From Liolophura sinensis (lineage: Eukaryota > Mollusca > Polyplacophora > Chitonida > Chitonidae), in the NCBI RefSeq assembly GCF_032854445.1, contig NC_088302.1, positions 15,185,338 through 15,249,337 of the forward strand: a stretch of DNA of 64,000 nt, given 5' to 3'. The notes under the pieces are model-generated. The model did not search any database. It saw only the letters and a list, made by a program, of their open reading frames with translations, and was not told the origin of the DNA. A program made the translations under genes and the position numbers. Below, piece by piece: positions 1 through 64,000 of the stretch; the stretch's first letter is position 1; every line of letters begins with the position of its first letter.

Positions 1-2128
1 GACATGGCTTTCCATTCAGATAACGGTGCCTGGATGAGGGCAGTGATATCAATCTGCTATAATAGATACTCTAATGGTATGATCAAACCCTAGCTTGGTT
101 CAATTAAACATTGAGGTCTATTTTCAACAATTTCTGATATTCACCTGCCTCAGTGTTTAGGTGTTGAATTAAAACACCCGGCAGGTTCGTTCTGCAGAGT
201 GCCTTGCCGTTGAAGTTTGCTTTTACATCCTCTCCAAAATGGCGGCAGACACTGATCTCTTGTGTGGACTGAGTGGAGATGGGTCTTTTCGATCACTCCT
301 GCAAGTTTCAATCAATTTGAGGCTAGCTATGTGCAGAAAACATCACAAAATGTTGCCTTTTCTCTCTGCCAAAAGGCGGTGTGCATGCGTGACGCATCGG
401 ATGCATCCAAAATCTGAATTATGTGTGAGCCAACAGACAGAAAACATGGATAAAAAAGCAGTTATGCACACGATAGCAGCAAGCTGTTAAAATTTATTTT
501 TCTCACTCGACTGACTGAGCAAATTGTTCTTTCTATTCTACATCCATGATGACTGATGAAATCATCTTTAAAGTTGTTATTTGACTGATTGCGTGGTCTT
601 GTCTTGTTAGGTTGATTTCCGTATCTTTAGCTGCAGGGTTCTGAAAATTTTGGTACAACCGATTTGCCATGACAACACAAAGTTATTGAGATGAGAAAAA
701 TGGAAATGTTTGTGTGGATTTCAACAACATTTCGACTGGGAATGGATTTACACTTGTAGGAATGGTAATAAAGGTGCTATTCTCTGTAATGCGCACAATA
801 AATTGGCGCATGCCGCCGTTTTGGAGTGGATTTAATGGCCAGCTTCATTCTGCAGTGTCTTGCGGTATGGACTTACCTCGTTCTTGAACTCAACGGTTAA
901 ACGTTGAGGCAGGAAAATACCAGAAATTGTTGAAAATATAATTGATCTAACCCTAGCTCTGAGATCGATTGGCCATATTCCAGGCTTAGCTGCCACATGA
1001 ACTACTGAGATCGATTGGCCATATTCCTGGCTTAGCTTCCACATGAACTCCTGAGATCGATTGGCCATATTCCTGGTTTAGCTGCCACATGAACTCCTGA
1101 GATCGATTGGCCATATTCCTGGCTTAGCTTCCACATGAACTCCAGAGATCGATTGGCCATATTCCTGGCTTAGCTGCCACATGAACTCCTGAGATTGATT
1201 GGCCATATTCCTGGCTTAGCTGCCACATGAACTCCTGAGATCGATTGGCCATATTCCTGGCTTAGCTGCCACATGAACTCCTGAGATCGATTGGCCATAT
1301 TCCTGGCTTAGCTGCCAGATGAACTCCTGAGATCGATTGGCCATATTCCTGGCTTAGCTGCCACATGAACTCCTTGGAATCATTGTATTCATTAATTGTA
1401 TTCACTATCCTGGAACTGGGTCCTGTCGTCTGCGCTGTCTCAAAGTGTCAGAGCAGGTGCATCAAGCAGGATATATAACAGGTGTTCCATGATCTTAAAA
1501 TAATTCTGAATTCATGTCACCTCATTATGCGGGAATAATACCACAGACTATAATGTCGCAGTTAACACACACCAGAACTTCGCAAACTGCCATTTTTGAA
1601 TAACGTAACTTTGTTAAATGGGTGCTATTTCCGAAATTAAGATCATCTTCAGTGTTCATGATAGATTTCTTCTGTTCAATAGTAGAGAAAAATTTAGGTT
1701 AAGATACTCACACAAGTTGTCATTTGTCCTCTTAATGGTCAACATGGTTTTATTTGAACCCCAAATCTTTTGCGTGTTTATCATTTTCTCAACGCTGCTG
1801 AGTGCAGCTGTCTTCAACTGAACATGGTAGTTAGCAAAGTTTGGCTTGCTGCAAATCCGCCAGGTACATATGTGATAATTTTGACGTTATGGTCTTTATT
1901 ATTCACGAATAACTGATACGAAGACAGAATTACCGTAGCCTTAAAGAAAACAATGTTTCTGTAGCATGTCATACAGCTTTGACATATTGAGGACAGCACA
2001 GTTCCATATGGATAGTTTAAGAGGCATGTGTGTACTCTAACCAGTGACTGTGTGAAAAAAAAAACAAAAAAAAAAAAACGTTTTCCATATACATGTATGT
2101 AAATGAGATGTGTTTGTTTATGTTGTAG
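1..2128. other. Non-coding sequence upstream of the visible TACC exons (presumed intron)
   Basis: I recognise no exon here. The stretch presumably lies in introns of the TACC gene whose last exons follow at 2129. Its only clear structure is the 46-bp minisatellite at 959-1376. An open frame at 239-490 has no recognisable protein content. Confidence 0.5.
959..1376. repeat. 46-bp minisatellite, about nine copies
   Basis: The unit reads approximately GAGATCGATTGGCCATATTC followed by CTGGCTTAGCTGCCACATGAAC plus TCCT. About nine near-identical tandem copies are visible, differing at single positions (for example CCAGG/CCTGG and GCTGCC/GCTTCC). The array ends at the sequence CTCCTTGG. Confidence 0.95.
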
Positions 2129-4745
2129 AATGAAGAAACTTTAAAAAAGGCTGTTACAGAACTTAAAGCCAAACTGGAGAAAGCTACACAGAGCTACAAG
2201 GCCCTCAAACAGCAGGCTGAAGAGAAGCTGGAAAAGTGAGCTAATTAGCCGTCAGGTTGAGGTGTAGTTAAGGTAGCTTGTGTAAAGTACAACGACACAA
2301 GAGAAATGTTCCGTCACGGATGTGCTGTATGCATAATAATTACTGCAAATTACAACATTCGTGACTTTGTATTGTGTATTAGAATCAGTGTTAAGGTAAG
2401 TCTTAGGGATGGCATCCTCAAAATTACTGGACAAAATTACTCAAAAATGTATTGGACTACCATATTCAGGACTTCATTGCCTGAAGTTTTACATTCATGT
2501 GCCACCTATCTATAGGCAGACTCTCTGGTCAACACATCTAAGTTTATTTCCTATTACTTGTTCTCGCAAAAGATGCTATCACTTGACAACCGTTGAAAAG
2601 GTAAATGTAGCGAGCTACCTGATTTTATTCTAACTTCAGCCAAACTTTTAAATTTCATTTTAGACAATATTTTTGGATCCTAGAAATTGAAATTTTGAGC
2701 CTCATAAATGTCACCTTTTAGGACTAATGTGATCATATTGGACTTCCAGAACCAAAAACTAATTATTGTGGGGAGACTTTAAATTTTGAACGTACATCAG
2801 ACACATCGTCTCATGTGATTTTGCTTGCCGCCAAGCGAATGGTCCAGTTACTTTTGTGATCATATTAGACTTCCAGCACCAAGAACTAATTATTGTGGGG
2901 AGACTTTAAATTTTGAACGTACATCAGACACATCGTCTCATGTGATTTTGCTTGCCGCCAAGTGAATGGCCCAGTTACTTTTGTGATCATATTGTCTTCA
3001 TTAGTTATGAACAATACAGCGATTAAGACTAAAACAAATGACCAGCACTTTAGGAGGCCCCATGATTCTGGTCACAGGTCTGTAAGACTGATTACAAGAA
3101 CTTCGGACTGTTATCTTTTCATGTGAATCAAAAATTAATCAGTGCTCTTTTAACCTTAGATTAAATTTCTTTTTATTTTCATTAATTACTTTTCAGGGCA
3201 AGAATAAGAGAGGAGAAACAGGAACTGAAAACAAATGCCATTGTCACAAGGCTAGAGGCATCACTTAAAAAGAAAACGGGGGAACTCCAGGCTCTGGAAA
3301 CCACCTTTCAACAAAAGGTATCGCTTGATTTTCATTGATTCATCCACCTAACAGAGCCAGATGTTTTTATAAAGTTTGATTTCTTCTTGGCATCATAAGT
3401 ATCATTTTCAGACCTATATGTCTTATTGAAAGTCTATTTTTACATTCCAAATTCTAGTGAAATACAGCATGTGTTTTCCAGTATCTCAACTTGATCCTTT
3501 CAGTACCTTATGTATTAAGGCTTTTCATACTCTTAAGTATATGAAAATCCACAGTACAGTTTTAAAAAATAGTGCCATTTGGGATTGTTATCAAGTGATG
3601 TAAATGAGTTACAATTAGTCATGGCTAGGGCCCTCACAGCCCTCTCAGTAGTAAACTGGTGCTAAAGCATTTCGGTCAAGTGGTTCTGGGGAAGGGCTTG
3701 GCTTTACTGTAGCCACTCTGTTTTTCTCCAACCATAAACCTGTCCACCACTGTATATGGTAAACCTTAATGTTAGCCACCTGCTGGGGGGTTGGGGGTTG
3801 GGGGAGAGGATTGATCACAGCAGACATGTGGCAGATAGTTCAGGGAGCCTCCGCAGGTGACAGATGGCCAGAGGTGGCAAGAGACTGCATTGCCGACAGA
3901 ACTCTTGAATAATTACAGCAACTTTTTGAAACATTCTGAGAGAACTAAAGTGAGTAGAGAAATAATTTGTACGTTTTTTTTCAATCTTGCATCTTTAGCC
4001 AAACAAACAAATCATTAAAGTGTCATTTTTATAATACATGTAATTGTGTGCACCAGAAAAATTGTATGCCCCAAATTCCACCCCCCAAAAAAGTGCTTCA
4101 GAGGTCAAAAACGTTGAAGATTTACAATATAAATCAAAAGTCACATATTTATACCTGTCAAGTATTCTTGAGTATACTGTTGCACACAAGTCAAATAATA
4201 AATAAATTGATGTTCAGTGCTTTAAACTGTACATAATAATATTTCACTTATCGATGATAAAGTTTGTGGGTGAATGAGCCAGAAGGCTGTCACATGTACC
4301 ATGCCAGTTGACAAACATCTTGGACCATGATCAGTAGATCTACACCCAATTCAGACTGATCTTTATTCAAACACAAAAGCTTTTTTATCAATGACCATTG
4401 GTTCCACAATAAAGCCAACAGAATGTGGATTCAACCACATGATCTGATAGGGAAATGGGCAGTTCAGCTGGATCTGGACTCTAAACACATATCCTCAAGA
4501 TGCTCAGTCAAGATGGTGTCCTGCACTCAGTCAGGAGATTTCAGAAATTTGAGGAACCAACCGAGACAGCAACTTGTAGAGCTGCTTTATGTTGCAGCTA
4601 ATGAACTGAAAACAGTGTACTGGTGTTTTTTTCCCAAGCAACCTACTTGTATAATGATAATTTTCTTTCTGTTCCTCAACAGATGAAACAGAATGAAGAA
4701 CTCGCTCAGCTCTGTGATGAACTGATCACGAAAGTTGGAGACTGA
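2129..4745 (+). CDS. TACC: TACC family protein, last three coding exons (5' part outside window)
   Basis: This is the C-terminal end of a transforming acidic coiled-coil protein, a family that binds the centrosome and microtubule plus ends and partners with chTOG/XMAP215 and Aurora A. The exons are 2129-2235, 3197-3317 and 4683-4745, each with AG acceptor and GT donor, and the phases agree (2, then 0). The translation is a continuous heptad-rich coiled coil: NEETLKKAVTELKAKLEKA, then ARIREEKQELKTNAIV, then MKQNEELAQLCDELITKVGD and stop. This order and the ending with NEEL, C-D-L/EL-I and K resemble the end of the TACC domain in animals. Upstream exons lie before the window or were not recognised in 1-2128. 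Family assignment is from remembered similarity; which TACC paralogue this is cannot be said. Confidence 0.88.
2729..2980. repeat. 126-bp tandem duplication in a TACC intron
   Basis: Two copies begin at GTGATCATATTGGACTTCCA (about 2729) and GTGATCATATTAGACTTCCA (about 2855). Both run through AATTATTGTGGGGAGACTTT and CTTGCCGCCAAG. A third start, GTGATCATATTG, at about 2981 is cut short. Confidence 0.9.
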
Positions 4746-4790
4746 TCATGAAGGTTGAAACTGATCATGAAAGTTGGAGACTGCTCCACT
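4721..4790 (+). repeat. 24-bp tandem triplication covering the TACC stop codon
   Basis: The unit ACTGATCACGAAAGTTGGAG, encoding LITKVGD with the stop, is repeated twice more just after the stop as ACTGATCATGAAGGTTGAA and ACTGATCATGAAAGTTGGAG. The first copy is coding and the next two lie in the 3' UTR. Confidence 0.9.
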
Positions 4791-5244
4791 GGAAAGTTTC
4801 CTGCAGTATTTATGTAGTGTAGAAACCAGTAGGATGCAGTTATTTCTGTAAGTTTTATGATGATTTTATGCGAGTGCAAGGCCTCCAAAGTCGAAGCCGA
4901 TAACAAAAAGCAACGACAACAAAAAGTAGAAAAGCATAGAAGTCAGACTGTTTTAAAACCGACAAAAAGATATTTTTATGTTCTCTAAAAGTGCTTTTGT
5001 CAGAACTTTTATTGTTTTGTCGTGTATTATCATGTTCGTTATACATGTACATAGTTGTAAAACTTAGTCCGAAAATCTCAGATGATTAAAATACAGGAAG
5101 TCTGCACAAACCAATTTGTAGCATTTTATTCAGACACCCGCAATTCATTGAGCCAGTCAAAAATGTTCTTAAAATAAAAAAAAAATATTTTATCGAGTTA
5201 ATATTTCTGTCATTATTTTATGTGTGTTTGTGTTGATAGTTTGT

Positions 5245-5250
5245 AATAAA
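5245..5250 (+). terminator. PolyA signal of the TACC gene
   Basis: An AATAAA hexamer lies 500 bases after the TACC stop codon, followed by AT/GT-rich sequence. It is the first canonical hexamer that I see downstream. Confidence 0.55.
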
Positions 5251-5516
5251 AAGTCTATTAAGGCCAAAGGTTTGAAACTAGAAGTCCCAAGAATGTATAC
5301 AAAGAGATTAAATTTGAAGCATGAATGAGAAGCAGTACTTGGTTATGGCCCCTGACCGATATGGTGCCATGCCATCTGGCTATCCAAATTGTGGCATGCA
5401 CATCTTGGTCATGGTACATGATTGGAATACTGATTTCACTCTGTGGCCTAAAACCCACCTTGCGTTTTTCCTACATCATTGAAAACTGTTGACCACTTCT
5501 CTTTTTATGATTCCGT

Positions 5517-5690
5517 CCTATTTTCATACTTCATACACTTTCTTAGTTCTTTGGTAAGTTGTGTTAAATGTCGTTTAGGGAATTGGCCTGGTGATTGATT
5601 ATTGACCTGTAACGTGCTTATTGGTTGACGGCTGGTATACGAATGTCTGTTTCGACGCATAGATTTGAGAGTTGTTTCCCATTCATGTCT
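5517..5690 (+). repeat. Unclassified interspersed repeat (family B), copy 1
   Basis: It contains GATTATTGACCTGTAACGTG and GGTTGACGGCTGGTATACGA, ending in TGTCTGTTTCGACGCATAGA. Related copies are at 16245-16352, 24518-24640 (minus), 29660-29707 (minus, end only) and 35928-36068. I see no tRNA promoter boxes or inverted ends. Confidence 0.75.
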
Positions 5691-5837
5691 CGGTGTATTT
5701 GTGTACAGACTTTGGAGGTCCAGTTTGAAAGCATGTTCAAAGTGTACTCCAACCAGTTTCATGTGTCCTGCAAAATGCTTCCTTGGTGCTGGCCTGATGA
5801 CATCAATTTTTTTTTTCTGTGAATAAAATACAAATTA

Positions 5838-6048
5838 TTTTTTTTTTTTTATATGATTGGTGTTTTACGCCGCACTCAAGACTATTTCACTTATATGACG
5901 GCAGCCAGCATTATAGTGGGAGGAAACGGGGCAGAGCCCAGAGGAAACCCACGACCATCCGCAGGTTGGTAGCAGACATTCCCACGCAAGTCCAGAGAGG
6001 AAGACTTCCGGCTGGACTTGGACTCACAGCGACTGAATTGGTGAAAAA
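5838..6048 (-). mobile_element. tRNA-derived SINE, family 1, minus orientation
   Basis: Read on the plus strand it starts with the T-rich reversed tail and GATTGGTGTTTTACGCCGCA, then TTCACTTATATGACGGCAGC, the GGGAGGAAAC block, ACCATCCGCAGG and GACTCACAGCGACTGAATTG. It matches the longer copies at 53812-54045 and, reversed, 50066-50316. The head is truncated. Confidence 0.85.
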
Positions 6049-6808
6049 ACAAATTAAGAATGAGATGAATGTTCTACAGTATGTATGTGGCAAGTAGGCG
6101 CATAGTGATGTCACTGCTTCTTTTTAGTTGTGGAGAATCTGGCTGCAATATGTTTTGCAAAGATTTTTGCAGTTTTCTAATGAAAAGCCACTTACTTTCA
6201 TTTGAAACGGCCTCATCTCGGCGAAAGAACAACAACAACAGTTGTATGGCGATTACTTGACAGAAATCTACAAAAGGGGTTCAGCATTGTTGCAAGTTAA
6301 CTTACATTAAATAACGCTTGAAATCATTTTTGTTAAATAACGAATGAGAATCATGGCATTTTGGGGGATGCCTTTCATCGCCAAATGTGAAAAAAAAAAA
6401 AATTATCAAGGGGAATAAGTCAAGGTAGAGTTACACCTGTAAATGAAGTTACCTCCCATGAAAAATTTAAACTTTTCCATTTAATTAACTATTTTTTTTT
6501 TGGATCCGAAATAAATTAAACGTTTCAGAATATGTGCCGTTACATAAATGTGTACGCCATCTGGTTTTCTCCTGTCAGACTGTGTTACTGCAATGTACTG
6601 ATCATAATGTTGCATTTAAATAAAATGAATTTACAAATTAATTTCGTAACAAATTTTTCTGATAGAGGAAATTACATTTTACAGGAATCCTGCAAAAAGG
6701 TTGAAAAATAGGACTGATTTTTTTTTTCAAAAACAAAAACATGCTGACAAGCATTGGTCCATTATTTTGAGGGCAATTGTTCTAAATATAATGTTTGATA
6801 AACTCTAG

Positions 6809-6913
6809 ATACAGCCGGAAGAGACCAAACTGATTCTAGCAGCTACACCAAGGCAGATAAAAAGAATTACGGAAGGAGACCAACAAGAGTCATGGCCGCT
6901 AAGGAAGATGGCT
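6809..6913 (+). other. Possible orphan terminal exon (unassigned)
   Basis: After an acceptor-like CTCTAG there is an open frame of about 34 codons ending in TAG. It is charged and protein-like: IQPEETKLILAATPRQIKRI, then TEGDQQESWPLRKMAKEK. No partner exon was found, and 34 open codons can arise by chance. It could be a distal alternative last exon of TACC, a retrocopy fragment or noise. Confidence 0.15.
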
Positions 6914-7544
6914 AAAGAAAAATAGTATTTACTACAAAATCTGATGAGTGGCTAAAGTGACTTGCTAAAAAAAAAATACTGACCCAGAGGAAGCCCTGCA
7001 TAGTGATATATGACGTTAATTTTTTTAACGGAGCCAAGGCCGGGTAAAAAAATGTATTGCATTACAGAGGTGAACAGCAGTTATTTTCTGCAAAAGCAAG
7101 CGTACTATTCAAAATCCATGCATGCAAATTAAAGCATCTATAGTTCAGACTTGAAATATAGTCTGTAATTTGCACCATGGTATGGTTAAACTAACCTTGA
7201 AAATGACAAAAAAAAAAAACTCCTGGAAAATTCCTTGAATTTCATTTTCATATACCTGTACGAACTATGTCCTAACTACGGAACACATCTCTTGAATGCC
7301 ATGACAAAATCACCAGTCCCACACTCTCACAGCATACTGTCATTGGGTGTTGACAAATACTTGGCCTATTCATTTTACATTCTAAACCATGTGATGAAGT
7401 TCCAATAGTGTCAGTATTTGAACACTTAGGCCTGATCCACTCATGTTCTGCTCATCTACCTCTTATGTCATCCTACACCTGGCACACATACCAAATACTG
7501 TTATTTTGAGCCTTTTGCATTACTGATATTCTTTTTGTCTATAG

Positions 7545-7711
7545 GTTACCACTCACTCACTCACTCATTCACTCATATATTCGTTCACTCACTCACTCAC
7601 TTACTTATTCGTTCACTCACTCACTCACTCGTTCATTCAATCACTTCACTCACTCAATTGTTCACTTACTTATTCACTCACTTACTCACTCACTCACTCA
7701 CTCACTCTTGC
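7545..7711. repeat. CACT-rich simple repeat
   Basis: Degenerate (ACTC)n/(CACT)n tetranucleotide array, interrupted by TTCATTC, TTATTCG and similar variants. The open frame across it (Thr/His/Ser/Leu-rich) is only a by-product of the repeat. Confidence 0.9.
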
Positions 7712-8227
7712 ATGAATGGTCTGACTATTACATACAATATCCATTCACATCTGCATTTAAGAGTAATACCAACACGTAGCGAAACATCCCCAATTTGAAT
7801 AACACCCCCATTGTCCTCCATGCGAAATAAGACTGACAGCTTTCACATTTAAATGAAATATTCTTCGCCAGGTATGCCAATAAAATAAATTAACAAATAC
7901 ATATTATTGCAAGTTCAAAATGGGTCTTCATCTATGGTCCTTCTAGAGTATTATGTCCTCTCTCTTGATGAGGCGAAAAGTTTTACTCAAATTTGGGCGG
8001 AGCGCACCTCACCGATTATTAAGCACAAAGTTCTCAGTCACACAAAGTGTGCAGAGTGACATGAAGTTGTACACTGTCAGGTTAGTTTTTCACGTTTTGA
8101 TCTGTTTTAGGAGTTTGCAGTCTTTGCGGTATCTGATTGCTTTCTTGTTTTAAAATTCATCGTGGCAAGTGTTCATCCTATATATCTCTCAGAACAGTAT
8201 CGCATGTTTCAAAATTCTAACCCGAAG

Positions 8228-8300
8228 GAAAAACATGCACCCGATGGGTTTTACGTCGTACTTAACAATGTTTCAAATATGAAATATACGACGAGTCATT
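8228..8300 (-). mobile_element. SINE-like fragment (family 2 tail)
   Basis: GGGTTTTACGTCGTACTTAACAATG followed by a diverged ATGAAATATACGACGAG resembles the TTTAACGTCGTACTTAACAA...CATATGACGATGAA end of the family 2 element at 40807-41150. Confidence 0.5.
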
Positions 8301-8611
8301 AGGTATGTGTACATATATACTGTGTTTTTTTGTGACAGGTACCTGGCATATCCTATACCAAACTATATTCAACTTTCTGATTCACTATGGCAGTCAACAA
8401 CTACTATAGCATGAAAACTTTTTATAAGCGCTGTATACCTATGCAGGGCAGCAGAAAGTGAAATCATGCATGCATTGGGGGCATACATAGTTAATTTTGG
8501 GCTTGAGTTTTTTTTCTACTTTGTAACAGTATGTAACTAGTCGAGTGGATGGCGAAAGCTGAACACAAAGCAATACGGGGGGTATATCCTCCTGTCTTTT
8601 CTTTTGTGACA

Positions 8612-8991
8612 GTCATACCTGTTGGAAGACACCGGTGTCTGAATTTATCTAATCCTATACCCATATGACTGTTGTAGCCATACTTGCTGGAAGACACCGG
8701 TGTCTGAATTTATCTAATCCTATACCCATATGACTGTTGTAGCCATACCTGCTGGAAGACATCGGTGTCTGAATTTATCTTATCCTATACCCATATGACT
8801 GTTGTAGTCATACCTGTTGGAAGACACCGGTGTCTGGATTTATCTTATCCTATACCCATGTGACTGCTGTAGTCATACCTTTTGGAAGACACCGGTGTCT
8901 GGATTTATCTTATCCTATACCCATGTGACTGTTGTAGTCATACCTTTTGGAAGACACCAGTGTCTGGATTTATCTTATCCTATACCCATAT
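8612..8991. repeat. 65-bp minisatellite with a perfect 14-bp palindrome in each unit
   Basis: Six copies with an exact 65-bp spacing; ACCGG or its variants fall at 8631, 8696, 8761, 8826, 8891 and 8956. Each unit carries AGACACCGGTGTCT, which equals its own reverse complement; two units have one substitution in it. The rest of the unit is GGATTTATCTTATCCTATAC, CCATATGACTGTTGTAGTCA and TACCTGTTGGA. Confidence 0.95.
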
Positions 8992-10499
8992 GCGTTTCAG
9001 ATGTACTGGACATTGTTAAATAATTTCATTTTTCTTGAAATTAATATTTATAGAATATACGCTACATGTTAATACTACTTCATTTTTAAATGTTAGTATG
9101 AAATACATTCCCACATTCTGCGGTCTATATCCCTGAAATAAACTTACCTTACAACAAACCCATTTCAACAATCATGTAACAGTTCAGCAACTGTGCAATT
9201 AGTCCCGATATACTAAATTTCACTCGGCCTTGAAGGCAGCCGGTGTGTTCGTCGAACGATCATTGTTTTTTTGGCTTTGACGGGCAAGCCTGTATGATAA
9301 TTACAGCATTTATATATATCTCCATACCATATCGTATCATATCATATCATATCACCTATGTTATTAAGGGAGACAATCAGAGTACTTTTAGATACAGGCT
9401 ATCTCACGCTTGACTGGATGCAGTGGACCGCACCAGACCGCTCCCACGCTTGTACTGGCACTTGGAGCTAAGATAGTGAGGCATATATAACCTATATAAC
9501 GCAGGACTAAGAGCCACCCAGTTGTGGCATGGAAAAATCGCCAGTGTTGTTCACCCATGTTATATGCCGTACACGGCAGCCGTTCTGAAAATCAGTATTG
9601 ACCGCATTAAGTGTCATCTGTAATCCTATACATCTTTCTGTATGGACCGCGCCCTCGGCTGACGCGCACCACTGCCCTGGCAAGATTGAAGGTGTGGTCA
9701 GTGGTTGTCAGTGTGCAGGCCATGTGGTTAGGGGAGTAACGGGCAAGGGTGGGCAAAGTTGACCTTACAGTGTGTATCGGCACGAGTGGGCTTTATTACG
9801 GAGGTACGTATATGCATGCGCTGTAACCTGTTGATGGCGTGTAGAAATGTGTAGATCCATACAGACTCTTGTAACGAACAATGACTGACAGCTGTTTAAG
9901 GTACAGTCCATTGTAAAGGCCGTGCTCTAGGGGATACAGTGCATGTGTGACAGTCAGTGTATACTGTAGGCAGGGCCCGATGCGTGTACAAACATAGGCT
10001 TTATACACTACGGTGCACGAAGTGCGGTATCATAGAACACCCGCGATTTTAGGCTAATTATGGTACCTGTAAGGCCTATACGTGTGGTTATGGATAGGGT
10101 TTTTTTTTTTTAAATCTTCATGCGCAGTACATTGGGATGCCAGGCCTAAAGGGTATGCTGTATTACCGTTATATACATGTAGGTATTGTAACTGTTTCCA
10201 CTAGCTGTTGTAGTATACATGTCAGCACTTATGTAAAGGGTACATTATGTTTATACAACCGTCACAATATGGCTGGTATAAGATGCAAAGACTGCGTTAT
10301 CTAGGTTATGATTCGACCCCACCGAATGCTAGACATGCCTCTCAAAACCCGCCCCAGTTTGCTCTCTGTTGAGTACTATGCACGGATTTAAAAAGCAGGT
10401 TATTACAAGGGCTGCCTGACCTAATTCAAGTCGGTTTCTATGGCAACGCGTTATAGCGGCGCGGCGCGAATAACAAACTGCCGGAATACGCCTGAGACT

Positions 10500-10680
10500 G
10501 TTTCATTGCATGGCCTAATGCTTAGAGCGTGTTCCTCAAAGTCGGGAGACCACTGATCAAACTCTGGTCGCTCAGCACTGATAGGTTAGGACTAGGAAAC
10601 AGGATTGATTGATCAGGTGTCAGTATAGTGTGACTGGATGGGATGTCATGTGTGGTGTCTCCCCGTTGTCATAAGACTGA
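10500..10680 (+). mobile_element. tRNA-derived SINE-like element (another family)
   Basis: ATGCTTAGAGCGTGTTCCTC resembles a pol III A box region, and GATCAAACTCTGGTCG resembles a B box. The 3' part reads GGTGTCAGTATAGTGTGACT then GGATGGGATGTCATGTGTGG. A related short piece, GGTATCAGTATAATGTGACA, occurs at about 58048. Confidence 0.5.
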
Positions 10681-12891
10681 AAAAGTACTAGGTAAAACCC
10701 AAAGCATACAATAGAATATATACGTAATATATATGTGAATGTCATAAGTTATGTTTTGTTTTGAATGAAAATATATATATTTCTGTACCTTTTTGATTGA
10801 TGTTTGTTGCTCACTACAGAATACTTCATTGACCAATTAGCCATCAAGCTAATGACCTGTTCACATCTGAGGAAACCCATGTTCTCCATATTGAGAACGT
10901 AGTATAGGCCCTTATCACTGGCTGAATCGTAGAAAGCCCTGTATATATTCTTGTTGATCACTGTACTCCTGTACAAAATCAATTGCATACATTAACGTAC
11001 AAAGAAATCTAAGTGCAGTATTAAGTATGCAACATTAACCTGATTTTCTTCAAGGATGGGAGCCAAGCGCGCCGGATATGCCCCCTGGTGTTGGTAACTC
11101 GGTATTTACTTTGTCAAGTAGCTTTCCTTTGTCTACCGGCAGGCCTATATTTCCCTTTTTAAGAGCGTAATAGTTTTCTTACTTCATGTTTTAACATGAT
11201 CATACTGTGCACGGTGACGCAGGCCAGTCACAGTGTAAGTACATGTACACTATTGTTTCACAGGAAAGCCATGTTGAAGACACCTTACATGGCGTCCAAC
11301 CAGTACATGGCCAATATACACGTATGCTAAACATATTTACAGCCTTAGACACGGCATGACTCGGGGTTGAAGCAAGGCCTTCTCAGTTACGAATTAAAAG
11401 GGCTGTTCTCGCTCGGTCGTCATTGTGGTGTCATGTAACAGTTTGTTAGAAATATGATATACGCATCCTTTGAAATATATCCCACCAGTATTGTAGTAAG
11501 GTTACAGATTTACAATATGTCGGTCTAAACCTTTGACAACAAAGCACGTCTCCCATATACTCAGTCTCACCACGTGCATAGTGTTATTTTTGTGACATGG
11601 AAAGTTTAATTCTTTATTTTATATATACACAATCAAGCTGGAAAAAAAGGATATTGTTTATTTTACTATGTAAATATTGGTGTATAGGCATACAACGGCT
11701 TGACTCGTCTGAACAGGTTGTCAGTGTATAGCATGTCTGTACACATATTTCTCTGAGCATTGCACTGTCATATCTAGTCTTGTTGCCCTATTTCTCAACG
11801 CCGATGTGCACAGTCTATTTCCGTTGGTTTGACCTGTTGACCTTTGAAAAGTTAGCGTCAAAAACATATAAAGCTGTGGAGAGTTTGTAATGGGTTTACA
11901 CAATGCCATATATGGACTGAAGTTCAATACAATGCCAACGGGGCAACCTCAAATCACCCACACAGAGATTCGGGTCCTGCTATCCAGAGAAATTATTTAC
12001 GTTGTGGAGATTTATTTAATCGACCTACTCAAGAATATTTCATTTCTATGACGGCGGCAAGGTGTACGGGCGTAGGCCTATAGGGATTAAGCCGTAATGT
12101 TCCGGCAGGAAGACTGATTAGGTCATATGTTCCAAGTGATCACCATTCTTCAGCCAATATTAATATTGTGACATTGCACCTTTTCCTGAAAATTATGTGT
12201 CGGGATTTTGTTGCTGTGCAGCAAACAGACGACCATGGCACAATGCTACATTCATCACGAAATTGAACATTTATTGGTTAGAAAGATTTCAAAACTTCCT
12301 GATTGTAAAATATTGCGGCGAATTCAAATATTTCATTTATGGCAACAAACTTAGATTGAAAGTTTAAATTTGTCTGTTTATATCTACATGAAGACTGAAC
12401 GTACATGTTGTTAGCGCATCTCTTTAAATACTATGAATCCTGTATGGCAATAGAAGTAATTCTTTGACAGAAATGTACTTAATGTTCCAGATTTGTCTAA
12501 TGGGATAACTGTGTATGGATAGACAGTTCCTGTGTTCAACTTCACGTCAGTTGTTCACCCTCCATCGAATTACAGGTTTAAAAAATGACTGGCGTAAAAG
12601 AGTCTTTGCCGCTGCCTGAACAGCTTTCCAAAGTTCTTGTATTTCGTTTTCATGTGTGGAACCCTGACAAAGGAAAATTTGTTTAAATGTCTGTCTTTAT
12701 CTTTATCCCTAGATATCCCTTACTTGATCAGATATAAATCTACAGACTGGATACCGACGCAACTAAAGATTCGGTACCTGGATGATGTGTGTACATGTCT
12801 AACCTCTAGGAATCAGGATCACTCCAGTTGCTGATGATCAGAGATGTGAATTGTTTAGAACTTGGGACTTCGTAACTACGAATAGACAGCC

Positions 12892-15800
12892 ATGTTCAGT
12901 CAGATAGTTTATACCCTGTTTGGCGCCGTGGGGGCAGGTGCCCTCGTGGTAAAGTTTTGCTTTCCCTGGGTGCTCTATGACATATCCTACCTGAGAACAA
13001 TGAACAAAGCCATCAGCAAAATCACCAAACGGGCTAAGAAAAAGGAGATGTTAATCGACATATTCGAAGAAGTAACGAAGGCGAACCGAAACAAGACGTT
13101 CTTCGTGTTTGAAGAGGAGACGTTTTCTTACGAGGAGGTGGAGGAGAAATCTACCCGCGTGGCTAGAGGCGCCATGGCTCTGGGGGTGAGGTGTGGGGAC
13201 GTCGTAGCCATGATGATTGCTAATGAACCCCGCTTCATCTGGACGTATCTCGGTAAGCACCAGTGGGGAACGCTCCTAGACAAAGGAAATCGGTTCCAAG
13301 CCGTAAAAAAGCACGCTATTATTGCGTGGTGTTGCGCTGCAGTGCTTTTGAAGTGCCTCTTTGCTTTAATAACAACACAACTGTGCAGAAACAGTGACGT
13401 GTTAAAGAATGGAACAGGTTAGGGATGCACAGCTTAGACCAACTTGTTTTAATAAATCTTTAATATTTCTGCTTGAAAAGGACATTTGGACATTTTCCGA
13501 TTGTAGAATAGTAACTTCAAATGAACATGTTACTTCTGTATGTTAGGATAAGCAAGTTGTACCTCCATTCCATTTGATGTTTTGCATTGCGATCACTTTA
13601 TTAACTTATGTTCTAGAAATTTTCTCGGTGTTCACGTGGAATATGGTTGCGTGTATACATTAGTCTGAGATTTAGAAATGAATTCAGTTATTTCAAAGGC
13701 CGCAGAAGGAACGAAACAACATTTGGATTCGAGTCTGCCACCTCATTGACCACGTGTCCATAGAGAATAACGTTTCAGACAAAAGAACAAGCGAGATACC
13801 TTTTTTCTTTGATGACGGATGAATATTTTAGTGTCAATATGTATTTGTTTTTTCCAGGATTTCTAAAGTTAGGAGTGCGCATGACGATGATCAACACGAG
13901 CCTCAAGGGGAAGCAACTCCTTTTTCAACTTCAGACGGGACAGCCTAAACTCCTGATCGTAGGCGAAGGTAAATTTTATGATTACCTACTTTCTCATGGG
14001 TTTTGAAAATATGCAGTTGAGCTGGTAAGTTTATTTCTGACAATTTTTCATTACATTTGTATTTTTTTTCAACAAACATGTTTCGAAGAGGAGATGTAGT
14101 TGTATATTTTGGATACGCGTTTGAAGTTTGTGACCAGTGCGTTTAGACCGTGGTTGCCCTAAGCATGTGTAGAGTTTTATATACACCTGTTCATTTCTTT
14201 GTATTCAAACAACAGTATTCACAACCAGTGTGTTTTAGGAAGCCAATAAAACGTTTAAAGTAGTGTAACAATTTCGTGCGATACGCTATCTTTTTGAATA
14301 AATCGACTAGTCCTATGCGGGATCGTCCGACTGGAAGTTTCAATTATGGACATGCCGGTGTTTCCCTTTAAGGGGATTGGTCTGCGAAGAAAACAAAATG
14401 TTAGATCTTGTGTGGAAAGATTCTGTTGAATCATTAAACATCAGGCGGTACAGCAATTCAGACATCGACATGAGGAAAAAATCAGTCACCTAGCAGATTT
14501 TGTGGGTTCTGTAAAGGCAATATCGTCAGGAATACAGGACAATGGCATTTATACATCTGTTCTGTTGTATACCATAGCATTCGTCATTTTTGCCTGCCCC
14601 CGGGATCACGAAGCCATCTTTGACTTAAGTCAAAATTTCTTTAAAATTGTTCTTTCTTATATCACAAAGTCAAAGTTTTGCTTGACAAGATAAATTCTGG
14701 GTAAGTTATTGGACAACAAATTTCAGCTAAAACAATGGGAAGGAACATACCAAATTTAATGACTGAACCTTTGACTTAAGTCTAAGATGGCAGCGTGATT
14801 CCGGGGCAAGAGGTCAAGAATTCAGACACTGACATCGCCACAGAATCAGTCACCTCAGTGATCTATACCAAACATACAGTCAGTAATGAAGTACTTTATT
14901 TTCATGACCCTTTTTTCCTCACAGATTTCGTGGACGCTGTAAAGGCTGTGTCGTCTGAAATAAAGGACACTGATGTGTACACATACGGAGACAACTGTCC
15001 GTCCACTCCCTTCCAGTCTTTTGATGATGTGTTGGCGTCAACGTCAGCGACGACTGTTGACCACAGTGTCCGTACCTCTGTGAATGTTTCTGACGTCGCC
15101 TGCTATATATTTACATCAGGAACTACAGGTTTGTAAGCCTCCCTGTTAAGGCTTAATTAAGTTTAAAGAGCTGTACAGTACGCGTTCAGGTTCACCAAAC
15201 GTTGGTCAATGCACAAAAGTTTCAAGGTATATATGACTTCAGGTTAGGCGGAAAAGCAGTCACGATTCCGCATAACTAACGTATTTGTAACGATTCAAAC
15301 ATGAACATGCGTGCAGCAGCCTTCAAAAACAAACGAAATTGTAGTTATGCTTTGTAGGTATAATTTCGGCTATAGGCCTAAATTCTGTTGCAGTATTTTT
15401 ATAACAAAACGACGAAACGGGGTCAACGTCATTAATATGTGTAAAGTCGCTCAATATTGCCTTTCGTCAGTGGCAGGTAACACCAAATGCTCAGCAAGTC
15501 GATTGGCTAAAGTCCATGTATTGTTGCAAAGGAAATGCTGTTAGAGTACTTTTTCTATTTTATACTTGTAAGCTTGTTTAAGAAAGCATGACTCCATTGC
15601 TGGGGGTGACTTATGATAATTATTAGAAAGCAAATGTTCAGTCATATATTATTTGACATCATTCCAGGACTTCCAAAAGCCGCCTTATGTACTCAGTACA
15701 AACTGCTTGCCGCCTGTCATATTCTTTCTGCCAGCGGTATGACGTCAGAGGACACTCTCTACCTCACATTACCGCTATATCATTCCTCAGCTTTAGCTCT

Positions 15801-18800
15801 TGGGCTCGGGGCTGTCATTCAATCAGGTAGGCTTTCGACAACGACAATACGAGTTAAATTCTAGATTATATCTCGTTGTGGAATGATATGTGTATTTGTG
15901 ACGATTGATGAATTGTGCAGCCCATGACGACTTTAAGACAGTCGAAGGACTCATGGTTTTTGCCCACCAACCGCTCCTAAAGTACTGCACCGATTCCGTG
16001 AATATTTATGTGAATCTTGCAAAAGTGAACAGCTCTTGAGCATGCCGTTACAGGGCAATCGGTAAATCATAATGGGATCCATTTCTACTTTTCTTAATCA
16101 AATCCACGGCTCTCCTTGGCTGGTCTTTGTCTTTGGTCTGTTATTTCCTTAGATCAGTGACACTGCAGCTTCAAATCCAAATCCGTCAGCGTTGAAAGTC
16201 GAGAGGTTCGGTTGGTTTCTCCTGGCTCTGTCCGGATTCCTCTGACCGATTTTTGTACTTTATATACTTTCTTAAAATTGGTCTTGCGGTTATTGAAACG
16301 TCCATTTTGGCGGACCTCTGGTATGCGAATGTCTGTTTCGACGCACAGGGTTTTCTAACCAAGGTGTCTTCTTTAACTCGGGGTAAAATGCCAGTCAAAT
16401 AAATAAATAAACAGATATAGCTACAGCATGCATAATAATATAATTCACAGGTGCTAAAATGGTGCTGAAGAAGAGGTTCTCGGCGTCTGCCTTCTGGGAG
16501 GACTGCCGGACCCATGATGTCACTGTGATTCTCTATATCGGCGAGCTGTGCCGGTACTTGGTATCAGCACCAAGGGTGAGCTTTTATATTATTATAGTTG
16601 TAGACAATCCCATCATATCTTGCATGTGTCAAGTTTGAAAAAAAATATCTGAATGTCGAAAAACTTTCTTTGTCTTTTGGTTCCGAACCAATGTCTCCAA
16701 TGTTTAAACTAAAACTCACATTCAAATTTTGCAGTTTTACAAATAGCCAGCAGGCTTGATAACAGGCGAGATAAGTACACATAATGGAAAATTAAAATAG
16801 ATGTTCAACTTTATATAGTGAAACCGACAAAAGATGAGCGATGACATTTTATTAAAGGTAATTGACAGTAAATCGTAAAGTACAATGTTATTCTCTGTTT
16901 ATCTTGCAGAAAACCTCGGATAGATTGCATAAGGTTCGCCTTGCCTTCGGAAACGGGCTTCGGATGGATATTTGGAAGGAATTTAAGGAAAGATTCTGTA
17001 TTCCAACCATTGCTGAGTTCTACGGTGCGACAGAAGGGTCGTCGTCTATGCTGAACGTGGCTAACAAGATTGGAGCTGTAGGGAGGCTCTCACCTGTGCT
17101 AGTGAGTAGACAATTTGGTTATTCTCTTGGACATGGTACACGTCGCGGATCATCTGCAGTTAGTTGAACAGTAATGTTTTTTCTTTGACGTCAGTAAGGT
17201 AAAAATAGATTTTGCGGCGAACATACATTACTCTTCTGGTGTTGAAAAACAGCAAGGCTGTTAAAGGTTTGAAATATTCTTTTTATTTATTTGATTGGTG
17301 TTTTACGCCATAGTTGTATATTCTTGAATATTGCACAAGACGTCAATCAACTAAAATGAACATAAATATTGCCTTGGTAATTTCATAAGCATTAATTTAT
17401 TTACAGCTCATGCTGGTTTCCTCTCCGGTCGAGCAGAGCCAAGTTTCCTCCCAAAATAATGCAGGCCACAGTCATTTTAACTGAAATGTTTTTGTGTACG
17501 GCATAAAACACGAATCAAATAAAATAAACAAACATTTTCCTTGGTAATTTCAGAAGTATCAATTTATTTACAGCAAAAATTAATACCTCAGCGGTTAGTG
17601 GAGTATGTCACAGAAGATGCCACACCACTCAGAGATTCCTGTGGACGATGCATTCAAATCAAACCGGGTAAGGTGAAAGACATTTATATTTACTATTGGG
17701 TGCCCTCAGCTATTTCATTCTCGCCGCCTTGCTGAAAAGACACGGACTTTAGGTCAGTTAATGGCTGATCTGATATAGGGCCCAAGTTTCAGTTGGATTT
17801 CATTGTTTTTTTCTTATATCGGATTTTGCAAGGATTTTGCTTCATCCTGTGTCACTGAGACGTTTCACTCTGCAAGGTGTCGTGGTTGTTTTATCCTGTG
17901 TCACTGAGATGCTTCACCCTGCAAGATGACGTACTTGTTTCATCCTGTGTCACTGAGATGCTTCACCCTGCAAGGTGTCGTAGTTGTTTTATCCTGTGTC
18001 ACTGAGATGCTTCACCCTGCAAGATGACGTACTTGTTTCATCCTGTGTCACTGAGATGCTTCACCCTGCAATGAGACTTCGTTGTTTTATCCTGCGTAAC
18101 TGCATTGGTTTTTTCACCCTTCAATGTGACTAAGATCTTTCACTTGGTGTGACAAGATTGTTTCACCCTTTGTGACTGAGTTGTCATCATGTGTGACAAA
18201 GGTGGTGTGACTGAATTATTTTTAGCGTTTTCGTCTGATTTGACACTGTTTTACCTACTTATACTTTTCGCAATTGGACCAACTTATTTTTTGCGAGTGA
18301 TTTTTTTCCCCCAACATTAAGATTACCTGGTTTCTTTGGGCTGTAGGTGCAACAGGCCTGTTGCTGTCGCCAGTGTCTAAAAAGTTTCCTTACGAGGGGT
18401 ACTTAGGACCCAAAGCTGTGTCTGACAGGAAACTTGTTCGAGATGTCATCGTGCCGGGAGACGTGTACTTTAACACTGGAGATGTTTTTTTACCTGGACA
18501 ATGACTATTTCGTCTACTTTAGAGACCGCCTTGGAGACACGTTTAGGTAAGCCTTGTGTTCATTTTACACGGCTCTTTTCCCCCAATGTATACATATATA
18601 TTCATGTACCAGTCCTTCAACAATTTTACTGATATTGTATTTTTGTCCAGGTGGAAAGGTGAAAATGTGTCCACAACAGAAGTGGCCAACGTCTTGACGG
18701 AAACTAGACTTATCATGGATGCTAACGTATACGGCGTCAAGATTCCAGGTATTTGCTTTTGTGTGGAAAGCGAGAAAACATTCGACAAAACTAAACTGTT

Positions 18801-19823
18801 TCAGGGCAATTTATAAGCACATAATAAATTAGAATTCTTGTAGGTGACATCATCAGCATTCAGTGGCGCGTCGGCTATACTGGAACAATATTAATATGGG
18901 TTGTGTTAACATTAGGCCTACTTCTGTAAAGTTGTATATAGCATGACAGATCTGTAGGGATAAGGACGCGGTACACATATCTTTGATGCAGACCTACTCA
19001 CTGTTTCTCTTGTTACCATTATGACTATTCAGTGGTATAGGCTAAGTTCTTGGGGCCGATTCCACAAACACGTTTTTGACTTAAGTCCAAATTTAAATTG
19101 TCGTTACGATGCTTAGTTTTTGTATGAGAAGTTGAAATTTGGACACGTTTGTCTCATGGTAACCTTGATGAGGAGTAATAACCTTTCAGATTGTATTTAG
19201 AATTTCGACTTTAGCCGGAGGTGGCTTTGTGGAATCAGCCCTGTTCACCTGTATTTCGTTGCCTTTTGACCACAAATGACACTAGGCCAAGAGCAGTGTG
19301 TAAATTAAAAATGATAAATGGTTATAATTATCTAAATGTGTGGTTGTTGAAATTCAGTTTGATAAGTAGCTCTACGTCGGCTTCCATTTTGCACGGATAT
19401 TAGTAGTTACTTATATATTACCTAAATTGATAATAAAATGTACATGTTGATCTACATGAACTAAAACTAAATAGTTACATTGTCGTCCTATAAATATCGT
19501 TGGCAGGCCAAGAGGGCAGAGCGGGTATGGCGGCAATTTTAGCCAATGATGGACGACCTTTGACGGAAGGACAACGCCGCGCCATCTATCGGCTCAGCGA
19601 AGATTTACTAGCGTCATATGCAAGGCCACGTTTTTTACGTGTGGTCAAACATGGCCAGTTGACTGTTACGTTTAAGCAGAAGAAACAGGAACTGGTTAAG
19701 GAAGGCTTTGACATTTATGTCGTGAAGGACCCGCTGTACTTTTTGGATCAGGAAAACAAGGATTATGTCCCCTTAACTGAAGACTTATACTTGCGCGTGA
19801 TCAACGGTGGCGTGAGAGTGTGA
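12892..19823 (+). CDS. SLC27A2-like: Very-long-chain acyl-CoA synthetase / fatty acid transport protein (SLC27A2/A6-like)
   Basis: It belongs to the FATP family: membrane enzymes of ER, peroxisome or plasma membrane that activate long and very long fatty acids to acyl-CoA using ATP and so drive their uptake. Ten exons: 12892-13252, 13858-13968, 14925-15128, 15668-15826, 16451-16575, 16910-17101, 17574-17667, 18347-18546, 18651-18748, 19507-19823. All borders are AG/GT and phases agree, giving about 619 aa, usual for the family. Visible are an N-terminal hydrophobic segment (FGAVGAGALVVKF), the AMP-binding motif YIFTSGTTGLPKAA made by joining exons 3 and 4, KKRFSASAFWEDCR, YIGELCRYL, the EFYGATEG motif, and the FATP signature GDTFRWKGENVSTTEV across exons 8/9. 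The C-terminal YARPRFLR and YVPLTEDLY point to the A2/A6 branch. The start follows ACAGCC. Exon 8 contains a one-base frameshift (see findings), so the allele as read is broken. Confidence 0.93.
14455..14590 (+). pseudogene. Decayed duplicate of SLC27 exon 3 and its flank
   Basis: ATTCAGACATCGACATGAGG...TCAGTCACCT then AGCAGATTTTGTGGGTTCTG repeats the flank at 14820 (ATTCAGACACTGACATCGCC...TCAGTCACCT) and the start of exon 3 at 14925. It would read DFVGSVKAISSGIQDNGIY against DFVDAVKAVSSEIKDTDVY. Similarity stops after about 25 codons and no donor is evident, so it looks like a dead partial exon, though a mutually exclusive exon cannot be excluded. Confidence 0.7.
14593..14813. mobile_element. 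MITE with about 40-bp terminal inverted repeats
   Basis: The left end CCTGCCCCCGGGATCACGAAG...CTTTGACTTAAGTCAAA mirrors the right end TTTGACTTAAGTCTAAGATG...GATTCCGGGGCAAGAGG. It lies exactly between the decayed exon 3 copy and the functional exon 3 flank. The interior is AT-rich with no coding capacity. It shares the CTTAAGTC core with the element at 19052-19241. Confidence 0.75.
16245..16352 (+). repeat. Unclassified interspersed repeat (family B), copy in SLC27 intron 4
   Basis: It contains TGTACTTTATATACTTTCTT and GGTATGCGAATGTCTGTTTC followed by GACGCACAGG, matching the 3' end of the copy at 5517-5690. The middle is diverged or shortened. Confidence 0.7.
17281..17530. mobile_element. 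SINE family 1 remnant in fold-back arrangement in SLC27 intron 6
   Basis: The reversed SINE end TTTGATTGGTGTTTTACGCC starts at about 17290, and a forward-oriented end GGCATAAAACACGAATCAAA at about 17500. Between them lies a copy of the intron's own acceptor tract (17369-17406) and a scrambled TTTCCTCTCCGGTCGAGCAG segment. The two ends could pair as an inverted repeat. Confidence 0.6.
17841..18100. repeat. 49-bp minisatellite in SLC27 intron 7
   Basis: About five copies of TCATCCTGTGTCACTGAGAT then GCTTCACCCTGCAAGRTGWC and GTASTTGTT; copy starts are 49 bases apart (17843, 17892 and so on). More degenerate TTTCACCCT/GTGACTGAG pieces continue to about 18200. Confidence 0.9.
19052..19241. mobile_element. 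MITE-like element with short inverted ends
   Basis: The left end GGGGCCGATTCCACAAAC and right end TTTGTGGAATCAGCCCT are inverted copies. Near the left end is TTTTTGACTTAAGTCC, related to the MITE at 14593-14813. The interior is about 150 bases and non-coding. It lies in SLC27 intron 9. Confidence 0.6.
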
Positions 19824-20339
19824 CCTCACTTCCTGTTTCATCACTATGGTAACACTTGTCATTCCGATCTCTTGTAGTGGGCAGCATTTGTGCTATCTTA
19901 TTCTTGAAATTCGAGACTGATATTTACGATCATCTTGCCGTGATTATTTCAACTGAAGCTTTTTAGATAAATTTTTGTGTAAGCAATATTGTGTTAATGT
20001 TTTAACTTGTGTAATTGAGTTATTCTTTTCTCAGTCTATGTCTGTTGTTAAATACGCGAAGCGTTGAAGATTTTTATTTTTGTTTCAAATATTCATTCAC
20101 GTCCATTGAAAGCCATTTTTTATGCATTTATTCCACGAGGTTAATGAAGAACAAATAATGGTGAAATTGCATCATAGTTTTCTGTGAATGACCAACTACA
20201 GGGATAAGAATAATGAATACTGTCCATTTTTCTTTGAGAAATTACAAGAAAGAGTTTTTGGTCGAGGTAATGCGTGAGAATGTCCATGGCATGAAAATGC
20301 CGCGACACTCAAACACACTATGTAACGAGGCAAACATTG

Positions 20340-20390
20340 TATCCACCTGTATTTCTGTAGCACCTGTATTTCTGTAGCACCTGTATAGGT
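20340..20390. repeat. 18-bp tandem repeat, about 2.5 copies
   Basis: ACCTGTATTTCTGTAGC occurs twice in tandem, followed by a partial ACCTGTATAGG. Confidence 0.8.
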
Positions 20391-20805
20391 TATACCTTTA
20401 TTTGATGAACTCAGCTTTTCATCGAAAAATGAAAGTTGTATTTGTTTTCCTTTAAAAGAAAAAAAAACAAACACCAGGAAAGTGACCACCACAGTTTGAA
20501 TTTGAAAAAATAGTACATTCTGAGAGATATGTCAAGAAATATTCTGTCAGGCACCATCTAACAAATATTCAGGGATGAAAAATCGGGGAATTTTTCTCAT
20601 GTGCTTCTCAATAATTTACAAGGAGTAAATAGAATATCAAATTGGTTATTCAGGCTCGTTTTCATGGAGGACTTTGAATAAATCAAAATTGATATCACTA
20701 AACATTTTAGACTATTATATGATGTCATAAAATTGGTTGTTCTTAGATATTACAATTTTCCACGGCCTCAAACTTTCATCAGACGATTGAGATGAGCTAT
20801 TAAAT

Positions 20806-20900
20806 TAATAGCTCTCTACAAATAACTGGTTAAGTGGTTAACAGCTCTCTACAAAAACTGGTTAACTGGTTAATAGCTCTCTACAAATAACTGGTTAATT
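20806..20900. repeat. About 35-bp tandem repeat, three copies
   Basis: AGCTCTCTACAAATAACTGG followed by TTAA occurs three times with small variants between 20806 and 20900. Confidence 0.8.
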
Positions 20901-21689
20901 TCTTCGCTTAGATCTTAGATTACTCGATGTTTAAAGATGGTGTTTAAGCATAAAACATGTTAAAATTCTATAGTTAACTTTCTGTTCTCCCAAAATAAAC
21001 ACTTCCACGAAAAATAATAGAAATTATCAACATTCTCCGCTAGATTGTCCTTCCTCACACGAAATGCTTTATGCAGTAATAAAACTGGTCTACATTTTTG
21101 CAAAACTTTTCATTAACTGCAGTTTGAATGCTTTCTGAAATAAAAATTTATGCTGGTCAACATTTTCCTCTAAATGATCCGTCCCCATTTGCATTTTCAA
21201 TTCCTTCAGAAATCTTAATACAACTTGTCAATGTTTTCATCCAGATTTTCCCTCCTCACATGCCTATTTGAATGCGTTCGGAAGTACATGTAATTAAAAA
21301 TAATTGTCGACTCACAGTCCGAATACAATTGAAACTGACGAATTCTACAGTTCATTGCCAAGAGGATATATATCCTTAACTACGTTGTAAAACACGTTTC
21401 CTAGTCTGTTTTGATTTGTTGTTTTAAATGTTTGTGTGAAGTGACTATATAGTTACGTAATATAGACCATATATTTGTATCCACCACATATATGTGGGAA
21501 AAGGTAGTGCACCTTTGGTTCACGTTGTATCGCGTTGTATCACCCAGCCCACACCCATGTCTCATCTTCCTCTTGCCATGTCTTACTGCACGATCGCAAA
21601 ACAGAACTGTGTTTATTTTCAGCTTTGAATCTCAGTTGTATAGAGAGAAAATTGGTCTTCATTTTACTCCATTGTCAAAACAGTTTTAC

Positions 21690-21796
21690 TGGGGCAGCGT
21701 AATGACCCAGGAGCCTCTCACCGATGCGGTCGCTGTGAGTTCAAATCGCCGTCGTATAAGTGAAATATCCTTGAGTATGGTGTAAAACACCAAGGT
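21690..21796 (+). mobile_element. tRNA-derived SINE family 1, internally shortened copy
   Basis: AATGACCCAGGAGCCTCTCA and GGTCGCTGTGAGTTCAAATC (B-box like GAGTTCAAATC) are followed directly by CGTCGTATAAGTGAAATATC, CTTGAGTATGG and TGTAAAACACC. The central block seen in 50066-50316 is missing. Confidence 0.75.
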
Positions 21797-22149
21797 CCCT
21801 TTCCTATTATTGATTTCTCTGTTTGGTTGCATGGGTCGTGGTTTATTGTGCTTCCGGTCTGCTCATTGCAAGCTACAAATTTGAACAAAATGGAGGATCA
21901 ATGAAGCATGATGCATGCTAACGGACAAACAAAGGAGACAGTAATATGCAAAACTTCCATATGCCACACTCTTAGAAGTGGTGTAAGTTGTTAAGATTTC
22001 ACTTCTCAGTGATGATATTATTTTCTGTAAATAATTTTCATTTAAATAGCTTTCACAAAGTTATCATCTAAGCTTTTGCCAATCGATGGCGGCATGGATT
22101 ACGTAGAATTGTCAGTTCGAATGTTTGGGCCACCTTGTATACAACGTAC

Positions 22150-22550
22150 AGAGGAAGTCTAATAATTTAATATAATTACAAACCCTGTAGAAAATTCTTT
22201 GGGCCTTCTGGTCCGGACCCCTATGTGTGCCCTGACAACTAAGGTCTCGGGTTGAACTGTGGTTCGGATATACAGCCTTATATATAGTATCTCACTGTTG
22301 GCGGAGGTTTGGTGACAAGAAACGGTTGACGACGCTTGTGTGGCCTTTGACGCAGTCTGTATAACGTTCGTTGAAAACGACTTAAAGAGGCTGCACACCG
22401 CATGCGGGAAAATTTGACAATAACTTGCCAAACGTTGGTGGTATCCTTGGCACTTTGGTTTCCTCCGCCCATAAACAGACTACAATGGTATAAGTGAAAA
22501 ATTCTTGAGTATGGCGTTAAACAAGAATCAAATAAATAAATACAGCCTCA
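22150..22550 (+). mobile_element. Long SINE variant sharing the family 1 tail
   Basis: A pol III-like head (AAGGTCTCGGGTTGAACTG as a B-box candidate, about 22240) is followed by a body not shared with the other copies (TTGGCGGAGGTTTGGTGACA...). It ends in the common tail GGTATAAGTGAAAAATTCTT, GAGTATGGCGTTAAAC, then AATCAAATAAATAAAT. Confidence 0.55.
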
Positions 22551-24303
22551 CTTCGTGTTGCTCATTCCTGATGATATCTATTTGTATAAGTCCAGTATTG
22601 TTGCCAGAAGGCTCATTTATACATATACTGCATGCTCAACGCGGGGCTCTTCGGGGAAAAGGGTAAATGCAATTGCTCAATCCCTAGCTCGATATACTGG
22701 CCTTTAATACTGTAATCAATGAAAATAATATATAATTTTGTGAATAAAGCATCATTTATACCCCAAATACCAACAGTTTTTGTTTTGTGTTCATTTGATA
22801 CGAATGGCTATTTTTTGAAACTCTGCCTAAAAATAAGGTGACGTGGTAAGTGAGTGATTTGCCCCCATGTAGCCGATGCATCAAATCAGCTCCAGTTTTT
22901 TCGTTTTCTTCATGTCTACAATTTAAAATCATATAACACACGAATCTCCATGTGTTTGTAATAAAGTATCAGTTTTATTAATGTTAGTTGAAACTTTCAA
23001 CTGAAACTGACCGAATATTCATTGGGATCAGTTTGATGCATGCAGTTTTGAATCCCTTCATCTCTTGACTTATGGATGACGGAATTTGCCCCCTAGTACA
23101 TGATTGGCACAGGACGTAATATATGTGCTTCTAACCTTTCTACACAAGACCCATTTGGGGCACAGCTTTCTCCATGGCTAAAACAATTTAAATGTCATAA
23201 TGCGATCCCCACTGTCAATTTGGGAGCGTCATTATTGCACAGACAAGGAAAATGTTTTTATTAATTAATTTGGGCTAATCTAAACTGTAGCAACAAAAAT
23301 TCGATTGAATTTGCGATGATCGATTTTTTTACACCAAAAATCTCCGGTATAGCCATTTTACTTCACACATATTTAAAAAATAAATGAATACTTTGTAACA
23401 CCGTTCTTGAAGAATTCCATGCATAATATATGTGATGTTTCTTCCATCTACAAATACAGGGAAGTCAGTAGTGCGGAGATCGTGACGCTCTGTGACAACG
23501 CATACCAGTAGGGTAGAGAACAGCACTTTTGATAGTTACGTGCCGGACGATAGTTTAGGATCTTTAAATCAATAGATTGATAAAATCGTCGATATCTGTA
23601 TCTTTTCTGTCAAAATGTTTAATTAATGAATTAGTCGTTCAGTTAATGAGTCGTTTAATGAACGCATTCTGAGTGAACCTCTCCCACTGGAAATATTCCG
23701 CGAAACACCTGCGCATGGCAGGCAGAATCCGATAGCACAATCTTTTAATCTCAGATAATTCTGTTTAATAAGTCAATTAGCGTGTTTACACTATAGTAAT
23801 TGACATCCCAGTATATATAGGTGTTTAACGTTTGCCATATTAGCACCTTTTAACACCTTTACTCGTGCGATCAACAGCGTGGATCGCGACTTGCCGTTGT
23901 TTTTAGATTGTGATGTAGGGAGGGGTGGGGGTGGAGGCCAAAGGGCCAGTTCTTTATACTAATTTCCACAGGTATTTACATACCTGAAGAGATTAACACG
24001 TTATCAAAGAGAACAGCGTTTGGGGGGTTCATAATCTGTTGAATCTCTGTAAAATATTTTACTTGCAGATGGCGTACTTGCTCTTTGATACACAGATTAA
24101 GCAGGTGTGAATTAAGGCCTTAATCGTCGCACCTGTGTTTGTCTTCCTTGATTTGAAGTGCGGGATTTTGCTGCAAGAACAATCGTGGGAACGTTTAAAG
24201 CATACTCTGACTGATTGCACAGAAAAGGTGTTGTATCACCCCAAGCTCATCCTCTTCCCTAAACTCGATCGGTATTACTGTATACATGTGTAAGATGTTT
24301 CTA

Positions 24304-24408
24304 GGTACCAAAGACAATTTTTACAAATGAATAAATGACCATGGCTTAACGCCAAAGACGACTTTTAAAAATGAATGAATTATTATGGCTTAACGCCAGT
24401 GACGAAAA
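24304..24408. repeat. About 48-bp tandem duplication
   Basis: Two copies of AAAGACRAYTTTTAMAAATG, AATGAAT and ATGGCTTAACGCC lie in tandem. Confidence 0.75.
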
Positions 24409-24517
24409 ACGTCGCTTAAATTAAGTGACTTGAAACGTTGACGTTCGAAATAGCTTTGTCTATTCTTCAAGCATTGCTTTAACATCTTAGCTTAGATTTG
24501 TTTCCCATGAAACTAGG

Positions 24518-24640
24518 CGTCAAAACACACATTCGTATATAGCAGCCGTCAACCAAAACGGACGTTACAGGTCAATAATCACAACTCCTATTCCACCAAA
24601 GAATCATGAAAGTATATAAATAAGTACCATATTAAGGCGG
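24518..24640 (-). repeat. Unclassified interspersed repeat (family B), minus copy
   Basis: On the minus strand it reads GATTATTGACCTGTAACGTC and TTGGTTGACGGCTGCTATAT, then ACGAATGTGTGTTTTGACGC, closely following the plus-strand copy at 5517-5690. Confidence 0.75.
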
Positions 24641-24959
24641 ATTCACACAAAGATGTTGGAAAGAGGCAAAGTGTGCTTCTAGGTGAATGATTGAGATCAG
24701 CATTTAAATGATATACATAAACAATAACCATAACACTGGAAATATCGGATTAACAAATCTTCTATCGAGAAGCTGCTCTTGTATCTAGGTGTCGTATTCC
24801 GTTATACTGTCTCCCATATCAGACATGTAATCTGATGACTATCTCGTGAAATAATTGCAAAATGCAGTATATTTGGCCCTACACGAGAAAGTTGCTTCAG
24901 TTATATTGCTATCACAGCAATTCTTCAATTTATTTAACACAGTAACCTAGTTACATAGT

Positions 24960-25180
24960 GCCTATACATTTACTAGCTTTTGCACCTTCGTAAAGTTTGT
25001 TCAAAATAAGGACAGACGCTCAGGCTCAAAGAAAAGTACGACATTTTGGCAAAAGTACAGCTACATCTAAATAAAAATCATCAGAGCTGAGGCAGCTAAA
25101 GCAGCTAAGGCTGGATTCGAACGCGTGACAACTATGAGTGGCACTTGATGATGTCCACCGCACTCCGTCACACATTCAAG
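24960..25180 (-). mobile_element. tRNA-derived SINE (third family), minus orientation
   Basis: On the minus strand there is TGACGGAGTGCGGTGGACAT and, about 30 bases on, a good pol III B box CGCGTTCGAATCCAGCC. The body continues with GATGATTTTTATTTAGATG and CAAAATGTCGTACTTTTCTT. Confidence 0.6.
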
Positions 25181-28100
25181 ACAAACACGCAAGAAGTGTA
25201 AAACCCTTACCGTGGGTTTGTCTAAATTTATATTGAACAAAAAGAGTTACAACAATACCAAATGCTTGCTTTTGAATTTCATAAAAGCCTTACTAGATAA
25301 AAAAGAATTAGTAACAAAATACAAATCACCAGTTTGTAATGTTGTGACTATATAAACAAACGTTTCAGATAGAGTCCTTACAGGTTTTTCACAATAAGCC
25401 TGTATTATGAAACACGCAAGTCTTCTTTTCAAATTGTTTGATCAGGTTTCTAATGGCGCAGGTATTGCGCTGCATATGTTGGATGGACATGCGCACTATC
25501 TTCGCACAGAAGTATTATGCTCGGTTGTTAAATGACGTACCCAAGCCCGTTAATTGGCCGTTAATTAATGCTTCTTAAGCAAAGCGCCCTACGCTTTCGC
25601 CTGATAACGTATCTGACACGTTGCTTTAGTTTGCTGTATATATCTGAACATACAAACCTATGATTGGCACCTGTTGTTTCTGTGGATCTAAGTCGTTGTG
25701 TACCAGAGTATACTAACGGTTATCAAAAGGTATTCAATAGCGGAAATGATTGACACGTTGACACATCTGCGTGACATCAATAAAACAACCGTTAGACTCT
25801 GCAGGTGTGACTGTTCAAGCATTTCGGCTAAAGCGTAGGCGGGAACTGTAGGTAGAAAAGGTGGGCAACATGTTAAACGTGCGTAAGCCTGTTTTTAAAA
25901 ATCGCACAGATATATAAAAGCAGAATAATACATTCAAATATAAAACATAATTCAGTTTCATGATTATTATTAAAATCTAAACAATGGTGGCTTAAAAGTC
26001 ATATTTAGAATATGTAGTAGGCGTAATGGCGACTGGACCATGCAGCGTTCTGGCATATCCACCCCGTTTCATGCGTTATATCAGCAGATAATGCGATATG
26101 GAAATACGTTTTGCTTCTCACCAAAATCACATTTCGAAAACAACAGCGTATGTCCCCAAACTTGAGGGGTCAGTGTACACAAACATGACTAAAATGATCA
26201 GACTGTATAGATTCTTTAAATTATAACACTATGGAATAAATTACCTGTATCACTTTCTTATCTAACCGAACCCATTCTCACACCTCAAGAACCAAGAAAT
26301 ATAACACAAGACAGCATTGGTAGTCTAATATGAAAACATGGAAATTTAACATGTAAAAAATATCAATCTAATATTGGAAATCTAAGACTTTACATATTGT
26401 TTGAAAACTTATTCTCTGTAATGGGACAACAGATCTCTAACTTTTTGAAAGATGATTTTATATCATATTTTTATATCATATAGCAGAAGAAACTATACAT
26501 CCCAGAACGTCCTAGGTTCTCCAGTATGCAAATGTCAAATGTAACAATAAAAGTATTTGTTTTTGAAGCGCCCGATGAATGTTTTTCTGTATATTGATTA
26601 ACTTTCTTGGAGCTGCTTAACACTACATTCATCAATCAATTATTAAATAACTGTTAAAATCGTTTTTCTCACCACAACCAACACGTGAGTCAGAAAAACG
26701 CGCCATGTGGTCAATTTGACAGGCTGAGGATAAGTCAAGTGAAACCCAAATAGGAAAGAGGCTCTATCCAATTGCTGATAATTAGAAAGTCAACAGGACG
26801 GCCTCCCTTAATCGCTGTCGTCCTCGAGAGCTGGTCGAGGGCTCTAAAGGGGATTAACTCTGAGCTAAACAGCCGGTAAATCCGAAACCAGTTAGAAACC
26901 TGCTCGGCTACGTCAGGTTACCGTCCCCTAGTCGATACGAGCTCTATCTGCCATCTGGCGATCCCATTGAAATCGATTATCAATGTAAACCATAGCAGAA
27001 ATTCGACACGAGAAATTTAAAACAAACGGTGTTCGCTGAATGGCTTAGCCAGAAACATTATCTTCTGTTTATCATTCCAAAGGGGGTACCAGCAGATTTT
27101 CCAGATTTTTTTGTTGAGCGACGCAAAACATGTTGCGTGCCGTGCTTTCATCTGCGACGTATTTGCTCTACCCACTGTGACGTCGCGCTCTTGACGCTGC
27201 AGCGGAATGTCCACCGTCACTGAAATGACGTAATACGTCCCACTTCCCACTTCTGCCAGTAACCCATTGCTTCATGGATTTGTCGTCGTCAGAGCACCAG
27301 TTGTATATAAATCCGTAAAGGTGGCCATCTCAGAAGTTTATGAATACGATTCCAGACGTTGCATCCATAATAGTTAATCATGTTTTCACTGCCAACAAGA
27401 ATCTCTATAAATCGCTCAGAATGTCAGTTTATCTGTCAGACCATTCTGCACACGTATCTTCTAACCTGAGCCACGCATTCATTTAACAAGAGGCCTGTAT
27501 AACGTGCCAGACGACAGAAGGGTTTAGGTCAATTTCGTAGTATTGGGACATGCTTTTCAATTGATGACAGGACGTTCAAAACAGACAGATAATAGAAATG
27601 CAATACATTTTCGGCACAGCCAAGTATGGACACCATTTCGCGTGCATCCCCTTTATCAAAAAATAAAAACATTACCGTTCATAAAAGAAACGATGGCACT
27701 ATACAAAAGAATAACAAAATGATATTTCAAAACCGAACTGAAATGCACCCCTTCTCTTGGTATGGGGAGGTGGGAGGGGGGGGGGGGGGTAGATTACTCA
27801 TTATGATATGTATTATAAGATATTTATATTAGCGCTATTTATATATATCGCTTGAAAATTTTCTCACTTACTTAATTCCCATAAAGGCATTCGCATTTAT
27901 AATTAATTTTGTTGTTTCTGTAAATATTTGCTATTTTTGGTTATGATCTTAATGGCTACTGAATGATCATTTATCAATCAGTAGTTTATCTTCAATTCCT
28001 GGATGATGGACCTCTGCGGTCTAACTGGACTGACATTGAGTTTCTGGGCAAGTACTACACATACTGTGGCAAAATGTTTTTTGTGTTCCAGCAGTACACT

Positions 28101-29659
28101 AATTGTGTAATTTATACAACACATCCACAATGAGGTGTGTCAGTGACATTGATACATGTGCCATTTGTGATGTGCAAATTGGTAGACAGTCGTTTTAGAG
28201 AGCGGCCATACGTGAATTTGTATTTCATACGGTGTTATAGTTAGTCAATGACTATCATAGTGTTTCTTTTATATCAGTGATCAGTGTTTTTTTTATTATG
28301 AATAGAGCAAGCCGCTAAACCTTCCGAGAGTGAATAAATCCTAGATACAATAACTTTTTGCGACATTTCTCATTTTTCATTTAAACTGTTGTTAACCGTA
28401 CGAAACTTATGATTTAACACGCGCAAAAAACCAAATCAAAGAATAAACCATCCATCTTACAGCTTTGGAATCAGCAGTCCCATTTGCCTCCCTCTGAGGA
28501 ATCTGAATGAGGGCACTTTGAAGTGGGTGATGGTACATTTTCCTTGTTGCTGGACATAGATAAAAATTTAGATTTTAAAGCCTGCATCGGCTGGGTATAT
28601 TTCAGTTTTCATACTATAAAAAACGATGAAGATATATGAACCGTTTATTCTCATTTTTTTTTTCTTTTTCCATTTTTGCCGTGTAAATGTCGTTGTCAAT
28701 GCAAAATCTCACAATTAAGACGACATGATTTACGAGGAAATAATAAAGACAGCTGATTCAGGAATCTTTTGGTTAGCTGACCAAGAAAAAAATGGCATCT
28801 GATCCCCATATATGTAGATGCATACTGAATCTGTTGGATGTATAACGATACAACTATAGTGACTATTTTGATTTAATTCGGACAGGTCTATAAGCCCACT
28901 CACAAATGTTTTAGATGTATAAGCTATTGAAATTCATTAAAGCTACCGGGCAATTGAGAATTGGCTTAAACAGATTTGCTATTAGAGAAATGGTTGAGCG
29001 GAAATATTCCCAAATGCAAACAAATTAAATTTTTAGTTGTCATGCCAGTTCTGAAAAAGTCCGTGTGCCGAGCTGCAGGCTAATACCTGAAAGACTGACG
29101 ATTTCTGAGGGTTTGAGAGGGCAGCAGTTGGGTGGACTAGGTGACTCGAGTCCAAGGCAAACAGACTGCGGATAGACCGTGCTTAACTTCCCTTCTTCAG
29201 CGATCCGCGCCAATTTACCATCGATTTATTGAAGAGCTTCGTCTGGAAATTCAATTGCCATTAAGGCATTATCTCTGCCCATAAAACCAGTAACAATTTA
29301 CTCTGCTGTTGAAGACTGACTTTAGTAAGTTTTCAATCATGAAAATCTCTTAAAATTACATTTAACCTTATCTTTATCATTGGCTTGATGGGTTTTAATT
29401 GTTTAATTGGGATAATATAAGTTAGCTCAGGGGCCTAACAATAAAACCCGTGATATGTTGTGATAACAAAGAATAGGGTGCTGAGACCAATAATGTGCTG
29501 TGAGGAGGACATTTAGAGTATCAATATATCATTGTTAAGAGCCCCATCATTACGACAATTAATTGCGCAATGTTTCGGCTAATGTAAACAAAAGGTCGCA
29601 AAATTTGCCGGAAAATATTTTGTTGTCCAGTATAAACTCTTCTTGTCTTATGAGAAAAT

Positions 29660-29707
29660 AATGTTTTTACATCTGTGCGTCGAAATGGACTTTCGTATAC
29701 CAACCAT
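29660..29707 (-). repeat. Unclassified interspersed repeat (family B), 3' end fragment
   Basis: The minus strand reads GGTTGGTATACGAAAGTCCA then TTTCGACGCACAGATGT, corresponding to the last 45 bases of the family B copies. Confidence 0.6.
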
Positions 29708-30209
29708 TCATATACCATGACATATCTGTGTATGAAAATGCAGTTATAAGTAATTTCTTATCTCATTTACACTGAAACTATTACATGAATGTCGACTCTT
29801 TGGTATATTCTTTAGCGACGTTTTGTTCTATGTACCAGCATCGTCATCAGACATATACACGGAAACATCGCTAGAGAATAAACAAAAATTTGTTGCCCTT
29901 CTAGATTCATCATTTTTCCAACTTCTTAACGTCACTAAAACAATTCACTGAAACTAATTGGCCAATTTGTTAAAAATGCTATAACTACCTTTTCAATCTC
30001 GTGTCAAATGTGATAAGAAAATATAGCAATAAAGGTACACTAATTTCTAATTTATCTGTTATTGAGAAACAAAATGACACGCGGAATGACACAAAAAGCG
30101 AACACTGCAAGCATGTTGATTTCAATTGGATCTACCCCCTTGCAATTGTTAACATGTCAAGTTCATTTTAACGGCATGGTTTTAGTGGTTATTAATGCGG
30201 CTAATTATG

Positions 30210-30600
30210 ACATCTAATAAACTCAGACTAGTTAGTCAGAGGAACAGAAACCCTGCGAGGATAGGTCATTACCCCTGGGTAAATCAGTGTGGGGACAGAG
30301 ATTAAGGACGTATGTGCATTATGGCGACATTTCTAGTGGGATGGTCAGACCTCAGGGGGATCTCGTCACCCCCGGGGGTTTCAGGTCGGTGGTTTACACG
30401 AGAAACAAAGACAAAGCTGATTGCAACAATATTAACCAATTCCGAGGTGTCAAGTCGTTACCACCTGGGAAAAAACCATTTAAAGGCGGAGATGTTTTGT
30501 TTTAGATTGACATCCCATTCCCCCTCAATGCGCAAGCCAAGTCTGTGTAAGAATCGGAGTCGGGTATTGGTCAACAGCACTGGTCATCTAGCCAATCAGA
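30210..30600 (+). promoter_or_regulatory. Candidate proximal regulatory region of hbn
   Basis: A GC-richer, non-repetitive stretch directly upstream of hbn. It contains AACAAAGACAAAGC (two overlapping SOX/TCF-like ACAAAG words), AGAGATTAAGG, the palindromic CCCCCGGGGG, and a CCAAT word at 30592-30596 with an inverted one (ATTGG) near 30566. Its regulatory role is inferred from position and motif words only. Confidence 0.3.
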
Positions 30601-30668
30601 TCTGCTTGAGGTGATCAGCACCCGATAATTTCAACCTAATTGCTTTAACCCCTATTACAGAACGAAGG

Positions 30669-30676
30669 TTTAAAAA
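30669..30676 (+). promoter_or_regulatory. TATA-like element of hbn
   Basis: TTTAAAAA lies about 75 bases after the CCAAT word and about 230 bases before the start codon. That would put transcription start near 30700 with a 200-base 5' UTR. It is a weak TATA match. Confidence 0.3.
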
Positions 30677-30904
30677 GCTGGATTCCTGCGTAGTTTTGAA
30701 AGCTAAACCGAACACTCCACGGAGAAGGAAGGCACACGCACCTAACGCAATTGTTAATTTGACAGCAGATTTAGAATACAGTGATCCAGATTTCTGCAAC
30801 TCGATCATATGCTACTGCTTGAGTTAAAGGCTAAAGACGAGACTGATTAATCCAAGTAATTTTGGACTGTATTGCTCTTCTGGATTTTACTGCATCATCC
30901 AGCT

Positions 30905-33900
30905 ATGGGAGAGCGTACGAATGATGTGATGACCACCAAGAAACCCAAAACAGCCTTCACTATCGAAAGTATTCTGGGGTTAACGGATACTCAGACGAAA
31001 GGTAAGATGTATATTTGATTTTTCTGCATTATAAGGTTTCTCTTGTCTTTGTAGTGATACAAATACCTGTGCGTACATACCTAATGAAGACGACTGGAAA
31101 ATTGATTACTGGATAAAGCATTTCTTACTGAAAGTTACTAGTGTACAAAAATAGATTTGTATGCACAAATTAATTTAAGAAATCCAAAAAAAGTTTGGTT
31201 TGATGTATACAAAACGTGTATATCATTTATCATTTTTTTGGTGTAAACTTTACCACTAAATTATTAAGTGTAGATGACATGGAATGTTACTTGAATTTTC
31301 ATTTTCTTCTTCAAGAACATGTCGATTTCACTTAAATTTTAGTAACAATGAACACAACGTTAAAAAAAGAGCTCACATGCTTTTGATATTGAAGCATTTT
31401 GAAAAAGAAAGGTTAAATGATGATATCTGCTGTAGTAGAGATTTTAAAAAGTATTTATTTATTTACTTAATTGGTGCTTTACGCCACACTCAAGAATATT
31501 TCACTTGTATTCTAAAAAGTAATTTGGCTGCCATCTGTAGTTTCAGCAAATCATATAACACAGACGCACTGGATAAGCAAAATTATCAAAATTAAATGTG
31601 TTTAAATTATTTAATTTTATTAATGCAGTTGAGTAAAATATATCGTATCATAATTTATTTTCAGTAAATCCGGTGGAAAAGAAGCCTGATATAAAAGTAC
31701 AACACTGTCGTGACGATTATAGACTGATTGGATGGAATTTGGTGCAAGACAAATCTCTCACCAAAGTTACGCCGAAACGACAAACACTATCAATCGACAA
31801 GTTATACACCGGCATGAAGCAATCAAACACTCACAGGCCCAAAAGTCCACCATCTCAAAGACCACTGTCAGAGGATGAGAAATGTATGGACGTGGATAAG
31901 TTTTTAGAATCGACGCCATCTGGCGTTAAGTCCAGGAAGATTCGGCGCTGCAGGACGACGTTCACGACGTATCAGCTTCACCAATTGGAGAGAGCGTTTG
32001 AGAACACACAGTACCCAGATGTCTTCACCAGAGAGGAGCTAGCGTTGAGTTTAGACCTTAGCGAAGCCAGGATACAGGTAAGTCACCAAGGACAAATGTT
32101 TCTGGTGAATTTATTCATATACTGTTTGGGGTAACATTTTTATGGCAATGCTCTAGTAACGTATGAAAAGTTCCATTTACATATCTCTGTAACGCTTTTG
32201 TATAGCAGCCTGTACATAAGGATGGGGCTATATAACACGGAAATTCTGAAACACCCACAAGACTCAGGTTAAGGAGATGCTTATACATCTTCATTAAGGC
32301 TTCGCAAATCCAACTCTCCCATTCCAGAGTTAAAGAGATGCTTACAACATCCCCAGATCCGGGTTAAAGAAATGCTTATACATCCCCAGATTCGGGTTAA
32401 AGAAATGCTTATACATCCCCAGATTCGGGTTAAAGAAATGTTATACATCCCCAGATTCGGGTTAAAGAAATGCTTATACATCCCCAGATTCGTGCTAAAG
32501 AAACGCTTATACATCCCCAGATTCGTGCTAACGAATCCTTACACATCTCCAGATTCGAGTTAAAGAAATGCTTATACATCCCTAAATCGGGTTAATGCAA
32601 GTTTTATACTGATAGCAGAGTTCATACTGAAGGCGGTTGATGAATTATTAACAGTTTCTACTAACTAAAATCTTTAATTAACGTCATCACAGTTCAAGGT
32701 ATGCCACAAAAATGTATATGTCATAAAAGGTCCTTCAATGTGGTACTAAGTTTAAAGTCAACCTGAAAAATAAAGACAACGAATTTGAGTGACAGTAACG
32801 ACCTTTGTTTCGTCTTGCGAACATATGCAGGTGTTAAGCACACAGTTGCACCTTGTTTACGTTAATTTATTTGTTACGATTTTCTGACATCTGCCATTTC
32901 AATATCTGTTAATGAATTCTGTTTGTGCAGCTGTTAATATAGGAATTGATACAAAAAGTTAATTATCATGGTCTAATTACAACTGATACCAGTTAATTGT
33001 CCACGATTTGGGTTTCGGTTGGTCCCTGGTAGCCACAGAGGGTGGGGTGGAAGATTTTGTGATTAGGAATGGCTGGAGTAACCAGCCGGACACCCGAGGA
33101 CAAACACTTCAGAGGCGGGGTGATGAGTACTCCTGGAGCGTTTTGTGCGTGGCCTGTTTGTTTTAAGATTTTTTATGAAATAGGCGATTATTGATAAACA
33201 CTGGAGCGGGTGTGTGCTGTAGATTATGACACTTTGGCACGCCCCCTTTATGGACAGGGCGCCGAATGGGGTATTCACTTTAACACTGAAAATAGCAAAG
33301 TTATACTTTCACATATATACACGCAACGTTCAACGCTTTCCTTAAGCACAAGTCAAGTTTATAAAAAAAAAAATTAATAACAAATTATAGGTGATTATTT
33401 TAATGAAAGTTCATTAAGTCAGCTGAAGGATTTCAGTAAGATGGAAATGGATTAAACAACTAAATACCTGTTGCTTAGCACACTAAACACCACTTAATTC
33501 CTGTCAAATTGTGCAAAGGTTACCTGTCCAGATTATATCAGCTTCAGGCAGGTATGCCCCATTAAGGTGACAAGTGTACTTCAGACCAATTATCTCATCA
33601 TATAGTTAACATTTTCATGAGTCGTCTAAATGATTTTATTTCCTATTGCCAATAATAATTTTAATTTTTACTTTCAGGTGTGGTTTCAGAACAGACGAGC
33701 CAAATGGAGAAAGCAAGATAAATTTGTCACTGAGCGTTCTCCTCACCTGCTGGAAGATCAGCCAATCACAGCCCCCGTTACATGTGCCTCGCCGTCTTCA
33801 AGTCACATGACCAGTCCAGAACAACTCACGCTGTGGATGGGTCAGTACCCACCAATGGCGGCCGCCTCCCCATTGTTTATATACCCGAGTCTCTTCCCTT

Positions 33901-33983
33901 CGTCTCCATCAGGCCCTTCACAGGGATCTTACACCCTCTGTCGTCTTTCCCCAAGAGGGCTTCTCTCCATGGATGTACGGTGA
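30905..33983 (+). CDS. hbn: Homeobrain-type prd-class homeobox transcription factor
   Basis: A DNA-binding transcription factor of the Hbn family (anterior brain patterning; often linked to rax and otp in invertebrates). Exons: 30905-31001, 31665-32077 and 33678-33983, phases 1 and 0, 271 aa. Residues 17-26 hold [10 protein letters not shown], an octapeptide/eh1-like Groucho-recruiting motif. The homeodomain is residues 125-184: [40 protein letters not shown] and [12 protein letters not shown], with Gln at position 50. The intron splits homeodomain codons 46 and 47, the usual prd-class site. [12 protein letters not shown] and LDLSEARIQ favour Hbn over Arx, Alx or Rax. The C-terminal part is Ser/Pro-rich and I see no OAR motif. 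Just before the stop another frame reads [11 protein letters not shown] and stop, so a small frameshift at the very C-terminus is possible. The start has an in-frame ATG 12 bases after an AT-rich leader. Confidence 0.9.
31447..31512 (-). mobile_element. SINE family 1 tail fragment in hbn intron 1
   Basis: TATTTATTTACTTAATTGGT, GCTTTACGCCACACTCAAGA and ATATTTCACTTGTATTC match the reversed 3' end of the family 1 SINE. Confidence 0.75.
32266..32597. repeat. 33-bp minisatellite in hbn intron 2
   Basis: About eight copies of GGGTTAAAGAAATGCTTATA then CATCCCCAGATTC. Because the unit is a multiple of three it stays open on both strands as an 11-residue repeat, but it lies within the intron that splits the homeodomain and is not thought to be translated. 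Confidence 0.9.
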
Positions 33984-34985
33984 TGACAGTATTTAACAGT
34001 TTGGAGAACCTTTAAAACGGCGCCTCTAGTGAGAGTAACTTGATACAGAAATCGTCCAACTACTGAAATCGTGAATTTCAAATATGGCGATTGTTTGAGG
34101 CGGCATTCATATGGATGCTCTCAGCCAATCCCTGACCGGAAGTTCCCAGAGAACACTAGGCAGCGGAAGTACCTGAAAGCCTCTCTGTAATCGGTCTAAT
34201 TTCTATTTCGTGTATGTTTACGCAGGCCCACTAGTATACTTTTATATGCCTTACATCGGGTATGTTGTAAAAACATTTATGCATTCGACAGTGTTAACTC
34301 CATGTTAACTGACGTATCTTTCGTAAAGAATCGTCCATTGTCAGCGTGGTAGAACTGTGGGTCTGGAGAGCGTTACAGAGAATTGTGTCGTTGTGTCACT
34401 TCAAATTTCCCCAGATGTGACTCGAGTCTTTATTATTGGACAGGCGCTATGTTCGTGACAACCGTGCTGTCTGTTATTCACCAACCTTCGCGTATTTTGT
34501 TTATTTCTCACCTTTTCGGAGACTGGAAAGTTATTTTTGGCCCGTAAATCGTATTTATATTGCCTTAGTGAAAGGCAATCAAAATGGGTGACAAATTTGA
34601 ACATAAGAACTTAAAGCAGTAGTATTTGTTGCCATTGCCCAATGCAGTTCTTGGTGTAAGTGTAAAATGGGTATATTTTATCTGTTATATAAGTTTACTC
34701 ATGTTGAATGTAAAGTGCTATATTCTAAATGTTCTGATTACCATCTCGATATGTAGATATGTTCAAATGCCTAGAGGATGATGTGTAATACATATATCAG
34801 TAAGGGTTGAATCCAGCCAAACCACTTTAGTGCAAAGCAAACATCTAGAAACAGTTGCTGTTTGACCATCATTAAAATGGAACCCAAAGGAAAGCTTGGA
34901 ACCCGAACATTATTATTATTATTGTGTATTCGGGTTGTACCTTGTTCTGCTAAAATTAACTACCGATGTGGACGTTATAATTAAC

Positions 34986-34991
34986 AATAAA
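34986..34991 (+). terminator. PolyA signal candidate of hbn
   Basis: AATAAA lies one kilobase after the hbn stop, in AT-rich sequence followed by TTTTT-rich DNA. It is the first canonical hexamer noticed. Confidence 0.4.
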
Positions 34992-35179
34992 TTGAATTTA
35001 AAAAGATCAGTTGAAATTTTTGCCTTAATCATCATTGTTACATTTTTTTTTATAATATCCTTCTAGTCATGCAAGGACTGCAACTTACTATTCACGACAT
35101 AGTACACAAGTCGCCATATTTAGCCATATTGGAGCCATTCCCCACCCCCCACCCCCACCCCCACCTCCCGTGGCCTAGA

Positions 35180-35390
35180 AAGGTGCCAATGCGGCGCAAT
35201 GATCCAGGAGCCTCATTTTTGCTTCCTCTCTGGTCGTACATGAGAAAGGCTGCCAGCAAAATGTGGATGACCATAAGTTTCCTCCGGACTCTGCCCAGCT
35301 TCCTCCCAGCATAATGCTGGGCGCCGTCGTATAAGTGCGGTATTCTTGAGGACGGCTTTAAACACCTATCAAATAAATAAGTAAATGTTT
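35180..35390 (+). mobile_element. tRNA-derived SINE family 1
   Basis: AATGATCCAGGAGCCTC, AAAGGCTGCCAGCAAAATG, CAGCATAATGCTGGGCGCCG and TCGTATAAGTGCGGTATTCT are followed by TTGAGGACGGCTTTAAACAC and the tail ATCAAATAAATAAG. The head with the B box is missing. Confidence 0.8.
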
Positions 35391-35927
35391 GGGATATTCA
35401 TTCAAACTCAGTTAAGCGTTACATAACTTAGCCGTTTCCACGTCAGGCGGACCTTACATATCAAACGCCTTTTTTAAGTTTCTTAAATTTTACACGCAAT
35501 ATAGAATTCTCCAGGGTGTCCCACCTAAGAGCATTTGTCCTGTTTGCTGTGTGGCGATTTCAATCTGTGTCAGAAGTTATTTCATGTAATACGAAAGATA
35601 GTGTGCCTAGTAGGTTTCGCCAAGTGCTCCCACTGTTTTTTAAATTTTGCAATGAAAACAGTTCTCTTGTCAGTTAATGTGGAGGAAGTGTGCATTTTGC
35701 TTCATAATTGTGTCAAACTGTACATAACATGGGGTCTAGGAATGAATATGCCTAGCGTTGGTAAAATGACGGCGCTGGTCGATTGCCCCGAGGGATCTAA
35801 GCTCTTATGCGTTTTGATTAACGATAATTTGATGCTTGAGTGCATGATTTAAATTCTGATTAAATTCGACTTTTAGGTGTCATTAAAAACTGCTTCTCTT
35901 TGCATGAAATTCAATTCGTCCTAATTT

Positions 35928-36068
35928 CTTACATACTTTATATACGTTCTTAGTTCTTAGGTGGTTCTTTTCAGAACATTGTTTTCAAAATTGTTGTCGC
36001 GACTGAACGTACGTCTATGGTGGTTGACGATTAGTATAAGAATATCTGTTCTGACGCCTAGATTTATC
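35928..36068 (+). repeat. Unclassified interspersed repeat (family B), copy
   Basis: It contains TACTTTATATACGTTCTTAG, GTGGTTGACGATTAGTATAA and GAATATCTGTTCTGACGCCT, in the same order as in 5517-5690. Confidence 0.7.
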
Positions 36069-36783
36069 AAATACTCTCTGCCAGGGAGTTTAATCCAGCT
36101 ATGTACGGTATACTTTTTGCCGTTCATATCATTTTAACATTGTCGAGATCATGGTGCAGTGCGGGGGTTCACACTGACTCCACGTCAAAACCACGTGTCT
36201 TCTCACACTTTTGTGATAATTTGACGGTCAGATCTATCCTGCACGTGAAACGAAAATAAACATGAAAAGATATCTCTCAAATAACTAAGCCAACAAATAA
36301 ATGGACTAGTCAACAGCATCAACAACAACGGCAGATCAACGTTGTTGAGTACCATTACATTGAACAAAAATCTGTGGTTTCAAGTTGTTTTATTCCAAAA
36401 AACAGAATTACAGGATCAAAATCTAAGCACCGTATTTAAGTAAAATTATTCAAATATCCGATTAAGCAATTTCAGTAACACTTCTTTGGCATTTAAACAT
36501 GTTATGTTATGAGAATTATGAAAAATCCATAATGCTTTAGGTTAAAATTAAAACTACTACCAGTTTACCTGCACCAGGCAGGTAATTACCATATAATTAA
36601 AACACACACGAATAACCTGTTAGGGTTGGATTAAATTCTTACTCGTTATCTTGGTAACTCATAATCTTCTGTGTTATTCCTTTACTCTTACAGTGCGTTG
36701 GAACAAAACCCTACAGCATTTTGGTAAATTTAAATTCACTATATGATCATTGACGTGGATTTTACCGCGGCATGTTTGTGAAT

Positions 36784-36789
36784 TTTATT
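36784..36789 (-). terminator. PolyA signal of the thrombospondin gene
   Basis: The minus strand has AATAAA only about 27 bases beyond the thrombospondin stop codon (36816-36818), implying a 3' UTR of roughly 50 bases if used. Confidence 0.6.
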
Positions 36790-36815
36790 CAGCAGTTCTT
36801 CTCGCCGGCAAGGAA

Positions 36816-38823
36816 TCATTTGAACTCTTCATCGTAGTCCACTGGGCCATAGTCCGGCTGGGGCAGGGGACCGTAGTCTGGCGGCTGACCGCCTTCAGGC
36901 CCGGGAATAAGGGGGTCTTCCTCCAACAAGCCGGGCGGGATGAAATCTGGCAAGAAAAGGTGAATGAGTACAAAATGTGCGGTAGTAAATATACAAATAG
37001 GGTCCCCGCACATTCGGGACACACGACAAGGCCTGTTCTAAATTACCTCCCTTGTTGCACGACTTCGATTAAACATAACGCGAGGTTATTTTTTAAGGCG
37101 TGAAACTACGAGATGTGGGACCTCGTCTGCTAAAACATGCTGTATGTAGGTTATGAGACCACAACGACAAATATTTTCTAAGCAACAGAATGTGAAAAAA
37201 CATGATGTCAGCTTTCGAAAGTCTCAGAAATGTCGATAGATCTTTAATAGAATAAATGATTTGCAGCGGCTTGAGAGTCCGAAACTCTTTAACCAGCCTA
37301 CGCGACTTTGACTCCGAAACGTGTCATTACCCGTTCTATGAGGTCCCACATAACCACAGTTTACCTTTGACAACGCACCTTTGTAACGGGAGAGTAACTT
37401 ACAATGAGGTAATTCGCTACTGTCCAATTATAGTATCTATCATATAGCATCAAATATTTTAGTTCATATAGCAACATGTGTAAATCAAATTATATAAGAT
37501 GCTTTGGTTCATGTATCAGTCCACCTGTAGGCCTGCATATCGTTTCTTTCTCACTGTTACAAATGTAGTAATACTGACCAGTTGTTTTGTTTCTTACCGT
37601 TAATGAGATGTTTTATTCTTACAGTTAAACCTGTACACCAAATCAGATCAGATGTTTTTTTGTTTCTTCCCGTTACACCTGTACAACAAATTAGATCAGA
37701 TGTTTTGTTTCGTACCGTTACATCTGTACACCAAATCAGACCAGATGACCATCTGTTGTGAGAAACAGAAGACCCCGAGTCGTCCACCTCTCAGCGAAGC
37801 GTCGTAGATATTTCCGGTGTCGGCCACAAGAGACGTCTCTTCAAATAACAGTACACTGTAAAAGGTAACAATGACAACACATTGACTGACTGCTGGTTGA
37901 ACAACGATTACTACAATCTTACCTGTGATTTAGATCAAAGCCTTTTTAATCAAGGGCAGAGTTCAAGCTTGTTATAAATTGTTTACATCCTGTTGTCAAC
38001 TGTGTTTTGTTTGTTTCCATACCGTGAACGCTGAACATTCTGGTGGAGAAAACATCACTGAGACTTGGTCACTATGCATTGTTTTAATATTAGTGTAAGT
38101 TAAATGTGATGATAACACAACAGTTTGAGTAATTCTAGACCGGGGAAGTCTAACCCCTGCATTTTAGCTACCTAATTCTACGTATGCCATGGTACTAGGG
38201 GGCGGGCAATGTGCTACTGTTAAAGCAATTACATAAGCAATTAGAATAAAACCGTAACTCAGCTGTATTTCACCAGTTACGTGTGAGAAAACTGTCAGAA
38301 CATGACTCGTAGGAAATCCCCGGTAATAAAATTATTAATTAAATTTAAATGTTATAATGTTTGTACATAACACAATGACTAATACACCTTAAGTGAAAGG
38401 AAAATTTCAGTTGAACGATAGTTATTTACTTCACCATTCTTACAAAGGAAGGACTACGTAATCGGTAATGGCAGAAGCAGCCAGTGTACAATCTGCTTTG
38501 TTAAATTATTCTTTGCTTGTATGTTGAAACCCTGGTATAGATGTCACCAGAGTTATACCCCTTACCGTATTAAGCCTCTGGCTGGACGATGTATCAGCTC
38601 CCACCTGTATGCAGTCCTTTCTTTCCAACCAACGTTTCGGGGATCCTTCCACAGAAGTTTGACCTGTCGTCATCAACATGAAATTATCTTTGATAACTTA
38701 AAAGCCAAAAAGGTGATTTATATCTGACAGACCTACGTTATCGGGGCGCTCATTGTCTCTATCGTACCATATAGTGAAAGCTGTGCGATTACTTGCACAG
38801 CATCGGCTAATTTTAACATCACA

Positions 38824-38899
<76 letters not shown>

Positions 38900-39664
38900 T
38901 GTAATCAGTCTCTTTCATGTATGTGCAAGTCGCAGAAAATACTTTTCAACTCAACCATGGGTTAACCACTCAAAACGAAGGCTTTAGTAAAATTTGCATA
39001 AATGGATTTACCTGACCCGCAGTGTCCCCAGTATGCCACATCGAGTTCCTCAACATCTCACCAGGACCAGTGTCCGAGTTGACCAGTTTTAGCTGAATAC
39101 CCGGCTCGGCCACTGCCCTGAAGGGTGTCGGGTGCCAATATGTCTGGGTAGCTTTCTTCCACATGACCACGTAAAAATGGGAGCTGTCTTGGTAGCTGAA
39201 GATAAATCCCGCGTAGTCGTCATCCACCTCGGTGTTCACGAAGAAAGTACCGCTGAAGTCCACGCCACTGAAAGCGTTATAACCTGAATAAGAGACGGAA
39301 CAAAAACCACTGACACGTACTCATATATTTGGTGTAACCAAACCTAAGTAAGAGCAAGAAGAAATGTCATCAATAAGTAAACATTTCTTTTCGGTTGATG
39401 CTGGAATGTTCAGGATTTGCTGATCCCTGTGCAACACAAGTGCATCAGTACGCAATAATTGCTTTTTGGTTGGTGATAGAATGCTCAAGATTTGCTGTGA
39501 CCTATGCAAGAGATGTGGTGCGCTGGTTGTAGAAGCCCCTATAACAACCGATTGTTGAATAAAATTGTTTAACTATGACGAAGAAAAACCGAGCAGATGT
39601 TTTTTTTTAACTTACTGACGGCTATACCCGGATCGCTATTCATTGTCTGCACAATCTCGGCACC
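36816..39664 (-). CDS. THBS4-like: Thrombospondin C-terminal lectin-like domain and acidic tail (exons 20-24)
   Basis: This L-lectin-like domain packs against the calcium wire and carries cell-binding sites in the family. Exon 20 gives [16 protein letters not shown]; exon 21 [20 protein letters not shown] and [16 protein letters not shown]; exon 22 [14 protein letters not shown]; exon 23 [14 protein letters not shown] and YRCN. These are among the most conserved thrombospondin words, which makes the assignment firm. Exon 24 begins DFIPPG and then departs from vertebrate proteins: a roughly 40-residue tail rich in Pro, Asp, Glu and Tyr ([20 protein letters not shown]), ending FK. Exon 19 (40300-40478) supplies the start of the domain, [18 protein letters not shown]. 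Confidence 0.95.
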
Positions 39665-42600
39665 CTGCAAAAAAAGTACAAGTACAGTGCAAGTACAGTT
39701 ATGTAAGTTATCCTTAATTTACATTCTGATCCGCTTCCTTGGAGTTTAACATAGCTGTAAAAATTGATGATGATGATGATGTTGATGACGATGATTCTAC
39801 CGATCGTGTAGAAACTAAATTTCCAATAAATATTTTTAACCTCATACTTAAATAGAAAGACTGACTAGTTAGTCGTAGGTTAGTTGGCAATTTATTCCAA
39901 TCCCATGGGAAAGATATATATAGGTCATCAGTTCGGAAATATCAGTATAATACTCCTGTTATCAGTCTCAATACAGCCATATTTTGTTGTGCTTCCTCAC
40001 TGAATAACAATGTCGAAGTCAACAGACATAATTAACGGTGCTCGCGTTCATCATTATACTGATCCGGGTTATCCCTTTATACTAAGAATCTAGCGAGAAA
40101 ATAGCAGGATTGTCAAATATGCAGTTATCAGTCTAACATCATTCAGCTCTGAAGAAGTATCTGTCGCTTATGAGGCTTTGGCACATAAACCATGAGTTAA
40201 GAGTGAAAGGCTGATGCCAAACTCATGTATGTGAAGTAGTAATACGCACATATAAAAACTCTTTAGTTCTAAACACTTAGGTAAGAAAATATTAGGCACC
40301 TGGTTGAGAATCACCCAATTGGGATCGATCTGTGAATCTCCTTCCGGGTCAAGCACAACTGTCTGGTAAGCTCGGAAGTCGGTAGAGTAAATTTCCCCAT
40401 TATCCGGACAAACGTCCAAACCATCCGGATGTCCGTCACCGTCCGCGTCGTTCTCACACACATCGCCCTGTCCGTTACCTAAGGTGATAAGACCGACAAA
40501 TAACTTAACCGAACCGAAACGATGTTTACCTTCGCTAAACTTTATTTATTTACTTATTTGATTGGTTTTTTGTGCCGTACTTAAGAATATTTCACTTACA
40601 AGACGGCTGCCCACAAAACTTCTTATCGTTGCCTCACAGTATACGATAGGAGTCCTCGCCGACCGACTATAGCGCTTGTCTAATGAGGTCTTTTGTTTTT
40701 CTTTTCAGTCAGGCAGTTTATGGCGAGGTGGGTTTCTCTCCAGATCTTCCCAAGTTTGCCCCCACCCAAAAACTTGACAGCCTTTATATAAGCTTAATAA
40801 TATTTGAGTGAGTGAGTGCTTGGGGTTTAACGTCGTACTTAACAATTTTTCAGTCATATGACGATGAACTATTTTAGAGTGCATGTACGTGTAATGTGCC
40901 TCCTCGCTGAAGGGCGGATTTCCACGGCTCTTATATCTTGTGCTTCACTGAGACGACTTACCGAAGGCAAGTAAGCCGCCCCATCCGAGTCATTAGACTG
41001 GTACGGATCAACCAGTCGTTGCACCAACCCCTTAATGCTGAACACCAAGATACAACTTCCTCTTTTAAGGTCTTTGGTGTGATCCGACCCATGATTGACC
41101 CTGGATATACAGCCCCCGAAGCGTTGGCTCTACCAACTGGGGCCGGTTAATATCCTTGCATATACGGCATGAAAGACCCAATGAACCTATACAATAGATG
41201 GGACCATTGCCTTTCAATGATTTAATTTTTGTGTATAGTACAGAAATAGAAAAAGAATAAGAATTGTCTCCCTTACCGTCCAGATCCGCCTGATCAGGGT
41301 TGTACACCAGGGGGCAGTTATCATCTTGGTCCAGGATCAAGTCATTGTCATCATCGTCATCACACATGTTTCCTGCCACAGCAATGTGATATGGTAAGAG
41401 GAGCAGCCTTGGTAAGTGTTTTAGTATATAGACAAAAAAGGGGCAGATGTGAAACAGCAGTTAACTGCTTTTTACAAACTCACACACACATGTAGTCCAT
41501 GCTCTACTCTTCTTATACATCTGGCACTGTCACAATTAGCTAACCACAGATTGAAATAACAAACAGCTTATGAGATTAAAGCAATGTCAATAAAGTAAAC
41601 AGATAAAGATATGTACTCACTAACAATCAATAGAGGACGACATGGGGAAAACATTGTCGAATATCACAGAGAAATTTTTTCGATTACATTGATTATTTGA
41701 CACGTGCAGGACGACATACTAGACACAGTATTTGATATGGTCCTTATTTCACGTGGCATAGATGTACTTACGATCTATATACTAACAACGGAAGCCTATA
41801 TTTTCGACAGAATAAATTCGCCTGGAATTAATGTGACGTCTATTTTAGTTCATTTTGCATGGTATTTGTGGCGTATGGATAATTTAACTCACCTCTACCA
41901 TCTTTATCGGTGTCAAGCTGGTCAGCATTGGCCACCGTAGGACAATTATCCTTGTCGTCCTGGATACCATCGTGATCTCTGCAATGAATTGCAGCGAAAG
42001 GGGATACAAAATCGCCAATCCGCCTTTAAACGGGCAGTAAGCCTTGACTTTGTCCATATCACCCACTTGTTATAAAAGCAAACAAAATAACCTTATAAAA
42101 CCTTCGCAGTTTGACTTTCGCTTTCTCATTATGTGTTCTGTATACTTACCTATATAAAACACACAGCGAAACTGGCCGATGAATCAAATCGCTGATAACC
42201 GAATTACGTCCGAACATAAAGCCTCAGAATAGGGGCGAACTATTTTGCATGGCAAAAAAATTGAAGTGAAGGAGGGATTTTCTTAACAGAATGTGTACTC
42301 AGGTAATATATTAATGCCCAGTGAATCATCTCACTCGAACTATTGGTGGCGAACCCCAAAAAATGTTTTTTACATACGATGACATTTCATGTTTACGATG
42401 ACATTTCATGTTTATGTTTATTTATTTACTTATTTATGTGATTCGTTGTTTATAACGCTGTGCGTGAGATTATTTCTCGGATATGACGACGGTCGAAATA
42501 ATGGATTAAGGAAACTCGAACATGCTATGTCAATTTTATCATGGACGTAACCTCGACTATACAGCTTTGTTCTAACAAATATGGTGGAAAGTCGGCACAC

Positions 42601-45600
42601 AATGAAATGTTGACCGATGGAGCAATACGGTTCCCCCGAACAACGTACCAGCGTGTTATAAGCCGGTATATATCCGGAGGGAAATCTGAGCCGACTTTCA
42701 CCAGGGAACAATAGCAGTGGAAGAACAAGTGGTATCGCTTTGCCACCAACTACAAACAGTGTCGTTTCCAAGCGAAACCACCTCAGCCATTACGAGTATT
42801 CCAACAGCTGGGAGTTGTTATCCCGAGTCTGTTGTGTTAGCAAATTCAGGGTCAGCCGAGCTGTTTGTTCTGTTACAGAACAAAGAGTGGATACAATGGA
42901 TAATAATGACTGTATATGTTACATTATACATTGTGTTTCGGGTCCAGAATGGACGATAACTGCCTATATTAGCCCAAATTTAAAGGTGTTGTGTAGCCCA
43001 AATTTAAGGGTGTTGACACATCCTATATCTTAACTCTGGATGTGAACAATGACATCTGTAGCATATACTGGGGACAATAAGTGCACTCAAAATTAATCTG
43101 TTAATTTTAACAGAAAATGTGTTTTATGAGTGACGCTAGAACTTATCCTGTTATTATAATATTGTGTCATATTCAACATAATATCCTGTTAATCTAATAT
43201 TATCGCTATGTTAAATTAATAGAATATGTGTGTTATTTTGAACAGAATAATCTGCTGCAATAACAGAATACACTGTAGCATCACTCAAATAACAGACTTT
43301 CTGTTAAATTTTACAGATTATTTTTGAATGTGGAAGAAATTGTCATCTTCATTCTTTATTTCATTGGAATTAGGTTCCAATATAGAGGAAAAAGACCGTT
43401 TCCTTTACTTAACCACAATGACATGACATGGGCCCAGTTGTTCAAAGGTACATCAGAAGTTAATTCCCCTATTATCTTTAGTCTGGACAAAATCATATTA
43501 GTTTGGTACTAGTCCAAGACTGGTATTAAGATTTAAGCCTGGCTTAACTTACGATATACCGTACTTTCAAACATCCAAGCCCTGGGCCCAGTTGTTCAAA
43601 GGTGTATTGGCAGTTAAGCCATAGATTATATTTTTAGTCTGTATTTCTGCGTCCACGTGGGTTAAGAAAGTTAATAACGCAAACTACAATAATCGCAAAC
43701 TTACTGATCATCATTCGTATCACAGAGGTCCCCTATCAGGTCGTTGTCCGAATCTTTCTGTCATAAAACACAAACATGGAAAACATTGGGGGTGGTGGAG
43801 TTTCAGTACATACAGAGGTTTATAATTGGCAGTAGATTATCCAATGGCTACACATTATTTAAACTAAAGCCGCATCCACACGATGTAATTGTCGAGTCTA
43901 CCCATCGAATTCGACCATAGTCAAACGAAAATAAAAGATGCGCTGTTTCATGCGATTGTAGCATTCGACAAATCGCGTGGTGTCAACGCGGCTTAAGGGT
44001 ACAGGTATTTTCCATCAGACCCGTTCCACTCGAGGAATTTTTCTAACACCACATGCTGTAATTCTTCAACCTTTTCAACCACTTAAACACTTTTTTCAGC
44101 GGATTTTTATGCATAGAATTATTATTTAAATAACCACAAAATTGATTTACTCGTGTCAATAAAGATGCAAGGTTCATAAATGTGTAAAAATTATTTCTGT
44201 ACAGCTCAAAGTCATATCAGAATTTTTTAAAATATTCGTTGTTGGAGTTGGTTGGAAAGGTTGAATAATTAGGGTAACTTTAGGTAATATACTATTCTAC
44301 ATGCTGAGATATGTGAACAAATTAATGCCACATTTAATCAGCTTAAGTTGTTTCAAATTTTATGAAACAAATGAAATTCCTTGTCGAAAAAGATATTACA
44401 GGCCATCGTTGTCAAAGGGGCCTCAACTCTTCATCGGTGTCGGGATTTGTCTGTATTGTAATACTCACTTGTTCCGGGTTCCGGATCCTAGGGCAGTTAT
44501 CACAGGCATCTCCAACCCCATCTCCATCAGAGTCTATCTGATCGTAATTCTTCACTTTGACACAGTTATCATCAGCGTTTAAAATACCTGGAACCCAGCA
44601 TGCTATGTATTAGCGAGGGCATAACAAGAAATATGAAAATGATGGTTACCTTACAAATTATACCGAAATATGCCTGATCTAATTAGATCTTGTAACAAAC
44701 TGTGCCTTGTTGCATTACTTTATTTGTAGCAAAATGTGCTCGATTATATTACATTTTGTAACAAAATGTACCGAGTTATTTTACATCTTGTAAGAAAATG
44801 TGCCTGGTTGCACCGCATCTTGTTACAGAATATATTTGACAACCTACTCAGTGTAATTCTTTCAGTAATTTTGTGATGAAAAGGAAGCAGAATCTAAGAC
44901 GATCAAAAATACCTAATGTGCTGATTATGTACAGAAACCTGCGGAAGGTCAAATAAAAAAAATACATTAAGTACAGGAGTAGATTGTAATTTTTAATACT
45001 ACATCATTAACTGAAATCAACAGCCCTGATCAATACTGGTGATCTATTTAGTTCCAAAGTCTGGCCCAAAACACTTTGTCGTCAATATAATTCTACTTTA
45101 AGGAATAAACGCATTATGGACAATTGTCAACCATCTCAACCCCCACCTCATTTCCTATAAATTAGGTCTCCTACTGTTTCCCACATACCGTCATTATCAA
45201 TATCCGGGTCACAGTTATTCCCCAGCCCGTCCCCGTCCGTGTCCGTCTGATCCGGATTGGGCACGGTGGGACAGTTATCACAGGCGTCTCCGGTACTGTC
45301 CGGGTCTACTTCACTGTCTACCTGGGCCGGGTTGGGCACCAATGGACAGTTGTCCTGTCAATGAAACACGAATAAAAGGCGTAATTTGGACATGGTGCCA
45401 TTGGCGGTATCATAACAGCCTGAGATCGATCTAGAGCTCGGCTTATGTTGTTTTGGAACCATTTCACTTAATTCGACATTCACTTAACCTGATGTAGAAC
45501 TTTCAAATTCCATCATAAAAGTTAAACAAGAGGCTCGCCGTTTTCCTTTGACACGAAGGTTTCGCGCTCGAATCAACAAATCAAACACGGGGCAGACAAA

Positions 45601-48600
45601 TTTGAATTTGAAACGTGTAATTTCTGACGTCACCATTTAGTGAGACTACTTATTCGTGTGAAAAGTGGGTTGTATTTTGGCGCTAAGTACAGATGCGCCA
45701 TTGCAGTTTGGCTTTGTGACAACATAACATGTTAACACATGATTTTAAAACGTGACATGTACTACTTCACCGGCCTAGTAAGTGTAAAGCAACCATTAGT
45801 TCATTTATAATTTCACCACGATAAGGCGTTTTACCGAATTCTTGATAACTCCATCATCACATAGTATTTTACCGGATTGTAGGTAATTCATTATGATTTG
45901 TTTAGCATTTTTACCGGATTGTTGATAATTCCATCGTTATTAAGTATTTTACCGGATTGTTGATTATTCCATCGTTATCGGCGTCGTCATCACAGGCATC
46001 TCCTAGCCCGTCCAGGTCCGCATCTTCCTGCCCGCTGTTAGGGGTCAGCTTACAGTTATCCTAGATGAGAAAAGGTGGGTTGAAAAATTGAGAACAACCC
46101 AATATGAAAGCCATTCTCAATGCGGATGCTGAAATGTTTAAAGGTATTAACAAGATTTCTTGTACTTTAACAAAACGTACATTTAACACTGCAAACCTAT
46201 GAGAAATTTGCCCCCTTCTACACACAGATTTTTTTGTCATAGCTCTTACAATCAACGATTAAAAGATAACTTAAATAATATTTACAAAATTTGATTGTAG
46301 GTGAGTATATAATGTGAAAAAACGCGACACCAGAGTACCCTGTCACTGGCACTATGACCCATAAAGCCCACCTTAAAATTTAAACACTTAAATGCATTAA
46401 ATTCCAGTTTAAAATAGTCCAAAAAGATGTAAAAATGTACTATCTGGCCATGCTTAATTGTGAGCTATCTTTTTCTGTACACATTACATGATTAAAAGAA
46501 TTCCTAAAATGAAATTGGAAAATGGAAAAAAAACTTTCTCAAAAGCACTTCTGATAATCTGGAATGAGCACAAATTTCAAGCTTTCAAACCTTCAGGAAA
46601 TTTTGCATCAAAACAAGGTTTAACAATTATAGACATGACCAGCGTTGTTATTAAGATGCTAATCTTATCATGTCATCACCTTGCGACATCTCCTGTCGAG
46701 ACAGTCTGGAATGGCGTCGTCTGGCAATCCGTCAAGATCCGTGTCTCGCACACAGTGGAACCCGTCCCCAGCAAAACCTATACTACACTGTAAAACATAT
46801 AAAATGCTGAATCATCTTGCTCGTTTACGACATTTATAAATAGTTAATTCTCTGTAAAACGATACAGTAAATCAACCAAAACAATATGTGATCCCAACAA
46901 CGCTGAAAGTGAATGAATCCCAAATTTTTTTCATCACAATCTATAACATTTTAAAGATTGGAGATTCAGGATGAATATTTGTAAGAAACCTCTGTCCCTG
47001 GAACTGCATGATGTACACAATTGTAGTCACAATGTTGCCACATGTATTATGTAAGGCAGAGAAGCAGGCCAAATTGTTTCATTTAAGATTAAAATTTTTC
47101 AAATTTTAAAGAATGGAGCAGATGTATGACGTCATTACTTACCTCACAAAGATAGCCGTCGTGACCCCGTCGTTGTAAACAGTTAGCGTTGACGTCACAT
47201 TTTGTCCGTCCGTCTGGACACACATTGCCGGATTTTCGACAGCCTACGGTCTGGTTACCTATGAACCCTGGCAAGCAGTCCCCACACTGACGGGAGCCCT
47301 GGGAGAGACGAGCAGAATGTCAGCGGCGACAAGGGAGGCAAAGAAATGTAATCTGGGCATAACTTGTGTAGGCTATTATTCATTTTATACCCTTGCGATG
47401 GCGTTTGCAAAATTGCAAAAGAAAAATGTTCCATATAGAGCAGAATGTAGTCTGCATTACCCGGGAAAAGGTACCCACTGAAAGGAAAGTCAGAGTTATA
47501 TCAGCAACATTATCATATTTCATATTGTTTTCTCATAAGAAAATGAGATGACCAGACAAACTGGCTATAAATTTTGATTTCAAATTAAGTGAAATATTTA
47601 CAGAAAGATGAGTTTATTAAGCTGGAGGAAACTGGCGTTTCCATACTGTTTTATTGAATGAAACTATAAAGAAGGCTGCTGGACCTGAATTTGATCTCTC
47701 TTTGGAAGGACACCTTCCACAGATTCTATCAACGCAGATACTTCAAACCATTATCCTGGTTTTTTTCTCACAATCTGTTTCGATCATTAATAGTAAAACG
47801 TAATGGAGAAACCAGCGACTGAAATGTTTCACACAGTGGAGTGATGAGTACAATCAGAACTGTCAAATCAATGAGCCATCATCTAAAATAGCACAATCTA
47901 TTCCTTCGCTATTAACTACAACCATCCATCAACAATTCAATGAACACAGCAAATCCACAGCTAATAAATCAGTCAACATCTGAATTAGCCTGTTCCATTT
48001 TTTACAACTTATTTCAGCCATCCACTGATTTATCAATTCAAGGCATCGCCGTACATACCGGGGTGTTGATACACTGTGAGTTTGGTACACATCCACCGTT
48101 GTTTCCGTCTTCACACTCGTTCAGATCTCTGCAAACCTTCGAAGATAACGCAGAAATATTGCCAATTAATGTTACATTGGTATAAGTTTGCTGCAGATAC
48201 GTGTAATACACGCATAATGTAAATGGGAATTACAAATTGGCACTATATCCTGAGCAAAAATCAACACAGTTGCCTTATTACCAGAATTTTAGAGAAATTA
48301 TTTTTTGTTTTTTTTCTTCTTTGTTACCTGTTTGTGCCGTTGGGCAAACTCAATGCCAATTCCTTCCAAGGGCGGAGCAGTGTATCCCAGAGGGCACGGG
48401 GTGCACGTGAACCCTGGCTGAAGATTCTCGCACGTGGCTAATCTGTCACATGGCCTACTGTAGAGACACTGGGAAAAACATCATTCTTTTTAAAAACGGG
48501 CTTCATTTGTTCATTTTTACGCGATCAAACATGATTAGTCTGGAGCTCACTCGCAAGAGATGACCCATTAGCGATGGATAGTCTTTTCGTTTACACTATT

Positions 48601-51600
48601 TTATTACATTCACATATTTCCTTCATTGGTGCTTGGCATCTTGTTGAAGAACATTTAATATAGCAGATTATGGGTAAAAGACTTGAATAACCAATAGAAA
48701 AAGCAAGTCTTTGGCACCTAGATTTACACAAAACCGTTGCTTTCACAATAAGATGAGTTTCATTTTATGTTATTGCATATCGAAATGTTCATAACTCACC
48801 TCGTTGATATCTGTGCAGTGCGTACCATTTCCGGTGTAACCAACAGGACACGGGCCGCACTGGTAACCAACGGGTGTGTCCTCGCACGCAACTCCAGGGA
48901 AACAAGGTCTGGAGGAACATGTGACTATAAATGGTTTACATCCGTGAAGAGTTCCATCCCCTGAATAGCCAGGTGGACAAGGCCCACACCGGAAACCACT
49001 GGCGGTATCATAGCAACGAACACCTATGAAATACGTGAACAGAATAGCACAAGGCCAATCGTATGAGTTAATCTAAGGACTTAAAAAAGTTATAACAAGT
49101 TCTAACATACTCGATGTTAGATATTCTAAATAAAGAATATTTTCATTGATACCAACTCTTCACATTCTTTGATAAGCTTAATGGTGGAACCTTTTTGTAA
49201 TAGGGCCATTTTCATGACAGCATTGTAAGACTTGGCAGAATAACATTCAAACTTCCTTTATATACTTATAAAACCAAACATTAACTTTCATCCTGTTTTC
49301 ATCAACAGGAAGGCTAGACGAAAGGTCCCATGGAAAAGTAAAACCTGTTCCGTCGTATGAGTCATTTGTATGTAAAGGGGCAACTCAAATACTCACTGTA
49401 AACTTTAAATCAAAAACAAGTATAACACAAGAAAAGAAAATGTTTAAAATGAATAATCCCAACATTCGGTAAAATATATAATATGAAAATCAAACGACAA
49501 GTACACCAAGCAATTTTCCATGATGTTAGGAAAGCATGTTACATTTCACAATTGTAAACGTTTCTGTTCATGTTATACAGGCCGACACATTACACGCCTG
49601 CCCCTTTAAATCTGTCCTCTTACCTGGATAGCAGGGCTTGTCGTTACAAGTCTCATAGGCTGTACAGGTCTCTCCATCCCCATAATATCCCGGGGGACAG
49701 GGCCCACAGCGGAACCCTAACTCCGTGTCGATACACCTTACCCCCGGGAAGCATGGCTCCGATGAGCATCGTCTTCGTACAGGAGCGGAGCGGTTGTCAC
49801 CACCTAAGAAGGACAAGGTAATTGTGAGTTATTCATATTATACCCGGAAGAGGAGGATGGGGGTGGGGGTGTGTGTAGGGGGGTGGGTGGGTTGGGAGGG
49901 GGAGAGGTATAAACCGCCATACGTGGAAACAAAACTGATGATTTTAAATACTCGATGTGTTCTATTGATGTACTCTACAAACATGTAGTGTGTGCATCGA
50001 AGACAATTCAATGTTATCCACAGGCTGCGATGCCTTTTGAATGTAAGATCATTAATTTAGCTGGAGGCCTCCGAGGGCTAGTGGTTAGCGTGCTTGAGCA
50101 GAATAATGACCCAGGAGATTCTCAACAATGTGATCGCAGTTCAAGTCCAGCTCATCCTGGATTCCTCTTTTGTTGTACGTGAGAAGGTGTGCCAGCAATC
50201 TGTGGATGGTCGTCGGTATCCCCGGGCCATGTCCAGTTTCCTCACACCACAATGCTGGCCGCCTTCGCACAAGTGAAATATTCTTGAGTAAAAACTCAAA
50301 ATAAATAAATAAATAAAGTTCTATTAATGTAGTTCACGTACCTCTGCACATGGCACAGTTTTCCAGAGTAAGTCTAAGCTCACGAGTTTCGCGCGTCTGC
50401 AAGAACAAAAGGAAGCATATCTTTTAGACCATTGTAAAACGGGATCTTGAAATACCAAAAAATTAACTAATACTTTTTGCGGAAATTTGCTACGGGTGAC
50501 TGAGACCTTACATAAGGATGAAACTGATGTTACAAAGTTTCCTCTGACGTCAACATTAAAAGCGGGCTTACAAAATCCACGCAAATTTTAGACAACGATT
50601 TAACGAAGAATTTCTGTAAAACCATGACAAATAGTGACGTCATTACCTGCGACTGGAATTCCCTCTTCAACTCCTTTACTGTTGCGGTGAGTTGTTTCAA
50701 GGCCCCGAGCAAGCCATTTTGATCGCCATCTATTGTATACGGTAAGAAAGAAAAATATTCAGCAATGCGTAATAGTGTGTATTACCCGTTACATTAAGCC
50801 TGTCTGTAATAGTGTGTATTACATGTGACCATTTCACATGTAATAGAGTGAACATGTATGTGTGCAACGGTGATGCCGTCTACAAGAGTATTCACTGCTT
50901 GCACGAATGTGCATTATCTGTAACAGTGTTCATTATCTGTGTTCATTACCTGACCCTGTGTTCTTTACATATACCAGTATTCATTACAAGTACCCGTATT
51001 CATTAGATGTACCAGTGTTCATTACATGTACCAATGTTCACTACATGTAACAGTTTTCATTACATGTAACAGTGTACTGTATTTTGTATACCTGTGTTGA
51101 TTACGTGTACCAGTGCTGATAAGGTGTACCAGTGCTGATTAGGTGTACCAGTGCTGATTACCAGTGTTTTTTACCTGCACAAATATTCACTCCCTTACCA
51201 ATCCTGATTACCTGTTACAGTGTTATTTACCTGCACCAGTGTTTACTCCCTTTACCAATGCTGATTACCTGTAATAGTGTTGACAACGTGTACCAGTGTC
51301 CACTCCCTTACCAATCCTGATTACCTGTAAGTATTGATTACATGTACCAGCGTTGACTACCTGTAACAGTGATAATTGCCTGTACTGGTGTTCACTCCCT
51401 TTACCAACGCTGATTATCTGTAACAGTGTTATTACCTGTAACAGTAATGCTATCGGGAATAGTGTTGGTGTCCTCGTCGGGAAGCACTGGCCTCTGGAAT
51501 GTCGGTCTCGTGTCTTCCGCGTCATTTTTGGTGGGAGAAAAGCTGCTGGACCAGGAGGGAATTTCCAGCACGGGCGATTCCTCTCCAGTCTGGGGAGGGG

Positions 51601-54600
51601 TAAGGATAGCGCCTTCACAACCCTGCCCCTTTAACACCGTCGGTAACGTGGTTTGCATGTAGACGTCAAAGTTCTTGTGGAGAGACTGACAATGTAAATT
51701 AAAGTATGTATATATAAAAACACTGTGGTAATCGTTAAAGAAGTAACAGCAAATTAAAATGAAAGACAGCACCTGACTAATGTTTATATCCACTGAAACA
51801 CAACCATTCAAAGTATCTTAAACCGGCATTAAATGAGTTTTTTCAACCGAGTAAAAGTTTAGTGAATCTTTGTCTTGACATATTTTAGTACGTCTCCATT
51901 ATCGAGGGCAAGGCGTAACGTTTTGCTCTAGCTCTCTAACGTCCAAGGCATTTTCCGTATAATTTTTCTGAGCAGTAGCCTATGACAGATAAAAGGTGTG
52001 GATGAAGGTCCAAGTGATAAATATAGTTTTCTCGGAATTGGGCACACTGGAAAAATATGTCTTCTACTGCTTGAACTACTGATACAGTAGGCCTACTATA
52101 TGACTTATAAAGAACTCGAGCCACCCCATTTCAACAGCCTAGCTGCAGATGCGCGGCCGGAGTATTCCTGTTTCAGATAGTATCCTGAGGAGGGGTTATA
52201 CTGGTGATTTTCACCCCTATTAAATGTTTACAAAATTACAGTACGACCGTTGCACAGCTAGACTCATGCTCAGTAAACCCAAGTACCACTGCGGGTCATC
52301 TAAGCATTCGACTGTCGCTGGATTTTATGCTTCAATTTTGTAGCGGTGGCTTCTAAGATGAAACCAGTGCTAATCTAGTTATCGCGGACGTCAGAGATAG
52401 CACCTCGGCTTGAACAACAATTTTACTGTATTTTATCAAATAAAACAGGAAAAAACACCCTTGTATGCAAGGAAGAGGAGGAAGCAAAATTTAAATCCTT
52501 CAGTTGTAATCGATTCAGAGAAAAAAATTACATAAGATTTTTAATTAATTTTAAGCGTTGTCCAGAGAGATGCCGTCTTCTAATTCCCACAAACGTTTGG
52601 CATCCCTATTGTAGTTTGCAGTGACTCTGATCTTTGTTATTTAGAAACTGCTGACTAAACGCTAAAAGGAACGACAAAAAATGTATTTGGGGAGATGAAT
52701 GCGGTTTTAGCCTGGACAGTAAGCTACTGTCTGACATAATTTGTGATATTATCGTTGAATATTATGCGGCTTTTAAATCAACTAATTTTATGTCTGTGGT
52801 GGTCCGTAAATAATACAGACCTGCCCCACAACATTTTGGGAAATGGCCGTTCTGCGTCACTTAACTAAATGGTTGTAAACGATCTCAAAATGATGTCTTA
52901 GGCTGTGGTTTTGTGTTATCATATGTCACTTCACGTAGGGTAAAGGCTACGTCACAACTTAGGTTGAGTAGAACTCTCAAGATGGCTGCCTTGACTCACA
53001 CCAGCCATTTGTGCACTATTGTCATTTTCTTCTACATGCTGTTCGGTGAAATCTCATTAAAATAATAAAACATCATACTTTTTAGAAAGTTTGAGTATCC
53101 TACTTTCGACTGAAATTTGTTTTAGCCAGATGCTGTCTTGTCCTTTAAGCAGTGAAGGCTAGTGAATGTAGAGGTCACTGTTAGATCTTACATTACATTA
53201 CAGGTATATATTTTCAGTGTGCTTACACTAAAAAAAATTAATCTGTTAATTTTAACAGAAAGTCTTTTGTTTGAGTGATGCTAGAATGTATACTCTTATT
53301 GCAACAGACTATTCTGTTAAATATGACTATACATCTTCTACTCATTGTACATAAAGATAATAGGATGTTATTCTGAATATGACACAATATTGTTTTATGA
53401 CAACAGAATACATTCTAGCATCACTCAGACAACAGATCTCTGTTAAAATTGACAGATTAATTTTTTGAGTGTAGATACAGTAACAATTTTGAATTTTGCA
53501 AAGTGTAAACCTCTTCTCATGGATGTAGGAAAGTCAATCACAGCATTCCGTATTATTCTGCAAAAACTGCCAGACAGTTGCACGCTGAAAAGGTGCATCC
53601 ATTTTGAGGGAGAATGTAAGGTAAAGCATATGTGCCAAGAGACACTGATGCGAAAGAATTTAAAGGAAAAGAACACTTAAAATTAAGGTAATCTTCAAAT
53701 ATGTCATCAAAACCTGCAACGTCTAATAACTATCTTTGGCCCATGCTATAATATTTTCCACACCTTATTAAGTGCAATCAAATATATCAGCCCTTGTTGA
53801 TTTTAATATATATATTTTTTTTTTTTGATTGGTGTTTTACGCCGTACTCAAGAATATTTCACTTATACGACGGCGGCCAGCATTTTGGTGGGTGGAAACC
53901 GGGCAGAGCCCGTGGGAAACCCACGACCATCCGCAGGTTGCTGGCAGACCTTCCCACGTACGGCCGGAGAGGAAGGCAGCATGAGCTGGTCTTGAACTCA
54001 CAGCGACCGCATTGGTGAGAGGCTTCTGGGTCATTACGCCGCGCTAGCGTTGATTTTAATAGACGGTAGGTGTATTTGTAGTGTTATACTAAATGGCGTC
54101 ACGTCTATTTTCTACAGATGTATTCACCTGTATATAAAAATCGTATTCATTAACTTTATTCATGTAAATACGTCACACAGTACAGCTGTTCTGACATCAT
54201 ATGTTCTGTTCAGTGGTGACAAAAAAATCAGTGTGACGTCATAATGCATGTTTGGTTCATATAGACCACGAAAGGTATTAAAAATATTTTGGTGCATTTA
54301 GTTTGATTCTGAATGGTTTATACATGCCTATATGGTAACCTCACAAACCTAACCAATGAAAAAGCAAAAACAAAATTATGTAAAATTACCGGTAAACTAT
54401 AGACAAATAAATAAAAACTAATGGTAAGTTGTCTAACGTGGATCAAGTAAACAGCGAAACAATAATTGTAGCACGCAATTCAAGCATTTCCGTTGTGAGA
54501 TATCCGGCCACGTGATATCAAGTGCGCAATTGCACTTACAGGGTGGAATACATGTTGTTGTAGTTTAGCCTAACACGACATTTCGCATGCCTTGATTTAT

Positions 54601-57600
54601 GGCTTCCACGATTTTTGTCCTGTTTATTTTGTCTCCAGTGAAAGCGGGATCAGCTTTCGGTAAAAACTTCCTCATGTTCCACAAGTGTTCGCCATCAACA
54701 GTCTAATTGTTCACAAAACTATGACCTTGAGCTTCCAGTATAGAGTGGAAAAAATGAACTGCCAATTGTTTTTCTTGGCTGCAGAGATTTGATTTTTCTT
54801 ATAAGTAACCTGTAGCTAAACACACATCCAAGAGTTAAAAGAACAATGTACTTATAGGGATGTTTGTGAAGGACTTTGTGGGTGCAGTTCAGCTCTATTA
54901 AAAATCAGCATCTGGATACTGTTTACACAACTTCACGCAACATGTTGTAGTTGTGAGTGGATACCTTAGGTTTGTATTGGTGGTTAAAATATATGTACAG
55001 AGGAATGACATTGAATCATGTCTTTTTCTCAACCATACATTGTATAAATTCATAGACTTTCTCAAACCACAGGAATTGGTAATTTTCCAATTTTGTGGAA
55101 ATTGTTATTAGTTAATGTAAAACTATTTTAGAATAGGCTTAGTAATCTTAACTTACGATGGCCCTAAAACGAGACGAGAACACGGCAAAAAACAATTCTA
55201 TGAAGCATCAGTTAGGTGGACATAATCGTGAATGGCTATCATTTAAATACTAGCTAAAATATACTTATTATTTAAAAGTTGAACTTGAGAAAAATTGGTT
55301 TGCTATTTTCTGTGGTGTAGCGGTATATTTCATATCTTGATATGATTTGAATCCCCATTTGATGCAACAAAATGACTAAGCGGTATAACGTGGTTATACT
55401 TGAAATCATGTATCAAACATTGACCAGTCGGTTATCTGCCGAGGTACAAGTCTGGCTGGAGAGAATGCGCTTTTGCGACTGGAAGGTAGTCAGATAAGTG
55501 ACTAGGTGCGGTAGTTTTATTCATTGCCTGTTCCTCTACCTGAAAACTCCACCATATTCATACGTTAGAAAAATACGCATTAATACGGCGACAAATACGA
55601 ATGAAATAAATAAGTACAACGACGAAACCTTTTCAATATAATTAAAGACGTACAGCATATAGAGCAAAGCCAGAGCAGCGACCACAGAGTGAAAGCTGGC
55701 AAACGGTCACACGTAACCCGGTGAAATACGGTCTCTTGTCAGTTTGCCTCAGTCGGGGCTTTATTCTAATTGTTCATGTAAAAATGCATAAATAGTAGCA
55801 ATTTACAGGCCCCAGGCACTATGTCTTCAGCAGAATTTTAAAAAATGTAGTGATGTTAATTGGAATTTATTAGACATTGAGAATTACTCCAACGTTTAAG
55901 TCTGCAGTAATATACAAATGCCACAGGATTCATTGGTTGAAGGGCCTTATTATGCATTAGGATCTATAATACGATAAGTTGACGGGTTCCAATTCGATGA
56001 TTTACTCCTTGCAATATTTAGCAACTAATAGTCAAACCTAGTCCCCACATTTCGGCGGAGTTCGGCGATAACAAGCTGTGGTTGAGGCAACCACTTGCTC
56101 TTTCCAAATTACTACAAAGGGCAACGAAGAATCTGTTATGGTAAAAAAAAATTTAGAACGAAAAAAATTCTGTTTATGTTATACAACGGGGAAAAAAGAT
56201 TTGAACCACTGATGTCAAATTTTTGTAATCTGTCCATTTCTATGATCATGGGAAGCACTGCATTGTACCGTATTGTTATATGAATCCTGCCACCATATGG
56301 TAGTTATCATCCAACCAACAGGCTCTAGAAACATACCGCTAAGCACAATCTGGGCAGTTTACAGCTGCGTGGGCAACTGAGCGAGGACACTTGTCCTGCT
56401 CTGAGCTACTATAGGTTTTGACATTCCGTACAAATTACTTAACAAACTTCCACCATAATGCTGGCCGCCCCCGTATAAGTGAAATATTCTCGAGCACAGG
56501 GTAAAAAATGAATGAATGAATGAATGAATGAATGAATGAATGAATGAATGAATGAATAAATAAATAAATAGATAAATAGATAAATAAATAAATAAATTTA
56601 ACAAACAAAAAACAAAATTTCGAAAAGAGGATAGTGCAACGATTGGTATAACCGTATCAGTATAATGGCTAGGACGGGGCAACTTACTTGCCTTCGGTAA
56701 GTCGTCTCAATGAAGCAGGACTAGATAAAAGAGCGGTAGAAATCCGTCCTGCAACACGGAAGTACATTATATGCACTCTAAGGATTCCTTCGTCGTCATA
56801 TGACTGAAAAATTGTTGGCAGTTTAATAAAGCATTTCCACACTGACAAGGTGCTTCAGACTCCAGGACACTTGATTTTCTTGCAGAATGTCCTGTCCTTG
56901 AAAAAGTCAGCCTTCGTTATAAAATATCCATTAACTTGCACTAAACTTACATGTTGTCTTTGACTACAGTTTTGTCTTTGTCTACAGTTTTATCTCTGGG
57001 ACGAGTACAATGCCCTGTGATATTCTACACTAATGTGGACATCAGACTTTTGGGACTAAATTAAAAAGCGACCTACATTGTTGCCGCGACTTATGTTGTT
57101 GGCGTTCTCACGACAGGCCAAGCACATAAGGACATATAACGAGTGCAATGTGTGGATGTATAAATGCTTGAACTGCGTTACGACGACACGAGTCTTGGAA
57201 GGAACGGAAATAAACGAACCAAAGACAAAAGCGATTCACGAATACAGGACAAGCCATATCTGGAAATTGAACAAGTCTAGCAGTTTACCCCTTGAGGTGA
57301 TCTGTGTTTATCGGGGGGGGGGGGGGCAGGGTCGAGGGAAGGGGTGCAAACACAGAACAACGGTCAATTCAGCTTTGACCCAAGGCTCCATTTCTAGGGT
57401 AATACAACTGGAAGTAAATGTAGCCTGTAATGCAAAGTGTCTAAAGCACGTATTGGCATTGTGTAGTCTATACTACATGCTTGACATTGCTACAAGTGTA
57501 TTTCGGATGAAGGAAGAAATTGGAGGATGTTAGGAAATGCTGTAAACCTCAAATTATTATCATTGGTGAATACCATATAAGTACGGAAATGGCTATCAAT

Positions 57601-60600
57601 ACAGCGATGGCATAGAATATAGGCCAATATGACCTCTAACTTATTTAATTATACTCACCACTGAATGGTTCCCAATAAGAAGATCTCTTATTGACAGTTC
57701 CGTGTTGTCTCGGCCAACCAACTCGCAATTAACAAACAGTTGAATACCATTAGATGGCGAATGAAGGTTGTTGAAGTAAATGATGATTCTCTTGCCGTAA
57801 GTATTTCTGATGAGAGGGGTGGGGAAGGTCAGTGTATATTCCCGACCGTCACTCGTCTTTAACCGAACCACCACTGTGGAGACAGAAACAAATACATAGT
57901 CGCGATGAGAAAAGCATTCTAGAGCATCCTCTTCCCACGCTAGAAACCTGCGTTCAATCCCGGGTGGGGTCAAATGCCCACGACTTTAAAATGGGTAATT
58001 TTTGTATCGGCTTGGCTTAGTAATAGCGGTAGACTAAGTAATGGTAGGTCCGGTATCAGTATAATGTGACACTATATAATGAGTCTGGACATCATGCCTG
58101 ATGTACTCTTCATGGGCTTCCAATGCATCTTCATTTTATTAGGTCAGATGCATAATTTGTCTGCGGATAGATTTACTGCCTTGACCCAAACAAGCACAAA
58201 TAACTAAATTAAAGTGCTTCAGTTCAACCATAATAAAAAAATGTTTCAACTCTCATAATTATTTATGTCTTGTTGACTTCATACTCAAGAATTTCACTTA
58301 TTTACTTTATACACTACATACAGAAGGTCAGTTCTAAGGGTGGAGATTTCCTGAATACCTGGTATAAACCACCGATCGTTTACAAGTTTAGTGACAAATT
58401 TTCCCACGTTAGACATGACACAAACAGTGAAAGCGGTGCGGGGGAACCTCATAGCTGCATAGCTTCTCCACGCCAGAAATTGTACTTGTGATTCGGATTT
58501 GACCTACACCTTCAAGCATGCACACATAAGTCAACCACCCAACCAACGAATTGATCAAGTGGAAACACTAACAAACTGATCAACCTTCATGAAACCATGA
58601 AATAACAAGAAAAAAGCAACCAATGCCTTGAAGTCTACGACTAACCAGCAATAAGGCAGCTTCCTTCTTATAAAAAACAACAACATAAAAACCTATCGAG
58701 CTGGTGACCAAGAATTAAGGATCATTCAAGTTGCCAACAGACCTTGATATTTAAACAAACTATTCAGAAGAACAATTTGTACAATTCCAAACGTTAAATA
58801 ATTGCCCCTGTAGCTACACTAAAGTATATACATGCCTACATAGTTTAGATTTGTGCCAGCTGCTCCGAATCTGTGCTCATTCTTCAACAATGACGCCAGC
58901 AAGCATGCACTACAGCAACTGCAGGTGCACTTCCGGTTTTGGCTAAATGTGTTTTCTCTTCCCCCGCGTGTAGAAGATGTCATCATTAAGTAATGGTTTT
59001 TCATAATATGTGTGACATTCAGAAACAATTAATTGACATTGATGGGTTCCTGTGGTGCCTACTTACATTAGACGCTAATGTATAGGTCTATATACATCCA
59101 CTTCACGATGTCATCTTGTACAAGCTTTTTTGAAAATAGTTTAAACTGTACGTGCGATTCGGACTTGTCCTACACCTCCAAGCAGGCACAAACAAGTTAA
59201 CCACTATGCAGCTGGTGGCCAACAATTGAGAAATCATCCAAGCAGCCACCAGGCCTTGATGTTTAAACTAACTAACCAGAAAAACAAAACAGGCATACAC
59301 CTTAAATATGAGACACTGTAGCTGGCCTATATACAGGCCTACATAGCTTAAATTGGTGCTAAATTTGTTTTCTCTTTCCCCGCGTGTAGATAATGTCAGT
59401 ATTCAGTAATGATTTTTCATAATATGTGTGACACACAGAAACAATTATTTCCACGTTGATTAGCCCCTGTGGCGCCTACTTACAATAGGCGATAATGTAT
59501 GTATAAGCCTATATACATCCTTTTAACAATGTCATCTTTTACATGCTTTCTTGAAAATAATTCAAACGGGCATCAAAACTTGTACGGCGTCACCACATTA
59601 GCTGGAGTTGTAGCAGTGTTTTGTTGTGTGCATAATATCGGTAGGCATAACGTTGAAAGCTAATCACTTCTTAAGGTTTATATTACGAAAACGTTTCAAG
59701 CGAGATGTTGTTTTTTTACATGATTTGGTTTTACCTTTGCAATGAAAGAATGATTATGGTTCTGCGTTATATCGGCAATAAAATATAGACAATATTGGTC
59801 TAAAATTGTACAAGCCCATTTCAGGTACAGTGCATTTGTCGCTGTATAACGTGTTCTTGTAGCGTCTGGTCGACGCCATGGGTCTAGACAACGTTTAGAA
59901 ACTTAAACCGAAACCGATAGGGTCAATAGGACTTGTTTTCAGGAGGTGAAGTCATGACAGCGTTTTCAGATTTCGTTGTTTCCATTCAAGCCGTGCCATT
60001 TTAATTAGGGCCAAAACATCTTATTTGCTTTCAGACTATTTTTGCAATGGATAAGGCAACGATGTAGACCAGTCCGTTTTTCGTGGAAATCTCGCCTTAC
60101 TATGCACGCAGTCTTCCCGCTTGTGGTTAGCCACATTCATGCATGCGTACTTGCACACTTTCAGAAGGGACATTCTAAGCAGAGATTTTGCCTGGCAAGA
60201 ATTCTCACATTCTAGAAAGAAAAAAAAAGAACTCTTTTTTTAATCCAATGCATCCGCTTTCTTGCTGCCAAGGGACATTTTCCCCACACCCACTGACATG
60301 GAGAATCTACGCAATACATTGTTTGGCACGCAATATACTTACTTAGACCTAGCTTGGACGAACTAGTAGGCAAAGGCATGTGGTGACCAGACCTGTAGCT
60401 AAAGCTCTTGCCTGACCCACACGTGTTTAGCGCCCCGGGGTGACCCCTGTCCCCAAACGTGCCTCTAAACTGTGCCGAATTAAGGGAGCTTTTCGCCTAA
60501 CAGTTTTGGACGGCCGGCCACTCATTAGCGGACCTCGCAGAAAGCATCGGTGGAGGAAATACCAATAGACTAAACACACCGGGACGCCAAATCCAAACAA

Positions 60601-62347
60601 CTGGCCTCCAAAGAGTGGGTGTAGTATTAAATAAAAGTATATTCAGTTGAAAATCCCGGAATGCATTGACACACAGAACCGTTCACATATGTATAGATTT
60701 ATACAAACAGTTTATGCACACCCTCAATTTAATGCATATTAACAAGCCTTTCAAAACATTTTACTTAAAAAAAAAATATATAAAAAACGTTAACAGACAT
60801 GTCTAGGCGTACAGTTAACCTTGTACAGTTAGCTGCAAGATACTACAAGTAGATAAACTTAACCCACACGTAGATATGCGACTCTACAAGTACATGCATA
60901 TTTTCCATCCTGGCCGTATGTACCAAATGGTGAGCAACATTGGTAGACACAGACGCGGTATATTTATTTATTTATTTATTTATTTGGTGTTTTACGCCGT
61001 ACTTAAGAATATTCCACTTAGACGACGACGGCCAGCATTATAATGGGATGCAACCAGGCACAGTCCGAGGGAAACTCACAACCATCCTCAGGTTGCTGTA
61101 AGACTTTCCCACGGAGACGTGGTATACAGAAACTGTACCTGTGAACCACAGAACAACAAAGAGAACTGAGAAAAGCCTCAACTGTAAAGTCTAGAAAACA
61201 TATTGTATAACTAAAGATTATAACCATATACAAAGTGAATAAAACAAATAGCAACATTTGTTATACGTTACCTTGAGGTGTGGCGTAATCCATATAAACA
61301 TCAAATAATGTACTTAGCGAAGGGTTTTCAATCCTGAGTAAAGACATTTTCCCCCGCTTTTCTGCTGTTCTTAACGCTTCCGGAAAGGAACACTTCTGGG
61401 CTCAGCATGAAGGCTGTGCCAATGTCATTTCTGGAACTACAAAGAAACAGTACACAGTTATTAGCATTTATAAATTTCACGCAATAGGCTTGAAGTAAGT
61501 TTCAAAAATTCAAAAATTTCATAAAATGTTTTGATTCGTATAATCGTGGTATAGTAGATTTCTAAAACTGATTTCCATGCAAAGCAGGGCGAATTTTTCT
61601 ACGTGAGTTCCAGAATGTAATTACCAAATATTCGCGTGAATCAGTCACAGGAATCTATCTGGATTCCGAAAGAAAGATTAAGATCTGTACCTGTCTGAAC
61701 AATTAGGTGTTTATCTCTGATACAGCTTGTATTTTATCAATAAATAACAACTGAAATATACAGCAGTCTAAAATTGGATTCATTCCAACGGAATCCGTTT
61801 GGATTCAGACCAAATTCGACGAAAAATGAGACTTGCAAAACATACTCCCAAACTATATGGAGGAAAGGCAAACTGAGGAAAAGGTGACGTGTATACCTAA
61901 CGCAAAGCGGTAGGTAAACACGTCACCACACCTGTAATTGTGATTTGTAAAACAGACAAGACAGCGAACGTTTCCCTGACGGTCCAATGTGTATGGTCTG
62001 ATGAAATTGTTAAGCCATGGTCTATCCACTGAGCTAGTAAATGAATGACACGAATCACTGATACTTAATTTCCACAAGCACTCAACAAACTGCATGTCTC
62101 AACCTAAGTGAAGGGTTGAAAACTGAGCATAGTAATAAAGTTTTCTAAACATAGAACTAAACAGGCATAAATGTGCATATCAGCTTAAAGATATCATTAT
62201 TCAAAGTAAATAAGATTTAACTTTTTATGTCAAAATTTCATTTCAGTTCAAAAATTCGAAATTAAGAAGTGTCTTACCTGATCGAGCTGAGATTGCACAA
62301 TCTGTAACAAGGGCAGGAGGAGTAAGACAAGAAGCAGAGAGATCCAT
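36816..62347 (-). CDS. THBS4-like: Thrombospondin, COMP/THBS4-type (pentameric group)
   Basis: A secreted, calcium-binding, oligomeric matrix glycoprotein. Twenty-four exons were placed on the minus strand: 62278-62347, 61272-61395, 57659-57873, 51436-51685, 50647-50729, 50342-50396, 49624-49803, 48800-49023, 48328-48468, 48059-48136, 47143-47298, 46680-46787, 45953-46060, 45189-45354, 44469-44587, 43705-43757, 41893-41978, 41277-41372, 40300-40478, 39616-39664, 39012-39283, 38566-38663, 37716-37855, 36816-36946. All borders are AG/GT, every phase matches its neighbour, and from the signal-peptide frame the sum is 3180 bases, 1060 codons with stop. The order is signal peptide, N-terminal domain, coiled coil, six EGF-like domains, type 3 repeats, C-terminal domain. 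No type 1 or procollagen modules are seen, which fits the group B thrombospondins. The start is uncertain: the only nearby ATG is one base out of frame. Confidence 0.95.
37596..37755 (-). repeat. Tandem copies of the exon 23 3' end with its splice donor
   Basis: On the plus strand, CGTTACATCTGTACACCAAA followed by TCAGACCAGATG is the true exon 23 end plus donor. It recurs as CGTTACACCTGTACAACAAA with TTAGATCAGATG (37667-37700) and AGTTAAACCTGTACACCAAA with TCAGATCAGATG (37621-37656), then a partial CTTACCGTTAATGAGATG (37596). The 37621 copy keeps a donor (GTAAG on the minus strand); the 37667 copy has lost it. Confidence 0.9.
38828..38893. repeat. (TA)n dinucleotide repeat in thrombospondin intron 21
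   Basis: An uninterrupted TA run of about 33 units between exons 21 and 22. It can form a cruciform and its length is prone to assembly error. Confidence 0.95.
40300..46060 (-). CDS. THBS4-like: Thrombospondin type 3 calcium-binding repeats (exons 13-19)
   Basis: Asp-rich repeats that wrap many calcium ions in the family. Exon 13 opens with [20 protein letters not shown]. Exons 14-18 carry DNCP words ([94 protein letters not shown]). Exon 19 has [20 protein letters not shown] and runs into the C-terminal domain. Around seven DNC and a regular ladder of DxDxDG loops are visible. Many introns here begin after the first base of a Gly codon, so repeat units and exons are partly in register. Exon 12 already contains [10 protein letters not shown], the start of the block. 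Confidence 0.95.
40541..40625 (-). mobile_element. SINE family 1 tail fragment in thrombospondin intron 18
   Basis: TTTATTTACTTATTTGATTG, GTGCCGTACTTAAGAATATT and TCACTTACAAGACGGCTGCC match the reversed tail; sequence beyond about 40625 is diverged. Confidence 0.75.
40807..41150 (-). mobile_element. tRNA-derived SINE family 2, nearly complete, minus orientation
   Basis: On the minus strand the head reads CAGTTGGTAGAGCCAACGC (A box) and CAGGGTCAATCATGGG (B box region). The body includes CCTTAATGCTGAACACCAAG and GAAGGCAAGTAAGCCGCCCC in plus orientation, and the tail is GGGGTTTAACGTCGTACTTA followed by AACAATTTTTCAGTCATATG. A second copy lies at 56655-56835 in the other orientation. Confidence 0.75.
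42417..42500 (-). mobile_element. Diverged SINE family 1 tail fragment
   Basis: TTTATTTATTTACTTATTTA, TGTGATTCGTTG and GGATATGACGACGGTCG resemble the reversed family 1 tail with many substitutions. Confidence 0.5.
43084..43332. mobile_element. 249-bp palindromic MITE, copy 1 (thrombospondin intron 16)
   Basis: The left end CACTCAAAATTAATCTGTTA...TTTTAACAGAAAATG...GAGTGACGCTAG is mirrored by the right end CTGTAGCATCACTCAAATAA...CTGTTAAATTTTACAG...TTTTTGAATGTG. Both ends contain nested AACAG/CTGTT pairs. The interior is AT-rich and non-coding. It is related to 53226-53471. Confidence 0.8.
43430..43650. repeat. Two direct copies of a MITE-like end
   Basis: GGGCCCAGTTGTTCAAAGGT occurs at about 43430 and again at about 43586, each followed by a similar AGTTAA.../TTTAGTCTG stretch. 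This could be a partial tandem duplication of a short element with unclear borders. Confidence 0.5.
44650..44835. repeat. Degenerate tandem repeat of about 33 bp in thrombospondin intron 14
   Basis: About five units of the form CAAAATGTGCCTGGTTGCAY followed by TACATCTTGTAA lie between exons 14 and 15. Confidence 0.7.
45829..45975 (-). repeat. Tandem copies of the exon 13 3' end with its splice donor
   Basis: The true exon 13 end in plus orientation is ATTTTACCGGATTGTTGATT then ATTCCATCGTTAT. It is preceded by three copies: TTTTACCGGATTGTTGATAA with TTCCATCGTTAT (about 45907), ATTTTACCGGATTGTAGGTA (about 45866) and GTTTTACCGAATTCTTGATA (about 45829). ACCGG falls at 45833 (variant), 45871, 45913 and 45951. 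Each copy keeps a potential donor GTAAAA on the minus strand. Confidence 0.9.
46680..49803 (-). CDS. THBS4-like: Thrombospondin EGF-like domains (exons 7-12)
   Basis: Six EGF-like modules are readable. EGF1 ([28 protein letters not shown]) in exon 7; EGF2 across exons 7/8 (CNDKPCYPG then [19 protein letters not shown]); EGF3 ([28 protein letters not shown], ending DINE) in exon 8; EGF4 in exon 9 ([14 protein letters not shown]); EGF5 across exons 10/11 ([11 protein letters not shown], a calcium-binding type start); EGF6 in exons 11/12 ([25 protein letters not shown]). EGF1-3 are very alike, so the extra modules probably arose by internal duplication. For exon 10 the acceptor at 48136 (after TCGAAG) was chosen over the one at 48128 because only the former keeps frame and supplies the conserved KQVC. 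Confidence 0.93.
50066..50316 (+). mobile_element. tRNA-derived SINE family 1, near full length
   Basis: Head: GGGCTAGTGGTTAGCGTGCT (A box), TAATGACCCAGGAGATTCTC and GATCGCAGTTCAAGTCC (B box). Body: GTGCCAGCAATCTGTGGATG and CACCACAATGCTGGCCGCCT. Tail: CAAGTGAAATATTCTTGAGT then an AAATAAATAAATAAA run. The head-to-tail order defines the family's orientation. Confidence 0.85.
50342..51685 (-). CDS. THBS4-like: Thrombospondin linker and oligomerising coiled coil (exons 4-6)
   Basis: Exon 4 finishes the N-terminal domain ([15 protein letters not shown]) and continues into a Pro/Ser/Thr/Asp-rich linker ([18 protein letters not shown]). Exon 5 is a heptad-patterned helix ([19 protein letters not shown]) and exon 6 continues it ([12 protein letters not shown]). 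The CAMC pair after the helix corresponds to the interchain disulphide cysteines that lock family oligomers; a coiled coil of this short Leu-rich type supports a pentamer, by family knowledge. Exon 6 joins directly to the first EGF exon through a split Gly codon. Confidence 0.9.
50735..51446 (-). repeat. 18-19 bp minisatellite filling thrombospondin intron 4, built of splice-junction-like units
   Basis: Units such as GATTACCTGTAACAGTGTT and CATTACATGTACCAGTGTT run through nearly the whole 706-base intron. The unit next to the exon (TTACCTGTAACAG at 51432-51444) is the true exon 4 end with its donor (minus strand CTGTTACAG|GTAATA). The preceding unit TTATCTGTAACAG at 51414 is 18 bases away. 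Confidence 0.85.
53226..53471. mobile_element. 246-bp palindromic MITE, copy 2, flanked by TA
   Basis: The left end CACTAAAAAAAATTAATCTG...TTTTAACAGAAAGTC...GAGTGATGCTAGAATG mirrors the right end CATTCTAGCATCACTCAGAC...CTGTTAAAATTGACAG...TTTTTTGAGTG. TA on both sides looks like a target duplication, which would suit a Tc1/mariner-type transposase. It is the same family as 43084-43332. Confidence 0.85.
53812..54045 (-). mobile_element. tRNA-derived SINE family 1, near full length, minus orientation
   Basis: It reads, reversed, TTTTTTGATTGGTGTTTTAC, GCCGTACTCAAGAATATTTC, ACTTATACGACGGCGGCCAG, GGAAACCCACGACCATCCGC, TTGAACTCACAGCGACCGCA (B box on the minus strand) and GGCTTCTGGGTCATTACGCC. Confidence 0.9.
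56448..56600 (+). mobile_element. SINE family 1 3' end with an expanded GAAT/AAAT tail
   Basis: CCACCATAATGCTGGCCGCC, CCCGTATAAGTGAAATATTC and TCGAGCACAGGGTAAAA run into about nine AATG units and then AAATA/AGATA units. The simple repeat probably grew from the SINE tail. Confidence 0.8.
56655..56835 (+). mobile_element. tRNA-derived SINE family 2, partial, plus orientation
   Basis: GGGGCAACTTACTTGCCTTC, GGTAAGTCGTCTCAATGAAG, GGTAGAAATCCGTCCTGCAA and TCGTCGTCATATGACTGAAA are the reverse complement of the element at 40807-41150. Confidence 0.75.
57300..57345. other. Long G-run with G-quadruplex potential
   Basis: About 14 consecutive G after TTATC, then CAGGGTCGAGGGAAGGGG. Similar G-rich tracts occur at about 27765-27790 and 49855-49905. 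Confidence 0.7.
57659..62347 (-). CDS. THBS4-like: Thrombospondin signal peptide and N-terminal domain (exons 1-3)
   Basis: Exon 1 carries an evident signal peptide in one frame ([20 protein letters not shown]). Exon 2 reads [20 protein letters not shown], then [11 protein letters not shown], and exon 3 [39 protein letters not shown] and [14 protein letters not shown], consistent with a laminin-G-like thrombospondin N-terminal domain, which is the fast-evolving part of these proteins. The joins exon 1/2 (phase 0), 2/3 (phase 1) and 3/4 (phase 0) all fit. Two problems remain: the well-placed ATG (ACCATGG, 62345-62347) is one base out of frame with the signal peptide, and exon 2 has a stronger-looking acceptor upstream that would bring in a stop. 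Confidence 0.75.
58481..59567. repeat. Imperfect direct duplication of about 0.4-0.65 kb in thrombospondin intron 2
   Basis: Copy 1 (58481-59141) and copy 2 (59147-59567) share TGTACTTGTGATTCGGATTT / TGTACGTGCGATTCGGACTT, CCCCGCGTGTAGA, TTTTTCATAATATGTGTGAC, CTATATACATCC and TTGAAAATA in the same order. Copy 2 lacks more than 100 bases present in copy 1 around 58855-58945. Confidence 0.85.
59568..60960. other. Thrombospondin intron 2, unstructured part
   Basis: I see no exon, repeat array or mobile element in this stretch. It is unique-looking, AT-rich DNA with a GC-richer part near 60410-60610. Confidence 0.5.
60961..61130 (-). mobile_element. tRNA-derived SINE family 1, minus orientation
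   Basis: A TATTTATTTATTTATTTATT tail is followed by GGTGTTTTACGCCGTACTTA, AGAATATTCCACTTAGACGA, CGGCCAGCATTATAATGGGA and ACCATCCTCAGGTTGCTG. It ends before the tRNA head. Confidence 0.85.
61396..62277. other. Thrombospondin intron 1
   Basis: No exon is recognised. The stretch just before exon 2 (61396-61438) contains an alternative upstream acceptor and an overlapping open frame, discussed in the findings. The rest is AT-rich, with inverted GGAATC/GATTCC words around 61650-61810. Confidence 0.5.
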
Positions 62348-63420
62348 GGTTCAACGGAGAATTCCGATGTTGACCGGTGGCTGGAAATATCGGACCGTTA
62401 CCCCGGTCAACGACGTGTCCACGGTCACTAAGTTGACTGATGGCGGTGTCTATGTAGTGGTCGCGTTAAGTTTGATGTCTGGTACAGGCCCTGAGCATAG
62501 CCAGAGCTGGGTGGACGTCTGGGCGTAATGAAGACGGCTGTAGCTTACGAGCTAGCTCAGATGATTTATAAAGAAGGAATGAATTTCCCCCGACCAGCTG
62601 CGTGCATCATGGTGACATTCTTTCAGAAGGGACCGAAAAGGACGGAATGTGCTGGGACAATCCCTGGTATAGGCGTACGTACAGCCCACAAACTGCATCT
62701 TTAACATCATATATAGGAACGCCAAGTGCAGTTTTATTTTAAGGAGGAAATTTTATGAGGGAGAACAGTGTATCTCTGTTACTCATCACTACATCATGCT
62801 GTTTTCTCAAAACCCCATCCTTAGATCTGGAGAAAATAACGGCGACCCGTGGGGGAGGTCCCAAACAAGACCACATTCAGCTGGTGACGGTGCGTATAAA
62901 CATCACGATACGCAAACGGACTCCAGGGAATATTAGAAATATTCAAATGTTAGACTGAATAATTTCGCTGTTCTTGTTATTATTTTCTGTCTGACGCCTG
63001 TTGGAATCGCAAGTTTATTAACTGCTGTTTGTTGTAGTCATTTGTGTCATTATCTACGTCAATTGGAACATTATTTCGACCATATCAAGCCGGTGTCTGT
63101 TTGTGACGACTTCTCAATGAATACCTCTTTTAAACGTCATACAGAAGGCGGAGAAACCAAAGGACATCCAGTCGATAGTAAGGACTGCTTATATTGAGAT
63201 ATTGTATAAGTAAAATATTCCTGAGTACGGCGTATAACACCAATGGCATAAATAAACAAACAAAAACAGAACAATCATCAAACCTTGTAAAACAAAACCA
63301 ACACATGCTCTTCCTTGCATAGTTCGTAACAGCTTAACGCTAAAAGGAAACAACAAAGAATTCTGTTCAAATGTAGTTAATACTGGCTGCAAACTCTACA
63401 TGATGCGACACTTTGTGTAC
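62348..63420. other. Upstream flank of the thrombospondin gene
   Basis: It presumably contains the promoter and possibly a 5' non-coding exon. An acceptor-like ATATTTCCAG on the minus strand near 62385 could belong to such an exon. There is no clear TATA box. A SINE family 1 tail fragment lies at 63195-63265. Confidence 0.4.
63195..63265 (+). mobile_element. SINE family 1 3' end fragment
   Basis: GTATAAGTAAAATATTCCTG, AGTACGGCGTATAACACCAA and the tail AATAAACAAACAAAAAC match the family 1 3' end. Confidence 0.75.
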
Positions 63421-64000
63421 ACCTATAGGTCCACTTCCATGTACAGACTTTTTGTACATCTATAGGCCCCCTTCCAGAGACCTTGTGTTTCTCTGTAGGT
63501 CCACTTCCACATACACTTTTTGTGCTCATCTATAGGCCCACTCCCATGTATACAGGCTTTGTGATCATCTATAGGCCCACTCCCATGTATACAGGCTTTG
63601 TGTTCATCTGTAGGCCCACTCCCATGTATACAGGTTTTGTGATCATCTATAGGCCCACTCCCATGTATACAGGCTTTGTGATCATCTATAGGCCCACTCC
63701 CATGTATACAGGCTTGTGATCATCTATAGTCCCACTCCCACGTATACAGGCTTTGTGTTCATCTATAGTCCCACTCCTATTGTATACAGGCTTTGTGATC
63801 ATCTATAGGCCCACTCCCATGTATACAGGCTTTGTGATCATCTATAGGCCCACTCCCATGTGTATAGGCTTTGTGATCATCTATAGGCCCACTCCCATGT
63901 ATACAGGCTTTGTGATCATCTATACGCTCATTCCCATGTGTATAGGCTTTGTGATCATCTATAGGCCCACTCCCATGTATACAGGCTTTGTGATCATCTA
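63421..64000. repeat. 39-bp minisatellite running off the window
   Basis: About 14 units of TATAGGCCCACTCCCATGTA followed by TACAGGCTTTGTGATCATC; the first units are more diverged. The unit length is a multiple of three, so it stays open as a 13-residue repeat, but there is no sign that it is a gene. It continues to the last base of the window. Confidence 0.95.

Follow-up and report, generated by a model that had tools for sequence, protein, structure and literature searches.

Genes and repeats of the window

The window analyzed here, that is, the whole stretch of 64,000 nt, is part of contig C8 of a chiton genome, which was searched over 609,464,459 bases in 632 contigs. It carries on its minus strand a thrombospondin gene whose exons have PDB matches in chains of COMP and TSP2, and in which the EGF-like region, the type 3 repeats and the C-terminal domain follow in order on one strand (Table 1). 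From exon 4 to the last exon, the modelled exons maintain an open frame across the EGF-like, type 3 and C-terminal regions, the frame being joined in two parts that skip an EGF exon located between I7 and I8; TSP_3 was recovered from Pfam at or below its cut-off. The model begins at exon 4, in the numbering of the original prediction, and comprises 20 introns; the start of exon 4 (on the 51685 side) was picked by eye at a plausible acceptor, and the terminal exon is a candidate called solely by its frame and acceptor. No stop codon arises where exon 4 is joined to exon 5.

Table 1. Coordinates of the thrombospondin exons, introns and junction arrays, and of neighbouring features in the window
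Feature	Position	Strand	Remarks
Thrombospondin exon 4, linker ahead of the coiled coil	51436..51685	-	250 nt open frame, phase 1 join to exon 5
Thrombospondin intron 4 (I4)	50730..51435	-	706 nt, GT..AG, phase 1
Thrombospondin exon 5, start of coiled-coil region	50647..50729	-	Joined frame
Exonic array part	51436..51466	-	ATTACTGTTACAG = last 13 nt firm, preceding 18 nt probable; cyclic alignment, profile fit
Intronic array, 18-19 bp units	50769..51435	-	36 rows in cyclic alignment, including degenerate and partial ones; TRF
39 nt free of repeats, with pyrimidine tract and acceptor	50730..50768	-	Unit-profile analysis
Intron I13	45952-45355	-	Preceding exon is a TSP type 3 repeat and aligns with COMP
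Second junction array, 38-bp units	45829..45978	-	Spans last 26 nt of the exon ending at 45953 and the start of I13
Intron I23	37715-36947	-	Preceding exon (...SDLVYRCN) aligns with COMP
Third junction array, about 45-bp units	37606..37747	-	End of the exon ending at 37716 and the start of I23
PRD-class homeobox gene	31637-33983	+	PDB comparison, best solved relative aristaless
Degenerate acceptor-side copy, acyl-CoA-synthetase intron F2	14494..14555	+	Local score 48 vs shuffle maximum 35

A neighbouring gene encodes an acyl-CoA synthetase (AMP-binding), which we take to be FATP-like, and the homeobox gene, for which the PDB comparison resolves the PRD class only, is possibly homeobrain or homeobrain-like. 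One study reports finding no homeobrain in Branchiostoma, nor in the other chordates it examined (PMC2938728). The homeobox intron holds a 33-bp array unrelated to its own donor, and a 65-bp array lies at 8611-8992, the minus-strand unit of which carries a strong donor (CAGGTATGA). A dispersed, SINE-like repeat (TTTGATTGGTGTTTTACGCCGTACTCAAGAATATTTCACTT...) is found at 53803-54048, 5836-6044, 50092-50327, 35186-35380 and 60960-61113, and one of its copies sits in thrombospondin intron I6. The dispersed-repeat strings had no match in papers, prokaryote contigs, viral contigs or phage records, and Rfam gave no match at gathering thresholds.

The intron 4 array and the end of exon 4

As originally predicted, intron 4 is filled by a minisatellite of 18-19 bp units, which occupies 94% of the intron (667/706 nt) and comes up to 39 nt from the acceptor; on the minus strand the array covers 50769-51448, probably reaching 51466. 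TRF reported a period of 19 with 27.1 copies at 50939-51445, and cyclic alignment of 51477-50769 to a seed consensus returned 39 rows with 539 matches, 161 mismatches, 9 insertions and 24 deletions, 539 of the 700 aligned letters thus agreeing with the seed consensus in this one assembly. Between 51162 and 51330 the array has a higher-order repeat of three units, about 56 bp, the trimers being 84-88% identical in 5/6 aligned pairs, which implies that growth of the array used more than one step size. RNA folding of intron 4 was unremarkable (z -1.76 vs 20 shuffles).

Bases from both the exonic and the intronic side of a single splice boundary are included in the tandem units, and the claim that the first of them is exon 4's own end plus its donor was borne out: the 19-mer of the exon 4 junction (13 exon and 6 intron bases) has 16 copies at 13/19 or better in its own intron, against a mean of 0.36 and a maximum of 3 in the shuffle control (p=0.001), and ATTACTGTTACAG lies in the register of the array. 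With the register fixed, 2043 13-mers ending in CAG were compared from outside the array, and a single one fits the unit profile as well as this exon end, which scores 13.0 where the runner-up among the gene's 20 exon ends scores 0.9. When any register was allowed the score of the exon 4 end was reached by 143 of 19754 random 31-mers and by 42 of 2000 shuffled versions of exon 4, and the ends of two further exons came close (13.75 and 12.92 vs 15.14 for exon 4). An ungapped 28-mer test gave p=0.086 for I4, the 28-bp window being ill suited to an 18-19 bp unit (the same test gave p=0.023 for the I15 acceptor), and pairwise local alignment was borderline (p=0.052). The expected superiority of the monomers over controls was found in copy number and in fixed register, and was weaker in any register and in the 28-mer and pairwise comparisons; it is from the first two tests only that a junction origin of I4 would receive strong support. 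The 18 exon bases upstream of ATTACTGTTACAG, for which the corresponding fractions are 0.0019 in fixed and 0.107 in any register, probably belong to the array as well.

Further junction arrays in the thrombospondin gene

For every donor and every acceptor of the 20 modelled thrombospondin introns, copies of the junction were sought in the respective intron. Besides the 16 copies of I4 (p=0.001), three were found for the donor of I13 (p=0.002) and four for that of I23 (p=0.001), with no significant excess at the remaining 17/20 donors or at any of the 20 acceptors. The units of I13 and I23 are unrelated in sequence to those of I4, and the gene holds three independent cases of a junction array. 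Local alignment traced the repeats to exon positions -26..-1 at I13 (score 47 vs a shuffle maximum of 30) and -32..-2 at I23 (47 vs 27), both alignments stopping at the junction or beside it. For both arrays the exonic part aligns with COMP; the match is strong in I23 (L.YRCN) and moderate in I13 (D.DG), which indicates that the exon was the source there. The direction from exon to intron is thus fixed in two of the three arrays, and only probable at I4, where the exon end lies in a linker.

The local-alignment survey covered 60 junction sides, with the acceptor ends of F1-F9 one base off. Two more nominally low values, one for the acceptor of I21 (exon +22..+36, p=0.005, its score no higher than the shuffle maximum) and one for the donor of F2 (p=0.015), were treated as chance in 60 tests. 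None of 10 donors in the acyl-CoA-synthetase gene and one homeobox intron, the latter entered only to 1500 bases, was repeated in its own intron. On the acceptor side, the degenerate copy in F2 covers the acceptor and positions +1..+49 of the next exon (exon from 14925; 14925-14973) with a score of 43 vs a maximum of 23, and is probably an old acceptor-side 'mirage', as such junction repeats are called in amphioxus, or a pseudo-exon.

Donor-like copies in intron 4

The original prediction that many further units keep a CAG/GTAA-like core proved generous. GT is kept in 16 of the 29 intronic monomers scored, a count that excludes seven rows nearest the acceptor that are degenerate or partial, and CAGGT in only 7/29; AG/GT is therefore present in many units, though not in all. 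By an approximate human donor matrix, 11 GT sites of intron 4 score at least 5 bits (15.6 per kb, the top of the 20 thrombospondin introns), and I23 comes second at 10.4 per kb. Over a span that opens 60 bases ahead of the I4 donor and closes with the intron, 62 GT sites were examined, of which 8 by the human matrix and 5 by a matrix built from the window's own other donors equal or beat the true donor, so that the predicted string of decoy 5' splice sites is donor-like as far as scores go. Translation continued beyond the true donor runs into a stop codon 35 intron bases on in I4, 42 in I13 and 20 in I23. The first unit would likely remain the donor because nearly all downstream donors would bring a premature stop into the message; it is the reading frame that argues for first-donor use in I4.

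It might be supposed that these repeats are functional, binding U1 snRNP and thereby strengthening a weak first donor or regulating its use. The abundance of donor-like GT in I4 and I23 and the sites that score as high as the true donor would suit such a role, as would a tendency towards weak true donors in I4, I13 and I23 (rank-sum test, p=0.047 by the human matrix and p=0.09 by a leave-one-out matrix of the window's own donors). However, this borderline tendency of arrays to stand behind weak donors concerns n=3, with borderline p values and one approximate matrix, and the donor core is without sign of constraint, positions -1, +1 and +2 being conserved in 55, 76 and 76% of the units vs 71-93% for columns 1-12, while 7/29 CAGGT is about what independent columns would give. 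We consider a functional decoy array very improbable.

Related arrays and array density in the genome

A 15-mer taken across the end of exon 4 has 4 exact matches in the genome, three of them elsewhere, a number not above the control (7). At one of these places, locus L001 on contig C6, a fourth donor-junction array of 123-bp units (753-791 and 782-1559) begins 10 nt inside a probable small exon, the joined frame reading IPAVHVRRDWFTQ followed across the junction by DPVYISVDP..., and holds six junction copies at 15-16/19; its exons, predicted from frame and splice signals alone, had no Pfam match and no significant PDB match. The other two matches, L002 and L003, lie close together in a 45-bp array that has an exon-like stretch next to it; at L002, the one inspected, the units, CACAG/GTAAGACAG, adjoin that stretch.

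A DNA search with the intron 4 array found, besides itself, at least one place (L006/L007), where, on another contig, a 19-bp CAG/GTAAT array of nearly the same core (1424-1751, pieces 71-73% identical) has no exon recognised beside it in the plus-strand frames. A 15-bp array is also present nearby, at 1867-2276 of L006. The original prediction would be weakened by the same satellite occurring elsewhere unrelated to exon 4; within the 64-kb window no match to the consensus at 15/19 or better exists outside the intron 4 array, and in the genome the L006 array does come near to such a case. It lends some weight to the reverse order of events, in which the intron first held a growing minisatellite with a TTAC-AG-GTAA core, whose edge replaced the exon end, the donor now used being a captured unit (intron sliding). 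The end of exon 4, lying in a linker, is probably tolerant of change, and possibly two units stand inside coding sequence, both of which would fit that order; the exonic parts of the I13 and I23 arrays, on the other hand, are coding and COMP-aligned, so that the exon was earlier there. An array that preceded the exon end is, in our judgement, unlikely.

The density of arrays was estimated from 20 stretches of 10 kb taken in 1.6-Mb steps along contig C6, from its start to 31 Mb. Tandem arrays, defined as units of 10-150 bp in at least 2.8 copies, cover 10.5% of this 200 kb sample and 4.5% of the window, and up to 37% of the bases in single 10-kb stretches (L008-L027). On the assumption that arrays ignore genes, the 10.5% cover leads to an expectation of 2.1/20 donors inside arrays, with P(3 or more)=0.35, and at the window's own 4.5% the probability of three or more falls to 0.059.

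These figures bear on whether 5' splice sites are hot spots of tandem duplication, e.g., via transcription-linked structures. The repeated donors (3/20) and acceptors (0/20) of the thrombospondin gene point that way, as does the further donor case of L001, yet the difference between donors and acceptors is not significant (Fisher p=0.115). Nor were donor-like sites in 55 arrays significantly above reversed controls (p=0.10; 10 vs 5 at 7 bits and 23 vs 14 at 5 bits), these 55 including 11 from the window, and the other 44 alone giving 6 vs 3 at 7 bits. The absence of repeated donors among the 10 of the two other genes and the existence of the acceptor-side copy in F2 also speak against such a preference. 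Edges of arrays fall in exons in 3/6 cases, which is above random placement (p=0.015), and in 2/5 without I4 (p=0.034); both tests are post hoc, and the excess leaves room for a junction bias, which we nevertheless hold to be unlikely as the seed of these arrays.

Origin of the junction arrays

We favor, with a probability of roughly 0.75, the reading of I4 as a mirage-type minisatellite produced by ordinary tandem duplication that happened to span the donor; the genome being rich in minisatellites, no junction-specific mechanism is needed. A tandem duplication, by slippage or unequal exchange, would have taken up the end of exon 4 along with its 5' splice site, and later rounds, one of them with a three-unit step, would have filled the intron up to the branch and acceptor region. 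The first unit would have stayed the working donor as the sole one preserving the reading frame, and the downstream copies could presumably decay and remain as unused decoys; in a minisatellite-rich genome, an array that started across a donor may survive in this way. The duplication mechanism, the choice of donor in vivo and neutrality are what we infer. As to the original prediction that the intron grew by amplification of its junction, growth of this kind is well supported by the register and by I13 and I23, while a special link to the junction is not, in view of the L006 array, the near-expected 3/20 donors and the lack of donor enrichment.

A broader proposal would be that junction minisatellites are common and lineage-independent in minisatellite-rich genomes, that chiton junctions have been repeatedly amplified, and that U1-like decoys stabilise weak upstream donors, intron growth and donor tolerance co-evolving; as a whole we regard it as speculative and unlikely.

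Comparison with known systems

The structure of I4 appears to be of the kind described as 'mirages' in amphioxus, here in a mollusc. The portions of the amphioxus papers concerned with these repeats list Adh3, the globins BflGb6 and BflGb9, TnC and PGBD5, with unit lengths of 10-72 bp for Adh3 and 150-160 bp for the globins, AG/GT retained in many but not all units, either boundary possible, and RT-PCR suggesting undisturbed splicing (PMC3087553, PMC3902484); one of them considers junction mirages as possibly general in cephalochordates (PMC3087553). The chiton array likewise spans an exon-intron boundary and keeps AG/GT in part of its units, and differs in its mollusc host, in making up 94% of its intron with 18-19 bp units and in being one of three independent cases in a single gene. 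Splicing and length instability were examined for the amphioxus mirages, whereas the chiton arrays are known from the genome sequence. Junction minisatellites thus occur in a mollusc too, three times in one gene. Among the literature matches listed, in a search mostly outside subscription papers, no report of junction-spanning arrays in molluscs was found.

Short tandem copies with AG/GT also recall the intron gain by AGGT tandem duplication of the Rogers model, for which the source, in the part concerned, gives 24-bp arrays in fission yeast and vertebrate ATP2A1 (PMC4974935). That model requires a duplicated segment giving both the 5' GT and the 3' AG, and was rejected here because the I4 acceptor sits in 39 unrepeated nt, outside the array, which consequently did not supply the 3' splice site, and because 0/20 acceptors of the gene are repeated; moreover, nothing marks I4 as a new intron. 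In human segmental-duplication genes, minisatellites with a mean unit of 30 bp are described, in the relevant part of the report, as expanding at exon-intron boundaries (PMC2812944), and the altered introns there are transcript-supported, unlike the chiton case, seen in genomic DNA. The intronic minisatellites of an earthworm metallothionein gene are not described as junction copies in the corresponding section of that paper (PMC12783039). Set beside these systems, the chiton arrays offer a simple null, namely that junction minisatellites are to be expected wherever minisatellites are dense, and a natural test of how the spliceosome chooses one donor among many similar copies.
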